From positions 62,001-126,000 of the forward strand of contig NZ_SJPR01000004.1 of assembly GCF_007859955.1 (NCBI RefSeq): 64,000 nt of DNA, in the 5' to 3' direction. This stretch comes from Botrimarina colliarenosi (GTDB lineage: Bacteria > Planctomycetota > Planctomycetia > Pirellulales > Lacipirellulaceae). Each line of letters starts with the position of its first letter. Position 1 is the stretch's first letter. Below, piece after piece: positions 1-64,000 of the stretch. Position numbers and translations under genes: made by a program. The notes beneath the pieces were generated by a model. The model searched no databases and was not told where the DNA came from. It was given only the letters and a program-made list of their open reading frames with translations.

Positions 1-870
1 CTTGCTCTGGTTTGCTTTACCCCGGGACTCGATTTGGGCGCCGCTAAGCTGCTCGTCGAGTGTGACCTGCTGTCGGTCGAAGAACTCGCCGAAGCGAACG
101 CCGACCGACTCCGTGACGCGATGCGTCGCCGGGGCGCCGGGCAAGCGATGCTCGACCGTATTGAAGAGTGGGTCGAGGCGGCTGCCGACGGGGTTGAGAG
201 ATGGCAGTCGACCGGCTACGCCAAAGCGTGGCGCCGAAACCGCGAAGAACGCCGGCAACGGATCCGCGACAACGCCAGCCGCCGTAGCGAGCGAGGCAGT
301 CGGAACGAACGCTCCCTCCGCCTCAGCGACCACGAAGACCGCCAGCCGCGCCGTCACCGCGACGACGAACAATCGGAACGGCGGTCTTCGGGAACCGCGT
401 CGTCCGATCGACGCGAAGAGAAGAAGAAGTCGCTCCGCTTCTACCTCGAAACCGACAGCGAGATCGAAGCGGCGCCATCGATCGGTCCGAAGCGGGCCGA
501 ACAGCTCATCGAGCTCGGGGTGGCGCGTGTTTCGCAACTGCTCGCAGCCGATCCGGAAGACCTCGCCGCTCGGCTCGACGACTCGCGGATCGACGCGGCG
601 ACGATCGTCGCTTGGCAACACCAAGCCGAGTTGATGTGCCGCGTGCCGGGGCTCCGAGGGCACGACGCCCAGGTCCTTGTCGGCAGCGGGTTTACTTCCG
701 CCGAAGAGATCGCTGGCATGAAGCCGGCGGAGTTGTTGGGTTTCGTCGATCCGTTCTGCGACACCTCCGAGGGCCAGCGGGCCCTGCGTGGCTCGGCGCG
801 GCCCGATTTGGTGGAAGTCACCGAATGGATCCAGGGCGCCCGTCAACGCCGCGCGGTCGGCGCCGCGTGA
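1..870 (+). CDS. DUF4332-like helix-hairpin-helix protein, 5' partial
   Basis: The frame is open from the first base, so the real start lies outside the window; a TTG at 34 is only an internal candidate. The visible 289 residues have a helical N-terminal part (about 10-60), a highly charged Arg/Glu/Ser linker (about 75-145), and two helix-hairpin-helix-like units, 'IGPKRAEQLIELGV' near residue 160 and 'VPGLRGHDAQVLVGSGF' near 215. This layout resembles DUF4332 proteins, which are thought to bind DNA non-specifically through HhH repeats. The endonuclease III gene follows 50 bases later on the same strand, so a DNA-related role is plausible but not shown. The exact function is unknown. Confidence 0.7.
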   Translation, partial: LALVCFTPGLDLGAAKLLVECDLLSVEELAEANADRLRDAMRRRGAGQAMLDRIEEWVEAAADGVERWQSTGYAKAWRRNREERRQRIRDNASRRSERGSRNERSLRLSDHEDRQPRRHRDDEQSERRSSGTASSDRREEKKKSLRFYLETDSEIEAAPSIGPKRAEQLIELGVARVSQLLAADPEDLAARLDDSRIDAATIVAWQHQAELMCRVPGLRGHDAQVLVGSGFTSAEEIAGMKPAELLGFVDPFCDTSEGQRALRGSARPDLVEVTEWIQGARQRRAVGAA

Positions 871-919
871 CCGGTCACGGCCGGTGACGACGACGTTGGC
901 CATCGGTTATACCGTGCCC

Positions 920-1600
920 ATGCCGACGCCCCTCCCGAACCGCCCGCCAGCACCGAGCGACCCCGATGAGCGGAAGGCCCAGGCCCGACGGGTACTGCGG
1001 CGGCTGAGCGCCGATCACGGCGACGCTGTTTGCGCGCTCCATTACGACACGCCCGTCCAATTGCTCGTCGCGACGATTCTCTCGGCCCAGTGCACCGACG
1101 AGCGGGTGAACCTCGTCACCGCCAAGCTCTTCGCCGACTGCCCGACCGCCGCCGACCTTGCGGCGTTGCCGATCGCTCGACTCGAAAAGTACGTGCAGAG
1201 CACCGGCTTCTTCCGTAACAAGGCGAAGAACATCAAGTCGTGTTGCACCGAGCTCGTTGAGAAGCACGGCGGCGAAGTCCCCCGAGACCTCGACACGCTG
1301 GTCAAGCTCGCCGGCGTCGGCCGCAAGACCGCCAATGTCGTGCTTGGCACGGCCTTCGGCATCGCTTCGGGCGTCGTCGTCGACACCCATGTCGGCCGCA
1401 TCAGCCGCCGCACCGGCCTCACCACGGAGGTCGACCCCGTTAAGGTGGAGAAGGACCTCATCGAGCTGCTTCCGAAGAGCCGGTGGGTCGACTTTTCTCA
1501 CCAGATGATCTACCACGGACGCCGGGTGTGTGACGCCCGTCGCCCCGATTGCGAGAACTGCTCGATGCGGAAGTTCTGCCCGCGGGTTGGCGTTTCGTAG
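920..1600 (+). CDS. nth: endonuclease III (DNA glycosylase/AP lyase)
   Basis: Base-excision repair enzyme that removes oxidised pyrimidines and nicks the abasic site. The 226 residues carry the helix-hairpin-helix 'LAGVGRKTANVV' with the catalytic Lys136, the catalytic Asp155 in 'VVDTHVGRISRR', and a C-terminal [4Fe-4S] cluster with Cys204-X6-Cys211-X2-Cys214-X5-Cys220. The frame is open further upstream, but the ATG at 920 gives the usual family length; a GTG two codons earlier (914) is a near-equivalent alternative. No clear Shine-Dalgarno sequence precedes either. All key residues are intact. Confidence 0.96.
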   Translation: MPTPLPNRPPAPSDPDERKAQARRVLRRLSADHGDAVCALHYDTPVQLLVATILSAQCTDERVNLVTAKLFADCPTAADLAALPIARLEKYVQSTGFFRNKAKNIKSCCTELVEKHGGEVPRDLDTLVKLAGVGRKTANVVLGTAFGIASGVVVDTHVGRISRRTGLTTEVDPVKVEKDLIELLPKSRWVDFSHQMIYHGRRVCDARRPDCENCSMRKFCPRVGVS

Positions 1601-1690
1601 GGCCGTCCCTCCGCCTGTGTAACGAGCCGGCCCTGCCCCGAGACGGCCCTGCCCCGAGCACCACCGCACCGACCTCCCCCCGATCCCGCC

Positions 1691-2269
1691 ATGATTCTGT
1701 CCGGCCAAGAGATTCAGTCACGCCTCGGCGGCGACATCGTCATCGACGGCTTCGACCCCGCGCGGCTCAACCCCAACAGCTACAACCTGACGCTCCACGA
1801 TGAGCTGATGGTCTACGAAGAAGTGGTTCTCGATATGGCCAAGCCCAATCGGGTGCGGCGGATGACGATTCCCGAAGAGGGCCTCGTCCTCAGTCCCAAC
1901 CAGCTCTATCTGGGGCGGACCGTCGAAAAGACGACCACTCACAACCTCGTGCCGCAGATCGAGGGCCGCAGCTCGATCGGACGCCTGGGTCTTTTTGTCC
2001 ACGTGACGGCAGGCTTCGGCGACGTCGGCTTCAGCGGCTACTGGACGCTCGAGATGTTCGCGGTGCAGCCCGTGCGGATCTACGCCGGCGTGCCGATCTG
2101 CCAGATCTTCTACCACGAGCTGACCGGCGAGATCACCGAGTACGCTAGCAAGTACCAGCACAACCGCGACATCCAGCCGAGCCTGCTCTTCGAAGAGCTC
2201 CGCCGCGGCGCGGATGAAGATCCCCAGTTGCCGCTCAACTTTGGGATCGAGCGCAGCGTCGGTCGCTAG
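1691..2269 (+). CDS. dcd: dCTP deaminase
   Basis: Converts dCTP to dUTP, feeding thymidylate synthesis; cytoplasmic homotrimer in known members. The 192 residues match the family length. The signature 'EGRSSIGRLGLFVHVTAG' begins at residue 91 and supplies the conserved Ser and Arg98, and the catalytic Glu121 lies in 'GYWTLE'. The gene follows nth on the same strand after 90 bases. No bifunctional dUTPase-specific features were noticed. The ATG at 1691 is the first in frame and gives the family N-terminus 'MILSGQEI'. Confidence 0.96.
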   Translation: MILSGQEIQSRLGGDIVIDGFDPARLNPNSYNLTLHDELMVYEEVVLDMAKPNRVRRMTIPEEGLVLSPNQLYLGRTVEKTTTHNLVPQIEGRSSIGRLGLFVHVTAGFGDVGFSGYWTLEMFAVQPVRIYAGVPICQIFYHELTGEITEYASKYQHNRDIQPSLLFEELRRGADEDPQLPLNFGIERSVGR

Positions 2270-2544
2270 CAGTGACGGCGTGAGCTTGCTCCTCAAGCCT
2301 GACACGATGGTGTCACAGCCGTGGAACTAATCGCTCCGCTCCGTTGCATCTTCGCCAACTTCTCTAACCGGCGCGGGTGTGCGACGGGTCGCATCGGTCG
2401 TTCGGGTTTTACCCAATCGACGTCTCGTCACTGCGGTTAGCCGCTCGATACGTCGTGACATGGTTGACCTGCGCGGGTCCGTGAAAGGCTTGCGCGATAG
2501 ATGGGGCTAATAGCCTCAACCCAAGACTAATCCAAGGATGGACC
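2270..2544. other. intergenic region upstream of the large secreted protein
   Basis: 275 bases without a supportable gene. It holds a small hairpin just after dcd (TGACAC, GATG loop, GTGTCA at 2300-2315), too weak to call a terminator. An AAGGA at 2534-2538 sits six bases before the ATG at 2545 and serves as the ribosome-binding site of the next gene. The promoter should lie here but I cannot place it. Confidence 0.5.
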
Positions 2545-5500
2545 ATGTCGACGCGAAACGCCTTTCTCAGGACGCTGCTCGCAGGCTGCGTTGTGCTGCA
2601 ATCGCTGGCCCCAACGACAGCCTCGGCCGACCACGTCTTCGGACGGATCAAACGCCTCATCACGGAGGCGACCTATCACGGGTCCGAGCCGCCGAGTTGT
2701 GAGGTCGGCGCCATTGAAGAACTCGCGGAAAACATCGACTGGCTCGAGCACCACATCGACACGTATGGCTCCGTTGTCGCGAAGCAGCCGGACATCTGGG
2801 GAGAGGCGCGGCTGACCAAGCACCGCGACGAGTACGAGCGGATGATGTACCGCGAACTGAACCAGTTCAAGTTCACGACCAACGCAGCGATCTCACAAGG
2901 CGATAGCGCGTTCCTCGCTCAGGCGATCGCCCTATCTAACGCCGCCGCCGGTGCGACGAGCTCGGTTCCCGCCGACCCCGACGCCGGGGCCGTCGCCATT
3001 AGCGTGGCGAACGCTCAACTACGCGACGTTGACGACGAAGCAAGCACCTCCTTTGGCCGGTTCGGCATCACGGACGCGACACGGCCCGACGCACTAGGCA
3101 TCCGACTCGAGCCGACGCTCTTCCTCGACCAGATGTCGCGGTACTTGCAGCACCTCCACGAGTTGCGGCGGATCAACGAGGGAGACGACACGAGTGATTC
3201 GCCCGGGTATTCGCTGAATCTCGTGCGGCTCCCGGTCTCAATCCTTCCTGGCAAGCTGACGCGGGAGGGCTTCGGCGCCGAGGTCACCGTCACGGCGACA
3301 CCGGTGCTCACCGACGACCTGCTGCCTACGACCTTCCGGAACCTTGTCATTAACGACGTGGTGCATCAGCTGAGGTTGCCGGTCACGCGCCAAGCTGAGG
3401 CGATCGTGCGTGACGATACGAATAACCACTTAGAAGAATGTCCTTCCGTGACTACGTCTCGTGCGCCGGAGTTTGGGTCTCGTGCGCTGGAGTTTGGTGG
3501 TATTGGCCATCAGCAGGAGGAAGGGGTTACTCTAGTCAATGCCAATTTGGCCATACAGTCCCATGGCGCGGCTCAGAGCGCACAGCTGCATTTCTCACCG
3601 AGTCGTGCGGTTCGTGCGTTCGGCGAGCGTGTTGTTCACAAGATCGCATGTGAGTTCCTGTCAACCTACGACGGGCGTTATCTCCGCTGGAACGGATGGA
3701 CCAATTGCAAGGGAGACAAGTCGAAGGATCCAGAGCAACGAGTCGACTTGCTCGACGTCCAGGGATGGCTCGACAGCGAAACAGCGGCGGCGTACGAGCT
3801 ACTAAGGCAGCCGAAGCACCTCTGCTTATTCGCCGCCCTTGCCTCTCCGTCGTCGAGACTTGGGGCACAGATCCGCGGTGGGCACTTCGCCGACGCTCAG
3901 CCTCACGGGGGGCCGACCGTCGAAGACTATCGCACGTTTTTCTTTCAATGGCTGCACGCCCCGACGCAACAAGACCATCTGTGCAGCTTGATAGAAGCCA
4001 CACAGCAAGGCTGTGACATCTTTGGTGACCCAGCGTTGCTGAAGGAGGTTCACGACTCTTACAAGGTAGACAGCAATGGGAAACCAATCGACGAGCCTCA
4101 GCCAAACGATCGCGTCGAAGCGCTAGCGTGGGCGATCGTCGTTGAGTCAGCGTTGTTGAACGACCACTTGAACCAAGATGTCCGTAAGCTCGCCACGGCG
4201 AAGGAGGTCTACGGTCTCAGCACGTCTCGTGACCATTGGTTCTTCCTGCCCGACTCGGTCGTGGCCCCCGGTGAAGGGCTGGAGCCCTTGCAAGCCGAGT
4301 TCCATGCGGCCACGGAGGTGTTCCAGGAATACGTCAAGTCGCGGTGGCCCATCCATGTTTTTGCGGTTGATCCTCGCGAGCAGGACCAGAACGTTGCGGA
4401 CGTCTCCAACCGTAAGCGAGAGATGCAGTTCGCCCTGGCGCTCGGCTTCGCGACCGGCAAGATCGGCGTCAACTCGCTGACCCAATACTCCCGCGAGCTT
4501 GACACCCAGATCGAGACTATCGGGCTCAACCGGACCATTGTGGGCTTCGGCCACGGCGCGGACACCTTCGGCTGGCGGTTCTACCCACGCGTCCAGGCCC
4601 TCCATGTGCCGGGTACCCTCGGCGTCCTACGGGAAACGCTGATGGGGACCTCGCGCGACTACGACCTCAAGCATCGGCAGCTTGAGCCCGGTGCGCGGGA
4701 GTGCGTGGCGGTGGTGTTGATGCCGTCGTTCGTGCCGTACGCCGACTTCGACATCCGCACCAACTGGTTCAAGCTGACCAACCCGAAGAACGCCGCCCTC
4801 ACGATGAAGGACAGTGTCCATCTCAGCCGGGCGATCACCAAGATGCGTAACTCGAAGGCTCAGTGCTCTCGGTGCGCCCACCTCTACCGTGAGGGGGAAG
4901 TCGATCGGCTGATGAAACGGGTCCAGCAACTGGACCGTGAGCTGCCCCTCCAGACCCAACGGGCTCTGGTGCCGTACGAGAACACGCTCGGCGGGTTCGA
5001 GATGTTCAACACGGGCGTGACCGATCTCTCTCCGCAGCTGATCGGCTGGTACGGAGCGCCGGGCGTCAACATCAAGGCGAACCCGGCGTGCGGCTGTTAC
5101 CAAGGGTGTCAGCAGATCAACGCCACATGCACTGGCGCGGATGACTGCACGAAGCTTAACCAGCAATTGACGACGCTCAAGGGTAATTTGGAGGCGATGG
5201 CGCAGCTGCGGGAAAACGCCGCTCAGGGGGGCACGGCTGCTGCACCGCTTGCTGAGTGCGAAGGACCCGGCACGACGCTCTTCCTCGTCGGCGAGAACTT
5301 CAGCGTCCACGACACGAAGGTCATCGCCGGCGGGGTCTGCATCCCGCACGTACAGCTGATAAGTCGGGAGATCATGCAGGTGACGATCCCCGCCTGCGTC
5401 AACACCGTCACTCTTTGCGAGAACGGCAAGTCGAACGAGTACGTCTCCGTCTACATCGCGACGCCGTACGGCGTGACTAACCACCTGCACGTGCCGGTGA

Positions 5501-6540
5501 CGGGCCAGTCGCTGACGCGAGACACTCAAACCGCTATTGCAGAGGCTGTTAAAGACGCTGTTACAGAGGAGGTATCGAAGCAGGTGCGTCAGTTCAAGGC
5601 GCAGCCGATTGACGTGGCTGTCGACTTCGCGCCGGCCTCTCCGAAGAAACTGGAGATGGAAGCCAAGTGCGATGGGGCCGGCGTCATGTCGCTTACCGCG
5701 ACGGTGACGCCCTCCTTGAACTTTTTCGTGCAGAATCCGACGCTGCAGGGCAAGGCGACGGTGGAAGCGGCTTTCTACGACGGAAAGATTCAACCGCAGA
5801 AGTTCGCCGTTGGCGCGCTAGCCATTCGTGCAGGCGACAATATCAAGTTGCTCGATGACAAGACGCTTCAAGCTGCTGTGCAATCAGCAACGGACTCTCT
5901 ACGGCAGACGATCGAGGGCACGTTGCTCGATAAGAAGAAGCACTCGCTGAAGCTTGGGATCTACTTTCAGTCCGACGCCAAGTGCTGTGCCCCCTATCAA
6001 GTCTTCGAGGTCGATGTCGAAGTGACTCTGAAAGGTGGCTGCGGGCCGCGGTCACCGGCCTCCGGTGCAGGAGCCGCGCCAGATGCCGCCGACGACGCGC
6101 CAGGCGCCCAAACCGATTGTGGTTGTGGACCGCGGCTCGCCGATTGGTCGCCGTGGAAGGTGAGCCAAGCCAGCGCCGGCAGTGAGGGCTCGGTGTTCCG
6201 ACTGGCCCAGTTCGACAGCCAGTCCGCCTTCGACGACAACGTTCTCGCCGACATTAACACGGGGCTACAGGAGACCTCGCGCCGGCTGGCCGCGCTCGAA
6301 TCCGCCATCACGGCAGGCCAGCCGACCGCGCCGGCGAGTGCCGACGCTACGAACGACGGCGGCTTCGCCGCCCCGCCCGTGGCGCCAACCCAGGTAAACG
6401 TTAGCGTCGCCCCGCCGAGCGTCACGGTCGTGCCGGAGGCGCGGCACAAGCACCGGGGCGATCACCCTCTCCTGCAACAGATGAAGACCCGTACGGGAGA
6501 ATGCTGGCGCAACCTGCGCGACCAGTTGCCAGGCTATTGA
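2545..6540 (+). CDS. large secreted protein of unknown function with IPT/TIG-like domain
   Basis: 1331 residues, exported: a signal peptide (positively charged start, hydrophobic core 'FLRTLLAGCVVLQSLAP', cleavage near 'ASA-DH' at about residue 28). Most of the protein matches no family I recognise. A Cys-rich stretch starting near residue 849 (CGCYQGCQQ) is followed, at about 905-985, by a beta-rich segment around 'TLFLVGENFSVHDTKVIAGG' that resembles an IPT/TIG immunoglobulin-like fold. Further Cys-Gly-Cys-Gly-Pro motifs occur near 1170-1195, and the last 100 residues are low-complexity and Pro/Ala-rich with a coiled stretch. An in-frame 21-base duplication at 3457-3498 gives a repeated SRA-EFG heptapeptide. 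The ATG is supported by AAGGA six bases upstream. Probably an envelope or surface protein; function unknown. Confidence 0.85.
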   Translation: MSTRNAFLRTLLAGCVVLQSLAPTTASADHVFGRIKRLITEATYHGSEPPSCEVGAIEELAENIDWLEHHIDTYGSVVAKQPDIWGEARLTKHRDEYERMMYRELNQFKFTTNAAISQGDSAFLAQAIALSNAAAGATSSVPADPDAGAVAISVANAQLRDVDDEASTSFGRFGITDATRPDALGIRLEPTLFLDQMSRYLQHLHELRRINEGDDTSDSPGYSLNLVRLPVSILPGKLTREGFGAEVTVTATPVLTDDLLPTTFRNLVINDVVHQLRLPVTRQAEAIVRDDTNNHLEECPSVTTSRAPEFGSRALEFGGIGHQQEEGVTLVNANLAIQSHGAAQSAQLHFSPSRAVRAFGERVVHKIACEFLSTYDGRYLRWNGWTNCKGDKSKDPEQRVDLLDVQGWLDSETAAAYELLRQPKHLCLFAALASPSSRLGAQIRGGHFADAQPHGGPTVEDYRTFFFQWLHAPTQQDHLCSLIEATQQGCDIFGDPALLKEVHDSYKVDSNGKPIDEPQPNDRVEALAWAIVVESALLNDHLNQDVRKLATAKEVYGLSTSRDHWFFLPDSVVAPGEGLEPLQAEFHAATEVFQEYVKSRWPIHVFAVDPREQDQNVADVSNRKREMQFALALGFATGKIGVNSLTQYSRELDTQIETIGLNRTIVGFGHGADTFGWRFYPRVQALHVPGTLGVLRETLMGTSRDYDLKHRQLEPGARECVAVVLMPSFVPYADFDIRTNWFKLTNPKNAALTMKDSVHLSRAITKMRNSKAQCSRCAHLYREGEVDRLMKRVQQLDRELPLQTQRALVPYENTLGGFEMFNTGVTDLSPQLIGWYGAPGVNIKANPACGCYQGCQQINATCTGADDCTKLNQQLTTLKGNLEAMAQLRENAAQGGTAAAPLAECEGPGTTLFLVGENFSVHDTKVIAGGVCIPHVQLISREIMQVTIPACVNTVTLCENGKSNEYVSVYIATPYGVTNHLHVPVTGQSLTRDTQTAIAEAVKDAVTEEVSKQVRQFKAQPIDVAVDFAPASPKKLEMEAKCDGAGVMSLTATVTPSLNFFVQNPTLQGKATVEAAFYDGKIQPQKFAVGALAIRAGDNIKLLDDKTLQAAVQSATDSLRQTIEGTLLDKKKHSLKLGIYFQSDAKCCAPYQVFEVDVEVTLKGGCGPRSPASGAGAAPDAADDAPGAQTDCGCGPRLADWSPWKVSQASAGSEGSVFRLAQFDSQSAFDDNVLADINTGLQETSRRLAALESAITAGQPTAPASADATNDGGFAAPPVAPTQVNVSVAPPSVTVVPEARHKHRGDHPLLQQMKTRTGECWRNLRDQLPGY

Positions 6541-6549
6541 TGGCGGCTA

Positions 6550-6616
6550 GGCCAAGCCACTGGGCCAAGCCACTGGGCCAAGCCACTGGGCCAAGCCACG
6601 GTGGCCAAGCCACGGT
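6550..6616. repeat. short tandem repeat, five units
   Basis: Three exact copies of the 13-base unit GGCCAAGCCACTG are followed by two 14-base variants GGCCAAGCCACGGT. It lies directly after the stop codon of the secreted protein and before the palindromic terminator. It does not fold into a strong hairpin by itself and is best regarded as replication-slippage repeat. Confidence 0.85.
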
Positions 6617-6625
6617 GAGACGAAC

Positions 6626-6661
6626 ATAGCCCCCGCGTCTCGATTGAGACGCGGGGGCTAT
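6626..6661. terminator. 16-bp perfect hairpin between convergent genes
   Basis: ATAGCCCCCGCGTCTC, a GATT loop, then the exact reverse complement. It sits between the stop of the secreted protein (+) and the stop of the globin-like gene (-), the expected place for a bidirectional terminator. No long T-run follows on either side, so this is an inference from position and stem strength. Confidence 0.7.
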
Positions 6662-6695
6662 TGCGGTATGGGGGGGGTGAAACCTTGGCCAAGCG

Positions 6696-7100
6696 TCACG
6701 CCACCGCCAATTCGAGCTCTCCCACCGCGATGGAGTACAACGCCGCCGAGGTGGGCGATGACAGCACCGTCCGCCACGCCTTGCGGGTCGCCATCGGGGC
6801 CTTGCGGCCGAGTTCTTGGCGGAGGGTCCAGGTCCAGGCCTTGGCGACGACGTCGGCGTAGACGCCGCCGGCCGGTGCGGGGGCTAGCAGGGTGTCTTCG
6901 CCGTGGGCGAGGCAGTCGGTCAGGTCGTCGATCGCCGCGACCAACTGGTCGCCCTGGTCAGACATCGACGTGTGGAAACGGCCCCGCAGCTCCGGCGCCA
7001 GCTGGAACAATCGCAGATAGAACAGCCGGACGACGGTGTCGGCAACCGGGGCGGCTTGTTTCCAAGAATCGCAAACAAGCTTGATTTCACGTGCGGTCAT
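6696..7100 (-). CDS. globin-like protein lacking the proximal-histidine region
   Basis: 134 residues resembling single-domain bacterial globins: 'SWKQAAPVADTVVRLFYLRL' matches helices A-B, 'FQLAPELRGRF' the C-D region, and 'MSDQGDQL' keeps a Gln at the distal E7 position. The later 'VYADVVAKAWTWTL' aligns with the usual 'HYDTVGAALLWTL' helix G. Between them, where family members have 'LGRRHVAYGV' with the haem-ligating proximal His, this protein is about nine residues shorter and has no His. It may be a non-haem globin fold or bind another ligand. It lies 92 bases downstream of the AAA ATPase on the same strand. The frame shows no sign of decay. Family alignment is from memory. Confidence 0.7.
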   Translation of the reverse strand: MTAREIKLVCDSWKQAAPVADTVVRLFYLRLFQLAPELRGRFHTSMSDQGDQLVAAIDDLTDCLAHGEDTLLAPAPAGGVYADVVAKAWTWTLRQELGRKAPMATRKAWRTVLSSPTSAALYSIAVGELELAVA

Positions 7101-7192
7101 GCTGATCGGCTGCTGCTTTGGGTGTTCGGGAGGGCTGGGTAAGCGTCTGTCTGGGTCAAGCGTGACGGCGCCGCAACCGTTACAGGCGGTCG

Positions 7193-8665
7193 CTACATCA
7201 CGGCGAAGTAGTTCTCGACGGCGAAGTCGAAATTCTCCTGCGACATGACCAGCGGACGCTTGGTGTATCGGCAGTAGTTGACGACCTGCTGCAACAGGTC
7301 GCGGGGCTGACAGGCGCGGTAGGGCCGGTTGACGGACTTGTAGTGCTTCTCGACCAGGTAGTCGACGGCGGTTTGGTCGTAAGAAATGCCGAGCTTCTTC
7401 GACATGATCACCAGCAGCTTGCGGAAAGCCGTCTCGGTCGGGTCAATCACCTCAATCTTGTAGGGGATCCGCCGCAGGAAGGCGTCGTCGACCAAGTCAC
7501 GGGGTTCGAGGTTGGTCGAGAAGATAATCAGCTGGTCGAAGGGGACCTGGATTTTCTTGCCGCTCGAGAGGTTGAGAAAGTCGTACCGCTTCTCCAGGGG
7601 GACAATCCAGCGGTTCAGCAGCTCGTCGGTCGTCATCCGCTGGCGCCCGAAGTCGTCGATAACCAGGGTGCCGCAGTTGCTCTTTAACTGGACCGGGGCC
7701 TCGCTGACGTTCGTGACGGTGTTGAGGGTGACTTCCAGCGAGTCCATCGTCAGCTCGCCGCCGACGACGATGGTGGGGCGTTTGATGCGGACCCAACGGG
7801 TGTCGATCTTGTGGTCGTCGAGCAGCCCGCTCGACGCCTCGAGAGGCGCCTCCTCGTGCATGCTGGGGTCAAACAGCCGCATGATCTCGCCATCGACCCC
7901 CAAGGCGCGGGGGATCCAGATGTGCTCGCCAAAGGCCTTGGTGACCCGTTCGGCGATGGACGTCTTACCGTTTCCGGGGGCGCCGAAGAGAAAGAGGCCA
8001 CGCCCAGAGTTGACCGCCGGCCCGAGCCGCAGGAGCATCCGGTCATCGATCAGGAGGTCTTGGAAGGCCCGCTGGAGGTCGACCTCGGTCGGGTGCTGGC
8101 TGGTGATCGTCTGAGCGCTGACGCTATCGATATAGTCCTTGAGCGGGACCGGCGCGGCCCCGAAGTAGGTGCAGTAGTCGGTGAGCTTCTTCGCCCGGTC
8201 ACGCCCGACGCCGGTAAGCGTGTAAACGTAGTCGTTCATCACCGCGGCCGCCTTGTGGGCGACCATCTGGTCGTCCTTCATCGACTGCAGCAGCGGATCG
8301 ATCAGGCGGAACGGCAGCCTTACCTGCTCGGACAGATCGCGCCCCGTGGCCTCGGCCCGAGCGTTGAGGTACTTGAGGATGAGGTTCTCCACCTCGCTGT
8401 CAGACAGGCCGGCCCCACGGAAACTGTTGGGCTCGAGCGGAAACCAAGCGGGGGCTTGAACCGGGGTTGCTTCGCTCGCGGTGGTCGCTTCGGCGGCGGT
8501 CGTCGGGGCGGGGACCGGGCGCGCCGACGACTCACTCGCGAGGGCGTCCTCGCTGGTGAGCCGCTGGATCCGATTGAGGAGCTCGTCGAGCCGCCGCGAG
8601 TCGTCGGCCCCGCCCTCGGGCGGGGCGGTCTCAACGGCGTGGCTGCCAGCGGAGGGGAATGACAT
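7193..8665 (-). CDS. AAA ATPase of the Flp-pilus-associated type
   Basis: 490 residues. The Pro/Ala-rich N-terminus (1-80) leads to a helical domain and then an ATPase core: Walker A 'GAPGNGKT' at 228-235, Walker B-like 'GTLVIDDFG', a sensor-like '[20 protein letters not shown]' segment, and a C-terminal helical lid. The whole core ('[15 protein letters not shown]', '[20 protein letters not shown]') matches a family commonly annotated as ATPase with chaperone activity associated with Flp pilus assembly. Its role in pili is not proven. The Tad-like pseudopilin genes at 32-35 kb give it possible partners. The start ATG at 8665 opens into a 250-base divergent region shared with the HDOD gene. 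Confidence 0.85.
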
Positions 8666-8915
8666 GGAAAGTTTTCGCCGTGAGACGCGGAAAGACTGGA
8701 TCGCGAAAATCTAGGCCGCCCCAGGCCATTCCGCGTCCGACGAGTGGCGTGGGTCGCCGACTACGGCGGCAAACAGGAGTGCTCTGTGTCGATCGTGGCG
8801 ATTACATCGGTCGGCCGTCGACTTGCGGTGATTCGTAAGACTGTTCCCGAGACAAGCTCGCCGTCAGCGTGGCGGAGCGTTGTAGTCTTCAAGCGGTCTA
8901 TCCCCCATTGACGCC

Positions 8916-9863
8916 GTGCCGCAAGAAACCCTTACTAAAAAACCTGCCCCGTCGCTCCGTGCCCTCTTCGAGGGGTCTGGCGTGCAGGTTTCGTTCAACG
9001 ACGGCGATCGAGCGATCGATCCGTCCATCGAACCGATGTTCGAGAAGTTGGCGGGCCTCTGCACCCTGCCGACCGTCGCGCAGAAGGTGATCCAGATCGC
9101 CGATGATTCGGCTTCGGACGCCACCGACTTGCTCGTGGTGATCGAGCAAGACCCCGCGGTGTCGGCGCGACTCATGCAGGTGGTCAACTCCGCTTACTGC
9201 GGCTTACGGAACCCGGTCGGCGACCTGAAGACCGCCTTGACGCTGCTCGGCGTCGAGCGTGTGCGCAACCTTGCCTTGACGCTTTCAATCGGCGCCGTTT
9301 TGGGTCGCCACGACACCAGCGGACGCCTCGATCCGACCCGGCTGTGGGACCACGCCGTTTGCGTTGGGACCGTGTCTCGGATGATTGCTAAACGGTCCGA
9401 CGCGTGCCATCCCGAGGAGGCCTACCTGGCGGGCTTGCTACACGACATCGGGCTTCTGTTTATCAACCAGCACCTTGGTTCACTGGTCCCGCGGGTCCTG
9501 GCTCTGCTGAAGAGTGGCGTCGCTTTGCCGACCGCCGAGCATCGGGTGCTCGGCTTCGACCACGCCCAACTCGGCGCCTACGTGGCTTGGCGTGGCCACT
9601 TCCCGCCCTCGCTCGTCCATACGATCGACTACCACCACAACCCGGCGGCTTGTCCCGAAGCGGACGCGACGCAAACCCGCATCGTGGCGGTCGCCAACTA
9701 CCTAGCCACGCGGTACGGCCGTGGCTCGGTCGCCGACCGGCGGCTGCCGGCTCCGCCGGAGGGCGTCCTCGCCCCGCTGGGCCTGAATCTCAACGCGCTG
9801 CGGCACCTCTGGGCCGAACTGCCCGACGCGGTGGCGAACGTCAACGAACTGACGAGCAGCTGA
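8916..9863 (+). CDS. HDOD domain protein
   Basis: 315 residues with an HDOD domain from about residue 45 ('LCTLPTVAQKVIQIADD', 'DPAVSARLMQVVNSAY', 'LLGVERVRNLALTLSI', 'AYLAGLLHDIGLL'). HDOD proteins are signalling-output modules related to HD phosphohydrolases; most lack hydrolase activity. The HD pair is visible in 'LLHDIG'. The N-terminal 40 residues are unconserved. The GTG at 8916 is the chosen start and no strong Shine-Dalgarno is seen. It is transcribed divergently from the AAA ATPase and followed after 80 bases by purU. A regulatory role is inferred from the family. Confidence 0.88.
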   Translation: MPQETLTKKPAPSLRALFEGSGVQVSFNDGDRAIDPSIEPMFEKLAGLCTLPTVAQKVIQIADDSASDATDLLVVIEQDPAVSARLMQVVNSAYCGLRNPVGDLKTALTLLGVERVRNLALTLSIGAVLGRHDTSGRLDPTRLWDHAVCVGTVSRMIAKRSDACHPEEAYLAGLLHDIGLLFINQHLGSLVPRVLALLKSGVALPTAEHRVLGFDHAQLGAYVAWRGHFPPSLVHTIDYHHNPAACPEADATQTRIVAVANYLATRYGRGSVADRRLPAPPEGVLAPLGLNLNALRHLWAELPDAVANVNELTSS

Positions 9864-9943
9864 GCCCTTCCGCTCGGGGGGCCGGCGGGGCGACAATCGG
9901 GCTCCGCCTGTCCTTACCGTCCATCTCGACGCCGCTCCGTTCG

Positions 9944-10816
9944 ATGCAAGCTGTCATCACAGCCGTCGGCCCCGACCACCGTGGTCTCGCCGATCCGATC
10001 GTCCACTCGGTCACGGAACTCGGCGCGAATATCGCCGAGATCCAGATGTACGACCAGGACGACGCGCACGTCTTCTCGATGCTGACACGGATCGACCTCG
10101 ACCCGACCCGTTACGAAGAGGTCCGTGCGGCGATGGCCCGCGTCGCTCAATCAACGGGTCTCTCGATCCGGCTCTGGTCGCCCGACCTGCCAAGCGTCGA
10201 AGGGCGCCTGCCCCGGTTAGCGGTCTGCGTCACTTTCCGCCCCGAGACCCCGCTCGCGGTGCTTCGGGCGATCCGCGACGGACGGCTCCGCGGCGAGGCG
10301 ACCGTTGTCATCAGCAATCAAAAGAAGCTCCAGGGAGTTGCCGAACAGTTTGGCGTGCCGTTCCGGCTCATCGGTGACGACTCGGGTGAGCCGAACAACG
10401 ACGCGATGATCGACATCTGCGACGAGCTAGCGATCGACTACATCGTGTTGGCCCGGTACATGCGGGTGCTCCCGGCGGCCAGCTGTTGGAAGTACGCCGG
10501 GGGGCGGATCATCAATCTCCATCACGGCCTGCTGCCGAGCTTCCCCGGCATGCGGCCCTACCACGAGGCGTACGCTAACCGGATGCTCACCTACGGGGCG
10601 ACGTGCCATTTCATCGTCCCTGAGCTCGATGCGGGAAACCAGATCATCAACCAGGCGACTTTCTCGGTCCCCCCGGGCACGAGTCTTGAGGAAGTGATCA
10701 GCCGCGGGCAGCAGGACAACGAGCCCGGTTGTCTGGTGGAGGGAGTCCGGCGGGTCGTCGACAACGAGGTGCGGCTGCACTTTAACCGAGTAGTCGCTGC
10801 GCATAGCGTGGGGTGA
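9944..10816 (+). CDS. purU: formyltetrahydrofolate deformylase
   Basis: Hydrolyses 10-formyl-THF to THF and formate, balancing the one-carbon pool. The 290 residues show an N-terminal ACT domain (1-80, 'AVGPDHRGLADPIVHSV') and a formyltransferase-type catalytic domain with Asn191 and His193 in 'IINLHHGLLPSFPGMRPYH' and Asp229 in 'ELDAGNQII', the expected catalytic trio. The frame is open far upstream, but ATG 9944 gives the standard ACT start. It follows the HDOD gene by 80 bases. Confidence 0.94.
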   Translation: MQAVITAVGPDHRGLADPIVHSVTELGANIAEIQMYDQDDAHVFSMLTRIDLDPTRYEEVRAAMARVAQSTGLSIRLWSPDLPSVEGRLPRLAVCVTFRPETPLAVLRAIRDGRLRGEATVVISNQKKLQGVAEQFGVPFRLIGDDSGEPNNDAMIDICDELAIDYIVLARYMRVLPAASCWKYAGGRIINLHHGLLPSFPGMRPYHEAYANRMLTYGATCHFIVPELDAGNQIINQATFSVPPGTSLEEVISRGQQDNEPGCLVEGVRRVVDNEVRLHFNRVVAAHSVG

Positions 10817-10877
10817 GTCGACCTCGATGGCTGGGTACGATGGGGGCTTGTCGCTCCCGCCATTCGGAACCGCCGCC

Positions 10878-11906
10878 ATGCCCCGCCGTTTGCTCACGCT
10901 AGTCCTGCTCGTGTCTGTCGTCACCCCCGTGGCGGCAGCCCCGCCGACACCGGCGACCAAGCCGGCCGCCCTGAAGCCCGGCGATACGATAATGCTCGTC
11001 GCCCCATCGGGCGAGCTCGTCTCCAAGCGGATTGAGCTAGCGGTCGAGAGACTCGAAGAGATGGGTTTCAAGGTCGTCTTCCAGGAAGACCTCTACAGCG
11101 TGCGTGGCTACCTGGGCGGCACGGACGAACGGCGCGCCGCCGAGCTGATGCGGGCCTTCACCGACCCCGATGTCGACGCGGTCTTCCCCGGCACGGGAGG
11201 CTACGGCACGATGCGGATGCTCGACCTGCTCGACTTCGACAAGATCCGCGCCAATCCGAAGGTCCTGATCGGCTTTAGCGACATCACCGGCCTGCACTCG
11301 GCCTTGGCGGTGAAGTGCAATCTGGCGACGTTCCACTCCCCCAATCCACAGTGGGGACTCGGGAGCCAAAGTAACTTGCCGGAGTTCTCCGCCAAGTACT
11401 TCTGGCGCTGCTTGCTGGCTAGCGAGAACCGCGACGCGACGCAATTCACGTACGAGCCGCCGATGTGGTCGCCGCTCGGGCGCTACGCGTCGGGCGTCGC
11501 CGAGGGGCCGCTCTGCGGCGGCAACCTGTCGCTGATCGCTTCGTTAACAGGCAGCCAGTACCAGATCGACACCGACGGTCGGGTGCTCTTCCTGGAAGAC
11601 GTTAACGAGGCGCCCTACCGCATCGACCGCATGCTGCGCCAGCTGCAGCTCTCCGGCCAACTCGACAAGCCCGCGGCGGTCGTCCTCGGGCAGTTCAGCA
11701 AGTGTGACCACGACGGCGACGGGTCGAGCCTGTCGTTGGTCGAGGTGTTCCTCGATTACTTCGAGAAAACGCCTTACCCGGTGGTGTGCAACTTCCCGGC
11801 GGGGCACGTCACCTATAACGCGACGCTGCCGATGGGGGTCCCCGTCCGCATCGACGCCGACAAACGGGAAGTCACGGTGCTCGAGAACCCCGTTCTGCTG
11901 GACTAA
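10878..11906 (+). CDS. secreted LD-carboxypeptidase, peptidase family S66
   Basis: Family S66 enzymes cleave the L,D bond of murein tetrapeptides. The 342 residues start with a signal peptide ('MPRRLLTLVLLVSVVTPVAA'), unlike the cytoplasmic E. coli LdcA. Comparison with E. coli LdcA from memory places the nucleophile at Ser134 in 'IGFSDITGLH', with Glu240 ('LFLEDVNEAP') and His310 ('FPAGHVTYN') completing the triad, so it appears active. A longer frame begins at 10827, but ATG 10878 starts the signal peptide directly. It follows purU by about 60 bases. The natural substrate could be murein or another L,D-linked peptide. Confidence 0.9.
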   Translation: MPRRLLTLVLLVSVVTPVAAAPPTPATKPAALKPGDTIMLVAPSGELVSKRIELAVERLEEMGFKVVFQEDLYSVRGYLGGTDERRAAELMRAFTDPDVDAVFPGTGGYGTMRMLDLLDFDKIRANPKVLIGFSDITGLHSALAVKCNLATFHSPNPQWGLGSQSNLPEFSAKYFWRCLLASENRDATQFTYEPPMWSPLGRYASGVAEGPLCGGNLSLIASLTGSQYQIDTDGRVLFLEDVNEAPYRIDRMLRQLQLSGQLDKPAAVVLGQFSKCDHDGDGSSLSLVEVFLDYFEKTPYPVVCNFPAGHVTYNATLPMGVPVRIDADKREVTVLENPVLLD

Positions 11907-12194
11907 GAACCCCGTGCCGTTGGATTGAGAACCCGTTACAGCGGGTCTGGAATCGGCACGTTTGGGCCGACCAAATTGTCCGCCGGGCGGCTTTGCCGGA
12001 GAAACTGGGGTTGCAGGCCCCCCGGCAGGCTCCTAATTTCCCGCCGCCTCGGGCCGAGTCCCCGGGGCTGGTCTCTTCTACCGGACCACTAGCAGGAGCG
12101 ATCTGCGCTGTCAGCGCGGGCCGAGGGGCCCCGCTGCGCGGCGGACGCTAACTGAACGTACTAGCTCGGGCCCACCTCGATAGGGAAGTCAGGG
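11907..12194 (+). other. GC-rich leader region of the beta-helix protein
   Basis: 288 bases with no supportable gene. It holds a short hairpin ACCCG/CGGGT after the carboxypeptidase and a nested hairpin in 11995-12025 (GCCGG...CCGGC enclosing GGGG...CCCC). A purine-rich GGGAAG lies about 7 bases upstream of ATG 12195. It could be a structured 5' untranslated region; I recognise no known RNA family. Confidence 0.4.
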
Positions 12195-15100
12195 ATGCCA
12201 AGCCGTTTCGCCCGCCTCATGGCGATGGTCGCTCTCGTTTCAATGTTGGCGGCGACCCCGTCGCTCGCCCAGCAACTCACGATGCCGAGCGATCCACTCG
12301 CCGGGACCGTCATTGAGTCGGATACCCCCGCAGCGGGCGCCGTTCAACTGACGCCCAGCGCTAACTCCATTCCGATGGGGGGCGACTTTGGCATGGCCAT
12401 GGGGGGCGCCCCGACACGGGCTTCCTCTTCGGGCGGGTACTACAACCCGACGCTCGGCTCGCATATCCGCGCCACCTATACGACGCAGAGCTACGGCCAA
12501 GAAGCCGGCGTCCTCACACTGGGGACCATGAAGCTCTTCCCGACGGACGGCGGCGTGTCGTTCCTCGATGGACAGGTCACGTTGAACGATAAGTCGACGG
12601 TTGGCTACAACGTCGGCCTCGGCTATCGCTGGATGACGCTGCCGTTGTTCCCCTTCAGCCCCGACGACGAGAAGATCATGGGCGTCAGCCTCTGGTCCGA
12701 CGGCCAGAGCGTCGGCGGCGACAACTTCTTCCCCCAAGTCGGCGTCGCCCTGGAGTTCCTCGGCGATCACCTCGACTTCCGCGCCAACGGCTACGCGCCG
12801 GTTGGACAGCGGACCCAGACACGCGACTTCGTTGATATCGGCGAGATCACTTTCAGCGGCAATGGCATCGGCGCGCTGCTGCAAGGCATCCAAGACACCG
12901 CCCTCACCGTCGGCGAAGCCGAAGTGGCAGGCCGGATCGCCGACCTCGACGCATGGGTCTTCGGCGGTGTTTATGGCTTCAACGGCGGCGTCTACGACGG
13001 CGTCGGCGGCAAGGTCGGTCTGCGTGGCTACGCGACCCCCGACCTGCTTGTCTCGATCGCCGTCGCCAACGACGACGAGTTCGACACCAACGCCCTCTTT
13101 GGCATCACGTGGTTCATCGGACGCACCCGCGCTGAGAACTGCCCGACCGGCAACCTCCGCGACCGCTTCCGTGAGCCGGTCGTCCGCAACAACTACGTCG
13201 CCACGCAGCAATCGGTGGCGTTCAGCTCAGCCGACTCGCTGCTGAACAGCAACGGCCAGGCGATCCGCATTGTCCACGTCGACAGCTCCGCGGCCGCGGG
13301 CGGCGACGGCACGTTCGAGAACCCGCTCAATTCGCTCAACGACATCAACGGCAACAGCCTGGCCGACGACATCGTGCTGGCGCACGGCGGCAGCGTCTTC
13401 ACGGGCCAGGGCGCCGTGCTGCAAGACGGGCAGACCTTCGTCGGTGAGGGCGGCAACAACGCCTTCAGCGTCAACACGTTCCGATTCGGCGCGATCGACC
13501 TCCCCGAGACGTCAGCCGGCGCTCAGGCGGGGGCGATCCCGACCATCAACGGCGCTCCGGCCGCCGGCGTGACGCTCGCCAACAACAACATCGTCCAGAA
13601 CCTCGCGTTCGACGGCGGTGTCAACGCGATCACGAGTTCCGCGACCGGGTCGTTCAACTCAACGCTGCAAGACCTGACCATCAGCAACACGTCGGGTGAC
13701 GCGATCTCCCTCGCCGCCGTCGTGCTCGCCGACGTCAACGACGTGAATAACAACAGCAACACGACCGAGACCGTCAACCTGCTTGGCAGCGTGATGATCG
13801 ACAACGTCACCTTCACCAATTCCGGTGGAAACGACATCGATATCGACGGCGACTCGACCGGCGCCGGGACCGTTCTCTCGGAGCAGATCGCCATCTCGGA
13901 CGTCACGTCGAGCGGCGGAGCGGCGCCGAGTATCGCCATCAGCAACACCACGAACGTCACCGGCAGCGCGACGACGATCACCAACTTCGACTACGACGGC
14001 GGCGCAACCGGTCAGGGCGGCCTGGACCTGACCTCGACCGGTTCATCGACCACCGTGACGCAGTCCAGCTTCACCGGCGGCGTGGGGCCAGCGGTCAACG
14101 TGACGACGACTTCTGGCGCCGTCTCGATCGGCAGCACCAACACGATCTCCGACATCGCCGGAAACGCCGTCGTCGTGACCGGCAACACCGGCAACGTCAC
14201 CATCAACGCCGACATCGAAACCGCCTCCACCGTTGACGGTGGCACCGTGGTTGTCGACTCCAACGAGGCGACCGTCAGCTTCGGCGGCGATCTCACCGCC
14301 AACAACGCGGTCAGCGTCTTGGTCAACAACGCCCAGGCCGCCGTGAACATCGGCGGCGTTAACGGCGACATCACGAACACCGGCGCCGAAGACGCCATCC
14401 GCATCGTTGGCGCCGGCGCCGACGACTCGATCGCGGTGACGATCAATGGCAATATCACGAACGACGGCGGCCGCAGCGTGTTCATCGACAATGTCGACGA
14501 CACGGTTCAGTTTGTGGGCAACATCACCGACACCGGCGCCGGCATCCGCGTGGAGGACCTCCAGTCGATGGCGGCCGTCACGTTCGGTCCGCAGGTCACG
14601 CTCAACACCGGGACCAACGCCGCCGAAGCGGTGTCACTCAACAACAACGCCGCCGACTCGGTCGTTGACTTCATCGGGCTCGACATCACCACCACCACCG
14701 GCGACGCCATTGTCTCGAACGGCGGTGAGCTGAACGTCACGGGCGCCGACAACCGAATCACCACCTCGAGCGGTCAAGCGCTCAACATCACCAGCAGCTT
14801 TAGCCAGTCGTCCGGCGGCAGCGGCACGAATGACGGCATCCGCCTCGCCAGCGTCACGGCGACCGACACCAGCGGAGCGGCCCCGATCAGCGTCGTCGAT
14901 TACGACGGAACGGTAGCGATCGGCTCGACCGGGAACAGCAACGACAGCACGATCAGCTCGAACGGCGAGGGGATCGTCCTCAGCGACGTGACGAACGCGT
15001 CGGTCACGAATCTAGCGATCAACACGGCGACCGGCGTGGCGGTGAATCTCGACAGCGTCAACTCGACAACGTCGAGCGTCGCGTTGACCGACGTCACCAC

Positions 15101-16772
15101 CCCCAACGGCATCGCCACGGCGGTCGACGCCACCCAGGCCGCCGCGGCGGGCAACCTGAGCGTCACGATCGCCGATAGCACGATGGATCAGACGACGAGC
15201 GATGGGCTGGTCTTCAATGGGGTCGATGGAACCGTCAACGTCAGCAACACGACCCTTGAGAATGGCGCTGGCAACGGCGTCCGCATCCTCAACTCGGACG
15301 GCGCGTTCACCTTCGCCGATAACGTCGAGATAAGCGGCAAGACCGGCACGGCGTTCTTGGTGGATGGCGGCGTCGGCACCGTCACTTACGACGGCTCCGT
15401 GGAGGCCACCGCAGGGCGTTCCGTCGCTGTCCAGAACAAGACCGGTGGCAGCGTCAACTTCGGGCCGAACTCGACCATCACCGACTCTTCGTTGGGCCTC
15501 CTCGTGAACAACAACACGGGCGGAACCTACAACTTCCTCGGAACCAACGACCTCGACACCGGCGTCAACACTGCCGTCAACGTGACGAACAACACCGGTT
15601 CAACCGTCACGTTCGCCGGCCTCGACATCGCGACGACCTCCGGAACAGCGTTCAACGCGACGGGCGGCGGCACGGTCGGAGTGACCGGGTCGGGCAACGT
15701 CATCACCACCGAGACCGGGGTTGGCGTGAACGTCAACGGCATGGCGATCGCCGGCTCGGGAATCACGTTCGACAAGGTCGACGTCGGCACGACGGGCCCG
15801 GCGACCAATGCGGTGGTCTTACAGAACAACACCGGCGGATCCGCCACGATCGGGAGCGTGTCGGGCAGCTCGAACGGCGACGGCGGCTCCTTCAACACGT
15901 CGGGCTCGGCGGTGATCGTCAACAACTCGGGCGGTCTGACGATGCGGAACGTCGACATCACCGCCGCCGGCGCGACGGCGATCGCGATCGACAGCACGAA
16001 CGCCACCAACATGACGGTTTCGCTCACCAACGTGAACACGCCCACCGACGTGGTGCTCAACCACACGGGTGCGGGCAACGTGAACTTCACCTTCAACGAA
16101 TCGGTCATCGACGGCTCGATCACCGCCAACCACAGCGGCGGCGGCTCGTTTGACTTCAACAACTCGGGTCTGACGGTCAACTCCAACATCGATGTCAACG
16201 CGACCAACGGCGGGGCGTTTGACTTCTTCGCCAACGACCTGGTCGTTGACACGTCCTCGGCGGCTGTCGACGGGTTGAATATCGCGCTGGGCGGTTCGCT
16301 CAACAGCGCCGACATCTCGCTGACCGGTTCCAGCACGTCACTGCTGACGGGCGACGGATCGGGCCTAGCGATCAGTTCAACCGGGTCGGCTAAGCAGATC
16401 CGCTTCGAGCTATCGAGCGGCACGATCACCAACGACAGCGTCGCGAGCAACGCCTTCGACTTCAACGTTGGCGGCGGTTCGACGCTCAACGCCACGATCA
16501 ACGGGAACGTCTTCACGAACGCCAACGGCGGGAATGACTTCCTCGTGACCAACGGCGCCTCTTCGACGACCAACCTCTCGCTCAGCGGCAACGACTCGGC
16601 GTCGGCTGGCGGACTGGTTCTGACGAATAACAACGCCGTCAACCGCTTCAACATCCAGGGTGTCGACGGGCCGAGCGTCAACACGGACAACAACGGCGAC
16701 GTCACCTACACGGGCACCGACGCCAACTTCACGTTCAACGGCAGCCTCAATGTGGCTCAGCCGACGAACTAG
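12195..16772 (+). CDS. giant secreted protein: barrel-like N-terminus plus beta-helix
   Basis: 1525 residues with a signal peptide ('LMAMVALVSMLAATPSLAQQ'). Residues about 85-310 are strands of alternating hydrophobic residues with Gly and aromatics ('YNVGLGYRWM', 'FPQVGVALEFLGDHLDFRAN', 'VFGGVYGFNGGVYDGVGGKV'), like an inverse-autotransporter beta-barrel. From about 355 ('RIVHVDSSAAAGGDGTFENP') to the end the protein is a long series of Asn/Thr/Gly-rich repeats ('SNDSTISSNGEGIVLSDV'), typical of a right-handed parallel beta-helix. Barrel first, passenger second would fit a type Ve secreted surface protein, but no LysM or Ig-like modules were seen. It is nearly Cys-free. A strong terminator follows at once, so it is probably monocistronic. 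Confidence 0.88.
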   Translation: MPSRFARLMAMVALVSMLAATPSLAQQLTMPSDPLAGTVIESDTPAAGAVQLTPSANSIPMGGDFGMAMGGAPTRASSSGGYYNPTLGSHIRATYTTQSYGQEAGVLTLGTMKLFPTDGGVSFLDGQVTLNDKSTVGYNVGLGYRWMTLPLFPFSPDDEKIMGVSLWSDGQSVGGDNFFPQVGVALEFLGDHLDFRANGYAPVGQRTQTRDFVDIGEITFSGNGIGALLQGIQDTALTVGEAEVAGRIADLDAWVFGGVYGFNGGVYDGVGGKVGLRGYATPDLLVSIAVANDDEFDTNALFGITWFIGRTRAENCPTGNLRDRFREPVVRNNYVATQQSVAFSSADSLLNSNGQAIRIVHVDSSAAAGGDGTFENPLNSLNDINGNSLADDIVLAHGGSVFTGQGAVLQDGQTFVGEGGNNAFSVNTFRFGAIDLPETSAGAQAGAIPTINGAPAAGVTLANNNIVQNLAFDGGVNAITSSATGSFNSTLQDLTISNTSGDAISLAAVVLADVNDVNNNSNTTETVNLLGSVMIDNVTFTNSGGNDIDIDGDSTGAGTVLSEQIAISDVTSSGGAAPSIAISNTTNVTGSATTITNFDYDGGATGQGGLDLTSTGSSTTVTQSSFTGGVGPAVNVTTTSGAVSIGSTNTISDIAGNAVVVTGNTGNVTINADIETASTVDGGTVVVDSNEATVSFGGDLTANNAVSVLVNNAQAAVNIGGVNGDITNTGAEDAIRIVGAGADDSIAVTINGNITNDGGRSVFIDNVDDTVQFVGNITDTGAGIRVEDLQSMAAVTFGPQVTLNTGTNAAEAVSLNNNAADSVVDFIGLDITTTTGDAIVSNGGELNVTGADNRITTSSGQALNITSSFSQSSGGSGTNDGIRLASVTATDTSGAAPISVVDYDGTVAIGSTGNSNDSTISSNGEGIVLSDVTNASVTNLAINTATGVAVNLDSVNSTTSSVALTDVTTPNGIATAVDATQAAAAGNLSVTIADSTMDQTTSDGLVFNGVDGTVNVSNTTLENGAGNGVRILNSDGAFTFADNVEISGKTGTAFLVDGGVGTVTYDGSVEATAGRSVAVQNKTGGSVNFGPNSTITDSSLGLLVNNNTGGTYNFLGTNDLDTGVNTAVNVTNNTGSTVTFAGLDIATTSGTAFNATGGGTVGVTGSGNVITTETGVGVNVNGMAIAGSGITFDKVDVGTTGPATNAVVLQNNTGGSATIGSVSGSSNGDGGSFNTSGSAVIVNNSGGLTMRNVDITAAGATAIAIDSTNATNMTVSLTNVNTPTDVVLNHTGAGNVNFTFNESVIDGSITANHSGGGSFDFNNSGLTVNSNIDVNATNGGAFDFFANDLVVDTSSAAVDGLNIALGGSLNSADISLTGSSTSLLTGDGSGLAISSTGSAKQIRFELSSGTITNDSVASNAFDFNVGGGSTLNATINGNVFTNANGGNDFLVTNGASSTTNLSLSGNDSASAGGLVLTNNNAVNRFNIQGVDGPSVNTDNNGDVTYTGTDANFTFNGSLNVAQPTN

Positions 16773-16797
16773 CTTCGATGCCGTCTCGATTCTCGAC

Positions 16798-16841
16798 AGC
16801 GGCGGGCGTCTGACGAGTCAGGCGCCCGCCGCTCTCTTTTT
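16798..16841 (+). terminator. rho-independent terminator of the beta-helix gene
   Basis: AGCGGCGGGCG pairs with CGCCCGCCGCT and the stem continues through CTGAC/GTCAG to a tiny loop; CTCTCTTTTT follows. It begins 25 bases after the stop codon at 16772. Confidence 0.9.
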
Positions 16842-16872
16842 CGGTCGAGGCGCCAGAGGCTAAGCTGGAGGC

Positions 16873-17346
16873 ATGCTCTCCCGAATCCTTTCTTGTAGCG
16901 GCTGCGGCTGGCGGACCGTCTGCGGCCCCGCCGATATCGCGGCGCGGCTGCGGCTGGTTGGCCAGCTCCGACGCGACGGGGAACCCGACGAGGCGATCCT
17001 AGCCGAGCTGTTAACCGACGCTGCGGCGCGGATGACTTGCCCGGGCTGCAAGCGGATCGGCCTCGTCGTCGGCGACGCTGATAGGGCCGAAGATGGGGAC
17101 GATTGGCAAACCGCCGTCCTCTGTGACCGCTGCCGTCAGCCGATCGATCCAGAGCGGCTAGAAATCTTCCCTGAATCCCGACGGTGTGTCGCCTGTCAGT
17201 CCCGCGCCGAAGCGGGCGAACCCGAGCCAGACGAGCCCGATTTCTGCCCGCGGTGCGGCTCGCTGGTCGAGCTCCGCGTCAGCCGCGGCGGCGGTTTAAC
17301 CCGCTACAAACGGTTCTGCACCGGCGTCCCATCGTGCCGTTTATGA
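16873..17346 (+). CDS. small zinc-ribbon protein with DksA/TraR-like C4 finger
   Basis: 157 residues with four Cys pairs: 'CSGCGW' (8-13), 'CPGCKR' (about 56), 'CDRCRQPIDPERLEIFP' followed by 'RRCVACQ', and 'CPRCGS' near 130. The third group has the CxxC...CxxC spacing and 'RLE.FP' core of DksA/TraR zinc fingers, but the coiled-coil of DksA is absent. It may bind nucleic acid or RNA polymerase; the function is not known. It follows the beta-helix terminator and is convergent with the PEP-CTERM gene. Confidence 0.75.
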   Translation: MLSRILSCSGCGWRTVCGPADIAARLRLVGQLRRDGEPDEAILAELLTDAAARMTCPGCKRIGLVVGDADRAEDGDDWQTAVLCDRCRQPIDPERLEIFPESRRCVACQSRAEAGEPEPDEPDFCPRCGSLVELRVSRGGGLTRYKRFCTGVPSCRL

Positions 17347-17404
17347 AGGGCGGCCGCGATGGTGGGTGGCGCTGAGAGTCGCCTCGTTTACAACCAGGCA
17401 AACG

Positions 17405-18298
17405 TTACTTGGCGGCCTGGCGGCGGTGCGCGGCGGCGACCAATCCGATCATCGCCAGCAGAACGGTCGTCGGTTCAGGAACCGCCGAAGCAAACGCGGC
17501 GGCGGAACTCGCGTTGCTTGTCCCCATCGAGCTGAGGGCGTTGTCGACGATAGCGTTGAGGTTCGCCAGCTCCGAAGCGTCTCCCGCCATCGGCAAGTCG
17601 TCCAGACCGTACGCGTCCCGGAGCGGACCGACAAAGACGTGGCTGTCTTGAGAGATGACCGAAGCGGTTTCGATGACAACGAGATCGCCATCGCTGGCTA
17701 GCGGCACATCGGTGTAGGCGAGGCTGCCGCTCTGGCCCACAGCGGCGCTGAGGTCGATCTTGTCGAGCGCCATGATCCGGTCGACGGTCGTCAGGTCGGC
17801 GATCGTCGCGAACGGGACGAAGCCTTGGCTATCGAGGAACGAGTTATCGGTCAGATTGATGAAGAAGCTGGCCGACCCGCTGTTGGGGCCCGCGGACGAG
17901 AGGGCCAAGGAAACCGTCCCGATCGTATTCGTGAGCCCCGAGGTGTTGAAGTCGACCTGGCCATCGCCATTGCTATCGACGATCACCGGGTCGAAGGACT
18001 TCGTCGAGTCGAAGCCGAATTGCGGCACGTCGCCGAGCAGCGCCGAGTCGGCCTGGAAGCTGCCGATCTGGAGCACGAAGTCATCGACGGCCCGGTTCAC
18101 CACCGAGTTGTGGTACACCCCCGCGCCGACGTTGGCGATCATGTTATCGACCAGCGGCTGGAGATCGGCGTTGCCCGTCGGGTTGAGCAGCATGTCGAAC
18201 GCCCCGGCGCTTGTCTGGAAGCGGATCGTCTGTGCCGGCGACGCCGCGGCGAACGCGAGGACCAGGGCGAGCGGGGCAAAAGTCGAGTAGCGAAGCAT
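17405..18298 (-). CDS. cyclophilin-type peptidylprolyl isomerase with PEP-CTERM anchor
   Basis: 297 residues: signal peptide ('LALVLAFAAASPAQ'), a cyclophilin-like domain with 'NRAVDDFVLQIGSF' (catalytic Arg, Phe and Gln positions kept) and 'GSASFFINLTDNSFLDSQGF', and a C-terminal sorting tail: VPEP, a hydrophobic helix 'TTVLLAMIGLVAAA', then HRRQ. PEP-CTERM tails direct exported proteins to exosortase processing. An in-frame ATG at 18313 would add five residues, but 18298 opens directly into the signal peptide. Proline isomerase activity is inferred from family resemblance. Confidence 0.88.
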   Translation of the reverse strand: MLRYSTFAPLALVLAFAAASPAQTIRFQTSAGAFDMLLNPTGNADLQPLVDNMIANVGAGVYHNSVVNRAVDDFVLQIGSFQADSALLGDVPQFGFDSTKSFDPVIVDSNGDGQVDFNTSGLTNTIGTVSLALSSAGPNSGSASFFINLTDNSFLDSQGFVPFATIADLTTVDRIMALDKIDLSAAVGQSGSLAYTDVPLASDGDLVVIETASVISQDSHVFVGPLRDAYGLDDLPMAGDASELANLNAIVDNALSSMGTSNASSAAAFASAVPEPTTVLLAMIGLVAAAHRRQAAK

Positions 18299-18521
18299 GT
18301 CAAAGCCGCCCAAGGACGCGGGGAGAAGGGGGAGCCGGAAACGGCAGGCGAGTCCCTCCAGCCTAGTCAGAATCGACGATTACGTCGCACGACCGGCCAG
18401 GAATTTGGGCCGAGCGGGCCCGCCAAACCGCTACGACCGGCCCCAGAGCTGGTGGCCGGCCGCCCCCCGGGTGGGTATCATCGGCGTTCCCCCCCAGGCT
18501 ATTTCCCTTCCGCTGCCGGCC

Positions 18522-19532
18522 ATGCCCCGCCTGTCTCGACTCCGCCAAACGCTGCTCCGCCCAACCCTGCTCTGCTGCGGCGTGCTGTTTGCGGCGGGGT
18601 TCGCCCGTGCTTCGGAATTCCGCGAAACCAATGACTTCGCCGACGCCCTCACGGCCGCCCAGGCGTACGTCGATCGGTTCGGCGCCGAGAATGTCTGGCT
18701 CGTCGTCGATATCGACAACACGCTCCTGGCCATGCAGGGCGAACTGGGCAGCGATCAGTGGTTCGAATGGCAGGAGTACCTGCTCGACCAGGAGCCCGGT
18801 TCCGAATCCCTGGTGGCGGAAGACTTCGACGGACTGCTCGAAGTTCAAGGCCTGCTCTTCACGCTCGGCAAAATGCGGCCGCCCCAGGCCAACGAACCGG
18901 CGCTCGTCAACGCCATCCAGAAGCTCGGCGTCCCGACGCTTGTCCTGACTTCGCGTGGCTCCGACTTCCGCCCCGCCACCGAGCGCGAGCTCGACGCGGC
19001 CGGCTACCAGATCGCCCGTCACGCGCCCGCCATGCACGACGTGCCGCAGGGCGAGTTCCTGCCGTACGACATCACCGCGCCCGAGCGGGCCGGCATCCGC
19101 CCCGACGAGGCCAAGCTCTTCGGACTCAAAGCCGCCAAGCCGATCTCGCTCAAGAACGGCGTCATGATGGTCGCCGGTCAGCACAAGGGCGCCATGGTGC
19201 TGGTTGCCCTAAAGCACGCCGACCACCCGCCCAAGGCGGTCGTCTTCATCGACGACCACGCCCGCCATGTCCACCGCGTCTACGACGCGTTGTCGCGGCA
19301 CGACATCGAGTCGACCGTCCTGCATTACCGCGTCGAAGACGATAACGTCGCCCGCTTCCGCTACAGCGACAAGCGGGACGTGACCGCGCGGTGGCGACGG
19401 CTGGAGGGCGCCCTCCAGGAAGTCTTCAGCCTCCCGGGCGCCGACGCGGCGTCTTCCGCCCCCCAACCGGCCCACGGCACGCCGGCCCACGCCACCGCCG
19501 ACGCCGCCCTCGAGCGGGCCGTGTCGCACTAA
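18522..19532 (+). CDS. DUF2608 HAD-like secreted protein
   Basis: 336 residues. A signal peptide (residues 1-30, 'LLCCGVLFAAGFARA') precedes a HAD-superfamily fold with motif I 'VVDIDNTLL' (Asp63, Asp65), a Thr-containing motif II region 'TLVLTSRGSD', and motif IV 'VVFIDDHARHV'. This arrangement matches DUF2608. The substrate is unknown; phosphatase activity is a reasonable inference from the intact DxDxT. The frame is open upstream to 18297, but ATG 18522 starts the signal peptide. rlmKL begins 13 bases after the stop, which suggests co-transcription. The C-terminal 30 residues are Ala/Pro-rich and unconserved. Confidence 0.83.
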   Translation: MPRLSRLRQTLLRPTLLCCGVLFAAGFARASEFRETNDFADALTAAQAYVDRFGAENVWLVVDIDNTLLAMQGELGSDQWFEWQEYLLDQEPGSESLVAEDFDGLLEVQGLLFTLGKMRPPQANEPALVNAIQKLGVPTLVLTSRGSDFRPATERELDAAGYQIARHAPAMHDVPQGEFLPYDITAPERAGIRPDEAKLFGLKAAKPISLKNGVMMVAGQHKGAMVLVALKHADHPPKAVVFIDDHARHVHRVYDALSRHDIESTVLHYRVEDDNVARFRYSDKRDVTARWRRLEGALQEVFSLPGADAASSAPQPAHGTPAHATADAALERAVSH

Positions 19533-19545
19533 CGCGGAGCGGGCG

Positions 19546-21828
19546 TTGGCTGACTTTGATTTGATCGCGACCGCCGCCTTCGGCCTCGAGGCCGAGGTGC
19601 GCTTCGAGCTCGAGGCGCTCGGCTACCCGGCGCGGATCGCGAGCCCCGGCCGGGTGCTGTTTCACGGCGGAGAGCAGGCGATCCGCGACGCCAACCTCTG
19701 GCTCCGCTGCGCCGAGCGTGTGCTGATCCGCATGGCGATTGGCCCCGCCAATGATTTCGGACTGTTGTTCGACCTGGCGCGCGAGGCGCCGTGGGCCGAA
19801 TGGATCCCCGCCGACGGCCAGTTCCCGGTCCGCGGCAAGTCGTACAAGTCGCTGCTGACAAGCGTCCCGGCGTGCCAGCGGATCGTCAAGAAAGCGGTCG
19901 TCGAAGCCCTTCGCGCGGGGCACGGCGTCGAGGAGCTTCCCGAGACGAATGGCGACTACGCGATCGAAGTCGCCATCGCCAATGACGAGGCGTCGCTCTA
20001 CTTGGACACGACGGGCGTCGGACTCCACAAGCGCGGCTACCGACCTTTGGTGAGCGAGGCGCCGCTCCGCGAGACGCTCGCCGCGGCGATGGTCCGGTTC
20101 AGCCGTTGGCGCCCCGACCGGCCGTTCTGGGACCCGTTCTGCGGGTCGGGCACCATCGCGATCGAGGCGGCGATGATCGGCCGCGACATCGCCCCCGGGC
20201 TCAACCGCCGTTTCGCCTGCGAGTTGTGGCCCCGACTCGCCGGCGACGACTGGACAACCACCCGCGCCGCTGCCGAACGCCGCGTTAAGCCGCCGCTCGA
20301 AGAACGCCTGTCGGCGACCGACGTCAGCGAAGACGCCCTCAAGATCGCCCGCCGCAGCGCGGCGGCGGCCGGGGTCGTCGATGACATCCATTTCCAGATC
20401 CGTGACTTCGCCGACCTCTCGAGCAAGCGCGACTACGGCTGCCTGATCACCAACCCACCCTACGGCGAACGCATCGGCGAGCGCGAAGAGGTCGAGCAAC
20501 TCTACCGATCGATGCCGAGCGTCCTGCGGCGGCTGAAGTCGTGGTCGCACTACATCATTGCCGCCGGCCGCGAGTTCGAGGGTTTGGTCGGACAAGGCGC
20601 TTCCAAACGCCGCAAACTCTACAACGGCCGCATCGAGTGCACGTTCTATGAGTTCCACGGACCGAGGAAGCCGAGGGACGGGGGACGGGGGACGAGGGAC
20701 GAGTCGAAGCCGGCAGCCCAGCGGGATGAGACCGTCAACGCAAACGACGAAGGAGAGGCGGCGGAGTCGCCAACTGAGTCGCCAACTGAGTCCTCAACTG
20801 AGTCCTCAAGCCTCAGGCCTCAAGCCTCACCGCCACGAGCGCCGCAGGCGTTCGGCGGCCTCCGGCCCGAAGCCGATCGGCAAGCAACCGAGTTCGCCGC
20901 CCGGCTGGCCAAGCGGGCAAGGCATTTGCGGAAGTGGCCCACCAAGCGGGAGATCACCTGCTACCGACTCTACGACCGCGACATCCCCGAAGTGCCGCTC
21001 GCCGTCGACCGCTACGAAGACGCGATCGTCGTCGCCGAGTACGAACGGCCGCACGAACGGACCCCCGCCGAACACGCCGACTGGCTCGACCTGATGGTGC
21101 GGACCATCGCCAAGACGCTCGAAATCCCCCGCAAAGAGGTGTTTCTCCGCAAACGCGAGCGTCAGCGAGGCGACGCCCAGTACGAGCGCGTTGCCGACGA
21201 GGGCGCCTTCCGCGTCGTCAATGAGGGGGGCCTACGGTTCCGCGTCAATCTTTCCGACTATCTCGACACGGGCCTCTTCCTCGACCACCGCGTCACGCGC
21301 GGCATGGTCCGCGACGGGGCCGCCGGCAAGCGGATGCTTAACCTGTTCGCCTACACCGGGTCATTCACGGCCTACGCCGCTGCGGGGGGCGCCACATCGA
21401 CCACGACCGTGGACCTCTCACAAACCTACCTCGATTGGGCCGCCGAAAACCTGCGGCTGAACGGCTTCGAGGCCGGCCCGACGCACTACCTCCACCGCGC
21501 CGACAGCCGGGCGTACATCGACGGGCTGCCGCGGACGCCGATGTTCGACCTCGTGGTGGTCGATCCGCCGACCTTCTCCAACAGCAAGCGGCTCGACGAC
21601 GACTGGGACGTGCAGCGCGACGCCGTCCCGCTGCTGACCGCGATCCGCAAACGCCTCGCCGACGACGGCGTCGTTTACTTCAGCACCAACTTCCGCCGCT
21701 TCAAGCTCGACGAGACGGCGCTGGCCGGCTACTCGGTGCGCGAGATCAGCAAACAGACCGTGCCGGAGGATTTCCGGAATCAACGGATCCACCGCTGCTG
21801 GCGGTTGACGGCGACGGCATTAGGCTAG
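19546..21828 (+). CDS. rlmL: bifunctional 23S rRNA (guanine) methyltransferase RlmKL
   Basis: 760 residues. An N-terminal THUMP region (about 1-160) leads to the first SAM methyltransferase domain with 'DPFCGSGTIAIEAA' and 'TNPPYGER' (NPPY at 303-306), the m2G2445 module. The second domain (about 440-760) has 'NLFAYTGSFTAYAA' and 'VVVDPPTFSNSK' (Asp673), the m7G2069 module. In E. coli one fused protein does both. Start is a TTG at 19546 matching the family N-terminus. The inter-domain linker (about 375-435) is low complexity and encoded by repeat DNA also found between genes elsewhere in this window. It is closely spaced with the DUF2608 gene upstream. Confidence 0.92.
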   Translation: MADFDLIATAAFGLEAEVRFELEALGYPARIASPGRVLFHGGEQAIRDANLWLRCAERVLIRMAIGPANDFGLLFDLAREAPWAEWIPADGQFPVRGKSYKSLLTSVPACQRIVKKAVVEALRAGHGVEELPETNGDYAIEVAIANDEASLYLDTTGVGLHKRGYRPLVSEAPLRETLAAAMVRFSRWRPDRPFWDPFCGSGTIAIEAAMIGRDIAPGLNRRFACELWPRLAGDDWTTTRAAAERRVKPPLEERLSATDVSEDALKIARRSAAAAGVVDDIHFQIRDFADLSSKRDYGCLITNPPYGERIGEREEVEQLYRSMPSVLRRLKSWSHYIIAAGREFEGLVGQGASKRRKLYNGRIECTFYEFHGPRKPRDGGRGTRDESKPAAQRDETVNANDEGEAAESPTESPTESSTESSSLRPQASPPRAPQAFGGLRPEADRQATEFAARLAKRARHLRKWPTKREITCYRLYDRDIPEVPLAVDRYEDAIVVAEYERPHERTPAEHADWLDLMVRTIAKTLEIPRKEVFLRKRERQRGDAQYERVADEGAFRVVNEGGLRFRVNLSDYLDTGLFLDHRVTRGMVRDGAAGKRMLNLFAYTGSFTAYAAAGGATSTTTVDLSQTYLDWAAENLRLNGFEAGPTHYLHRADSRAYIDGLPRTPMFDLVVVDPPTFSNSKRLDDDWDVQRDAVPLLTAIRKRLADDGVVYFSTNFRRFKLDETALAGYSVREISKQTVPEDFRNQRIHRCWRLTATALG
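20673..20838 (+). repeat. intergenic-type repeats inside the rlmL linker
   Basis: GAGGGACGGGGGACGGGGGA and following bases (20673-20703) match the arm of the inverted repeat at 32140-32221. Four CAACTGAGTC units (from about 20770) and a TCAAGCCTCAGGCCTCAAGC block (about 20817) follow. All are translated in frame and encode only linker residues between the two methyltransferase domains. Confidence 0.75.
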
Positions 21829-21864
21829 TTAGGAAACCCATCACGATCACACGAGGTCGCCGAC

Positions 21865-22269
21865 ATGCGTCCCCAACCCTTGATCGCGGTCACCGATGTC
21901 GAAGCGAGTAGCCGCTGGTACCAGAAGTTGCTCGGCTGCCAGAGCGGGCACGGCGGGCCCGAGTACGAACGGCTGGTCGATCATGGCCGTATCGTCATGC
22001 AGCTGCATCACTTCGAAGAAGACCGCCACCACGGGCCGATCGGCGACCGCGACGACAAGCCGTACGGCAACGGCGTGCTTCTGTGGTTTGAAATGGACGA
22101 CTTCGACGCGGCTCAAGTCCGCGCGGAGGAGTTAGGCGCCGAGGTCGTCTTGCCTCGACACCGTAACCCGTCATCGGGCGACGGCGGCCCAAACCACTGG
22201 GAGTTCTGGATACGCGACCCCGACGGATATACGGTCGTCCTCGCCAGTCCCGATGGGTCGGCGGGATAG
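21865..22269 (+). CDS. VOC/glyoxalase superfamily protein
   Basis: 134 residues with the paired beta-alpha-beta-beta-beta pattern of the vicinal-oxygen-chelate fold: 'IAVTDVEASSRWYQKLLG' at the N-terminus, 'DFDAAQVRAEELGAEV' starting the second half, and 'EFWIRDPDGYTVVLASP' at the end. The end motif with Glu and Asp is typical of glyoxalase/bleomycin-resistance proteins. Possible metal ligands include the His residues near 48-49 and 'NHWEF'. The substrate cannot be read from sequence. It is convergent with nadE, with a 24-bp hairpin between them. Confidence 0.88.
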   Translation: MRPQPLIAVTDVEASSRWYQKLLGCQSGHGGPEYERLVDHGRIVMQLHHFEEDRHHGPIGDRDDKPYGNGVLLWFEMDDFDAAQVRAEELGAEVVLPRHRNPSSGDGGPNHWEFWIRDPDGYTVVLASPDGSAG

Positions 22270-22286
22270 AGACGTCTCGCAACTCG

Positions 22287-22351
22287 GGGAACTGACGTTT
22301 CCCGGCTCTCAGGTACACGCACTTGCAGAGAGCCGGGAAACGTCAGTTCCC
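22287..22351. terminator. 24-bp perfect inverted repeat between convergent genes
   Basis: GGGAACTGACGTTTCCCGGC plus TCTC, a 17-base loop, then the exact reverse complement. It lies between the stops of the VOC gene and nadE, so it probably terminates both. The core (GGGANCTGACG-TTCCCGGCTC) recurs at 29779 and, in diverged form, at 41923 and 58414. Confidence 0.8.
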
Positions 22352-22382
22352 GGAGGGCAGCGGCCCCCGCTCTGCACACAGT

Positions 22383-24296
22383 TCAACCCTCGCCGCTCAA
22401 AATCGGCCAGCGGCGCCACGTCCGCGAATCGACGTTGTGCGTGTCGAGGTGGAAGCCGGGCGCCAGGCGTTCGCGTTTCCATTGGCTCGCGCGCCACAGC
22501 CGCCAGAAGCGGTCGGTCCAGGTGACGAGCTGCGCCGTTTCGTACTGCGGGAACGCCTCGCCGAGGCGGCGGAGCGTCTCGTCACGCGGCTCGAGGTGGG
22601 CGATCATCGACCGCTCGATCGCGTCGAGCACCGGGTACGGCATCAGGTCCGCCTCGTCGGTCTGGTGCGTGTCGAGCGGCCGTAATTCGGCGGTCGGCTG
22701 CTGGGCGTTGATGCAAGCGAGATCCGGCAGCGGGCCGATCCCGGCAGGCCCCTCGGTCTCCATCCAGCGGAGCCATTCCCGCAAGAACGCTTTGTCGATG
22801 CCGGCGATCGGCGCCAGGCCGCCGGCCGTGTCGCCGTCCATCGTGGCGTAGCCGACCGACGCCTCGCTGCGGTTGCCGGTCGTCACGAGCAAGGCGTTTT
22901 TGAGATTCGCCAAGAGCCAAACCCCCGGCGCGCGGACGCGGGCTTGGATGTTTTGCAGGGCGATGTCGTCGGTCTCCCACGTCAGATCGCGGCCGAGCGC
23001 GGTCTCGGCGAGGCCGACGTAATCAGCCACGAGCGTGTCAATCGTCCAGGCGTGATGCTCGGCGCCGACCGCCTCGGCTATGGCGGCGGCGGCGTCGCGG
23101 GTCACGTCGGACGAGTTCTTGGTTCCTTGGTAGGCCGTTGTTAATAGATGGCGGACCGCGGAGCGGGCTTCGGTTGCTTCGGTAAGGCCGGGTGTCTTCG
23201 GCAAGCGTTCCGCCAGGCCGCCGACGCCAACCTCGCCAATCACGCGCTTCGCCACCAGCCAAACCAGCACCGCACACGCTGCCGAGTCGGCGCCGCCGCT
23301 GAGCGACAGAACAAACCCCCGCGCGCCGCTCTTGCGAAGGTAATCGAGCAGGCCCAGCGAGACAGCGCGGCTGAACTCCTCAAACTTTGAGAGGCGTTCA
23401 CCACGCAATACAGGCTTCGTGTCGTCGCGTTGGTCGGCCGGCGCCATCAAGGACCAGCCCGTTTCGACGCGCCCGGCGCCGGGCCGGGCGTCGACCTCGG
23501 CGTCGATCAGGCTCAGCACGTAGTCGCGGCACGAGAAGGGCTCAGTCCCCGCCAGCAACTCGGGGCCGGCAGCCGTCGCCCTAGTGAAGAAGACGCCCCC
23601 GTCGAAGATCGCCCGGCCCGACTCGTTGCCGAGCAGGTTGGTGTAGACGAACAGACCGTTGACGAGCTTCGCACCGAGCAGCGCGTGGCCGTCGCGGATC
23701 GCCTGCTTGCCGAACGCGAAGTGGCTCGCCGAGGGATTGAGCAACACCGAAACGCCGCGCTCGGCGTAGCGGGAGGCGGGCCGCTCCGAGCCGACCCACG
23801 CGTCGCGGCAGATCTCGATCCCCAGGCCGACGCCATCGAAGTCAAAGACCAGTTCGCCGGCGGGAATGGATTCGCCATCGACTTCAACGGTGGTTTGCTG
23901 GCCGGCGGGCCAAGGCGTGAACCAGCGCGCCTCGTAGTGGATGCCGTCATTCGCCAGGTGCTGCTTCAGCGCAAAGCCGACCAGCCGGCCATCGATCAGC
24001 ATCGCCTCGGCGTTGCGGAGCACCCCGTCGATTTCGAGCGGCAGGCCAACCGTGACGGCGATCCCCTTCGTTTGCGGCGCCAGCTCTTGCAGCGACCCTA
24101 GCGCCCGCTCGCGGACATGCTTGGCGAAGTACAGGTCCTCGCAGCCGTAGCCACTTAGGCAAAGCTCGGGCAGGCAGACGAGCCGGGCGCCGGCGTCGCG
24201 CGCCGCGTCGATCGCCGCGACGGTGCGACTGAGGTTTGCTTCCCAGTCGATCGGCGTCTGGTTCAGCGCGGCGGCGGCGATTCGGAGGGTCGGCAT
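22383..24296 (-). CDS. nadE: glutamine-dependent NAD+ synthetase
   Basis: Last step of NAD biosynthesis: amidates deamido-NAD using ammonia from glutamine. The 637 residues are two-domain. The N-terminal nitrilase-type glutaminase has the triad Glu44 ('LPELCLSGYG'), Lys111 ('ALKQHLAND') and Cys163 ('IEICRDAW'). The C-terminal synthetase has the PP-loop 'LSGGADSA' at 332-339 and the 'TTGNRSEASVGYATMDGD' segment. Everything needed is present. The start ATG matches the family start 'RIAAAALNQT'. cinA lies upstream on the same strand, 156 bases away, with an imperfect palindrome between. Confidence 0.95.
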   Translation of the reverse strand: MPTLRIAAAALNQTPIDWEANLSRTVAAIDAARDAGARLVCLPELCLSGYGCEDLYFAKHVRERALGSLQELAPQTKGIAVTVGLPLEIDGVLRNAEAMLIDGRLVGFALKQHLANDGIHYEARWFTPWPAGQQTTVEVDGESIPAGELVFDFDGVGLGIEICRDAWVGSERPASRYAERGVSVLLNPSASHFAFGKQAIRDGHALLGAKLVNGLFVYTNLLGNESGRAIFDGGVFFTRATAAGPELLAGTEPFSCRDYVLSLIDAEVDARPGAGRVETGWSLMAPADQRDDTKPVLRGERLSKFEEFSRAVSLGLLDYLRKSGARGFVLSLSGGADSAACAVLVWLVAKRVIGEVGVGGLAERLPKTPGLTEATEARSAVRHLLTTAYQGTKNSSDVTRDAAAAIAEAVGAEHHAWTIDTLVADYVGLAETALGRDLTWETDDIALQNIQARVRAPGVWLLANLKNALLVTTGNRSEASVGYATMDGDTAGGLAPIAGIDKAFLREWLRWMETEGPAGIGPLPDLACINAQQPTAELRPLDTHQTDEADLMPYPVLDAIERSMIAHLEPRDETLRRLGEAFPQYETAQLVTWTDRFWRLWRASQWKRERLAPGFHLDTHNVDSRTWRRWPILSGEG

Positions 24297-24342
24297 GGTT
24301 GATTTCGCGCAGAGACGCGGAGGATGGTGGATTGCTTTCTTT

Positions 24343-24416
24343 CTTAGCGCCTTCGCGTCTTGGCGTGAGATGAATTAAACCAGTTGAAGCTCACGCCAAG
24401 GCGCAAAGGTGCGAAG
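24343..24416. repeat. imperfect palindrome between cinA and nadE
   Basis: Two 27-base arms (24343-24369 and 24390-24416) share the core CTTGGCGTGAG/CTCACGCCAAG with a few mismatches outside it. It lies between two genes read in the same direction, so it may be a terminator or processing site for the cinA transcript. Confidence 0.65.
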
Positions 24417-24452
24417 ATTTCGATAGCTCGGTATTTCTGCATAAGACATTAA

Positions 24453-25622
24453 TTAGCTCTGCTTCAAGAGCTCGAGGCGAAGCAGGTTGAGCGCGTGCTT
24501 CGCCACTAGCGCTCGGTGGATCGACGGGTGGCCGATGAGGAGGATGTCCTTGCTGACGCTGCCGGCGGGCGTCTGGACAGCGACGGGGACCGAGCCATCA
24601 AGGCCCGCTTTGACCGCTATCAAGTAATCCGCGAGGCTGCCCGTCGCCCCGGATGCGGAGGCGTCGGTGACGATGACGCCACCGACCTCGCCACCGACAT
24701 CGGCCGACGCGAGCCATTGAGCCAACAAGCCTTGGGGTTCCTCCTCCGAGACGCCCAGCGTCTGGCCTCGTTCTCGGAGCAGCTCGACGACGACTTGGTG
24801 GAGCTCGATCTCCTCCTCGCCGCCGGGCTGCTCGGCATAGACGAGCTCGCCCAGCTTGGTGCGGATCTCGTCGAGCGTGGGGGCCATCGCGGCGTAGCAG
24901 TCGGCATCGGTCTCGCCGCTCGCCGTGACGCGGAGCGTGATCGTCGCCTGGCTGGCGGTGATGCCCACGAGCGGCTCGCGGCCGCGGGCGATCAATCCGC
25001 CGAGCATCCCCTCGACGGTGCTCTCCCCCGCGCCGAAGCACTTCACCAACCAGTGGCGGGTGACGCGGGTGCGGCCCGTCATCGCGGTGATCGCCGGGGC
25101 GACCGTGGCGGCCCACATATCGTGCATCTCGGCCGGCACCCCGGGCAGGGCGAAGAGCCGGCAGCCGCCGACCGTCTGATCGACGCCCGGCGCCGTGCCC
25201 CCCGGGTTGGGGATCGGCCGGGCGTGCTCTGGCAGCTGGGCCTGACGCAAGTTCTGTGGCGGCATCACCCGACCGCGGGAGGTGAAGATCGACTCGATAT
25301 GGGCGGCCAGGTCGGGGTCATTGATCAGCGGGACCCCCGCGGCGGCGGCCATCGCGTCCCGCGTCAAATCGTCGGCTGTCGGCCCCAGCCCGCCGGTGGC
25401 GACGACCACGTTGGCCCGGGCGGCCGCGGCCTGGAAAACCTCAATATTGGCCTGCAGGTCGTCGGCGACCGTCGTGTGGTAGCGGACCAGCAGCCCGGCG
25501 TCGGTCAGCCGCTGGGCGAGCCACTGGGTGTTCGTGTCGAGCCGTTGGCCGGTGGTGAGCTCGTCGCCGATGGCGATCACCTCGGCGACGAGGGTCCGTT
25601 CGGCGGTTTCAGACGCTGGCAT
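24453..25622 (-). CDS. cinA: CinA-like protein with degenerate C-terminal amidase domain
   Basis: 389 residues. The N-terminal MoCF/COG1058 domain is well kept ('AEVIAIGDELTTGQRLDTNT', 'VVATGGLGPTADDLTRDA', 'FALPGVPAEMHDMW'); in relatives it is an ADP-ribose/NAD pyrophosphatase. The C-terminal part corresponds to PncC, the NMN amidohydrolase, but the usual active-site motif (AES-TGG) reads 'SEEEPQGLLAQWL', so that activity is probably lost. ATG 25622 starts the family N-terminus; a longer frame to 25721 overlaps the divergent EF-hand gene and is unlikely. It lies upstream of nadE, which fits NAD metabolism. Confidence 0.85.
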   Translation of the reverse strand: MPASETAERTLVAEVIAIGDELTTGQRLDTNTQWLAQRLTDAGLLVRYHTTVADDLQANIEVFQAAAARANVVVATGGLGPTADDLTRDAMAAAAGVPLINDPDLAAHIESIFTSRGRVMPPQNLRQAQLPEHARPIPNPGGTAPGVDQTVGGCRLFALPGVPAEMHDMWAATVAPAITAMTGRTRVTRHWLVKCFGAGESTVEGMLGGLIARGREPLVGITASQATITLRVTASGETDADCYAAMAPTLDEIRTKLGELVYAEQPGGEEEIELHQVVVELLRERGQTLGVSEEEPQGLLAQWLASADVGGEVGGVIVTDASASGATGSLADYLIAVKAGLDGSVPVAVQTPAGSVSKDILLIGHPSIHRALVAKHALNLLRLELLKQS

Positions 25623-25709
25623 TGGGCGGAACCCTCGGGGCGGTTGGCTGGTTAGAATGTAGTGACCCCCTCCGCTCGCAGCGACGCCCCCAACCGACCG
25701 CCTGGCTCT

Positions 25710-26498
25710 ATGAACCGCCAAGAAGCCCTCACGACCACCGCTTGCCGAGAAGTCGGTGCAGCGGCGCCCCGGATGGCGAAGTCTTGGGCCGCCGCGTTAC
25801 TGGGCTGTCTTGTTATGCTGCAGGTCTTGGCGACGCCGAACCTCGCCGACGGCCAAGAGCGGGGGTCCGACCGCGGCCGACGGCGGGGCCGTGACCGTTC
25901 GCGGGAGGAGCAAGGCGCCGACCGTCGGGATGACCGCCGACAACCCGCGCCCGAACCGGCAAGTGCGGCGGCGAGCGGTCCGCTCAGTTTTGGCGCCCCT
26001 AAAGCGGTTCAAAAAGCTCGCGGATTCGCTTCCACGACGGCTGCAGCATCGACCGCCAGTCCGTCGAGCGAGCGCGACCGCGCGTACGCCCGCGGGCTGC
26101 TCACCAAGTACGACCTCGACGGCGACCGAGTGCTGTCGGAGGACGAGTGGAGCAAGATAAGCGGCGACCCCGGCAAGGCGGACGCCAACAACGACAAACG
26201 GATCACCTACGACGAACTCGTCGCCCGGGTCATGCAGAAACGCCGCGAGAAGCAGGCAACTAGCGTCTCCACCGCCGGCGGCGACCTCCGCACCTACCGC
26301 CTCCAGACCGCGACCGAAAAGCTGCCCGATGGCCTGCCCAGCTGGTTCGCCCAGCGCGACAAGGACGGCGACGGGCAGGTCGCGATGCACGAATGGAGCC
26401 GCTCTTGGAACAGCTCCACCGTCCGCGACTTCACGTCAAAAGATGCGAACGGCGACGGCTTGATCACGGCCGACGAGGCGTTGGAGTCCGCTCGCTGA
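25710..26498 (+). CDS. secreted EF-hand calcium-binding protein
   Basis: 262 residues from ATG 25710; an alternative start at 25773 ('MAKSWAAALLGCLVMLQVLA') would place the signal peptide right at the N-terminus and is nearly as likely. After a disordered Arg/Asp-rich stretch come four EF-hand loops: 'DLDGDRVLSEDE', 'DANNDKRITYDE', 'DKDGDGQVAMHE' and 'DANGDGLITADE', each with Asp at positions 1, 3 (or Asn) and a final Glu. They should bind calcium outside the cytoplasm. It is transcribed divergently from cinA. Partner and function are unknown. Confidence 0.82.
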   Translation: MNRQEALTTTACREVGAAAPRMAKSWAAALLGCLVMLQVLATPNLADGQERGSDRGRRRGRDRSREEQGADRRDDRRQPAPEPASAAASGPLSFGAPKAVQKARGFASTTAAASTASPSSERDRAYARGLLTKYDLDGDRVLSEDEWSKISGDPGKADANNDKRITYDELVARVMQKRREKQATSVSTAGGDLRTYRLQTATEKLPDGLPSWFAQRDKDGDGQVAMHEWSRSWNSSTVRDFTSKDANGDGLITADEALESAR

Positions 26499-26508
26499 GC
26501 TTCCTTAT

Positions 26509-26675
26509 CCCCCTCCCTTTTAGGGAGGGGTTAGGGGAGTGTGATCGGCGTCGATTGGAGGGCCAGTCTGTGTACCGATCTTGGCTTCATGGTCATCCCG
26601 GCTCAATGAGCCAAGCGGGCGAGGTGTAGCGGAGAACGCTGACCCTCCCCTAGCCCCTCCCTATCAGGGAGGGGG
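26509..26675. repeat. MITE-like hairpin element, copy 1 (167 bp)
   Basis: Terminal arms CCCCCTCCCTTTTAGGGAGG... (26509-26539) and its near-complement ending at 26675 (from 26645). Each arm is itself a hairpin (CCCTCCC/GGGAGGG). The interior is about 105 bases. Copy 2 is at 31516-31671. It lies between two convergent genes and may also terminate transcription. Confidence 0.8.
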
Positions 26676-26686
26676 ATGCCCGTAAG

Positions 26687-29593
26687 CTAACGGCCGCGTC
26701 CTCCGCCACCGCCGGGAGGCCCACCGCCACCACCACCGCCTCGGCCGCCTCGGCCGCCGCCTCCCTGCATCCGTTCGAACATCCGCTGCATGTTGCGGAA
26801 GCCTTCGATGCGTTGCTGAATCTCCCGCCGTTGCCGCTCGGAGTCGTTGTTATTGTCGTTGTTCTGTCCCCGTTGGCCGCCGTTCTGGTTGGGCTGGTTG
26901 CTGTTGGCGGCGGATGTTGGCGCGTCGCCGCTGAGGACTGCCTTGTCGCCGAGCAAGGAGACGAGCGTCTCTTTCAGGGCGGCACTCCCGGTGTTGCGGA
27001 GCGAGACGACGCGCGTCGACACAGGGCGCTCAACCCCCGCACGGTCGAGTTGCTCGACAAGCTTCTTTACCTCTTCAAAGAGGGGTTCGGACGACCGGAC
27101 CACTAAGGAATTGCTCCGTTCGTCGATGCCGATCGTCATTTGCTCGGGCTTCTGCTCGTTGGCCCCCTTCTGGCCTCCCTGCAAGGCGCGGAGAAACTCT
27201 TCCGGGCTTGGCTGGCCGCCGCCTCCCGCCCCGGACCCGATGCGGTCCTCGAAGACTTGCTTGACGACCGTCGCGATCTCGGCGACGTCGGTGTTGTAGA
27301 CGGTGATCAGCCGTGGCACGCCAACCGACTCGACCCGGTCGGGGCCGCGTGGCTGGTCGATGACGCGGAGTAGCCGGTTGACGGTCTGTACGTCGGCCGG
27401 CGTCGCGGAGACATAGAGGGCGTTGAGCCGTACGTCGGGGACGATATCGACCGACACCGAGCTAAAGCCGACGGCGTCGCTACCGCCCCCCATGCCAAGC
27501 AAATCGCCCACCAGATCGCCGCCCGCCCCGCCACCCAGCGCCGCGCCAGCGAGGTCGCCCATCAGGCTCCCGCCGCCGCCACCCCCCTCCCCGCCGAAGA
27601 TGGTGTTGAGCAACGCCGCAGCGGTCGTCGCGTCGGCAAACTTCAAGTAAAAGACGGCGTAGTCACGCCCACCCGTGTCGCTCATGCCAAGCACCGACCC
27701 GAGCAGGCTCTCTAGGGCGTCGAGCGCCTCGGTGTCGCGGCTGGCGATCACCGTCGAGCCGACGCCCGGCGAAATGTAGATCGGATCGATCGCGTCGGTC
27801 GTCGACTCGTCGTCGGTCGGCTGATTGGCGAAGCGGAACGGCGATTGAGTCGGCGCCGCGGTCGTCCGCCTCGGCGGCGCTTCGGGGTCGCCGTAGAGCC
27901 TATCGAGCGGGTCATCCCCCTCCAGTTGCTCGCGTTCCACCTCTGCGCCGGGTCGGAAGCTGGGGATCGCTTGTCCGGGATTCGTCATCCGCAAGGGGTT
28001 CGATCGCATGGTCGGCCAGAGGGTCTCGATCTGCTCGAGCGCCCGCTGGAGCTCGGCCCCCGAGACCGGGAGCGTCCGCACCGGGCCACGGGCGCCAACC
28101 GCCATCGCCGGGTCGGGAGCGTCGAGCTGCTCGACCAACTCGCGGATCTGCCGCACCTGGTCGGCCGTGCCGCGGACCAGCAGGGCGTCGGAGTAACGGT
28201 CCGCCTCGACGACCGGCGCGTTGGGGTCGCGTTTCTTGTCGTCGCCCGTGGCGCCCGGGTTGAAGAGCCGATCGACCAACGCCGCGGCGGTCAGCGGATC
28301 GACCTCCTTCACCGGAATCACGTCAACGCGGCGGCCATCGGTCTGCAGCTTCTGGAGGGTTTGTTGGATCGCGTCGTGCTCCGCGGGCGTGGCGAGGGCG
28401 ATCAAGCTGCCGGTCTGTTGGTCGACAGCCAGCCGCGCTGTGGGGGATCCTTCCAACAAGGTCTGGAGCACGGTGAGCGTCGTCGTCGCGTCGGCCCCGC
28501 CGAGCGGATAGCTGCGTAGCTGCGCCTCGATGCTGGTCAGGGGCGTCGCGGCCCGCTTCATCGCTTCGACGACGGCGAGCATCGTCCGGATGCGGCCGGC
28601 GGTCTCGGTGATCTGCAGCATCTGCGCTTCGGGGAGGACGACCACGGCGCCCTGCGGCCCGGCGAGCCGCAGCAGCGAGTCGGCCGCCGCGGTTACATCG
28701 ACATCGCCGAGCTCCACCAACACGCGCACCAGCTCGTACTCGCCCCGTTGGTCGAGCTGAGCGAGCGGCACGTCGGTGACGACGTTCGGCGGAATCACGT
28801 CCTGCTCAAGGTCGATCACCAGCAGCATCCGGTCCTTGCGGACCAGCGTGTAGCCCTTGGTCAGCAGCACGCCATTGAGCACATCGAGCGCTTCGGCGGG
28901 CGAGTAGCGGCGGTCGTCGCGGTAGGTGAGCGACCCGGGGGGCGCCTGATCGACGATGAGCGACAGCCCCGCCTGATCGGCGAACCAGCGGATCACGTCG
29001 GCCCACGGCTGCTGCTTGAAATTGAATGAGAGCTTGCCGTCGCTGGGCGTAGCCGCCGGCGGGGGCTGCGGATTCGACACCGCCCTTGTCGGCGAGGGCT
29101 GCGATGTCGCTTCTTCAGCAGATGGTTCTGCCTCGGTAGCGTCTACCTCGGCGGTCGACATCTCCGCGTCCTCAGCGACCTCCGCGGTGGACTCCACCGG
29201 CTTGAGCGCCGCGTCGTCGCGCGCCGTCGCGATCTCGCGCAGCTTGGCCGCTTGCTTCTCGTCGAGCATCGCCAGCGCCAACTGCTCGCTCTCGGCCCGG
29301 AAGTCGGCGAGCTGGGCGACCTGCTCCTCGCGCGGCAACCGGGCGACCTTCATGGCCCGCGACATGCCTTTCATTTCGCGGTCGTCGGCGAGCGACTGGA
29401 GGCGGCCCAGCAATTCGTCCGAGAGCCCCAGCTGCTTGGCGACGTCCGGCTCGATCGCCACGGCCAGCAGGCCGACGATCTCGGTCTCGGCCGCCCCGGC
29501 GGGCAGCGCGGCCACGACCGCGGCCAGAGCCAAAACCAGGCTGGCGGCCCGTCTGGCGGTGCGTCGGAACGAGAATCGCAGGCAGAGCGGCAT
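26687..29593 (-). CDS. secretin N-domain protein without visible secretin barrel
   Basis: 968 residues, exported (signal peptide 'LVLALAAVVAALPAGAAE'). Residues 40-130 form a charged helical region, then a Pro/Glu-rich linker. 'KLSFNFKQQPWADVIRWFAD' at 187 starts an N0-like (STN) domain, followed by repeated NolW/N1-N2-type modules ('VIPVKEVDPLTAAALVDRLF', 'AVFYLKFADATTAAALLNTI', 'RVVSLRNTGSAALKETLVSL'). The C-terminal secretin channel domain of GspD/PilQ is missing; the protein ends in an Asn/Gln-rich stretch and a Gly-rich tail with Arg. It may be a periplasmic scaffold or ring protein. It is convergent with the EF-hand gene. Confidence 0.85.
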   Translation of the reverse strand: MPLCLRFSFRRTARRAASLVLALAAVVAALPAGAAETEIVGLLAVAIEPDVAKQLGLSDELLGRLQSLADDREMKGMSRAMKVARLPREEQVAQLADFRAESEQLALAMLDEKQAAKLREIATARDDAALKPVESTAEVAEDAEMSTAEVDATEAEPSAEEATSQPSPTRAVSNPQPPPAATPSDGKLSFNFKQQPWADVIRWFADQAGLSLIVDQAPPGSLTYRDDRRYSPAEALDVLNGVLLTKGYTLVRKDRMLLVIDLEQDVIPPNVVTDVPLAQLDQRGEYELVRVLVELGDVDVTAAADSLLRLAGPQGAVVVLPEAQMLQITETAGRIRTMLAVVEAMKRAATPLTSIEAQLRSYPLGGADATTTLTVLQTLLEGSPTARLAVDQQTGSLIALATPAEHDAIQQTLQKLQTDGRRVDVIPVKEVDPLTAAALVDRLFNPGATGDDKKRDPNAPVVEADRYSDALLVRGTADQVRQIRELVEQLDAPDPAMAVGARGPVRTLPVSGAELQRALEQIETLWPTMRSNPLRMTNPGQAIPSFRPGAEVEREQLEGDDPLDRLYGDPEAPPRRTTAAPTQSPFRFANQPTDDESTTDAIDPIYISPGVGSTVIASRDTEALDALESLLGSVLGMSDTGGRDYAVFYLKFADATTAAALLNTIFGGEGGGGGGSLMGDLAGAALGGGAGGDLVGDLLGMGGGSDAVGFSSVSVDIVPDVRLNALYVSATPADVQTVNRLLRVIDQPRGPDRVESVGVPRLITVYNTDVAEIATVVKQVFEDRIGSGAGGGGQPSPEEFLRALQGGQKGANEQKPEQMTIGIDERSNSLVVRSSEPLFEEVKKLVEQLDRAGVERPVSTRVVSLRNTGSAALKETLVSLLGDKAVLSGDAPTSAANSNQPNQNGGQRGQNNDNNNDSERQRREIQQRIEGFRNMQRMFERMQGGGGRGGRGGGGGGGPPGGGGGRGR

Positions 29594-29778
29594 TGGATTC
29601 GCAGAGAGGTACAGGGGCCGGGGGCGACCCTTAATCCTAGTCGCCAGACGGACCTCCGGCGCAAAGGACCAGTCCCCCGAGGTTGAAACCCCGCTCGGGG
29701 GGCCCGGCGCCGCGGATTCGGCGGGTTTTAGCGGGGGAGGGGCGGTGGACGCGGGGCGGAGAAACGGTGCGGCGGGGC

Positions 29779-29806
29779 CTCCGGGAGCTGACGCTTCCCG
29801 GCTCGC
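29779..29806. repeat. single arm of the CTGACG palindrome family
   Basis: CTCCGGGAGCTGACGCTTCC followed by CGGCTCGC. It matches one arm of the inverted repeat at 22287-22351 and of those at 41923 and 58414, but its partner arm is absent here. Confidence 0.6.
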
Positions 29807-29820
29807 TTGAAAAACGTCAT

Positions 29821-29885
29821 CGAGCCACGCACGGAGTAAGTGGAGTTTTGCTGCGGACCGCTCCGCTTACTCCGTGCGCGGCTCG
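29821..29885. repeat. 25-bp inverted repeat with 15-base loop
   Basis: CGAGCCACGCACGGAGTAAG and TGGAG (29821-29845) pair with 29861-29885 with only two mismatches, both compatible with G-U pairing. It is in the divergent intergenic region and is unlike the neighbouring repeat in sequence. Confidence 0.75.
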
Positions 29886-30036
29886 AGCTGTACGCGTGGT
29901 GCAAATTAACTAGCCGGCTTATCCCACCGCTCTATCAGGTGAAAACCCGTAACCGCCCACCCCCGCCGCTTGCCCCGCGGCCCCGCGGTTGCTACGGTCA
30001 GGGAGACGGGATTTGTGGCCGCTTGCAGCCGTGCTG

Positions 30037-30105
30037 CTAAAGAGCCTTCGCTGGAGCGCTGGGGACGCCTTTCGTCGGGCATCGCCAGTGAGCCGCGTTC
30101 TTTAG
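30037..30105 (+). ncRNA. structured leader, candidate riboswitch aptamer
   Basis: Nested helices: CTAAAGA (30037-30043) with TCTTTAG (30099-30105); TCGCTGG (30048-30054) with CCAGTGA (30085-30091, one G-U); GACG (30064-30067) with CGTC (30073-30076). An intrinsic terminator follows. The segment GTCGGGC (30074-30080) can instead pair with the terminator's left arm (30123-30129). It precedes a sulfur amino-acid enzyme. I do not recognise a known riboswitch class. Confidence 0.5.
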
Positions 30106-30119
30106 ATTCGCACGCCTGC

Positions 30120-30157
30120 ACCGCCCGGTCCCCGATGGCCGATAGGCGGTTTTTTTT
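30120..30157 (+). terminator. intrinsic terminator in the leader of the PLP-enzyme gene
   Basis: ACCGCC (30120-30125) pairs with GGCGGT (30145-30150), with an inner CGGTC/GGCCG helix and a three-base bulge, followed by eight T (30150-30157). It lies about 65 bases before the start codon, on the coding strand, with no gene upstream in that direction, so it looks like an attenuator. Confidence 0.75.
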
Positions 30158-30220
30158 GTGCGCCCTTTGCATTGAAGGGCCCGCCGCCGCGGCAAGAACG
30201 CTTGCAGGACGATGCGAACC

Positions 30221-31459
30221 ATGCCTTCGCTCGACGCCGTGATGGAATCCGAAAAGAGCCCCGCCCCGACGTCCGGAAAGCCGGCAGCGGGATGCGGACA
30301 GGGGACGCTCGCTGTCCACGCCGGCGAGGCCCGCCAGAAGCCGGGCGACGCCGTCACTGACGCGATCTTCTGCGCCTCGACGTACACCTTTCCCGACACG
30401 CAGTCGGTGATTGACTACATCGAGAAAGAGCAGAGCCGCGAGGAGTATGGCCGCTACGGCAACCCGGGCGAAAAGGTCGTCGAGAAGAAACTGGCCGCCC
30501 TCGAGGGCGCCGAGTCGGCGGTGCTGTTCGCCAGCGGCATGGCGGCGCTGGTGGGCGTGCTGATGGCCAAGCTCGGCCAAGGGGACAACGTTGTCTTCAC
30601 CGACGAGTGCTACCACCGCAGCCGGCAGTTCTGTCGCGAGCACCTCTCCCGTTTCGGCGTCGAGACGATCACCGTCAAGACCGGCGACTACGCGGCGATC
30701 GAAGCGGCGATCACCCCCAAGACGCGGATGCTCGTCAGCGAGTCGCCGACCAACCCGCACCAGAGCTGCATCGACCTCGAGAAGTTCGCCGAGATCGGCC
30801 GCCGCAACGGGATCGAGACGCTGATCGACGCGACCTTGGCGACGCCCTACAATTTGCGGCCAATCGACGCTGGCGTCGATTACGTGCTGCACAGCTGCAC
30901 GAAGTACCTGGGGGGGCACAACGACCTGCTCGCCGGTTCGATCGCCGGGTCGGAGGACCAGCTGGCCCAGGTCCGCGAGCTACGCGGGATCATGGGCGCG
31001 ATCAACCAGCCCCACGCCATCTACCTGCTGCAGCGCGGCCTGAAGACGTTTGAGCTGCGGATGCAGCGGCACAACGAGAACGGCCTCGCCGTGGCTCGTT
31101 TCCTCGAAGCCCACCCGCGGGTCGAAAAGGTCTACTACCCGGGCCTCGAGTCGCACCGCGACCACGCCCACGCCAAGAAGTACATGCGCGGCTTCGGCGG
31201 CTTGGTGACGTTCCTCGTCAAGGACGCCGATTGGCGTGCCACGGCCGACGTGGTCGATCGCTCCAAGGTCTGCCGGATCGCCCCGAGCCTCGGAGGCGTC
31301 GAGTCGCTGATCGAGCAGCCCCTGGTGATGAGTTACTACCAGCGGACCCCCGAAGAGCGCAAGGCGTTCGGCATCCCCGACAACATGATCCGCTTGGCGT
31401 GCGGCATCGAGGACGCGGCCGACCTGATCGGAGACCTTGAGCAGGCCCTGCGGGCTTGA
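30221..31459 (+). CDS. Cys/Met metabolism PLP-dependent enzyme (trans-sulfuration family)
   Basis: About 412 residues of the cystathionine gamma-synthase/lyase family, which handles cystathionine, homocysteine or methionine. Seen: the N-terminal 'QGTLAVHAGEARQ', the 'YGRYGNPGEKVVEKKLAALE' segment, 'FASGMAALV', 'DATLATPYN' (Asp contacting the pyridine N), and the PLP Lys in 'HSCTKYLGGHNDLLAGS'. Substrate specificity cannot be settled. ATG 30221 has AGGA eleven bases upstream; ATG 30212 is only two bases from it and is less likely. A structured leader with a terminator lies upstream, suggesting control by premature termination. Confidence 0.9.
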   Translation: MPSLDAVMESEKSPAPTSGKPAAGCGQGTLAVHAGEARQKPGDAVTDAIFCASTYTFPDTQSVIDYIEKEQSREEYGRYGNPGEKVVEKKLAALEGAESAVLFASGMAALVGVLMAKLGQGDNVVFTDECYHRSRQFCREHLSRFGVETITVKTGDYAAIEAAITPKTRMLVSESPTNPHQSCIDLEKFAEIGRRNGIETLIDATLATPYNLRPIDAGVDYVLHSCTKYLGGHNDLLAGSIAGSEDQLAQVRELRGIMGAINQPHAIYLLQRGLKTFELRMQRHNENGLAVARFLEAHPRVEKVYYPGLESHRDHAHAKKYMRGFGGLVTFLVKDADWRATADVVDRSKVCRIAPSLGGVESLIEQPLVMSYYQRTPEERKAFGIPDNMIRLACGIEDAADLIGDLEQALRA

Positions 31460-31515
31460 ATAAAGTGGGCGGTGGGCAGCAGGTAGTGAGTCGACAAAGT
31501 TATCGGCCTTCAGTC

Positions 31516-31671
31516 CCCCCTCCCTTTTAGGGAGGGGTTAGGGGAGGGTGACACGTATCAATCGGTGGAGCGCCAGGTGTACCGATTCGATTGTCTACCA
31601 CACTAACCAAACAGCCGTGACGCAACGGAGAGCGCCGACCCTCCCCTAGCCCCTCCCTGGAAGGGAGGGGG
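31516..31671. repeat. MITE-like hairpin element, copy 2 (156 bp)
   Basis: Same terminal arms as copy 1 (31516-31546 and 31641-31671). The interior differs in most positions but shares GTGTACCGAT (31577-31586, copy 1 26570-26579) and a GGAGA-CGC-GACC block leading into the right arm. It lies between the PLP-enzyme gene and acpS. Confidence 0.8.
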
Positions 31672-31708
31672 ACAGCGGCTCGCTGTGCTCGCTCATCCAC
31701 CGCCATCC

Positions 31709-31736
31709 TGCCCACTGCCCACTGCCCACTGCCCAC
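31709..31736. repeat. four tandem TGCCCAC units before acpS
   Basis: Exact 7-base repeat. The complementary AGTGGGCGGTGGGCAG lies at 31464-31479, so the pair brackets MITE-like copy 2. The last unit ends 10 bases before the acpS ATG, and no Shine-Dalgarno sequence is seen there. Confidence 0.7.
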
Positions 31737-31746
31737 TTCACTCCCC

Positions 31747-32127
31747 ATGGCCATCCTCGGCATCGGCGCCGACATTATCGAGGTGCTGCGGATCGCGAAG
31801 ATGATCGAGCGGCATGGGGAGCTGTTTATCGGCCGGGTCTATACCGAGCACGAGATCGACTACTGTGCGAGCCGCAAAGCGGCGACCCAGCACTACGCCG
31901 GTCGCTGGGCCGCCAAGGAAGCGGTCCTCAAGGCCTTGGGGACCGGCTGGGTGCGTGGCATCTCTTGGCGCGACGTCGAGGTGCGCAACAGCGCCGCGGG
32001 CGTGCCGCAGGTACGGCTCTACGGAGGCGCCCGCGACGTGCTGGAGCGCTCGGGAATCGAGCGCATCCACCTCACGATCAGCCATTGCCGGAGCCACGCG
32101 ACGGCTTACGCCGTTGCCGAGGGGTGA
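31747..32127 (+). CDS. acpS: holo-[acyl-carrier-protein] synthase
   Basis: Transfers 4'-phosphopantetheine from CoA to apo-ACP. The 126 residues match the family size. Metal-binding Asp9 in 'GIGADIIEVLRI' and Glu58 in 'RWAAKEAVLKALGTG' are present, and the C-terminal 'IHLTISHCRSHATAYAVAE' is typical. The ATG at 31747 gives the standard start. The gene follows a run of TGCCCAC repeats with no ribosome-binding site, so initiation may be leaderless or repeat-adapted. A large inverted repeat follows the stop. Confidence 0.95.
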   Translation: MAILGIGADIIEVLRIAKMIERHGELFIGRVYTEHEIDYCASRKAATQHYAGRWAAKEAVLKALGTGWVRGISWRDVEVRNSAAGVPQVRLYGGARDVLERSGIERIHLTISHCRSHATAYAVAEG

Positions 32128-32139
32128 ACGAGAAGGATT

Positions 32140-32221
32140 GAGGGGTTGAGGGACGGGGGACGAGGGGCAGACGACGCTTCGCATCACAGTATTTCCCTCG
32201 TCCCCCGTCCCTTAACCCCTC
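32140..32221. terminator. 27-bp inverted repeat between convergent acpS and TadE genes
   Basis: Left arm 32140-32166 (GAGGGGTTGAGGGACGGGGG...) and right arm 32195-32221 are complementary with one mismatch; the loop is 28 bases. It probably terminates both genes. The arm sequence GAGGGACGGGGGACGAGGG reappears in the rlmL linker. Confidence 0.75.
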
Positions 32222-32229
32222 GTCCCTCC

Positions 32230-32673
32230 CTAATTAAACGCCACGTTCTCGTGGTCGAGCGTCATCTCGGCGATGACGTCGATATCGCTGAACAACTTGG
32301 GAAGCGTCCAGCTGTTCTCCTCATACGGCGCCTCGACGCGGACCGTGACGGTCGTCGTCGCTGAGTTGAGAACGCTTGGCGTGATCGTGACCGTCGGGTC
32401 GATGACGCCGGCCAAGGCGAGCCGGTCGCGGACCGCCTGATCGACTTCCGCGGCGGTCGCCCCCGGCACGATGCCGACACGGGCGCCAAGATAGACCGCC
32501 TGGTCAAGCGAGTGCCGCAGCACATGAAAACGCGAAACCTCAATCATCGACAGGAAGAAAAAGAAGACGATCGGCGCGCAGATGGCGAACTCAACCGTCA
32601 CGACGCCGGCGCGAAGCAGCCTACGCGAACCGAGACGGCGGAAGCGGCGGCGGTTAGTGGGTGGGGATCGCAC
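32230..32673 (-). CDS. TadE-like pseudopilin (distal gene of operon)
   Basis: 147 residues with a basic N-terminus, the TadE signature 'GVVTVEFAICAPIVFFFFLS' (processing Glu and hydrophobic helix) and a beta-rich C-terminus with 'VTVRVEAPYEEN'. TadE proteins are minor pilins of Flp/Tad systems, anchored in the inner membrane. The start is a GTG at 32673 with AAGGAA ten bases upstream. It is the last gene of the run 35149 to 32230, 48 bases after the vWA gene. Confidence 0.83.
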   Translation of the reverse strand: MRSPPTNRRRFRRLGSRRLLRAGVVTVEFAICAPIVFFFFLSMIEVSRFHVLRHSLDQAVYLGARVGIVPGATAAEVDQAVRDRLALAGVIDPTVTITPSVLNSATTTVTVRVEAPYEENSWTLPKLFSDIDVIAEMTLDHENVAFN

Positions 32674-32721
32674 CGGGAAAGTTCCTTACGTCTCTGCGGG
32701 GGGGTGACGCTGAGAGACGAC

Positions 32722-33891
32722 TCAGTGGATCAACACGGCGGGGAGTTCTCGAGCGATTTGCTCGAAGGCCGCGTCGAGTTCGGCGGCGGTGGCGGCGTGG
32801 TAGTGGTTGCCGCCGGCCGCTTGGGCGATCTGCTCCATCGCGTCCTGATCGGCGCCGTCGCCAAACGAGATCGTGTGCACCGTGATCCGGCTTTCGGCGG
32901 CGACGGCCGCGCGGGTGACGGGATTGCCCCCTTCGGTCTTGCGGCCGTCGCTGAGCAGAATCATGGTCCGATTCGCCGTCATCCGACCTTCGGACCGGAG
33001 CAAGACAGCGCGGCCGTTATTGATCCCAGCGGCGATGTTCGTATCGCCGATAATAGGCTCTTGGCTGATGGCGTACGCGGCGTCGACAAAGAGATTGTTG
33101 TTGGCGTCGAGAAGTTGGTCGCGAGTGGCTTTACTCGACTGGTAGAAGCCGAACGTGTAGTCGCTGGAGTACGAGACTAGCCCAATCTTGGCGTTCAGGT
33201 CGCGGCGGTCGACAACGTCACGGAAGACCTCGAGCGCCTCGATAAGCTTCGCCCAGCGGCTCCCCGTGGGGTGGGGGGGGCGGAAGTAGTTTTGCAGCGT
33301 CGAGTCATTGTTGTACTCCTCGGGGTAACTAAAGTCGGTCCCGGTGAGGTCCCAAGCCATCGACGCCGAACGGTCCACCACCACACAGACGTCATGGTCG
33401 AAGCGGCCGGCGATGGCCTCCTTGCTGAGATTGAAGGCGTCGTCCGGCAGCAGGTTGGCGAACAGGACCGGCACGCTGGCGGTCGCCGAGTTCGGCCCGC
33501 AACGGGCCACGACCCGGGCGCAGTTGAGCGGCTGCTCACCCGCGGTAAAGGCGTATCCCCCCGTCCCGTTGGGCTGGCCGTTTCCGAACTCGATGTCGTC
33601 GTCCGACAGGTTGAGGGTGAGTCCGCCAATGCGGTACTGGGAAGCGACCGTGCGGGCCGCTTGTCGGGCGTCCGCCTCCGACTGCGCCTGGCTCAGGGTG
33701 ACGGCGGCCGCTTTGGCGGCGGCGTCGCTTGCCGAGCGGAGCTGCGTGTTCGTGAGCTCAATGTACGACCAGTTGATGACCAGTGCGCCAAGGCTCACGA
33801 GGGTGGTCGACATCACGGCGATCAACACCAGGGTGGCGCCACGGCGGTCGTGGCGGCGATGGCGTCGGCGGATCAGAGCGAGCGTGTTCAT
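32722..33891 (-). CDS. TadG-like protein with von Willebrand factor A domain
   Basis: 389 residues. The N-terminal 'RRGATLVLIAVMSTTLVSLG' is a Tad-type membrane helix, followed by 'ASDAAAKAAAVTLSQAQ', typical of TadG-like pilus proteins. From about residue 165 a vWA domain carries the metal-ion site: 'DRSAS', Thr in 'GDTNIAAGI', and 'LLSDGRKTEGG'. It probably binds partners or surfaces outside the inner membrane. It is flanked by two TadE genes in the same orientation. Confidence 0.87.
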   Translation of the reverse strand: MNTLALIRRRHRRHDRRGATLVLIAVMSTTLVSLGALVINWSYIELTNTQLRSASDAAAKAAAVTLSQAQSEADARQAARTVASQYRIGGLTLNLSDDDIEFGNGQPNGTGGYAFTAGEQPLNCARVVARCGPNSATASVPVLFANLLPDDAFNLSKEAIAGRFDHDVCVVVDRSASMAWDLTGTDFSYPEEYNNDSTLQNYFRPPHPTGSRWAKLIEALEVFRDVVDRRDLNAKIGLVSYSSDYTFGFYQSSKATRDQLLDANNNLFVDAAYAISQEPIIGDTNIAAGINNGRAVLLRSEGRMTANRTMILLSDGRKTEGGNPVTRAAVAAESRITVHTISFGDGADQDAMEQIAQAAGGNHYHAATAAELDAAFEQIARELPAVLIH

Positions 33892-33953
33892 AGCCGGTTT
33901 CCCCTGGGGGGAGGACGCACGGAGGGCGTCGGAGCGGAGTCGGAAAAAGGGGT

Positions 33954-34376
33954 TTATTCTCTGAGAACGACGACCGTCTCCACGACGTCGGGAACGCTCG
34001 ACAGCACGAGACTCGTGGTGTTGTTGTTTGAAACCGGGGCGGCGACGGTGATGCGGATCGTGTCACCCACCACAGCGCTACTCAGTTCGGCGGGAGTGAT
34101 CGTGATCGTGCCGTTGGCCACGCGGCGGGCGGTGGCGATCTGTTGAAAGCGGTTGACTGCCGCGGCGGTTGTCGCCTCGGGCCGGGCCGCGACCCGGCCC
34201 GTCTCGTAGGCGGCGACCGCGAGTGACTGCTTCAAGAACAGCAGCTCGCAGGTCTCGAGCACGCCGAAGACGATCACGACCATCACTGGCAACGCGAAAG
34301 CGAGCTCGACAATCTCGACGCCGAGCCGTCGTCCAAGACGGCCACGGGCGGCTCGGCGTTTTCTTGAGATTGGCAT
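33954..34376 (-). CDS. TadE-like pseudopilin
   Basis: 140 residues from ATG 34376: basic start, then 'GVEIVELAFALPVMVVIVFG' as the TadE helix with its Glu, and a beta-rich C-terminus. GGAGGG lies seven bases before ATG 34376, which decides against the in-frame ATG at 34391 that overlaps this Shine-Dalgarno sequence. It precedes the vWA gene by 62 bases and resembles the TadE-like gene at 32230 in layout. Confidence 0.85.
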   Translation of the reverse strand: MPISRKRRAARGRLGRRLGVEIVELAFALPVMVVIVFGVLETCELLFLKQSLAVAAYETGRVAARPEATTAAAVNRFQQIATARRVANGTITITPAELSSAVVGDTIRITVAAPVSNNNTTSLVLSSVPDVVETVVVLRE

Positions 34377-34411
34377 GATGAGACCCTCCAACGGAGCGGC
34401 ACAGTTGGCGT

Positions 34412-35149
34412 TCAGCGGGGAAGGATCGCCAGCGGGCCCTGGCCGAGGTCGGGGCTCAAGTCGACAACGAACACGACGTCGTTGTAGTCGAGGTCGCCGC
34501 CGTTCATGAGGTCTTCAAAGCCAAGCAGCACGTACCGGTCGCCCAGGAGCCAAGCGGCCAAGTGCTGCAACCCGTCGGGGTTCGAGGCGTCGCGGTTGGT
34601 GAAGATGTCGCGGCCGCCGTTCACCGCGTCGCGGACAATGAAGAACTCGAACGACGTTCCCCGCGGGTAGTCGCCGAGCTCGACCCAATCCCCCGGGTCC
34701 AGCATGCGGGGACCGCCGATGGTGCCGTCCGAAACGTCCGGGAAGATGATCTTACGCTGGCCGTTGACCAGTGAACCGGCCATGGCGGTCGAGAAGCCAA
34801 GCGTGTTGCGGTAGCCGGCGCCCTCCGCCACGTAGTAAACCCGGACCGGCCGGTCGCTGTCGTTCAGCAAGTACAGTCGGTCCTCGTCGAGGCGTGTTAC
34901 GCCGGCGGCGAGGAACTCGACGCCCTCGCGCAGATTGGCCGCGACCAGGGCGCGGGCGCCCGGAAGGATTTCGTTGTTGAACGCCGCCGAGCGGCTGTCC
35001 GATCCGGTGACCTGAGTCTTGGCGGTGATCGGCATGCCGAACACCGTAAACGTCGACTGCGGGTTCCTGTCGGTTGCGGTGGCGGGCATTGCCAGGCCAA
35101 CAAGCAGGATTGCCCCCATGACGGGGCGGACGAGACTTTGCACGGACAT
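34412..35149 (-). CDS. secreted DUF4114 protein
   Basis: 245 residues with signal peptide ('VMGAILLVGLAMPATA'). The C-terminal part contains 'LLGFEDLMNGGDLDYNDVVF', the hallmark of DUF4114, an Asp-rich segment that probably binds calcium. The central region is a beta-sandwich-like stretch. It is the first gene of the Tad-like run, 35 bases before the TadE start, so it is probably co-transcribed and may be an extracellular partner of the pilus. Function is inferred from context only. Confidence 0.83.
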   Translation of the reverse strand: MSVQSLVRPVMGAILLVGLAMPATATDRNPQSTFTVFGMPITAKTQVTGSDSRSAAFNNEILPGARALVAANLREGVEFLAAGVTRLDEDRLYLLNDSDRPVRVYYVAEGAGYRNTLGFSTAMAGSLVNGQRKIIFPDVSDGTIGGPRMLDPGDWVELGDYPRGTSFEFFIVRDAVNGGRDIFTNRDASNPDGLQHLAAWLLGDRYVLLGFEDLMNGGDLDYNDVVFVVDLSPDLGQGPLAILPR

Positions 35150-35350
35150 AGCCGGCTCCTCATGGAGAGGTTGGCCGCGAAGTACGCGGCAAGAAGAAAA
35201 GGGGGGCGTGACGAGGCAGAGGTCTGGCGAACCGACTCTCTAATCCAAAACTAGGTCACGATCCGGCGTAGCGCCTAAAAAATCGCCCGATTTGCGGGAC
35301 GACGCTCATAGGCTGCAACCCGGACTTTCCGACTTCGCCTCAGCCGACGC

Positions 35351-36796
35351 TCAAACGTGATTGAGCTTATTCAACCCGTTGTAAGCCGCCACTTTGTAGC
35401 ACTCGGCGAGCGTCGGGAAATTAAACACGTTGTCGATGAAGAATTCGACCGTGCCACCCAGCGCCATCACCGCTTGTCCGATATGGACCAGCTCGGTCGC
35501 CTCGGCGCCGATAATGTGGACTCCCAAGATGTGGTGCGTTTCTTGGTGGATCAGCATCTTCATCATGCCGAGTTCGTCGCCTAAGAGCTTCGCCCGGGCG
35601 ATCTCGCGGTAGTGCGCGATGCCGGTCTCGTAGGGGATCCCTTCGTCGGTGAGCTGCTCTTCGGTCTTGCCGACCATCGAGATCTCGGGCACCGCGTAGA
35701 TGCCGTAGGGGAACAGCGCGGTGTTGTAGTTCCGCACGTCGCAGACGCCGAGTGCGTGACAGATGGCGCGGCGGCCCTGTTCCATGCTGGTCGAGGCGAG
35801 GGCCGGGAAGCCGATCACGTCGCCCGCGGCGTACACATGCTCAACGTTCGTCTGGTACGCCTCGTTGACGCTCAGCCGTTCGCGGTCGTCGTAGGTGATG
35901 CCGACGGCGTCGAGATTCAGGGCGCCGCAGACCCCTTGGCGTCCGACGGAATAGAGCAGCACCTCGGCGCGGAGCGTCTTGCCCGATTCGAGTCGCGCCT
36001 CGACGATGCGGTCGGGCCGCTTACCGTGGCCGCCGAAGTTGCCGCCGATCTCGGCGAGCTCGGCGTCGACCTCGGCGATCGATTCGACTTTCTCACCGAG
36101 CCGCAGGGTGATGCCCTTCTGCCGCATAAAGTACTGGAACGCGCCGGCGATCTCTTGATCGAGGAAGCCGAGCACCTGATGCCGTCCTTCAACAAGCGTC
36201 ACGCGGACGCCGAGCGTCGCCATGATGCAGGCGTACTCGGCGCCGATGACGCCGCCGCCGACGACGATCATCGTGCGGGGGATGTGGTCGAGGTGGAGCA
36301 GCTCGTCGCTGGTGACGATCGTCTGGTCGTTGAAGGGGATGTCCGCGGGGCGGGCCGGCTTGGTGCCGACCGAGATCAAGAACTTGTCGGCGGTAAACCG
36401 CTCGGGCCCGTCCTTAGTGGCGACCTCGATCTCGTGGGGGCCAATGAACTTGGCCGCGCCCCAGATCAGATCGACGTGGTTCCGCTCGAACTGGCTGCCG
36501 ATCAGCTCCCACTCGTGGCGGATGATCTGCTGCGAAAAGCCGACGAGGTCGGCGATCGTCACGTCCTTCTTGGCCCGGTACGAGGCGCCGAGCAAGTTGC
36601 GTTTGTCGGAGCCGGTGAGCGTGATGACCGCTTCGCGGAGGGCCTTGCTGGGGATCGTGCCGGTGTTGACCTGAGCCCCCCCCACGACCGGGTTCTTTTC
36701 GATCACCGCGACGGTGCGTCCGAGCTTGGCGGCTTGGATCGCGCCCTTCTGACCTGCGGGGCCGGTGCCGATGCAGATGACGTCGTAGTGCTTCAT
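35351..36796 (-). CDS. sthA: soluble (Si-specific) NAD(P)+ transhydrogenase
   Basis: Flavoprotein that moves hydride between NADPH and NAD+. The 481 residues show the FAD motif 'GTGPAG' at 11, the NAD motif 'VVGGGVIGAEYA', 'YAAGDVIGFPALASTSMEQG', and a C-terminal dimerisation domain. The redox-active Cys pair of lipoamide dehydrogenases is replaced by 'GGAQVNTGTIPSKALREA', as expected for SthA. The ATG start matches the family. It stands about 200 bases upstream (in map order) of the Tad run and looks monocistronic. Confidence 0.94.
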   Translation of the reverse strand: MKHYDVICIGTGPAGQKGAIQAAKLGRTVAVIEKNPVVGGAQVNTGTIPSKALREAVITLTGSDKRNLLGASYRAKKDVTIADLVGFSQQIIRHEWELIGSQFERNHVDLIWGAAKFIGPHEIEVATKDGPERFTADKFLISVGTKPARPADIPFNDQTIVTSDELLHLDHIPRTMIVVGGGVIGAEYACIMATLGVRVTLVEGRHQVLGFLDQEIAGAFQYFMRQKGITLRLGEKVESIAEVDAELAEIGGNFGGHGKRPDRIVEARLESGKTLRAEVLLYSVGRQGVCGALNLDAVGITYDDRERLSVNEAYQTNVEHVYAAGDVIGFPALASTSMEQGRRAICHALGVCDVRNYNTALFPYGIYAVPEISMVGKTEEQLTDEGIPYETGIAHYREIARAKLLGDELGMMKMLIHQETHHILGVHIIGAEATELVHIGQAVMALGGTVEFFIDNVFNFPTLAECYKVAAYNGLNKLNHV

Positions 36797-36918
36797 AACT
36801 GGCGGGCGGAGGGGCGGGCGGCGCTAGTGGAGGGTCCCGTAGGATACCACCTCCCTCACGTCGTGAGAACGCGGGGGCACGGCGAAGCGGGCTGGTGGGG
36901 GTAACCACGCCTTCCGAT

Positions 36919-39513
36919 TCACAGTGGGTCGGTTTGCTCGAATTTTTCCCGGAGATTCTCGTGCTGCTCGCGTAGCTCGTCGATCTGTTCCCGCAGCTCC
37001 TTTACGGCCACCGGCGCCGTGACCCGCTCGGCGTCGAGTTGCCCGAGCGACTTTTTGGCAGCGATGGCCTCTTTGCCAGCTTTCTCAGCCAGGTCGCTGA
37101 GCAGCGGCCGCGCGCGGCGGTCGCCCAATTCACCGAGCGCCTCGATCGCGCCCAATCGGACCGCAATCACGGGGTCTTGCAGCCGTTCGGTTAGGAACTC
37201 ACGCACCGCGGTGGTGTCGTCCGCTTCGCTTCCGAGTCGGCCAACGGCTGGCAACGCCTCGCCGTAGCGCCGCCCCGGCAGGTCCGTGCGGCGGCTCCGC
37301 AGCGCCTCGAGAAGCGGCTCGACCAGCGACGGGTCGCGTCGGCGGCCGATCGCCCGCACCGCGGCGACGGCGAGTTGGTTCTGGAACGTATCGCCCTGGA
37401 GCGCCGCGACGAGCGATTCGGCCGCGATGTCGTCGGGATACTTGGCCAATCCGTGCAGCGCCTCGGCGACGATGTCGGGATTCTTCTCGTCCGATGCGAC
37501 CGATCGCAGAGCGGCCTCTGCTTTGGCGTCGAAGAAGCTGGCGATGTCTTTCACGACGCGCAGCCGCACGCGCGCGTCGTCCTGTTCGCGGTTGGCGAGC
37601 AGGGCGTCAAGCGCCGCGGCCGTCCCCTGTTTGGCGAGGGCTTCGCTCGCGGCGTTCCGAACCCCGTAGAAGGCGTCGCTCTGCAGCGCCTTGGCTAGGG
37701 CGGCCGTCGCCTCCTTGTTTTCTTTCTCGCCCAAAGCCGCCGCCGCCCGTAGCCGACCGACGAGGTCGCCCGCGAGCTGCAGTTGCTTCTCAAGCATCTC
37801 CTGCGACGCCTTGTGCTTAACGTCTGCTAGGACCGTGTACAGCGGGTCGAAGCGAACCACGTCGGGCTTGCCCGGAAGCGTCAAGTAGAAATCCTGCTCG
37901 GCGTCGGTGACCTCGACGTTCCGATCCATCACTTCGGCGCCTACATGAACCCGCAGCATGACCGGGAACGTGAACGGCAGCGTCTCGACGGCCTCTTTTG
38001 GCGATTCCTGTTCGACCGTGACTTTCAACAGCTTCTCGTCGGCGAGCCACTTGTGCGACACCGTCAGCTTGGGGACGCCGCCGTGATAGACCCACTGATC
38101 GAAGAACGCATCAAGGGGCTTGCCGGAGACCTCTTCGAACGCCTGACGGAGGTCGTCGGTAACGACGCTCGAGAGGGCGTGCCGCTCAAGGTAGAGGCGG
38201 ATCGCTTGGCGGTACAAATCGTCCCCGACCCGGCTGCGGAGCATGTGCAGCACCCAACTCCCCTTGGGGTACGCACGGAAGTCGAACTGGTCCCACGGCT
38301 CGGCGTAGCGGCGGTGGACGATTGGCCGCAGGTCCTTCTCGCTCGGCGGCAGGACGCGGGTCTGGGCGTCGATCCAGAGGCCATAGAGCAGCGCGTCGCG
38401 CCCTTCTTTGTGGCCCGCGTAGAGGTGCGTGTAGTAGGTGGCAAAGCCCTCATTGAGCCACAGGTGGCTCCAGTCCTTGCAGGTGACGTAGTCGCCGAAC
38501 CACTGGTGCGCCAACTCGTGAGCGTCGAGCCCTTGCGAGCTGCGGATATTCTCGGTCTGGTCGGCAGCGAAGATCGTTTCGTGCGTGAGGGTCGTGAGGC
38601 TCGTGTTTTCCATCCCGCCCCAGTTGTAGTCGCGGATCGTGACTTGATCGTACTTGTCCCACGGATAGGCGACGCCAATCTCGGACTCGTAGAACTCAAG
38701 GATTTTGGCCGTGTCTTGGAACGAGTCGGCCGCCTCCTTGGCGAAGCCGGGCTGGGTGTAGAAACCAAGCGGCACGCCCGCCGCTTCGTCGGTCAGTCCG
38801 TGGAAGTAGCCCGCACAAAGGCAGACGAGGTAATTGACGTGCGGCTTGTCCTGCAGCCAATGAACGGTCTTAAGCTTGGAAGCATCGTCCACCTCCTCAC
38901 CGACGCGTCGGCCGTTGGAGAGGACCGTCATCCCTGCGGGGACGTGGCAGATCACCTCGGTCGTAGAACGCTCGTTCGGGTAGTCGAAGCACGGGAACCA
39001 GTGGGGCGCCTCGTGGGTTTCGCCCTGGGTCCAAAGGTGGTCCTCCCCCGCCGGGTACCCCATGTCGGCGGTGCGGAAGTAGAGGCCCTTCTTCGGCTCG
39101 ACCGTGTAGGTGATGGCGACGCTCACCACTTCGCCGGCCGGGATCGGCTCGGCGAACAGCAGCTGGAGCCGCTCGTCGGACGATGAGTGCTCGGCGAGCG
39201 GGCGGCTGGCCGAGACCTTCTCGATACGCAGAGCCACGGCGTTGAGCTCGACCAACCGGGTTGGTTTAGCGATCGGCGCAAAATCGATGGTCGTGGTGGC
39301 CCGGATCGACTTCGCCGCGAAATCCGGAGTGACATCGATCTTAATGTGCCGCACGTCGACGACCCGGTCGGGGGCGTACTGCGGCGCGTTCTTCGACCAG
39401 TCTTCGGCAGCCGCGGCGGCCGCTTGGCAGTAGCGACAGACGTGCTCCGCGTGCATCGCCTGAGCGATTGAGAGCAGGACGACGAGGGAAACGGCGGCTC
39501 GGAAGATGAACAT
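36919..39513 (-). CDS. secreted M1 family aminopeptidase with HEAT repeats
   Basis: 864 residues. A signal peptide (about 1-22) precedes an M1 N-terminal beta-domain, the exopeptidase motif 'GGMEN' (299-303), the zinc site HELAH (332-336) and the third ligand Glu355 in 'LWLNEGFATY'. After the catalytic part a HEAT/Armadillo-like repeat region ('LRAAAALGEKENKEATAALA', 'AVRLGAIEALGELGDRRARP') fills the last 280 residues, and a short coiled coil ends the protein. It is probably a periplasmic or surface peptidase. Confidence 0.92.
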   Translation of the reverse strand: MFIFRAAVSLVVLLSIAQAMHAEHVCRYCQAAAAAAEDWSKNAPQYAPDRVVDVRHIKIDVTPDFAAKSIRATTTIDFAPIAKPTRLVELNAVALRIEKVSASRPLAEHSSSDERLQLLFAEPIPAGEVVSVAITYTVEPKKGLYFRTADMGYPAGEDHLWTQGETHEAPHWFPCFDYPNERSTTEVICHVPAGMTVLSNGRRVGEEVDDASKLKTVHWLQDKPHVNYLVCLCAGYFHGLTDEAAGVPLGFYTQPGFAKEAADSFQDTAKILEFYESEIGVAYPWDKYDQVTIRDYNWGGMENTSLTTLTHETIFAADQTENIRSSQGLDAHELAHQWFGDYVTCKDWSHLWLNEGFATYYTHLYAGHKEGRDALLYGLWIDAQTRVLPPSEKDLRPIVHRRYAEPWDQFDFRAYPKGSWVLHMLRSRVGDDLYRQAIRLYLERHALSSVVTDDLRQAFEEVSGKPLDAFFDQWVYHGGVPKLTVSHKWLADEKLLKVTVEQESPKEAVETLPFTFPVMLRVHVGAEVMDRNVEVTDAEQDFYLTLPGKPDVVRFDPLYTVLADVKHKASQEMLEKQLQLAGDLVGRLRAAAALGEKENKEATAALAKALQSDAFYGVRNAASEALAKQGTAAALDALLANREQDDARVRLRVVKDIASFFDAKAEAALRSVASDEKNPDIVAEALHGLAKYPDDIAAESLVAALQGDTFQNQLAVAAVRAIGRRRDPSLVEPLLEALRSRRTDLPGRRYGEALPAVGRLGSEADDTTAVREFLTERLQDPVIAVRLGAIEALGELGDRRARPLLSDLAEKAGKEAIAAKKSLGQLDAERVTAPVAVKELREQIDELREQHENLREKFEQTDPL

Positions 39514-39576
39514 ACGGCAGGGACCGGGAGGGCGTTCGTCAGGTTCGCCCCACGATAAACGGCGGCCGCATGAGCC

Positions 39577-40677
39577 TCAACCAATGTGGGGATTGTCGCA
39601 GTCGAGGCGGTGCATCCGTTGGAACGTGTGCACGTCATCGACCCGGCCCATCACCACCAACGTGTCGTCGACCTCGAAACGGTCGTCCGGCGCGGGGTTG
39701 AAGACCATCGAGCCCTCGGCGCGACGGATGCCGATAATCATCAGGTTGTGCTGCTGGCGGGAGCCCGTCTCGCGGACCGTTTTGCCGACCAACGGGCTGC
39801 TGTCGGGGATACGCAGCTCTTCGAGATCGACGTCGATCTTCTCGTGGTTGGTGAAGTTCTCCAGCATCTCGGCCGCGTTGGGACGCGTCACAAGCGCCGC
39901 CATCCGCCGACCACCGATCACGGCCGGCAGCACGACCTGATCGGCGCCCGCCTGATGCAGCTTCTTCTCGGTGGCCACCTGTTCGCCGCGGGCGATGATC
40001 CTCAGCTTCGGCACCAAATTCCGCGCCGTGAGCGTCAGAAACACGTTGTCGGCGTCGCTCTGGAGGGCGATGACCATGGTCTCGGCTTCGCGGATCCCGG
40101 CTTGGAGGAGGGTCTCCTCTTCGGTGGCGTCACCGAGCATGGCGAGCATGCCTTCCTCGAGCGCCGCGGCGACAATATCAGGGTCCTTATCGACGACCAC
40201 AAACGCCTTGTTCCGCCGCCGCAATTCCTTCGTGATCGTCTGTCCGAGCCGGCCGTAGCCGCAGACAATCGCGTGACGCTTGAGATGCTCGATCTTGTGT
40301 TCCATCCGACGGACCCCCAAAGCGTGTTCGATTTGCCCCTCGATCATCGACTGGATGATGAGGGCCACCAAGTAACCGACGCCGACGACGCCGAAAACAA
40401 TGACGCCGATCGTGAAGATCTGCACCTCGGGGCGCGCCGAGCTGGTCTCGCCGTACCCCACCGTCGAAACGGAGATCACAAAGAAATAGATCGCGTCGAG
40501 CCAAGTGCAGCCCGTCAGCCACCGGTACCCAACGACCGAGACGACAAAGAACGCCCCGAGGAACGTCGCGCCGCGGCGGATGCGTTGAAGGAGAGGCAAG
40601 CGGACTTGGGGGCGTGATTTTCGGACAGCGGAACGCAGGTTAGAGCGTTCCGCCGACTCCTTCAATCCGGCATCCAC
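39577..40677 (-). CDS. potassium channel with RCK (TrkA-N/TrkA-C) domains
   Basis: 366 residues. Two membrane helices flank the pore with the selectivity filter 'STVGYGE' near residue 72; an RCK-N Rossmann domain follows ('AIVCGYGRLGQTITKEL') and an RCK-C domain at the end ('IPDSSPLVGKTVRETG'). This is the MthK-like layout of a ligand-gated potassium channel. Its stop is three bases from the argJ stop region boundary: argJ ends at 40681 on the same strand, so the genes are almost contiguous and may share a transcript. Confidence 0.92.
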   Translation of the reverse strand: MDAGLKESAERSNLRSAVRKSRPQVRLPLLQRIRRGATFLGAFFVVSVVGYRWLTGCTWLDAIYFFVISVSTVGYGETSSARPEVQIFTIGVIVFGVVGVGYLVALIIQSMIEGQIEHALGVRRMEHKIEHLKRHAIVCGYGRLGQTITKELRRRNKAFVVVDKDPDIVAAALEEGMLAMLGDATEEETLLQAGIREAETMVIALQSDADNVFLTLTARNLVPKLRIIARGEQVATEKKLHQAGADQVVLPAVIGGRRMAALVTRPNAAEMLENFTNHEKIDVDLEELRIPDSSPLVGKTVRETGSRQQHNLMIIGIRRAEGSMVFNPAPDDRFEVDDTLVVMGRVDDVHTFQRMHRLDCDNPHIG

Positions 40678-40680
40678 CCG

Positions 40681-41895
40681 CTAGGTCCGGTAGTCGGCGT
40701 TCAGGCGGACGTACTCGGCCGTCAGGTCGGTCGTCCAGAAACGTGCGGTCGCTTGGCCTTCGCCGAGCAAGAGCAGCAGCAGCGTGTCGCGGCTGCCGGC
40801 GATGCTGTCCGAGACCGCTTTCTCGTCGAACTCGACCGGCGTCCCCTTCTCGTAGACCAGCATGCCGTTGATCAGCAGGGCGACCTCCTCCGGATCGAAC
40901 GGAACGCCCGCGTAGCCGGCCGCCGAGACGATGCGTCCCCAGTTGGGGTCGGCGCCGGTGATCGCCGTCTTCACCAGCGGGCTATCGGCGATCGTCTTGC
41001 CGATGCGGATCGCGTCGTCCCGTGTCGCACAGCCGTGGACCTCGACGGTGATCAAGTGCGTGGCGCCCTCGCCGTCGGCCGGGATTGCGATCGCCAAGTC
41101 CTCGCAGACCTCCAAGAGCGTCGCCCGGAACAACGCCAGGTCGCGTCCCTCGAAAGCCTCGCCGCCGGCGGCGCCGTTCGCCATCAGGAGCACCGTGTCG
41201 TTGGTGCTCATGTGGCCGTCGACGCTGATGCAGTTGAAACTCTCGACGACCGAGTCGGAGAGAGCGGCCTGGGCGTCCGCCGGCGTCACGGGGGCGTCGG
41301 TCATCACCACCGCCAGCATCGTCGCCATGTTCGGGCCGATCATCGCGGCGCCCTTGGCGACCCCGGTCACCGTGATCGACCGGCCGCCGATCTCGACGGT
41401 CCGCGACCGGACCTTCGGCACGGTGTCGGTCGTCATGATGGCCCGCGACGCCCGCTCAACCGCCGGCGCGTCGGTCCCCAAGTCGGCGACGACCTGCGGG
41501 ATCCCGGCCGCCAACTTGTCGATCGAAAGGTGCTCGCCAATGACGCCGGTCGACATCATCAGCACCTGTTCGGGGGCGACCCCTTCGGCGCCGCTGAGGG
41601 CTTCGGCCACGTGGGCCGTGACCCGCTCGGCGTCCTGCCGACCACGCTGGCCCGTGCAGGCGTTGGCGCAGCCCGAGTTGATGACGACCGCCCGCACCCG
41701 GTCGCTGGGGGTGCGCTCACGGTCGAGTTGCACCGGCGCCGCTTTGACGAGGTTCTGCGTGTAGACCCCCACCGCGCTCGCGGGCCGATCGCTCACCACC
41801 AGCGCCAGGTCGAGCTTCGACGTATCGGACTTCACGCCGCTATAGACGCCGCCCGCGCTGAACCCCGCAGGGAGCTGGAATTGGTTGTCCGCCAT
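40681..41895 (-). CDS. argJ: bifunctional glutamate N-acetyltransferase/N-acetylglutamate synthase
   Basis: Arginine biosynthesis: recycles acetyl from N-acetylornithine onto glutamate. 404 residues. The precursor is autocleaved before Thr192 in 'GPNMATMLAVVMTDA', the nucleophile of the beta chain; 'INSGCANACTGQRG' and 'GEGATHLITVEVHG' are further family motifs. It lies downstream of argC on the same strand with 90 bases between, filled by a palindromic repeat. Confidence 0.95.
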   Translation of the reverse strand: MADNQFQLPAGFSAGGVYSGVKSDTSKLDLALVVSDRPASAVGVYTQNLVKAAPVQLDRERTPSDRVRAVVINSGCANACTGQRGRQDAERVTAHVAEALSGAEGVAPEQVLMMSTGVIGEHLSIDKLAAGIPQVVADLGTDAPAVERASRAIMTTDTVPKVRSRTVEIGGRSITVTGVAKGAAMIGPNMATMLAVVMTDAPVTPADAQAALSDSVVESFNCISVDGHMSTNDTVLLMANGAAGGEAFEGRDLALFRATLLEVCEDLAIAIPADGEGATHLITVEVHGCATRDDAIRIGKTIADSPLVKTAITGADPNWGRIVSAAGYAGVPFDPEEVALLINGMLVYEKGTPVEFDEKAVSDSIAGSRDTLLLLLLGEGQATARFWTTDLTAEYVRLNADYRT

Positions 41896-41922
41896 CGGCT
41901 TGGTTTCCGTTCTGGGGGGTCT

Positions 41923-41982
41923 CTCCGGGCGCTCACGCCTGCGGCTCGCCGGCGGGTGAGCCGCAGGCGTCGGCGCCCGGAG
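41923..41982. repeat. imperfect palindrome between argC and argJ
   Basis: Arms of about 27 bases, CTCCGGGCGCTCACGCCTGC on the left and its near-complement on the right, with a short centre. It belongs to the palindrome family seen at 58414 (CTCCGGGCGCTGACGCTTAC...) and more distantly at 22287. It lies within an operon-like gap rather than between convergent genes. Confidence 0.75.
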
Positions 41983-41985
41983 TTC

Positions 41986-42996
41986 TTAGATCAGCGCCGT
42001 GGACTCGTCGAAACCGCATATCAGGTTGAAGTTCTGCACCGCCGCGCCCGAGGCGCCCTTGATCAGGTTGTCGATGACGCTCACGAGCAGCACCTTGCCG
42101 CGGACCACCGTGGCGTAAATATGGCATCGGTTGGTGTGGGCGACGTGCTTGGTCGCCGGTGGCGTATCGACAATCGAGACAAAGCGCTCGCCGGCGTACG
42201 CTTCTTTCAGAGCCGTCACAACCGACTCCGGTGTGGCGTCACCCTTGGGCGTCGCGTAGATCGTGCTGAGGATGCCGCGGTCCATCGGCGTCAGATGCGG
42301 CGTGAACAGCACCTCGACCGACTGGTCGCTCGCCATCGAAAGCACGCGGTCGATCTCCGGCATGTGCCGGTGCGTGCCGACGCCGTAGGCGCTAAAGCTC
42401 TCGTTGCACTCGGGGTAGTGGAACGGCAGCTTGGGCGTGCGACCGGCGCCGCTGACGCCACTCTTGCTGTCGATGACAATCCCGTCGCGTTCGACAAGGC
42501 CCGCTCGCAGCAGCGGCGCGAGGGCAAGAATCGCCGACGTCGGGTAGCAACCCGGGTTGGCGACCAGCTTCGCGCCGATGATTTGGGTGCGGAACAGCTC
42601 GGGCAGGCCGTAGGGCGTCTCGCCGAGCCGCCCCGCGTCGGGGTGCTCGTGGGCGTACCACTTCTGGTACGTGGCGGCGTCGCCCAGCCGGTAGTCGGCG
42701 CTGAGGTCGACCACTTTCATGTCCCGCGACAGCAGGTCGGCACAGACCTCGGCGCTCGCGGCGTGGGGCAGGCACGTGAACGCGACGTCGGCCCGCTCGG
42801 CCACCTCGTCCGCCGACAGGTTCTCCAGCCGCAGGTCGAACGCCCCGGTCAGCTGGGGGTGAATCTCCGACAGGTGGGGCGCCTCGTCCTGGCGGGTCAG
42901 CAGCGCCGTCACCCGGGCCTCGGGGTGCCGAGCCAGCAATTTGAGCAGCTCGAGCCCCGTGTAGCCGCTGGCTCCGTAGATCGCGACCCTAGTCAT
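41986..42996 (-). CDS. argC: N-acetyl-gamma-glutamyl-phosphate reductase
   Basis: Third step of arginine biosynthesis, NADPH-dependent. 336 residues: N-terminal Rossmann 'VAIYGASGYTGLELLKLLA', catalytic Cys150 in 'NPGCYPTSAI', and the C-terminal 'NLIKGASGAAVQNFNLICGF'. The start and length match the family. argJ follows on the same strand, giving the usual argC-argJ order. Confidence 0.96.
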   Translation of the reverse strand: MTRVAIYGASGYTGLELLKLLARHPEARVTALLTRQDEAPHLSEIHPQLTGAFDLRLENLSADEVAERADVAFTCLPHAASAEVCADLLSRDMKVVDLSADYRLGDAATYQKWYAHEHPDAGRLGETPYGLPELFRTQIIGAKLVANPGCYPTSAILALAPLLRAGLVERDGIVIDSKSGVSGAGRTPKLPFHYPECNESFSAYGVGTHRHMPEIDRVLSMASDQSVEVLFTPHLTPMDRGILSTIYATPKGDATPESVVTALKEAYAGERFVSIVDTPPATKHVAHTNRCHIYATVVRGKVLLVSVIDNLIKGASGAAVQNFNLICGFDESTALI

Positions 42997-43072
42997 TTAC
43001 GCCCTTCTCGCCCGTGGAAAACGTGCCGATCGCAGAATCTTAATCGGGAAATCGCCGAATCGCTACGGTCGA

Positions 43073-43708
43073 CTAAGTAATCAGCCGCTCGGCGATCACT
43101 CCCAGGATCCCGCGGGCGACCTGGTCCTTCGGCCCGCTGAACTGTCCGACGACGCCGCCGTCTGGCGTCAGCACCTCGACCTCGTTCTCGAGGGAGTTCA
43201 TCGCCGCTACCCCGTTGGAGACCATCAGGTCGCAGTGCTTGCGTTCGAGCTTCGCCAGCGCCCGCAGCCGGTGGTCCTCCGCCTCGAGGGCGAACCCGAC
43301 CACCCAGCGACCCGCTTTGACGGCGCCCAGCGACGCGACGACGTCCTCTGTCTCGACAAGCCGTAGCTCGAGAGGTTCGCCTGTCTTGGCGATCTTACCG
43401 GGCTCGACCCGCACGGGGCGGTAGTCACACGGGGCCGCGGCGCCGATCAGGCCGTCGCAGCGTTCGAACTCCGCCGTCGCCGCCTCGAGCATCTCTTCGG
43501 TCGAAACGACCGTCACTACGCGGCAGCCCTCGGGGTAGTCGACCTCAACCGGACCGGTAACGACGGTCACCTCGTGCCCGAGCTCCAACGCCGCCAGCGC
43601 CAGGCCGCGACCCATTCGTCCGCTAGACGCGTTCGTTAAATACCGAACCGCGTCGATGTACTGCCGCGTCGGTCCGGAGGTGATCAAGATTCTCGCCATG
43701 CGAGACAC
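43073..43708 (-). CDS. coaB: stand-alone phosphopantothenate-cysteine ligase (CoaB domain)
   Basis: Joins cysteine to phosphopantothenate in CoA synthesis. 211 residues with 'ILITSGPTRQYIDAVRYLTN' and 'SSGRMGRGLALAALELGHEV', the 'AAAPCDYRP' segment and 'KPGRW-like' region 'AGRWVVGFALE'. In most bacteria CoaB is fused behind the CoaC decarboxylase; here the CoaC half is absent and must be encoded elsewhere. Start ATG 43708 or 43699 (three codons later) are both possible. Confidence 0.87.
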   Translation of the reverse strand: MSRMARILITSGPTRQYIDAVRYLTNASSGRMGRGLALAALELGHEVTVVTGPVEVDYPEGCRVVTVVSTEEMLEAATAEFERCDGLIGAAAPCDYRPVRVEPGKIAKTGEPLELRLVETEDVVASLGAVKAGRWVVGFALEAEDHRLRALAKLERKHCDLMVSNGVAAMNSLENEVEVLTPDGGVVGQFSGPKDQVARGILGVIAERLIT

Positions 43709-43903
43709 AGTAACCGATCACCGAAACAGCGTCACCGCGGGGCCCGCGGAGGGCGCGGAGAAGGGGGATGGGAATGGTTATCTCCGACAGGGCGAACCGA
43801 CTCGCGAATCGGCTCGGGCGCTATCGGCCTTAACAGCAAGTATCCCAGCGGTCTCCGCGTCCACCGCGAGCTCCGCGGTGTCCGCCCTAGTTCTACCAAG
43901 TCT

Positions 43904-45499
43904 TTACACGGTGGCGCCAACAAAAGGCCCCGCCGCGACGATTTCTGGCGAAGCGACGTCTTCGTACTTGCGGAAGTTCTCGGCGAACAAGCCCGCTAGC
44001 TTCTGGGCCGTGGCGTCGTAGGCGGCGCCGTCGGCCCAAGAGTTGCGTGGCAGCAGGATGTCGCTCGGCACGTGCGAGCACTCCGACGGCACGGCGAGAC
44101 CGAACACCGGGTCGGTCTCAGTCGGCGCCTTGGCCAGCGTCCCGTCGTGGATCGCGTTGATCACCGCCCGGGTATAGCCGAGGCTCATCCGCGAGCCGAC
44201 GCCGTACGCGCCGCCGCTCCAGCCGGTGTTCACCAGGTACGCCTTCACGTCGTGCTCACGCATCTTCTTCGCTAGCAGCTCGGCGTAAACCGTCGGGTGC
44301 CAGACGAGGAACGGCGCTCCGAAGCAGGCCGAGAAGTTCGGCTTCGGCTCGGTGACGCCCACCTCGGTGCCGGCGACCTTCGCGGTGTAGCCGCTTATGA
44401 AGTGGTACATCGCCTGCTCCGGCGTGAGCAGGCTCACCGGAGGCAGCACGCCGAACGCGTCGCACGTCAGGAAGATGATGTTCCGCGGGTGCCGGCCGCG
44501 GCACGGGATCTGGGCGTGCGGGATGTACTCGATTGGGTAGGCGGCGCGGGTGTTCTCTGTCAGGGAACTGTCTTGGAAGTCGACGACGCGGGTCGCCGGG
44601 TCGAGCACCGTATTTTCGAGCACCGTGCCGAAGCGGATGGCGCCGTAGATCTCTGGCTCGCTCTTGGCCGACAGGTCGATGCACTTGGCGTAGCAACCCC
44701 CTTCGATGTTGAAGACGCCGTCGTCGCCCCAGCCGTGCTCGTCGTCGCCGATCAGGTCGCGATGCGGGTCGGCCGACAGGGTCGTCTTGCCCGTGCCCGA
44801 GAGGCCGAAGAAGAGCGAAACGTCGCCCTTCTTGCCTTCGTTGGCGGAGCAATGCATCGAGAGGACGCCCCGCTTCGGCAGCAAGTAGTTCATGATCGTG
44901 AAGACGCCCTTTTTCATCTCACCGGCGTACTCGGTGCCGAGGATGACGAACTCGCCCAGAGCGAAGTTGAGGGCTACGCTGGTCGGCGTCTCAACGCCAT
45001 CGACCGTCGTATCGGCCGACTGCTGACCCGCGTTGAAGATGACGTACTCCGGCTCACCAAACTGGTTCGCCTCCTGCGCCGTCGGCCTAATCAGCATGTT
45101 GTTCATGAACAGCGCGTGGTACGGCCGCGAGCAGATGACCCGCACGCGGATCCGCTCTTTCGGGCTCCAGCCGGCGAAGGCGTCAACGACGTAGACTCGG
45201 TCGCACTGGTTCAGGTACTCGATCGCCCGCGTCCGGTTCTTCTGGAACGAGCTGGTCGAGAGCGGCAGGTTAACCGGGCCCCACCAGACGTCGTCGCGGC
45301 TAGTGGTCTCGTCGACGATCCGCTTGTCGAGTGGGCTGCGGCCCTTCTTCTCGCCCGAGTACGTGCAGAGGGCGCCGCTGGCGGCGATCTGAGCGCCGTC
45401 GTACTTCACCGCGTGCTCGTAGAGCTCGGCGGCGGACAGGTTCCGCAACACCTTGACGTTCTGGATGCCGTAACTTTCGAGGTTGATCTGATAAGGCAT
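43904..45499 (-). CDS. pckA: phosphoenolpyruvate carboxykinase (ATP)
   Basis: Gluconeogenic enzyme: oxaloacetate + ATP to PEP + CO2. 531 residues. The P-loop 'GLSGTGKTTLSADPHRDLIG' is present, followed by the kinase-2 region 'GDDEHGWGDDGVFNIEGGCY', the Lys/His metal-site segments upstream, and 'NTGWSGGAYGVGSRMSLGYT' near the C-terminus. It is the ATP-dependent, not GTP-dependent, family. Monocistronic by context, with 195 bases to the CoaB gene. Confidence 0.96.
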   Translation of the reverse strand: MPYQINLESYGIQNVKVLRNLSAAELYEHAVKYDGAQIAASGALCTYSGEKKGRSPLDKRIVDETTSRDDVWWGPVNLPLSTSSFQKNRTRAIEYLNQCDRVYVVDAFAGWSPKERIRVRVICSRPYHALFMNNMLIRPTAQEANQFGEPEYVIFNAGQQSADTTVDGVETPTSVALNFALGEFVILGTEYAGEMKKGVFTIMNYLLPKRGVLSMHCSANEGKKGDVSLFFGLSGTGKTTLSADPHRDLIGDDEHGWGDDGVFNIEGGCYAKCIDLSAKSEPEIYGAIRFGTVLENTVLDPATRVVDFQDSSLTENTRAAYPIEYIPHAQIPCRGRHPRNIIFLTCDAFGVLPPVSLLTPEQAMYHFISGYTAKVAGTEVGVTEPKPNFSACFGAPFLVWHPTVYAELLAKKMREHDVKAYLVNTGWSGGAYGVGSRMSLGYTRAVINAIHDGTLAKAPTETDPVFGLAVPSECSHVPSDILLPRNSWADGAAYDATAQKLAGLFAENFRKYEDVASPEIVAAGPFVGATV

Positions 45500-45742
45500 G
45501 ACGCTCTCCTAGATTGATCGGCCCGTTGTGAATGACACCGTGCGATCGAAGGGGCGCCCGCGCCGCGCCGGTCTGCGGCGGCGCTCCTCGCCGGCTTCTT
45601 ATAAAGTCAGCCGACCGTCTCGTGAAACGTATTGGTTAGCTCGTTACCTCACCCGTTTCATCGGCCAGTTTACCTTGCGGCGATCACAATGGGGATGCCT
45701 ATTTGGCGTGGCATATCGCCGCACATGTCGAAAAGAAGAGGA

Positions 45743-46237
45743 TCAGATCACCACCGGCTTGCCGAGCTCGCGCCGGATCGGCACGAACTGCCCGACGTGC
45801 ATCATCGGGTGGCTGGCGGTGAGGATGCATACCGAGCCAACCGTTGGGAACATCTTCTTGAACCGCTCGCTTTCGTTCGGCCGGTCGAGGTCCGCCTCGC
45901 TCATCGTATCGAGCGCGGCTCGGGTCGCCGCGCGGACCTGGTCAAAGAGGGCCAGATACTCGTCTTTCGAGAGGAAGTTCGACGGCGTGTCGTCGCCGGT
46001 CGTGTCCTTGCTGTGCTTCTCGGCGAAGCCGGCGGGGAGTTCGGGGGCGGCGCCCGGCTTGAACATGTTCAGCAGGTTGCACTCCGCCGCGATCAGGTGC
46101 CCCAATTGCCAAGCGATGTGATTGCAACCGGGGTGGGGGCGACTCAGTAGCTCTTCGTCGGATAAGTCGCCGACGTAGCTCTTCAGCACCATGTCACTCG
46201 TGGCCGCTGTCGCCTGGATCGCCTGGATCGCGTTCAT
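45743..46237 (-). CDS. DinB-family four-helix protein
   Basis: 164 residues with the DinB/YfiT helical pattern and the metal-binding His positions in 'CNHIAWQLGHLIAAE' and 'ASHPMMHVGQFVPIRREL'. Family members include thiol transferases and metal-binding proteins with varied substrates, so the role is unknown. The frame is open to 46402, but ATG 46237 is preceded by GAGGAG and starts the first helix. It lies between the membrane protein and pckA on the same strand. Confidence 0.87.
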   Translation of the reverse strand: MNAIQAIQATAATSDMVLKSYVGDLSDEELLSRPHPGCNHIAWQLGHLIAAECNLLNMFKPGAAPELPAGFAEKHSKDTTGDDTPSNFLSKDEYLALFDQVRAATRAALDTMSEADLDRPNESERFKKMFPTVGSVCILTASHPMMHVGQFVPIRRELGKPVVI

Positions 46238-46346
46238 CGTCGTATCGCTCCTCTGAAGTAGGCCGGTCGAAGGGGCAAACCGAAGCGCCCGCACCGACGA
46301 GGATACGCGAAACCGGCGATCGGGGAAGCGTGCCCGGGCAAGGCGG

Positions 46347-46796
46347 TCAGCCGCCAAACGTGATCCACCGCACTCCCATGGCGATCGCGAGGCCGACGGC
46401 AAAACTCAGCAGCGTGCCGATCGTGATGTACTCCGCCTCAAGGCGATTCTTCTGGTCGGACAACTCGCCGAATCGGAAGATGCTCTTTGCCGCAATCAGA
46501 AACCCAACCGCCCCGAGGGCGTTACTCAAGACGAACAGATAAATCAGCAGTCGTTCGAGCCGGCCAATGACTTTTCCGCCGTCGGCGAAGCCGCGCGTCG
46601 AGGTAGGGATCACGTGCTGGCCTGCCGAGAGGCTTGTCTCGAGCTGCTCGTTCTTCTTACGCATCAACCGCGCAACGAGCCAGCCCGCAGGGAAGGTGAC
46701 CATCCAGGCGCCGATGAGAATGACGACCCCATCGAGAACGCCATCGGGCAGCTGAGCGATCACTCGAAACAGGACCTGGAGCGGTGAGTCATGCAT
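46347..46796 (-). CDS. three-helix membrane protein resembling the C-terminus of DUF3307 proteins
   Basis: 149 residues from ATG 46796, which has GAGG eight bases upstream; an in-frame GTG at 46820 is less likely. Three membrane helices: about residues 18-42, 82-108 and 123-145. The segment 'RLERLLIYLFVLSNALGAVG' followed by 'FLIAAKSIFRFGEL' and 'AEYITIGTLLSFAVGLAIAM' matches my memory of the C-terminal part of DUF3307 membrane proteins; the N-terminal DUF3307 domain is not present. In other bacteria DUF3307 genes neighbour satD, as here. Function unknown. Confidence 0.75.
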   Translation of the reverse strand: MHDSPLQVLFRVIAQLPDGVLDGVVILIGAWMVTFPAGWLVARLMRKKNEQLETSLSAGQHVIPTSTRGFADGGKVIGRLERLLIYLFVLSNALGAVGFLIAAKSIFRFGELSDQKNRLEAEYITIGTLLSFAVGLAIAMGVRWITFGG

Positions 46797-46835
46797 GGCT
46801 GCGGCCTCAGCAATAGGCACGAAACTAGTCAGCAG

Positions 46836-46884
46836 GTAAGCGCTATGGCGCTTACTTTTAATATGTAAGCGCCATAGCGCTTAC
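46836..46884. repeat. 20-bp perfect palindrome with AT-rich loop after satD
   Basis: GTAAGCGCTATGGCGCTTAC, nine bases TTTTAATAT, then the exact reverse complement. Each arm is itself nearly palindromic, so alternative foldings exist. A second hairpin, GTCAGCGC/GCGCTGAC (46894-46913), contains the satD stop codon. The pair lies between satD and the membrane-protein gene and may attenuate or process the shared transcript. Confidence 0.8.
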
Positions 46885-46894
46885 CCACGAAGGG

Positions 46895-47572
46895 TCAGCG
46901 CTGGGGCGCTGACGGGGAAAAAATGCCTTCGTACTCGATGACCGCCAAGAGCACCGCGTCCCACCCGGCTTCGGCAAGATGGCGCCCGACCGTTTGCTTG
47001 CTGATAGCGGTTGGCCAAAGCTCGCCGATTCGGCTCCCCGGCCAATCACGCAGGGCCCCGCTCACCGCTCGGGCGCGGTTGGCCGTCCAGTTCGTCCGGA
47101 TAAGAGCGTCGACGAGGCAAAAGACGAGCGACCAATGGCGCGAGGTCAAAGCATCGGCGCAGGCAAACCCAAGATTGGTTGAGCCATTCGCCATCTCGCC
47201 AAGTTCCCGGCCCGATAGCCGGAACGCCTCGCCGTCGGCCTGCTCGATATCGCCGTCAGGGACAAAGTCGACGCCACCGACGGCGATCGCCATCCGCGTA
47301 TCGATATTCAACCCCGACGCTAACAGCGACGCACGGATGAAGAGCCCCACGCGGAGGGCGTCTGCTGGCGAAGCGAGCAAGACTCGCCAAGAGTCGCCGC
47401 CGAAGATCGAAATCGGCGTCAGCTTCTCGTCGCCGAACCAATCGACGAGCGTCGCGCTGACCTCGTGGATCAACGCCGGCAGCCGCTGGCGATCGGCGGA
47501 GGCGAGACTCGACGAGTCGATCACGTCGCCGGTGATGACCGCGTAATCTCTGCCGGGCTCGATCGGGAACAT
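46895..47572 (-). CDS. SatD family protein with cyclase-like motif order
   Basis: 225 residues. Motifs in order: 'YAVITGDVIDSS' (Asp16), 'IFGGDSWRVLL' (Asp60), 'IDTRMAIAVGGV' (about 90-101) and 'DGEAFRLSGREL' (113-124). The order of two Asp motifs followed by R-x-x-I-x-x-G and a SGR element recalls class III nucleotide cyclases, but catalytic identity is not shown. The C-terminal 50 residues ('ISKQTVGRHLAEAGWDAVLL') look like a winged helix-turn-helix. SatD was named for an acid-tolerance locus in streptococci; its biochemical function is unclear. The ATG overlaps the topA stop by one base (TGATG), so translation is probably coupled. Confidence 0.8.
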   Translation of the reverse strand: MFPIEPGRDYAVITGDVIDSSSLASADRQRLPALIHEVSATLVDWFGDEKLTPISIFGGDSWRVLLASPADALRVGLFIRASLLASGLNIDTRMAIAVGGVDFVPDGDIEQADGEAFRLSGRELGEMANGSTNLGFACADALTSRHWSLVFCLVDALIRTNWTANRARAVSGALRDWPGSRIGELWPTAISKQTVGRHLAEAGWDAVLLAVIEYEGIFSPSAPQR

Positions 47573-50295
47573 CAGTCGGCCTTCTTCGTCGCGCGTTTCG
47601 TGGCGCCCTTCGCCGTCTTCTTCTTGGTGGTCGACTTCTTCGTAGTCGATTTCTTCTTAGTCGCCGCCTTCTTGGTGGTCTTCTTCTTGGCCGATTTCTT
47701 TTTCTTGCTACCGCCGGCGGCGGCGCGGGCGGCGAGCAGGTTCAGCGCTTCGTTGAACGGCAGTTCTTCGGGGCTCTGTCCCTTCGGCAGCGACGCGTTC
47801 GACTCGCCGTCGGTGACGTACGGTCCGTACCGGCCGTCCATGATCTGGACCACGCCCTCGGTGACGGGTGACTTCTCTTCAAAAACCCGGAGCGGCGGCT
47901 TCGCGGCTCCCCTGCCCCGCTGCTTCGGCTGGTTCAGCAGCTCGATCGCTTGTTCGAGCGTGACGTCGAGCGGTGAGATGTCGGCCGGCAACGAACGGGT
48001 CTCACTGCCGCACTTCACGTAGGGCCCGTAGCGGCCGTTGAACGCTTCGATCGTCCCTTCGAGCTTCGGGTGATCGCCGACGACTCGCGGCAGGCTCAGG
48101 AGCTTGAGCGCCGTCTCGAAGTCGACGTCGTCGGGGTTCATCCCCTTCAGCAGCGACGCGTTCTTCGGCTTCTCTTCGTCCTCGGGCGTCCCCCGCATGA
48201 TGTAGGGACCGAAGCGACCGACCTTCAGGTAGACCGGCTTGCCCGTCTCGGGGCAGGTGCCGAGCGGCTCCTCGGCTTTCTCGGCCTGGGCGAGCAGCTC
48301 GAGGGCGTAGGGGAGCTTCACCTCGTCGGGCGGCAGCTCGTCCGGCAGCGACGCGGTTTGCTCACCCTTCTCGACGAACGGCGAGTAGCGGCCCACGCGG
48401 ACGAAAACTTCCACGCCATCGTCGGCTTTGCCGAGCGAGATGCGGCTGATGGCGCGGGCGTCGATCTCTTCGACTTTGTTGGCGAGCTGCTGCTTGAGGC
48501 CCGGCTTGCCGTTGCCGAAGTAGAAGTTCTTGAGGTAGTCGAGGCTGTTGCGCTCGCCACGGCTGATCGCGTCGAGGTCGTCCTCCATCTGTGCGGTGAA
48601 CTGGTAGTCGACCAGGCCTGTCAGATGGTCCTCGAGCAACTTAATGACCGAGAAGGCGACCCACGTCGGAACCAACGCCCCGCCTTTCTTGAACACGTAG
48701 TTCCGCGCGAGGATCGTGTCGATAATCGACGCGTACGTGCTCGGCCGGCCGATGCCTTTCTCCTCGAGCGCCTTGGTTAACGCCGCTTCGCTGTAACGGC
48801 CGGGCGCCTGGGTCGTGTGATCCTTGGCGACGATCGAGACACAGTCGAGCCCTTCGCCGACCGTGACGCTCGGCAGCGTCTTCTCTTGGTCGGCAAGCTC
48901 TGCGTCGGGATCGTCCGACCCCTCGACATAGGCCCGCAAGTATCCCGGGAAGTCGATCGTCTTGCCGCTGACCGTGAAGACGCACCCCTCGCCTTCGATC
49001 GTCACGACGATCCGGCGGCCCTGGGAGTTTTCCATCTGGCTGGCGATGGTCCGCTTCCAGACGAGGTCGAAGATCTTGAACTCGTCGGAGCCGAGCTGCG
49101 ACTTCAGCACCGACGGCACCGCGAACGGCGTGCCCGCGGGACGGATCGCCTCGTGCGCCTCCTGAGCGTTCTTCACCTTCGAGCTGTAGGTGCGGGGCTC
49201 GGCCGGCAAGAACTTGTCGCCGTACTCGCTCTTCACCAGGTTGCGAGCTTCCTCGACCGCCATCTTCGACAGATTCGTCGAGTCGGTACGCATGTAGGTG
49301 ATGTGGCCGTTCTCATAGAGGGCCTGCGCCACCTGCATCGTCCGCCGGGCGGTGAACCCGAGCTTGCGGTTCGCCTCTTGCTGCAGCGTGCTGGTCGTGA
49401 ACGGGGCGTACGGTTTGGTCGTGTACGGCTTCTCTTCGACGCTGGCGACACGGAACTCGCCGGTGCGGAGCCGTTCGGCCAGTTGCTCGGCGGCGGGGCC
49501 GTCGAGCAGCAACAGGGCGTCGTTCTTGAGTTTGCCGGTGTTCTGGTCGAAGTTGCTGCCGTTGGGCAGCTTGCGGCCGTCGACCGAGACAATCGTTGTT
49601 TCGAGCTGCTGCTTGGCGTCGCCCTTCTTGGCAAAGACGCCGAGCAAGTCCCACCACGTGGCGGAGACGAAGGCCATCCGTTCGCGTTCGCGATCGACGA
49701 TCATCCGCACCGCGACGCTCTGCACGCGCCCGGCGGAGAGCTTGGGGCGCACCTTCCGCCACAGCAGCGGGGAGACCTCGTAACCGTACAGGCGGTCGAG
49801 GATCCGGCGGGTCTCTTGGGCGCGGACCATCCCGTCATCGACGTCGCGCGGCGTCTTGATCGCTTCTTGGATGGCTTCTTTGGTGATCTCGTGGAACACC
49901 AGCCGATGGACCGGCACCTTGGGCTGCAGCAGCTCGAGAAGATGCCAGCTGATCGCCTCCCCCTCGCGGTCTTCGTCCGTCGCCAGGTAGAGGGTGTCGG
50001 CCTTCTTGAGCTGGTCCTTCAACAGCTTGATCTGCTTCGACTTGCCGGGCGAGACGACGTAGATCGGCTCGAAGTCTTTGTCGACGTTCACGCCGAGGCT
50101 GGCCCACTTCTCGCCCTTGTACTTGGCGGGGATCTGCGCGGCGCCCTGCGGCAAGTCACGGACGTGGCCCACCGACGCTTCGACGGTGAACCCCGCGCCC
50201 AGGTACTTGCCAATCGTCTTCGCCTTGGCGGGCGATTCGACGATCACCAGGGCGTTGCCCTGGCCGGCGGAGGCGGCGGCTTTCTTTTTGGCCAT
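47572..50295 (-). CDS. topA: DNA topoisomerase I
   Basis: Relaxes negatively supercoiled DNA. 907 residues from ATG 50295 ('MAKKKAAASAG'); the frame is open to 50655 but the extension is unconserved. The Toprim domain begins with 'ALVIVESPAKAKTIGKYLG' and has 'TDEDREGEAISWHL'. The active Tyr334 lies in 'HITYMRTDST'. Instead of Zn-ribbon Cys clusters, the C-terminal third has four topoisomerase C-repeat units around 'GRYGPYV', 'GRFGPYI' and 'GRYSPFV', and a Lys/Thr/Ala tail of about 45 residues that should bind DNA. satD overlaps its stop. Confidence 0.95.
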   Translation of the reverse strand: MAKKKAAASAGQGNALVIVESPAKAKTIGKYLGAGFTVEASVGHVRDLPQGAAQIPAKYKGEKWASLGVNVDKDFEPIYVVSPGKSKQIKLLKDQLKKADTLYLATDEDREGEAISWHLLELLQPKVPVHRLVFHEITKEAIQEAIKTPRDVDDGMVRAQETRRILDRLYGYEVSPLLWRKVRPKLSAGRVQSVAVRMIVDRERERMAFVSATWWDLLGVFAKKGDAKQQLETTIVSVDGRKLPNGSNFDQNTGKLKNDALLLLDGPAAEQLAERLRTGEFRVASVEEKPYTTKPYAPFTTSTLQQEANRKLGFTARRTMQVAQALYENGHITYMRTDSTNLSKMAVEEARNLVKSEYGDKFLPAEPRTYSSKVKNAQEAHEAIRPAGTPFAVPSVLKSQLGSDEFKIFDLVWKRTIASQMENSQGRRIVVTIEGEGCVFTVSGKTIDFPGYLRAYVEGSDDPDAELADQEKTLPSVTVGEGLDCVSIVAKDHTTQAPGRYSEAALTKALEEKGIGRPSTYASIIDTILARNYVFKKGGALVPTWVAFSVIKLLEDHLTGLVDYQFTAQMEDDLDAISRGERNSLDYLKNFYFGNGKPGLKQQLANKVEEIDARAISRISLGKADDGVEVFVRVGRYSPFVEKGEQTASLPDELPPDEVKLPYALELLAQAEKAEEPLGTCPETGKPVYLKVGRFGPYIMRGTPEDEEKPKNASLLKGMNPDDVDFETALKLLSLPRVVGDHPKLEGTIEAFNGRYGPYVKCGSETRSLPADISPLDVTLEQAIELLNQPKQRGRGAAKPPLRVFEEKSPVTEGVVQIMDGRYGPYVTDGESNASLPKGQSPEELPFNEALNLLAARAAAGGSKKKKSAKKKTTKKAATKKKSTTKKSTTKKKTAKGATKRATKKAD

Positions 50296-50860
50296 CAGGT
50301 GTCGCGAGCGAGGGGACGCGTCTCTAGTGGGGGGTCGGGTCGGTATTGGCTGTGTATCAGACAGACAGCTGCTAGCAGCCCAGCCGCTGGAAAAAACGAC
50401 CGGTTCGGAGGGTTCTGACGGCAGCAAGCGACCGCCAGCCGGCCGCGCAACCGCTCCAGCCGCGCCGAATGCTACGCCGCCCCGCGGCTGCTGGCGACGG
50501 CAAGCCGGCAGATTCGTCGCCGCCGTGGGGTCCTCAGCTCGACGACACTCGCTGCTGGGATTGCGTTTGCGTCGAAAACGCCAGACAATCCCTGGCTTCA
50601 CTTGTCGCCGACGGCCGCAGCCCGACGGCCGCAGCAAGGTGCGGCGACTCGTCAACCGCTGTCAAGTCCGGGAGTGTCTGTCGGGGCCAGCCCCGGTAGC
50701 ACCCTGTCCGCGAGAGCACCCCCGAAACGAAAGTCCGGCAAAGCCAGCCCCGCTGGCGGCGCCTTAACGATCCGTGTCGCTCGGATGCGACACAAAGCCA
50801 CGAGAAAACCGCGGACCCCCCCTCCTCGAGGGGCGCCGGTTCGCTAGGAGCTAGCCGCTG
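50296..50860. other. 565-base divergent intergenic region
   Basis: Lies between topA (-) and the PpiD-like gene (+) and must hold their promoters. A tandem GACGGCCGCAGC pair occurs near 50611-50636. ORFs run through on both strands but have arginine-rich, unconserved products, so I call no gene. No structured RNA was recognised. Confidence 0.5.
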
Positions 50861-53167
50861 ATGGCCACCCCCCTGAGCGCGTTTAATAAGTACTCCGGCG
50901 TCCTGATGGCCGTCATGTGCGTGCTGCTGATGTTCGCCTTTGTCGTCGCCGACCCGCTGATGCAGTACGCCGGCGGTGGTTCCGGCGGCTCTTCCGGGGA
51001 CAACCAAGTGGTCGCCACCTGGAACGGAGGACGCGTCAACGAGCGCCAGCTCGAGCAGGCGGTCGTCCACCGCAACATCCTTTCGGCGTTCCAACAGGCC
51101 GTCTACGAAGTCGGCACCCGCGACGCGATGGAGGATGGCGCCCAGGACCTTGGCCTCCGGGTGCAACCGATCGACCTTCCCCGTTCCCGCGAGCAAGGGG
51201 TCGAGCAGTCGGTTGTCCGCACTAAAATATTCGCCGAACGGGCCCGCGAAGCCGGCATGGTGGTTAGCGACGACATGATCGTCGACTACCTCCGCGCACT
51301 CGGCCGCGACCGGGTCAGCAACGACCAGATGCGGGAAATCCTCTCGCGCATGAACGCGGGCAACGGCCGTCGCGCGACGATCTCGTTCGTCTTCGACCTG
51401 TTGCGCGAAGCGATGCTCGCCAACAACTACCTCGCCAGCCACGCCTACGTTTTCCAGACGATCCTCCCCGAAGAGCGGTGGGAAGACTGGAAGAAGGTCA
51501 ACGAGCGCGTCGTTGTAGAAGCCGCCCCGCTGCCGATCGAAGCGTTTCTCGACGAGGCGCCCGAGCCGACCGACGCCGAGGTCGAGGCTTTCTTCGAAGA
51601 GTACCGTGGCCGCGAGCCAACCACCGAAGTCCTCACCGGCTACGGCAACGTGGAGCTCCCGTCGGCCAAGCCCGCCTTCGCGACGCCGCCACGGGTGAAG
51701 CTCGCCTACCTGCGGGCCGACTTCGCCGCGGCGGTGGAGCAGGCGACCGCCGAGGTCACCGACGAGCAGATCGCCCAATTCTACGAGGACAATAAGGAGA
51801 GCTTTATCCAGGCCGACCGTGGACTCTTCGGCGACGACGGCCTGCTCGGATCGAGCGAACTGACAGAAGACGAGTCGTCCGACACCGCCGAATCGGACAC
51901 CGACGAGATGGATAACGCCGCGGACGAGGAGGCAATGGAAGAAGAGGCGGCCGAAGCACCCGCCGCAGAAGAGACGACCGAAGAGGCGACTGAAGAAGCC
52001 GAAACGCCCGCCGACGAAGCCGCCCCGACCGAGTCGAACAACCCGCTCCGCAACCGCGAAGCGGTTGAGGAGGAAGAGGAAGAAGAGGAGGAAAAGAACG
52101 CTTCTGACACCGCCGAGCCAGCGGCGGAACCAGCGGAAGAAGAGACGTCCGACGCGGATGACTCGGTCTACCAGCCGCTCGAGGAAGTGAAGGACGAGAT
52201 CCGCCGCCGGCTCGCGATTGAGCTCGCCGCGAAACAGATCATGGACAAGATGAACCGTGTGAAGTCGACGCTTGACGACGACTTCGCCGAGTTCTTCGAC
52301 AAGCAACTCGAGGCCGAAGCGGCTGGCGGTGAAGGCAAGGCGCCGGCAGCCCCTGAGTCGCTCACCAATCTCAAGCCGCTCGCCGAGGCCGAAGCCCTCG
52401 AACTTGTAGAAATGGACCAGGCGTCGCAGATGGAGCTTCGCGACACCGAGGTCGGTCGTTCGCGGAACACCGACTCGTCCGACGCCAACGCCCTACCCGG
52501 CTGGTACCTCGCCTTCCGTAGCGAGGATGTCGACCGCTACCAGCCGGTGCTGACGCGCGACGCCGACGGCAATCACTACTTAATGGTGGTCACCGAGCGT
52601 TACCCGGCCGTCATCCCGAAGCTGGAAGACGTCCGCGACCAAGTCGTCGCCGCTTGGAAGCGCGACAAGGCGGCGGAGATCGCCCTGAAGAAGGCGGAGG
52701 AGCTCGCCAAACAAGCGACCGAGAAGGGAGGCTCGTTAGCCGAGCTGCTCGCCGATCAGGAGGACGCCCCGGTCAAGGCCGACGACGTCCTCGAGACCGA
52801 CGCCTTCAGCCTGCTGACGATCGGCCCGGTGGCGCCCAACGCCCGCCAGGTGCCGCTGCGACTCAGCCAGCCCGAACCGCTGGTGGCCCCCGGTCCCGAC
52901 CTGCTGCAAGCGGTGTTCGAACTGAAGCCGGGCGCGGTTGGCGCCGAGTTGAACCACGACCACTCGATCGCCTACGTGCTGCGTATCGCCGAGCGGATCG
53001 GCGCCGAGGACGAACTCCGCCGCGAGTTCCTCCGCGACGGCGACCGCTGGGTAGGCGGCGACGCGCTCAACCAAGGCCGCGCCCAGGGCAAGATCCTCGC
53101 GCTGATCGGCAACCTGCTCGACGAGTCGGGCCTCGATTGGGATCGGACGCCGGATCAGCTGCAGTAG
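50861..53167 (+). CDS. membrane-anchored PpiD/SurA-like protein with acidic insert
   Basis: 768 residues. One N-terminal membrane helix ('LMAVMCVLLMFAFVVADPLM') anchors the protein, as in PpiD. 'VVATWNGGRVNERQLEQAVV' starts a SurA-N-like chaperone domain. Residues about 326-440 are an extremely acidic Glu/Asp/Ala/Thr-rich insert. After it, 'VYQPLEEVKDEIRRRL' and further helical segments resemble the regions that flank parvulin domains, but no clear PPIC core (the 'HILV' pattern) is visible. It is probably a periplasmic folding factor without isomerase activity. Confidence 0.78.
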   Translation: MATPLSAFNKYSGVLMAVMCVLLMFAFVVADPLMQYAGGGSGGSSGDNQVVATWNGGRVNERQLEQAVVHRNILSAFQQAVYEVGTRDAMEDGAQDLGLRVQPIDLPRSREQGVEQSVVRTKIFAERAREAGMVVSDDMIVDYLRALGRDRVSNDQMREILSRMNAGNGRRATISFVFDLLREAMLANNYLASHAYVFQTILPEERWEDWKKVNERVVVEAAPLPIEAFLDEAPEPTDAEVEAFFEEYRGREPTTEVLTGYGNVELPSAKPAFATPPRVKLAYLRADFAAAVEQATAEVTDEQIAQFYEDNKESFIQADRGLFGDDGLLGSSELTEDESSDTAESDTDEMDNAADEEAMEEEAAEAPAAEETTEEATEEAETPADEAAPTESNNPLRNREAVEEEEEEEEEKNASDTAEPAAEPAEEETSDADDSVYQPLEEVKDEIRRRLAIELAAKQIMDKMNRVKSTLDDDFAEFFDKQLEAEAAGGEGKAPAAPESLTNLKPLAEAEALELVEMDQASQMELRDTEVGRSRNTDSSDANALPGWYLAFRSEDVDRYQPVLTRDADGNHYLMVVTERYPAVIPKLEDVRDQVVAAWKRDKAAEIALKKAEELAKQATEKGGSLAELLADQEDAPVKADDVLETDAFSLLTIGPVAPNARQVPLRLSQPEPLVAPGPDLLQAVFELKPGAVGAELNHDHSIAYVLRIAERIGAEDELRREFLRDGDRWVGGDALNQGRAQGKILALIGNLLDESGLDWDRTPDQLQ

Positions 53168-53221
53168 TAGTAAATCGGGCCGCCAGAGGGTCGATCAAGC
53201 CTGTAGGGCTTACAGACGACA

Positions 53222-53345
53222 GCCCAGGGCAACGCCCTGGGTACTCTGGACCGACCGCAAAAAGAGCCCTGAAGGGGCGCCGGAGATGGCGCCCCTTCAG
53301 GGCTTCGGTTTTTTTGCTACCAGCGTCCCAGGGCGGCGCCCTGGG
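53222..53345. repeat. two CCCAGGGC palindromes flanking the terminator
   Basis: CCCAGGGC-AAC-GCCCTGGG at 53223-53241 and CCCAGGGC-GGC-GCCCTGGG at 53327-53345. They bracket the bidirectional terminator symmetrically in the gap between two convergent genes. Confidence 0.75.
53265..53315. terminator. bidirectional rho-independent terminator
   Basis: AGCCCTGAAGGGGCGCC pairs exactly with GGCGCCCCTTCAGGGCT around a GGAGAT loop. A T-run (53309-53315) follows on the + strand and an A-run (53259-53263) precedes, giving a U-run on the - strand. It serves the PpiD-like gene and glgB. Confidence 0.92.
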
Positions 53346-53383
53346 CTATCGTCCTTCGGCCCTTCAGGCCGAGGCGGAAGGGA

Positions 53384-55624
53384 TTAGCCACGACGCGGCT
53401 TGAGAATCACGGTCGACAGCGGCGGCAGCGTTAGCTCGACCGACGCCGGGCGGGCTTGGGCGCCACGGCTGGTGGCCATCACGCCGCCCGAGTTGCCGAC
53501 GTCGCTCCCGCCGAAGTAGGTCGAGTCGCTGTTGCTGATCTCTTCGTAGAAGCAGACCTCAGGGACGCCCAGCTTGTACCCGTGGCGGGGCACCGGCGTG
53601 AAGTTGCTCACGGAGATGACGTAGTCGCTCGGGTCTTTGCCCTTCCGCATGAAGGCGAGGATGCTGTCCTCGTGGTTGTGGCAGTCGATCCACTCGAAGC
53701 CTTCGCTGTCGAAGTCCACCTCGTAGAGCGCGGGCTCGTTTTGGTAGAGGTGGTTGAGGTGCGCGACGTAGTTCTGCAGCCCCTGGTGGGAGCTCCACTG
53801 CAACAGGTCCCACTGCAGCGACGTGTTGTAGTTCCACTCGTTCCACTGGCCGAACTCGCAGCCCATGAAGGTGAGCTTCTTGCCGGGGTGCGTCCACATG
53901 TAGCCGTAGAGCAGCCGTAGGTTGGCGAACTTCTGCCAGATGTCGCCCGGCATTTGATCGAGCAGCGAGCCCTTGCCGTGCACCACTTCGTCGTGGCTGA
54001 ACGGCAGGCAGAAGTTCTCGGTGAACGCGTAGATCAGCGAGAACGTGAGTTCGTCGTGGTGGTACTTGCGGTGGATCGCCTCGTGGCGGAAGTACCGCAA
54101 CGTGTCGTTCATCCAGCCCATGTTCCACTTCAGCGTAAAGCCGAGGCCGCCCAGGTAGGTGGGGCGTGAGACGCCGCCCCAGGCGGTCGACTCCTCGGCG
54201 ATCGTCATAACGCCGGGGTGCCGCTCGTGGACCACTTCGTTGAAGGTCTTGAAGAAGTCGATCGCTTCAAGGTTCTCACGGCCGCCGTACTTGTTGGGGA
54301 TCCACTCGCCCCCTTCGCGGCTGTAATCGAGGTAGAGCATCGACGCGACGGCGTCGACCCGGAGGCCGTCGATGTGGTACTTGTCGCACCAGAACAGAGC
54401 GTTGGCGAGCAAGAAGCCCGCCACCTCGTTGCGGCCGTAGTTGAAGATCATCGTCCCCCAGTCGGGGTGCTCGCCCTGACGGGGGTCTTCATGCTCGTAC
54501 ATCGCCGTGCCGTCGAAGAGACGCAGGCCGTGCTCATCCTTCGGGAAGTGCGCGGGGACCCAGTCGATGATGACGCCGATGCCCGCCTGATGGAGCGCGT
54601 CGACGAAGGCCATCAGGTCCTCGGGGCGGCCGTACCGGCTCGTGGCGGCGAAGTAGCCGACGGTCTGGTAGCCCCAACTGCCCGTGAAGGGGTGCTCGCT
54701 GACGGGCATCAGCTCGACGTGCGTGTAGCCCATCCGCTGGCAGTACTCGACCAGCTGCGGGGCGATCTCGCCGTAGCTGAGCCAGCGATCGGGGTCCGCC
54801 GGATCACGGCGCCAACTCCCCAGGTGCAGCTCGTAAATACTCTGCGGGGCGTCGAGGCCGTTCCGCTCAACGCGGTTGGCCATCCACTCGGCGTCGTTCC
54901 ACTGGTGAATCGACAGGTCGGTGACGATGTTTGCGGTCCGCGGCGGCACCTCGGCGGCGAACGCGTACGGATCGCACTTCTCGACGACGGCGCCCCCCTT
55001 CTGTTTGACGGCGAACTTGTAGAGCGTCCCCGCGTCGATCCCCGGGACGAACAACTCCCAGATGCCGCTCGGGATGCGTTTACGCATCGGGTGGGTTGCC
55101 CGGCTCCAACCGTTGAAGTCGCCGATGACGCTGATCCCCTCGGCGTTGGGCGCCCAGACAGCGAAGTTCACGCCGAGCACGCCGTCGATCTCACGCTGGT
55201 GCGCGCCGAGACGCTCGTAGGCGTCGTAGTGCGTCCCCTCGTGGAGCAGGTGCAGGTCGTAGTCGGTCAGCAGAGGCTGAAACGCGTAGGGGTCGTGCAT
55301 GGTCTTTCGCCCGCCGTTAGCATCAGAAACGCGGAATTGATATTCACTGGCCTTCGCCGTCTTCCCAGCCACTCTATCTTCAATGGGACAGATGGCTTCG
55401 TACAGACCCGACGGATGAATCCGCCGCATCGGGCGCGACCGCCCTTGAGCGGGGTCGACCAGCCACATCTGCTTTGAATCAGGCTGAAACGCCCGCACCG
55501 CCAGGGCGCGGCGGCCCTGATCCACGACCTCGTGAGGCCCAAGAATATCAAAAGGGTTTTCGTGCCGGCCTTCGGTCAAAGCGCCGATGGCGTCGAGGGA
55601 AACTTGAGTTCGCACGGGTTGCAT
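53384..55624 (-). CDS. glgB: 1,4-alpha-glucan branching enzyme
   Basis: Makes alpha-1,6 branches in glycogen. 746 residues: an N-terminal CBM48-containing region ('[20 protein letters not shown]', '[20 protein letters not shown]'), the GH13 barrel with nucleophile Asp424 ('[11 protein letters not shown]'), acid Glu477 ('MTIAEEST') and Asp545 ('[12 protein letters not shown]'), and a C-terminal all-beta domain. Length and start fit the family. No other glycogen genes are adjacent. Confidence 0.96.
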
Positions 55625-55685
55625 CCTTCGCAGAGCGTGGGCGGGTCGTCGTGAGGGAGGGGTCGCAGCGTTCTATTTCGAGGGC

Positions 55686-56270
55686 TCAGCAGGCAACCGA
55701 GACCGGTTCGGCTAGCCGCACTCGGCGGCGTGAGCGGGGGGTTCGGACGATCACCATGGCCGGTGAGTCGGGCCGACCTTCGATCCAGCTCTCTGTTTCG
55801 GGGAGGCGGTCCGCGGCGGCCGGGCGCGTCACGCGGCGGGCGAAGTGTGGCCGTGGCGGCGACGACCGCTCGGCCGGCTGGTCGAACCGCCAGCTCCGGC
55901 AATGGACGGTGTGGTAGCGCAGCGCCTGATCGACCCGTTGCCAGAGGTCGGCGTCGCGGATCGGCGTCAGGCGGCCGAAACGCTCCCAGCGCCAGTGGTT
56001 GTTCCGCCACTCGTTGAGGCCACGCGTTAGCCCCCGCAGGACGGTCGCCGATCGGGTGACAACCGTCACGTCGGCGGGCTGGTCGAGCGCCTCGAGTCCC
56101 CGAACCATCGCCAAGAGGACCAGGCGGTCGTCGTCGGCCCCTTCTTCCGAGTCGCAGGCGGCGACCGTCACCGACGCGTCGGCCGCGTGCAGAGCGAATC
56201 GCCACAGCGCGCCGTCGCCGGCTTGCTCGGTCTCGGCGATCAGGACGAAACGTGGTCGCGATGCCTGCAT
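55686..56270 (-). CDS. RNase H-like protein with all catalytic residues replaced
   Basis: 194 residues from ATG 56270; the frame extends to 56405 but that part is Arg/Pro-rich. The segment 'RLVLLAMVRGLEALDQPADV' followed by 'TVVTRSATVLRGLTRGLNEW' matches helix A to strand 5 of RNase HI, where active enzymes read 'NRMEL-A...' and 'TDSQYV'. Here Glu is Val and Asp is Arg, and the first Asp of the 'TDG' motif is missing in 'LIAETEQAGDG'. It may bind nucleic acid or act as a scaffold without cleavage. It follows glgB by about 60 bases in reverse order. Confidence 0.7.
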   Translation of the reverse strand: MQASRPRFVLIAETEQAGDGALWRFALHAADASVTVAACDSEEGADDDRLVLLAMVRGLEALDQPADVTVVTRSATVLRGLTRGLNEWRNNHWRWERFGRLTPIRDADLWQRVDQALRYHTVHCRSWRFDQPAERSSPPRPHFARRVTRPAAADRLPETESWIEGRPDSPAMVIVRTPRSRRRVRLAEPVSVAC

Positions 56271-56608
56271 GGGGAGTCTGGTCACACGGGGGGAGGGCAG
56301 GCGGCGAGCGGGCGGACGGTCCGCGGTAGCTTGCCGTGCTAGCGTCATCGGCGCTCGCGACGCGTTTTCTCCAGACTTCCTATTCGGCAAACCTTTACGG
56401 GACAATTGGGAGGGTTACGCGGGCGTCCGGCGTGGTTCTCGGCAGTCTGGTCGGCAAAAAAGTTTCCGTCCGGCGTCGCGCCGATTTCAGGAGTAGATTT
56501 CCCATGGCCGCGTGGCGAAGTCCTCCGCAAGTTGTGAGACCGCCTCTTCCCACGCCCGCAACGACAGGCCCCCGCGAACCTCTCTCGGAAGGGAAGGGCT
56601 GACTCCCC

Positions 56609-57025
56609 GTGGAACTCGAACTTTCACTGGTCCGTTCCGGCGTCGTGTCGGCCGACGACTACGTCGAGGCCCTCGGCCGTCGTGACGAAGAGCGTCCGCC
56701 GCTTGGTCAGGTGGCCATTGAGGAAGGCCTCCTTGGTGTTCGCCAAGTGCTCGATGTCATCCGCACCCAGCACGCCTCGCCCGACCGCCGCTTCGGCGAA
56801 ATCGCGGTCGAGAAGGGTTACCTGACGGCCGATCAGGTCGCCCAACTCTTGCTCGTCCAGCAGGGGCGGCAACGTTCCGTCATCCAGCACTTGGTCGAGC
56901 TGGGTAGCGTTTCGTTCGAGCAGGCGGCGGAGATCGCCCGCCAGCGTCCTCGGGCCGTTCCGCTCGCGACAGAGTTGGGGCTAGGAACCGAGCCCGTGGT
57001 CGAGCCTGAAACCCAGCTGGCGTAA
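56609..57025 (+). CDS. stand-alone MshEN/GspE-N-like domain protein
   Basis: 138 residues, start GTG 56609 with a GGAAGGG run about 14 bases upstream. Two repeats, 'LGQVAIEEGLLGVRQVLDVI' (about 31) and 'FGEIAVEKGYLTADQVAQLL' (about 62), are the sequence type found at the N-terminus of type II secretion/pilus ATPases (GspE_N/MshEN), some of which bind cyclic di-GMP. No ATPase follows, so this is an orphan regulatory domain or adaptor. It is convergent with the HD hydrolase. Confidence 0.72.
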   Translation: MELELSLVRSGVVSADDYVEALGRRDEERPPLGQVAIEEGLLGVRQVLDVIRTQHASPDRRFGEIAVEKGYLTADQVAQLLLVQQGRQRSVIQHLVELGSVSFEQAAEIARQRPRAVPLATELGLGTEPVVEPETQLA

Positions 57026-57035
57026 GCCCGCCGTG

Positions 57036-58370
57036 TCAGCCGACCCGGTCGATCGCTTCGTGGATCATGTCCGGCAGCGCCCGCAGCGACCGAGCGTCGT
57101 CCGCCAGACGTGGATGAACGAATAGCCGCACCCGTTTGACGTAATCATCGAACTGCTCGCGGGCGAGCGTGCGGACCATCGGCGAAATCTCGCCCAGCCG
57201 GCGGTAGACGCCCGAATGCGAATCGCGCACCTCGATGTCGAATTCGACCTCGAGCTCTGTCGGGGGGGCGTCGAACAGCACCTCGTGCGGAGCGACGACC
57301 CGCGACATCGCGCGGCTCATCACCCCGGCGAACTCCTCAGCGCAGCGGACCAGCCACGGGTACGGGCGCCGCGCCACGCGGCGGTACAGCTCGGGCGACT
57401 CGAACAGGCTGTACTGGGTCAGTCGTTTGTAGAGCCGCCGTGTCGGGCCAAAGAGCCCGCCGAGCAACTCCGCGGCGGGGCCGTCGCCGGCGGCCTCCAT
57501 GAGCGTGGCGATGAACGGCTGCTCGGTCTGACGGAACAGGGCGTCGAGGTCGACGCCGCGGTAGACCTGGAAGAAGGCCCGCTGGAACATGGCCGTCGCG
57601 GACCGGACCGCGTGGTGCCAGTAAACCTCGCTGAACATCACATAGCGGGCGAAGACCATCATCTCGGCGGCGGTCTTGCCTTTCTCGGTGATCGCGACGC
57701 CGTCCCCCGCTTCGTTCAGACAGAGGCTCCGCACCAACCGCGAGCGGTCGAAGTGCTGGCCGTACGGCACGCCGGCGTGGAGGCTGTCACGGACCAGGTA
57801 GTCCGCCTTGTCGACGTCGATGGGCCCGGAGAGCAGCGACTGCAGCACCCTGCCCCGTCGGTCGGTCGGCTTGCCCGAGAGCAACGCCACCACGTCGCGC
57901 GGGTTCACGCCCCAGTCGTCCCGCAAGGCGTCGGCGATCTCGCCCTCCAGCAGGAAGCTGTTCGCGAATAGCTCGTGGTCGGGCGTCTGCGGCAGACGGA
58001 TGTCTTCGATCGGGTGACAGAACGGCCAGTGCCCCAGGTCGTGCAGCAACGCGGCGGCTAAGAAGAGCTCGGCGTCCTCGGGCCGCACCAGGGCGGCGAA
58101 GCGCTCGTCGCTCGCCAAGCTGTGGAGGTACTCGATCGCCGTTCGGTAGACGCCCAGCGAGTGCTCGTGACGCGTGTGGTTGGCGGCCGGGTAGACCTGC
58201 GAAACCAGTCCCAGTTGGCTGATCCGCGTGAGCCGCCGAAACTCGGGCGTGTCGATCAGCTGCCGCACGCGCGGCGTGATCGGCACATCGACCCCGGGGG
58301 GGATCCGGACAAGCCCCGTCGCCGACCCGTAGAGGCCGCGGATTTCGGCGATATCGAGCAGCGAGGACAT
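57036..58370 (-). CDS. HD-domain phosphohydrolase
   Basis: 444 residues. 'YPAANHTRHEHSLGVYRTAI' supplies the first His of the HD site and 'AALLHDLGHWPFCHPIEDI' the HD pair, with an additional Asp in 'GPIDVDKADYLVRDSLHAG'. This layout resembles YdhJ/SAMHD-like and dNTP triphosphohydrolases; the substrate (dNTP or other nucleotide) is not decided by sequence. ATG 58370 starts a conserved-looking N-terminus. An imperfect palindrome lies upstream. Confidence 0.87.
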   Translation of the reverse strand: MSSLLDIAEIRGLYGSATGLVRIPPGVDVPITPRVRQLIDTPEFRRLTRISQLGLVSQVYPAANHTRHEHSLGVYRTAIEYLHSLASDERFAALVRPEDAELFLAAALLHDLGHWPFCHPIEDIRLPQTPDHELFANSFLLEGEIADALRDDWGVNPRDVVALLSGKPTDRRGRVLQSLLSGPIDVDKADYLVRDSLHAGVPYGQHFDRSRLVRSLCLNEAGDGVAITEKGKTAAEMMVFARYVMFSEVYWHHAVRSATAMFQRAFFQVYRGVDLDALFRQTEQPFIATLMEAAGDGPAAELLGGLFGPTRRLYKRLTQYSLFESPELYRRVARRPYPWLVRCAEEFAGVMSRAMSRVVAPHEVLFDAPPTELEVEFDIEVRDSHSGVYRRLGEISPMVRTLAREQFDDYVKRVRLFVHPRLADDARSLRALPDMIHEAIDRVG

Positions 58371-58413
58371 GGGGGCGGGTTTAAAATCGTCGGGCGGGTT
58401 GGTTGGGGATTCA

Positions 58414-58481
58414 CTCCGGGCGCTGACGCTTACGGCTCGCCATCCATCGAGCTGGTGAGCCGGAAGCGTCAGCGCCCGGAG
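58414..58481. repeat. imperfect palindrome, CTGACG family
   Basis: CTCCGGGCGCTGACGCTTAC plus GGCTCGCC pairs with GGTGAGCCGGAAGCGTCAGC plus GCCCGGAG, with one or two mismatches and a 12-base centre. It lies between the HD hydrolase start and the stop of the upstream membrane-protein gene. Related copies are at 22287, 29779 and 41923. Confidence 0.78.
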
Positions 58482-58514
58482 CGCACCACGAAACGCAATC
58501 CACGCGCTTCCGAA

Positions 58515-59225
58515 TTACCCCCCGTCCCCCGTCACGAGCCCCGGCAGCGCGGGGAGCGCCATCACCACGCGGAGCAGCACCGTTAGCACGAAGTAGAGTG
58601 AGCAGTGGAAGAACGCCATAAACGGCTCGAGGTCGAGCGAAGCGAACGACCCGAAAGTCGCGATGCCAACCGCCACACCCGCCGCAAGGAGCATCTGCCA
58701 AGGCTGCAAGCCGACCGTCTGCCAGTCGGAGTCCCCCAGCTGGCCGGCGAGGTGGTAGTAGACGTACCACGCGATCGCAAAGACGACGCCAGCGATGGCC
58801 GACCGCAGCCAGAGGACGCCGCCCCGGTGCGGCTCCAGCTCAGAATCCCGTAGGAAGCCGTACCCGGCCCACGCGACCAGCGGCCCCAGCAGAACGGCGC
58901 CACCGGCGAGCACGGGCCACGAGTCGGCTTGCTCCGAACCACGCAGCAGGAACGCGGCGACCAGCGCAAGCAGCGCGACGATCCCGACCCCGGTGGCGAT
59001 CAGCGGATCGAACGCCCCGTCCTTCCGCTTCGACGTTTTAAGGACCGAACGGCCCTTCGCGTCGGTCGGGCCGTCCGGTTTGGGAGCATGGATCACGACC
59101 TCTTGGTCGGCATCCGGAATCGTGATCGGCTTCTTGCAGGCTGGGCACGGGCCCGTCTTGCCGGCGTGCTCGTCCGCAACCGTGAATCGCTTCAGACAGC
59201 TCGGGCAGGTGACGTTGATCGCCAT
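58515..59225 (-). CDS. zinc-ribbon membrane protein
   Basis: 236 residues. An N-terminal ribbon 'CPSCLKRFTVADEHAGKTGP' followed by 'CPACKKPITIP' (CxxC twice) is linked by a charged stretch to about four or five membrane helices ('IVALLALVAAFLL', 'VLAGGAVLLGPLVAWAGYGF', 'AIAGVVFAIAWYVYYHLAGQ', 'LLAAGVAVGIATFGSFA', 'SLYFVLTVLLRVVMALP'). The type is common in planctomycetes and uncharacterised. The last codons fall in a CCCCCGTCCCCCGTC repeat (58517-58531). Confidence 0.8.
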   Translation of the reverse strand: MAINVTCPSCLKRFTVADEHAGKTGPCPACKKPITIPDADQEVVIHAPKPDGPTDAKGRSVLKTSKRKDGAFDPLIATGVGIVALLALVAAFLLRGSEQADSWPVLAGGAVLLGPLVAWAGYGFLRDSELEPHRGGVLWLRSAIAGVVFAIAWYVYYHLAGQLGDSDWQTVGLQPWQMLLAAGVAVGIATFGSFASLDLEPFMAFFHCSLYFVLTVLLRVVMALPALPGLVTGDGG

Positions 59226-59305
59226 GGAAACAAGCAGAGGTGAGCAGGCGGAAGATCAGTCCGGCGGGCGGGGCCGCATCCGACCCAGGCCCTTCAAGGT
59301 GCTTT

Positions 59306-59806
59306 TCAACTCATCGGGTCGAACGACTTCAGCTCGTCCTCGTTAATCGTGTGGAAGCCCTTGGCGAGGAGGGTCTCGGTCGCGTGTTCGATGTTGTCGA
59401 CCATCAACGCCACCGCCGGCCGGCCATTCGGCCTCACCAGCAGCGGGTAGACCTGGGTGATGTTCACCTCGGCGGCGAGCAGCGCGGTGCAGACCTGCAG
59501 CATCGGCTGGTTGGTCGCCTGTAGCTCGACACCGATCAGGTCCGACTCGACGATCGCGAGGCCGGCCCGCTCGAGGATCTCGCGGCCCGCCTCGGGGTCG
59601 CTGAGCAAAAACCTCACCAGGGCGCACTCGGTCGAGTCGCTGATCGTCAAAGCGACGATCCGCACCTGACTCCCTTCGAATCGCCGGACCACGCTCATCA
59701 GTTGCCCAACACGGTTCTCGAGAAAGACCGTGAACTGACGGATAGACGGGTAATCCCGCCCGCGGGCGGTAAGGTCTTGGGTGATCGAGCCGTCGCCGAT
59801 GCTCAT
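59306..59806 (-). CDS. tandem ACT-domain protein
   Basis: 166 residues with two ACT domains: 'QFTVFLENRVGQLMSVVRRF' from about residue 23 and a second from about 97 ('MLQVCTALLAAEVNITQVYP'). ACT domains bind amino acids. With no catalytic domain this is likely a free regulatory or sensor protein. ATG 59806 is chosen because the upstream extension to 59908 is unconserved. Confidence 0.85.
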   Translation of the reverse strand: MSIGDGSITQDLTARGRDYPSIRQFTVFLENRVGQLMSVVRRFEGSQVRIVALTISDSTECALVRFLLSDPEAGREILERAGLAIVESDLIGVELQATNQPMLQVCTALLAAEVNITQVYPLLVRPNGRPAVALMVDNIEHATETLLAKGFHTINEDELKSFDPMS

Positions 59807-60011
59807 GCGGGGGATCCGTCGCTTGTTAGCTAGCGTCAGCGGTTGGCGCCCCGCCCGCCGCGGTCCGCCCGAAGCCGTAAAGATAGACCCCGCAAAGGGT
59901 TGGTGCAACTCAGGCCGGACAGCGACGCGACCGGGGCGCGTTGCCCTCGGCGTCCGCGGGCGATAGCCTCAAAGATCCGCCATCAGCCCCAAGGTCACCA
60001 CCATCGACACG

Positions 60012-60404
60012 ATGCCGCGCGAGCACGAATTCGACCTCCCGGTCCGCTACTACGAGACCGATGCCCAAGGCATCGTCCACCACTCCAATTACTTGCGGTA
60101 TATGGAGTTAGCGCGGGTCGAACTGCTTAAATCCACGGGCTACGACTACGCCAAGATCGAGGAGGCGGGCGTCCTGCTGGTGGTCGCGAAGGCGACCGTC
60201 AGCTACAAGTCGCCCGCCCGCTACGGCGACACCCTGCGGATTTGGATCCGCACCGAGCGCGCGTTCGGCGCCCGGATCGACCATCGCTATGTCATCAAGG
60301 TGGGCGAGCGGCTCGTCGCCGAGGCCGAGACGACAATCGCCAGCATCGACCGCGAAGGCCGTGTGCAGCGTATCCCCCGCGAGCTCGAAATCGACGACCA
60401 GTAG
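60012..60404 (+). CDS. acyl-CoA thioesterase, YbgC/4HBT family
   Basis: 130 residues with the hot-dog fold motif '[20 protein letters not shown]' (catalytic Asp of the 4-hydroxybenzoyl-CoA thioesterase type) and '[20 protein letters not shown]'. YbgC-like enzymes hydrolyse short acyl-CoA or acyl-ACP. The stop codon lies inside a 22-base inverted-repeat arm, and the DJ-1 gene follows on the same strand. Confidence 0.92.
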
Positions 60405-60497
60405 GGTCCGCTGGGCGGACCGAGGTTCCAACGTTCCATCCAACCTGGCCCAATTTGGCGATTGGCTCCAACGAACGGTCCGCCCAGCGGACCCTAC
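60401..60497. repeat. 22-bp perfect inverted repeat spanning a gene boundary
   Basis: GTAGGGTCCGCTGGGCGGAC plus CG (60401-60422) and its exact complement (60476-60497) enclose 53 bases. The left arm contains the stop codon of the thioesterase and the right arm ends four bases before the ATG of the next gene, where a ribosome-binding site would be. Each arm is itself a hairpin (GGTCCGC/GCGGACC). Confidence 0.85.
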
Positions 60498-60501
60498 CAA
60501 C

Positions 60502-61083
60502 ATGAAACGCCTGCTTTTCCTCGTCGGCGACTACGTCGAAGACTACGAGGTGATGGTCCCGTTCCAAGCGCTCTCGATGGTTGGGTACGACTGCGTCGCG
60601 GTCTGCCCCGGCAAGAAGTCGGGCGACACCGTCGCGACGGCGATCCATGACTTCGAGGGCGCCCAGACCTACAGCGAAAAGCGGGGCCACAACTTCCGGC
60701 TCAACGGCGACCTCGACGCCACGCGCGTCGAAGACTTCGCCGGTCTGGTGATTCCCGGCGGCCGGGCGCCGGAGTACCTGCGGCTCGACGAACGCGTGCT
60801 CGCTGTGATCCGCGACTTCGCCGGGTCGGGCAAGCCGATCGCGGCCGTCTGTCACGCGGCCCAGTTGCTCGCCGCCGCCGACGTCATCCGGGGCAAGCGG
60901 ATGCAGGCCTACCCGGCGTGCAAGCCCGAAGTCCTCGCGGCAGGCGGCGTCTGGGACGAACCCTCCACAGGACTCGATTCGGCGTGCGTCGATGGCGTGC
61001 TCGTCACCGCCCCAGCGTGGCCGGCTCACCCGGCCTGGTTGCGTGAGTTCGTGCGGGTGCTCGGCGGCAAGCTGCAGCCGTGA
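60502..61083 (+). CDS. DJ-1/PfpI family protein
   Basis: 193 residues, cytoplasmic, with the nucleophile elbow '[11 protein letters not shown]' (Cys117, His118) and '[14 protein letters not shown]' of the DJ-1/PfpI superfamily, which includes proteases, deglycases and chaperones. The conserved acidic residue near '[13 protein letters not shown]' (Glu16) is in place. The start ATG lies just after the right arm of the inverted repeat; no Shine-Dalgarno separates them. Confidence 0.9.
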
Positions 61084-61144
61084 TCGTTGGTTGGGTGACT
61101 CTCAATCGGATAGGGTTTGCCGAACTTCTGGTGCGCGGCCCAAA

Positions 61145-62032
61145 TCAAGCAGCAAAAGTAGCGGCGTACTCCCGCAGCCGCTCCCGCAACGCCCCAAGCA
61201 GCCGACTCTGGAACCGATACGGATTCCAAACGACCGCCACCGTGCGTGTCGGGGCGTCGCCTTCGAGCGAGCGATAGACCCGGGTCTCCGCCGTATCGAG
61301 GCGCCGCGCCATCGCGGGGATCATCGAGACGCCGTGACCGAGGGCGACCAGTTCTTGGACCATCGCCAGCTGACTGGTGCGTTCAACCGCGACAGGCTGC
61401 ACCGATCGCTGGCGACAGAAAGACACCACGCTTTCGGTCAAACAGTGCGCCTCGTCGAGCAGGACAAAAGGATACGGCTCGACGTCGGCGACGTTCACGG
61501 TCGCCAGGGCCGTGAGCGGGTGGTCCGGCGAGGTCACCAGCAGCAACTCCTCGGTGAAGAGCGGCTCGATATCGAGGTACTTGGCCTGCACCGGCAAGGC
61601 GAGCACCGCCAGGTCGATCTCCCCCTGCTTGCAGCGGTGGAGCAGATGGTCGGTCGTGTCCTCCTGGACGACGAGCGTCGCCCGCGGGAAGTCGTCGTGA
61701 AAACGCCGTAAAAAATCGGGCAGGAAGTACGGCGCCACGGTCGGGATCGCCCCCAGCCGCACGCGGCCGCTCTGGCCGTCGTCGGTGATCTGGGCCTTGG
61801 TGTCGTCGATGATCTGCAGCACCTGCTGCGCGCGGGCCTGCAGGAGTTGGCCCGCGTCGGTCAGGACGATCGAGCGCGCCTGCCGTTCCAGCAGCGGCTG
61901 GCCAAACTCTTCTTCAAGGCGTTGGATCGAGCGACTCAACGTCGGCTGCGAAAGGCCGAGGGACTCGGCGGCGTGGGTGATGTTGCCCCGCTCGGCGACC
62001 CGCAGGAATTGGCGGAGTTGATCGAGGTCCAT
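61145..62032 (-). CDS. OxyR-like LysR-family regulator
   Basis: 295 residues. Winged HTH '[20 protein letters not shown]' at the N-terminus and a LysR effector domain. '[20 protein letters not shown]' contains Cys197 and Cys206, nine positions apart with a preceding His, as in E. coli OxyR (Cys199/Cys208), so peroxide sensing through a disulfide is likely. Catalase or peroxidase genes are not adjacent; the regulated genes are elsewhere. Confidence 0.87.
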
Positions 62033-62147
62033 CGTGTCTCGGGGCCTGCCGGGTCATGCAAAAAAGACATCACCCGCATTGTCGCCATGCACAGGGCGGA
62101 TCACCACCCACCCACCGCGTTCCGGCGAACGCCTCCGTCTAGAAACA

Positions 62148-62180
62148 ACGCGACCCGGCGAAACAATCGCCGGGTCGCGT
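62148..62180 (-). terminator. rho-independent-type terminator of the amidotransferase-like gene
   Basis: A perfect 14-bp stem, ACGCGACCCGGCGA with its complement, and a five-base AACAA loop. On the - strand TTGTTTC follows. It lies about 70 bases downstream of the stop at 62252. Confidence 0.75.
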
Positions 62181-62251
62181 CGTGGCCATGCTTCCGTGCG
62201 GCGGCCGAGCAGGCATCCTTGCCCGCCCTTCTCGTCCTTGACGCGGTCGAC

Positions 62252-62995
62252 TTAGGCGACCAGCCGCATTGGCTCGGCGTGTTCCCTCACGCCGGCGAGA
62301 AACTCTTCGAAGATCCGGAGATCGAGCGCCGAGGCGGTGTCGGCCTCGGGGTGGAACTGCGTGCCCATCGCAAACCAATCCTCGGTCGTCGACTCGACCG
62401 CTTCGATGACGCCGTCCGGGCAGCGGGCGGTGACGCGGAAGCAGTCGGCCAACTCGTCGATGGCCATGTGATGACGGCTGTTGACGCGGAGTTCCCCATC
62501 GCCATAGACGCGGTCCATGATCGAACCGGGGGCGAGTTCCAGCGTGTGCCGGTGGGCGGGGTCCAACAGGTCGTTGTGCGGAAGCGCCTCGGGGAGGTCT
62601 TCCGGCAGGTGGAGGAACAGGTTGCCCCCCATCGTGACGTTCAGGAGCTGCATCCCGAGGCCGATGCCGAACGCCGGGATCCGTCGTTCACAAACGGTGC
62701 GAGCGAGCAGGCGATCGAAGGTCTCGCGCCGCGGGGCGAGAGGCCGCACAGCGGGGTGGAGCATCCAGCCATCGCGGCGAGGATCGAGGTCGGCGCCGCC
62801 GACTAGCAACACGCCGTCAACCATCCGCAGGACCTGGTCCAGGTCTTGCTGGTCTTCCAGCGGGGGCAGGATCACCGGCAGAGCGCCGGCTTCGATCAAC
62901 GCGTCGTAGTAACCGGCGGGCACATAAGAGACGGCCGGCTTGTCGCCAGCGGCGACACGGAAATCTGCGTTCAACGCGATAATTGGCTTCGACAT
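62252..62995 (-). CDS. class I glutamine amidotransferase-like protein without its Cys
   Basis: 247 residues of the gamma-glutamyl-gamma-aminobutyrate hydrolase (PuuD/peptidase C26) family: 'GVLLVGGADLDPRR', 'GMQLLNVTMGGNLFLHLPED', 'VNSRHHMAIDEL' and 'GTQFHPEAD' with His and Glu. The nucleophile elbow, normally 'GICRGMQ', reads 'GIGLGMQ', with Gly112 at the Cys position, so hydrolysis is unlikely. It may be a binding protein. The ATG at 62995 is preferred over an in-frame start at 63046; a CAGGGAG lies about 10 bases upstream. Confidence 0.8.
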   Translation of the reverse strand: MSKPIIALNADFRVAAGDKPAVSYVPAGYYDALIEAGALPVILPPLEDQQDLDQVLRMVDGVLLVGGADLDPRRDGWMLHPAVRPLAPRRETFDRLLARTVCERRIPAFGIGLGMQLLNVTMGGNLFLHLPEDLPEALPHNDLLDPAHRHTLELAPGSIMDRVYGDGELRVNSRHHMAIDELADCFRVTARCPDGVIEAVESTTEDWFAMGTQFHPEADTASALDLRIFEEFLAGVREHAEPMRLVA

Positions 62996-63046
62996 TTTCG
63001 CTTGCACTCCCTGCTGCGATAAAGGCCGCCGAACGTCACGCAACAA

Positions 63047-63640
63047 GCGTGTCGACGATTGAGCAGATCGCGCGGAGTGCGAAGCATTGAGGGAATCACC
63101 GATAGACGCTCCCAGGCGAGACGCCTGAGACTCCCCCCGTGCAAACCGGCAAGGAGCCGGCGAACGGTTCTATCTAGATTTTCCCTACGCGGGGCGTGCC
63201 GACGACGGAGGTCTCACCAGGGAAACCTGCGTCACGTGCTATCCCTAGCACGCCGCTTGTACGCAACGGGTCGCCCTGCTAGCAGCAGCCCGGCCCGATG
63301 CGTCGCCGCTTCGGTAGTCGCTCGATCCCTCGATGCGGCCTTGTTAGTAACGACCGTTGTCAGCGGCCTGGTGATTGGCGGGGTGCAAGATGGTCGTGAG
63401 GTTAAGGTTCTGTAACGATCCAGCAACCGACACGGAAGATTTTGGCGTGGCGGCCAAACGCTAGCACAAGATCGCGTGCTAGAACTCCGCGTCTCTCCCC
63501 GGCCCGGCCCGAGGGGAGGGCCCGGATCAGCCCCGCAGCGTGGCGGGGCCCGTTCCGCGCGGCCCACCAATCGGCTAGCCTCGAAGACCGCGAAAAGCGA
63601 CGCGGAAGCGATTTATACACCAGGGAAGCCGGGGTTCCGA
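63047..63640. other. 594-base divergent intergenic region with operator-like palindromes
   Basis: No supportable gene. Palindromes CGTGCTA-TCCC-TAGCACG (63235-63252) and CTAGCAC-N8-GTGCTAG (63461-63482) share the half-site GTGCTA. A short AGGCG/CGCCT hairpin occurs near 63115. The upstream regions of both flanking genes lie here. GGGAAG at 63623-63628 could act as ribosome-binding site for the next gene. Confidence 0.5.
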
Positions 63641-64000
63641 GTGCGGTTTGAGCGAGTCTGTATCGAAGCGGTCGCCCACCTCTTGCCGGAAGAGGTTGTC
63701 ACTTCCGATCAGCTCGAGGAGCGCCTCAGCCCGCTCTACGAACGCCTGCGGCTGCCGCCGGGCCGGCTGGAACTGATGTCGGGCATCCGCGAGCGGCGTT
63801 TCTTCTCCCCGGGAACCCGCCCGGGCGATGTGAGCTGCCGCGTCGGCGAGCTGGCCATCGCGGCCAGCGGCCTGGCTCGCGACGCCTTCGGCGCGTGCCT
63901 CCATGGGTCGGTCTGCCGTGACTGTCTCGAGCCGGCGACCGCCTGCCGCGTCCACCACGCCCTCCGGCTGCCGTCGGCGTGCGTTGTCCAGGATGTCTCC
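63641..64000 (+). CDS. 3-oxoacyl-ACP synthase III-like protein, 3' partial
   Basis: The frame runs from GTG 63641 to the last base (120 codons, no stop) and is cut by the window edge. Translation shows 'VRFERVCIEAVAHLLPEEVV', 'RLELMSGIRERRFFSPGTRP' and 'CLHGSVCRDCLEPATACRVH', matching the N-terminal half of FabH/OleA-type condensing enzymes in planctomycetes. The catalytic Cys should follow after the edge. It probably starts or elongates fatty-acyl or hydrocarbon synthesis. A GGGAAG lies about 12 bases before the start. Confidence 0.85.
   Translation, partial: MRFERVCIEAVAHLLPEEVVTSDQLEERLSPLYERLRLPPGRLELMSGIRERRFFSPGTRPGDVSCRVGELAIAASGLARDAFGACLHGSVCRDCLEPATACRVHHALRLPSACVVQDVS

Follow-up and report, generated by a model that had tools for sequence, protein, structure and literature searches.

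A candidate SAM-II-type riboswitch with a shortened P1 helix upstream of a probable cystathionine gamma-synthase gene in Pirellulales

SAM-II riboswitches (the metA motif, RF00521) were originally reported from alphaproteobacteria, a few other proteobacteria and Bacteroides; they act as transcription OFF switches upstream of methionine genes, and their start site lies just 5' of P1 (PMC1273637). A long-loop form (RF01726) was described from Bacteroidetes and marine sources (PMC2864571). SAM-V belongs to the same structural family and was named separately for differences in sequence and expression platform (PMC6061858, PMC7367207). From Planctomycetes and Proteobacteria, the survey of Weinberg et al. 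2010 (PMC2864571) contains a candidate cis-element, Rhodopirellula-1, which has no Rfam entry. The literature consulted contained no report of SAM-II from Planctomycetes; for Rhodopirellula-1, the comparison extends to its line in the survey table.

Here, we analyzed a 64,000-nt stretch of Botrimarina colliarenosi DNA (NCBI RefSeq GCF_007859955.1, contig NZ_SJPR01000004.1, positions 62,001–126,000, forward strand; hereafter the window) in which an initial annotation had proposed a metabolite-sensing leader at 30037–30157. Our reading, in which we have high confidence, is that a miniature SAM-II-type aptamer makes the leader of the downstream gene an OFF switch, which senses SAM and acts by terminating transcription; SAM as the presumed ligand, the direction of switching and the kinetic order are suggested by sequence and by analogy with the described classes.

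The regulated gene and the conserved element in its leader

The initial annotation had assigned the downstream gene to sulfur amino acid metabolism, and the protein comparisons bear this out. The product matches PF01053, and its best solved relative is the cystathionine gamma-synthase 1i41/1qgn (352.7 bits, versus 285 for methionine gamma-lyase), which we take to be a plant enzyme. By sequence, the product is probably a cystathionine gamma-synthase; no NCBIfam equivalog scored above cutoff. The genome encodes one further enzyme of the Cys/Met PLP family, and orthologues of the regulated gene occur in 38 of the 44 genomes of the window's family.

In the upstream regions of this family, one near-invariant stretch, CTCGGGATTTGTGGCCGCTTGCAGCCGAAACTGCTAAAGAGCC, precedes the start codon. 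The window's copy lies at 30007–30046, so that the interval of the initial annotation starts within the final ten bases of the conserved element; the two overlap at 30037–30046 only, and the element begins 30 nt upstream of that range. All 28 motif-carrying leaders of the family have the aptamer upstream of the orthologous gene. The promoter, aptamer and gene are made up as follows (all on the forward strand):

29970–29975, forward: -35-like hexamer TTGCCC, by promoter pattern
29993–29998, forward: -10-like hexamer TACGGT after a 17-nt spacer, by promoter pattern
30007–30046, forward: putative 40-nt pseudoknot aptamer of SAM-II-like type, with almost no sequence variation across 174 non-redundant leaders and described by a covariance model
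30007–30009, forward: P1 5' strand CGG, partner CCG at 30029–30031, with covariation at the third pair
30010–30016, forward: L1, GATTTGT; GATTTG is present in 173/174 leaders and identical to the RF00521 consensus
30017–30019, forward: P2b 5' strand GGC, partner GCC at 30044–30046; GGC/GCC in 171/174
30020–30024, forward: internal-loop strand CGCTT (CGCTT in 151, CGATT in 18 and GTATT in 4 of 174)
30025–30028, forward: P2a 5' strand GCAG, partner CTGC at 30034–30037, from the sequence and alignment A1
30029–30031, forward: P1 3' strand CCG, from conservation and covariation in 174 leaders
30032–30033, forward: L3, variable in length (mostly 2–4 nt, range 1–33)
30034–30037, forward: P2a 3' strand CTGC, invariant in alignment A1
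30038–30043, forward: TAAAGA, equivalent of SAM-II U44–A47, aligned to GCUAAAG of RF00521
30044–30046, forward: P2b 3' strand GCC; GGC/GCC in 171/174 leaders
30212–31459, forward: Cys/Met metabolism PLP enzyme, 415 aa (PF01053, 419.5 bits)

Together, P1 and P2 give an H-type pseudoknot. P2 (GGC-CGCUU-GCAG / CUGC-UAAAGA-GCC) can be formed by 171 of the 174 non-redundant leaders and its sequence is invariant, too much so for covariation to appear in Pirellulales, and P2 is for this reason not independently proven. P1, which has the form NGG/CCN, is backed by covariation at its third pair (A-U 82, C-G 28, U-A 24, U-G 5). This position is paired in 141/174 leaders against 79 expected and unpaired in 33/174, and the excess is confined to this register, all neighbouring P1 registers being at expectation. 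On the gene tree, the third pair underwent about six two-sided changes between pairing states and about fifteen changes to non-pairing. A fourth P1 pair is at chance level (63/173 versus 61 expected). Covariation among Pirellulales homologues, which the initial annotation had named as a check, is thus found in P1, while the interval that it had marked is mostly not conserved.

By analogy with SAM-II and SAM-V, L1 would lie as a third strand in the P2 major groove, and the two U of the CGCUU strand would correspond to the sulfonium-facing region. Alignment to RF00521 suggests that the U44–A47 equivalents supply the adenine-pairing U and the triple-forming As. TAAA is invariant in alignment A1, but was also demanded by the search pattern; across the 174 leaders, UAAAG is followed by A, U or C. 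A peptide-coding leader was considered and rejected, as loop and spacer lengths vary regardless of three. In one member of the order, a 33-nt L3 insert (L084, 1509–1576) could form an extra hairpin recalling SAM-V P3.

A promoter pattern, TTGNNN-N16-18-TANNNT, stands at a fixed distance from the element in 144/174 leaders, compared with 5/174 shuffled controls, and the end of the -10 hexamer lies about 13 nt upstream of GATTT. The predicted transcription start is at about 30004–30006, roughly 6 nt upstream of the aptamer core, in line with the arrangement reported for SAM-II (PMC1273637).

Expression platform and proposed mechanism

Downstream of the aptamer, the terminator read by the initial annotation is present, with its stem and eight T, and the predicted folds add two pairings that involve the aptamer:

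30037–30045, forward: 5' arm of a predicted apo anti-aptamer hairpin, partner 30097–30105 (probabilities 0.71–1.0, truncated apo fold)
30110–30134, forward: predicted antiterminator partner of aptamer bases 30007–30034, overlapping the terminator 5' arm and loop
30120–30157, forward: intrinsic terminator, stem 30120–30125/30145–30150, T tract 30150–30157

The window's apo transcript is predicted to fold as one rod, in which 30007–30034 pairs with 30110–30134 and 30037–30045 with 30097–30105. In the truncated apo fold, pair probabilities reach 0.89–1.0 for 30024–30034/30110–30120 and 0.78–0.92 for 30017–30019/30123–30125. Two congeners (L004 and L005) have a variant of the 30037–30045 hairpin. 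That the leader is an attenuating riboswitch with mutually exclusive folds, as the initial annotation had held, is retained here; the alternative helix is a different one, formed by the terminator arm and the aptamer 5' half.

This complementarity extends beyond the window. Terminator 5' arms often begin with GCCGC, and the terminator loop contains CCGAG, CCAAG or CCAGT depending on the species; the flank of the aptamer 5' half reads CTCGG, CTTGG or ACTGG, matching the complement of the terminator loop in the same species. The duplex between the aptamer 5' half and its own terminator arm has an energy of -17.2 kcal/mol, compared with -10.3 kcal/mol for 231 terminators of other genes, and CCRC occurs within the first 9 nt of the arm in 84% of cases, versus 10% for terminators of other genes. 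When own pairs were compared with species-swapped pairs using only the 7 flanking bases, we obtained z = -7.5 (0 of 5000 permutations), a value that overstates the significance because related species are not independent. The linker was rejected as holder of the terminator arm: its mean pairing with the arm was 0.08, compared with about 0.52 when the aptamer 5' half and its flank are taken together.

In transcripts cut within the terminator loop, the terminator 5' arm was mostly free in 3/93 with the aptamer open versus 60/93 with the aptamer sequestered. At equilibrium, the mean terminator probability was 0.68 in the apo state and 0.90 with the aptamer blocked. In most leaders the terminator is therefore favored at equilibrium even without SAM, so that switching must be co-transcriptional; a decision made during transcription is usual for such switches.

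We propose that transcription would begin a few bases before the aptamer. With SAM bound, the nascent RNA would form the H-type pseudoknot, with P1 CGG/CCG, the P2 helix given above and GAUUU as third strand. The folded aptamer would retain its own 5' half, the terminator at 30120–30157 would form and the cystathionine-gamma-synthase-type gene would be off. With SAM scarce, the aptamer 5' half (30007–30034) would instead pair with 30110–30134 and the aptamer 3' strand (30037–30045) would fold onto the linker (30097–30105); this antiterminator pairing would pre-empt the terminator, and the gene would be transcribed.

The same aptamer could in principle exert translational or mixed control through the ribosome binding site, with an incidental terminator. 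Translational control is described for SAM-V and for a few SAM-II switches (PMC6061858), and a simple search recognized no terminator in 57 of 172 leaders. The 115 leaders in which it did recognize one nevertheless compare with 15 in shuffled leaders, a seven- to eightfold excess, the terminator arms are specifically complementary to the aptamer and the window's aptamer ends at 30046, 166 nt from the start codon; we regard translational control as improbable.

Relation to SAM-II and distribution in Pirellulales

At gathering threshold, an Rfam search of the whole window, a check that the initial annotation had named, gave no match at this leader. The sole match at E up to 10 was suhB on the leader's T tract (11.2 bits), which we attribute to chance, and the window's own aptamer had no match even at E 10. 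When the leader of another family member (L021) was cut to the aptamer, the best match was SAM_alpha, RF00521 (12.6 bits versus a gathering score of 36), with GAUUUG, GCUUGCA and GCUAAAG aligned letter for letter, followed by SAM-II long loop, RF01726 (11.2 bits versus 44); both scores are far below threshold, and by themselves these matches are only a lead. SAM-V was not listed among the matches of the family-member cmscan at E up to 10.

The connection was made through intermediate forms. A covariance model, R1, built from 18 sequences of the window's family only, finds four genomes of another planctomycete family (f86) that was absent from its training set. The same loci score 28.9–36.3 bits with RF00521, one above the gathering score of 36 and another nearly so; the two models thus meet on the same loci. 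The f86 forms (L085–L088) have the same core and a P1 of nearly 6 bp, with a mismatch at one P1 position in L087; an example reads ACGTGG GATTTG CGGC GTATT GCAG CCACGT AAAAAA CTGC TAAAAA GCC. They bridge the gap between long-P1 and short-P1 forms, and Rfam misses the Pirellulales form because its P1 has 3 bp rather than 6. Weak RF00521 matches also occur in unrelated genomes used as a control, which calls for caution; in a phylum-wide search, a match in G770 (L251, 35.5 bits) lacked the SAM-II core and was rejected as chance. The initial annotation had recognized no known class, whereas the core segments and the f86 intermediates place the element with SAM-II and SAM-V.

R1 matches occur in 206 of 397 Pirellulales genomes and 96 of 145 genera, with exactly one copy per genome. 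The same gene follows within 900 bases at 218 of 233 motif loci, and nearly all of the remaining 15 are contig run-offs or the f86 form. In the window's own genome, the genome-wide motif search found no second copy and the RF00521 search nothing real. A pattern scan of public genomes gave at least 120 matches; among the matches listed, the titles were almost all of planctomycetes, with the genera Rhodopirellula, Rubripirellula, Neorhodopirellula, Aporhodopirellula, Bythopirellula and Lacipirellula. When the leader itself served as query in a DNA search, one congener only was reached, since conservation is lacking in its middle part.

The Pirellulales form shares with RF00521 the H-type order P1-L1-P2-P1'-L3-P2', internal loops of 5 and 6 nt, and GAUUUG, CUUGCA and GCUAAAG identical to the Rfam consensus, and thereby the pocket segments GAUUU, UUGCA and GCUAAA. 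As in SAM-II, it has a promoter just upstream, an intrinsic terminator downstream and a methionine gene as target (PMC1273637). It differs in its host phylum, Planctomycetota, in a P1 of 3 bp instead of about 6, an L3 of mostly 2–4 nt, a GGC/GCC P2b and a total of 40 nt, and it scores far below the RF00521 gathering threshold. SAM-II long loop has the same core, with a longer loop and P1. With SAM-V the element shares the structural family and the pocket; SAM-V, however, has a translational platform and an extra P3, and no platform masking a Shine-Dalgarno sequence beside P2 is seen in the window, where a terminator lies between the aptamer and the distant start codon. By fold, core and target, the element would thus work like SAM-II; its Rfam score and the length of its P1 keep it from being a recognized member. 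To our knowledge, its 3-bp P1 is shorter than that of any known SAM-II.

Whether these differences set the element apart, in the way of SAM-V, as a minimal subclass of its own within the SAM-II family, we judge close to evenly balanced, leaning slightly against. Such a subclass would be defined by a 40-nt aptamer with a 3-bp P1, among the smallest SAM aptamers known, by a 5' half that serves as the antiterminator strand, so that pocket and switch helix would use the same bases, and by an order-wide one-gene regulon.

That the ligand is SAM, one of the three candidates named by the initial annotation, is in keeping with the SAM-II core. The same fold might bind SAH or another adenosyl-sulfur compound through a change in the pocket, and small differences do lie next to it (the CGCUU internal loop and the variable base after UAAAG). 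We consider this quite unlikely, as GAUUUG, CUUGCA and GCUAAAG, with the SAM-contacting nucleotides of SAM-II and SAM-V, are unchanged and the two U whose O4 atoms point towards the sulfonium and exclude SAH (PMC6061858) are both retained. A protein-binding DNA operator or promoter element, rather than an RNA, might likewise be strongly conserved in sequence and directly follow a promoter; it would not account for a conserved stretch that starts past the predicted transcription start, a loop of varying length, covariation of P1, terminator arms that co-vary with the motif or the match to a validated RNA class via an intermediate form, and we give it very little credence.

The preferred reading, a SAM-II-type OFF switch, would extend this type of sensing to a planctomycete order in which it is invisible to the standard database, and show how far the pseudoknot can be trimmed, with living intermediates linking long and short P1. 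It also yields a concrete candidate for how methionine is regulated in Pirellulales, among them the cultured Rhodopirellula, Rubripirellula, Bythopirellula and Lacipirellula, with a strand-sharing expression platform simple enough for a direct in vitro test.

In the f86 loci (L085, L086, L087 and L088, aptamer at about 1497–1552), the long-P1 form is followed by a terminator and by an ORF of about 170 aa, which has no solid Pfam match (a weak TPR match in one), is not a known methionine gene and is possibly a new SAM-regulated gene family. On a contig labelled Desulfatibacillum (L243), a SAM-II-like core with a 6-bp P1 lies at about 5188 on the reverse strand before an unrecognized ORF; the same contig has a separate SAM-I riboswitch (RF00162, 69.6 bits) at 3199–3298 on the reverse strand.

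Other helices of the leader and its surroundings

The nested helices listed by the initial annotation can all be read from the sequence: CTAAAGA 30037–30043 with TCTTTAG 30099–30105, TCGCTGG 30048–30054 with CCAGTGA 30085–30091 and GACG 30064–30067 with CGTC 30073–30076. At -59.3 kcal/mol, the predicted fold of the 136-nt leader is more stable than shuffled sequences, which average -51.4 kcal/mol (z = -2.14; 5 of 200 shuffles as good); the stability is above chance, not strikingly so. The CTAAAGA hairpin is strongly formed in the predicted folds. Three of the four genomes belonging to the window's genus have it, and it is strongly predicted in only 17/99 leaders; we therefore rejected it as a general partner and class it as a local anti-aptamer helix, present in this genus and in some others. 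GTCGGGC (30074–30080) and GCCCGGT (30123–30129), the proposed switch helix, are complementary through five Watson-Crick and two G-U pairs, but this pairing is not strongly formed in the predicted folds. A new class contained within 30037–30157 and switched by this helix, although both of its helices exist in the sequence, is already contradicted by the comparative data and scarcely credible, as the 30047–30119 interior is variable even within the window's family, the sensor lies at 30007–30046 and the truncated fold pairs the terminator arm with the aptamer rather than with 30074–30080.

Between a secretin-like gene and the leader, a long imperfect inverted repeat (CGAGCCACGCACGGAGTAAG...CTTACTCCGTGCGCGGCTCG) at 29813–29886 is possibly a terminator or a repeat element. 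Elsewhere in the window, 53327–53371 on the forward strand matches the Acido-Lenti-1 RNA (RF01687) with 37.3 bits, compared with a gathering score of 37.
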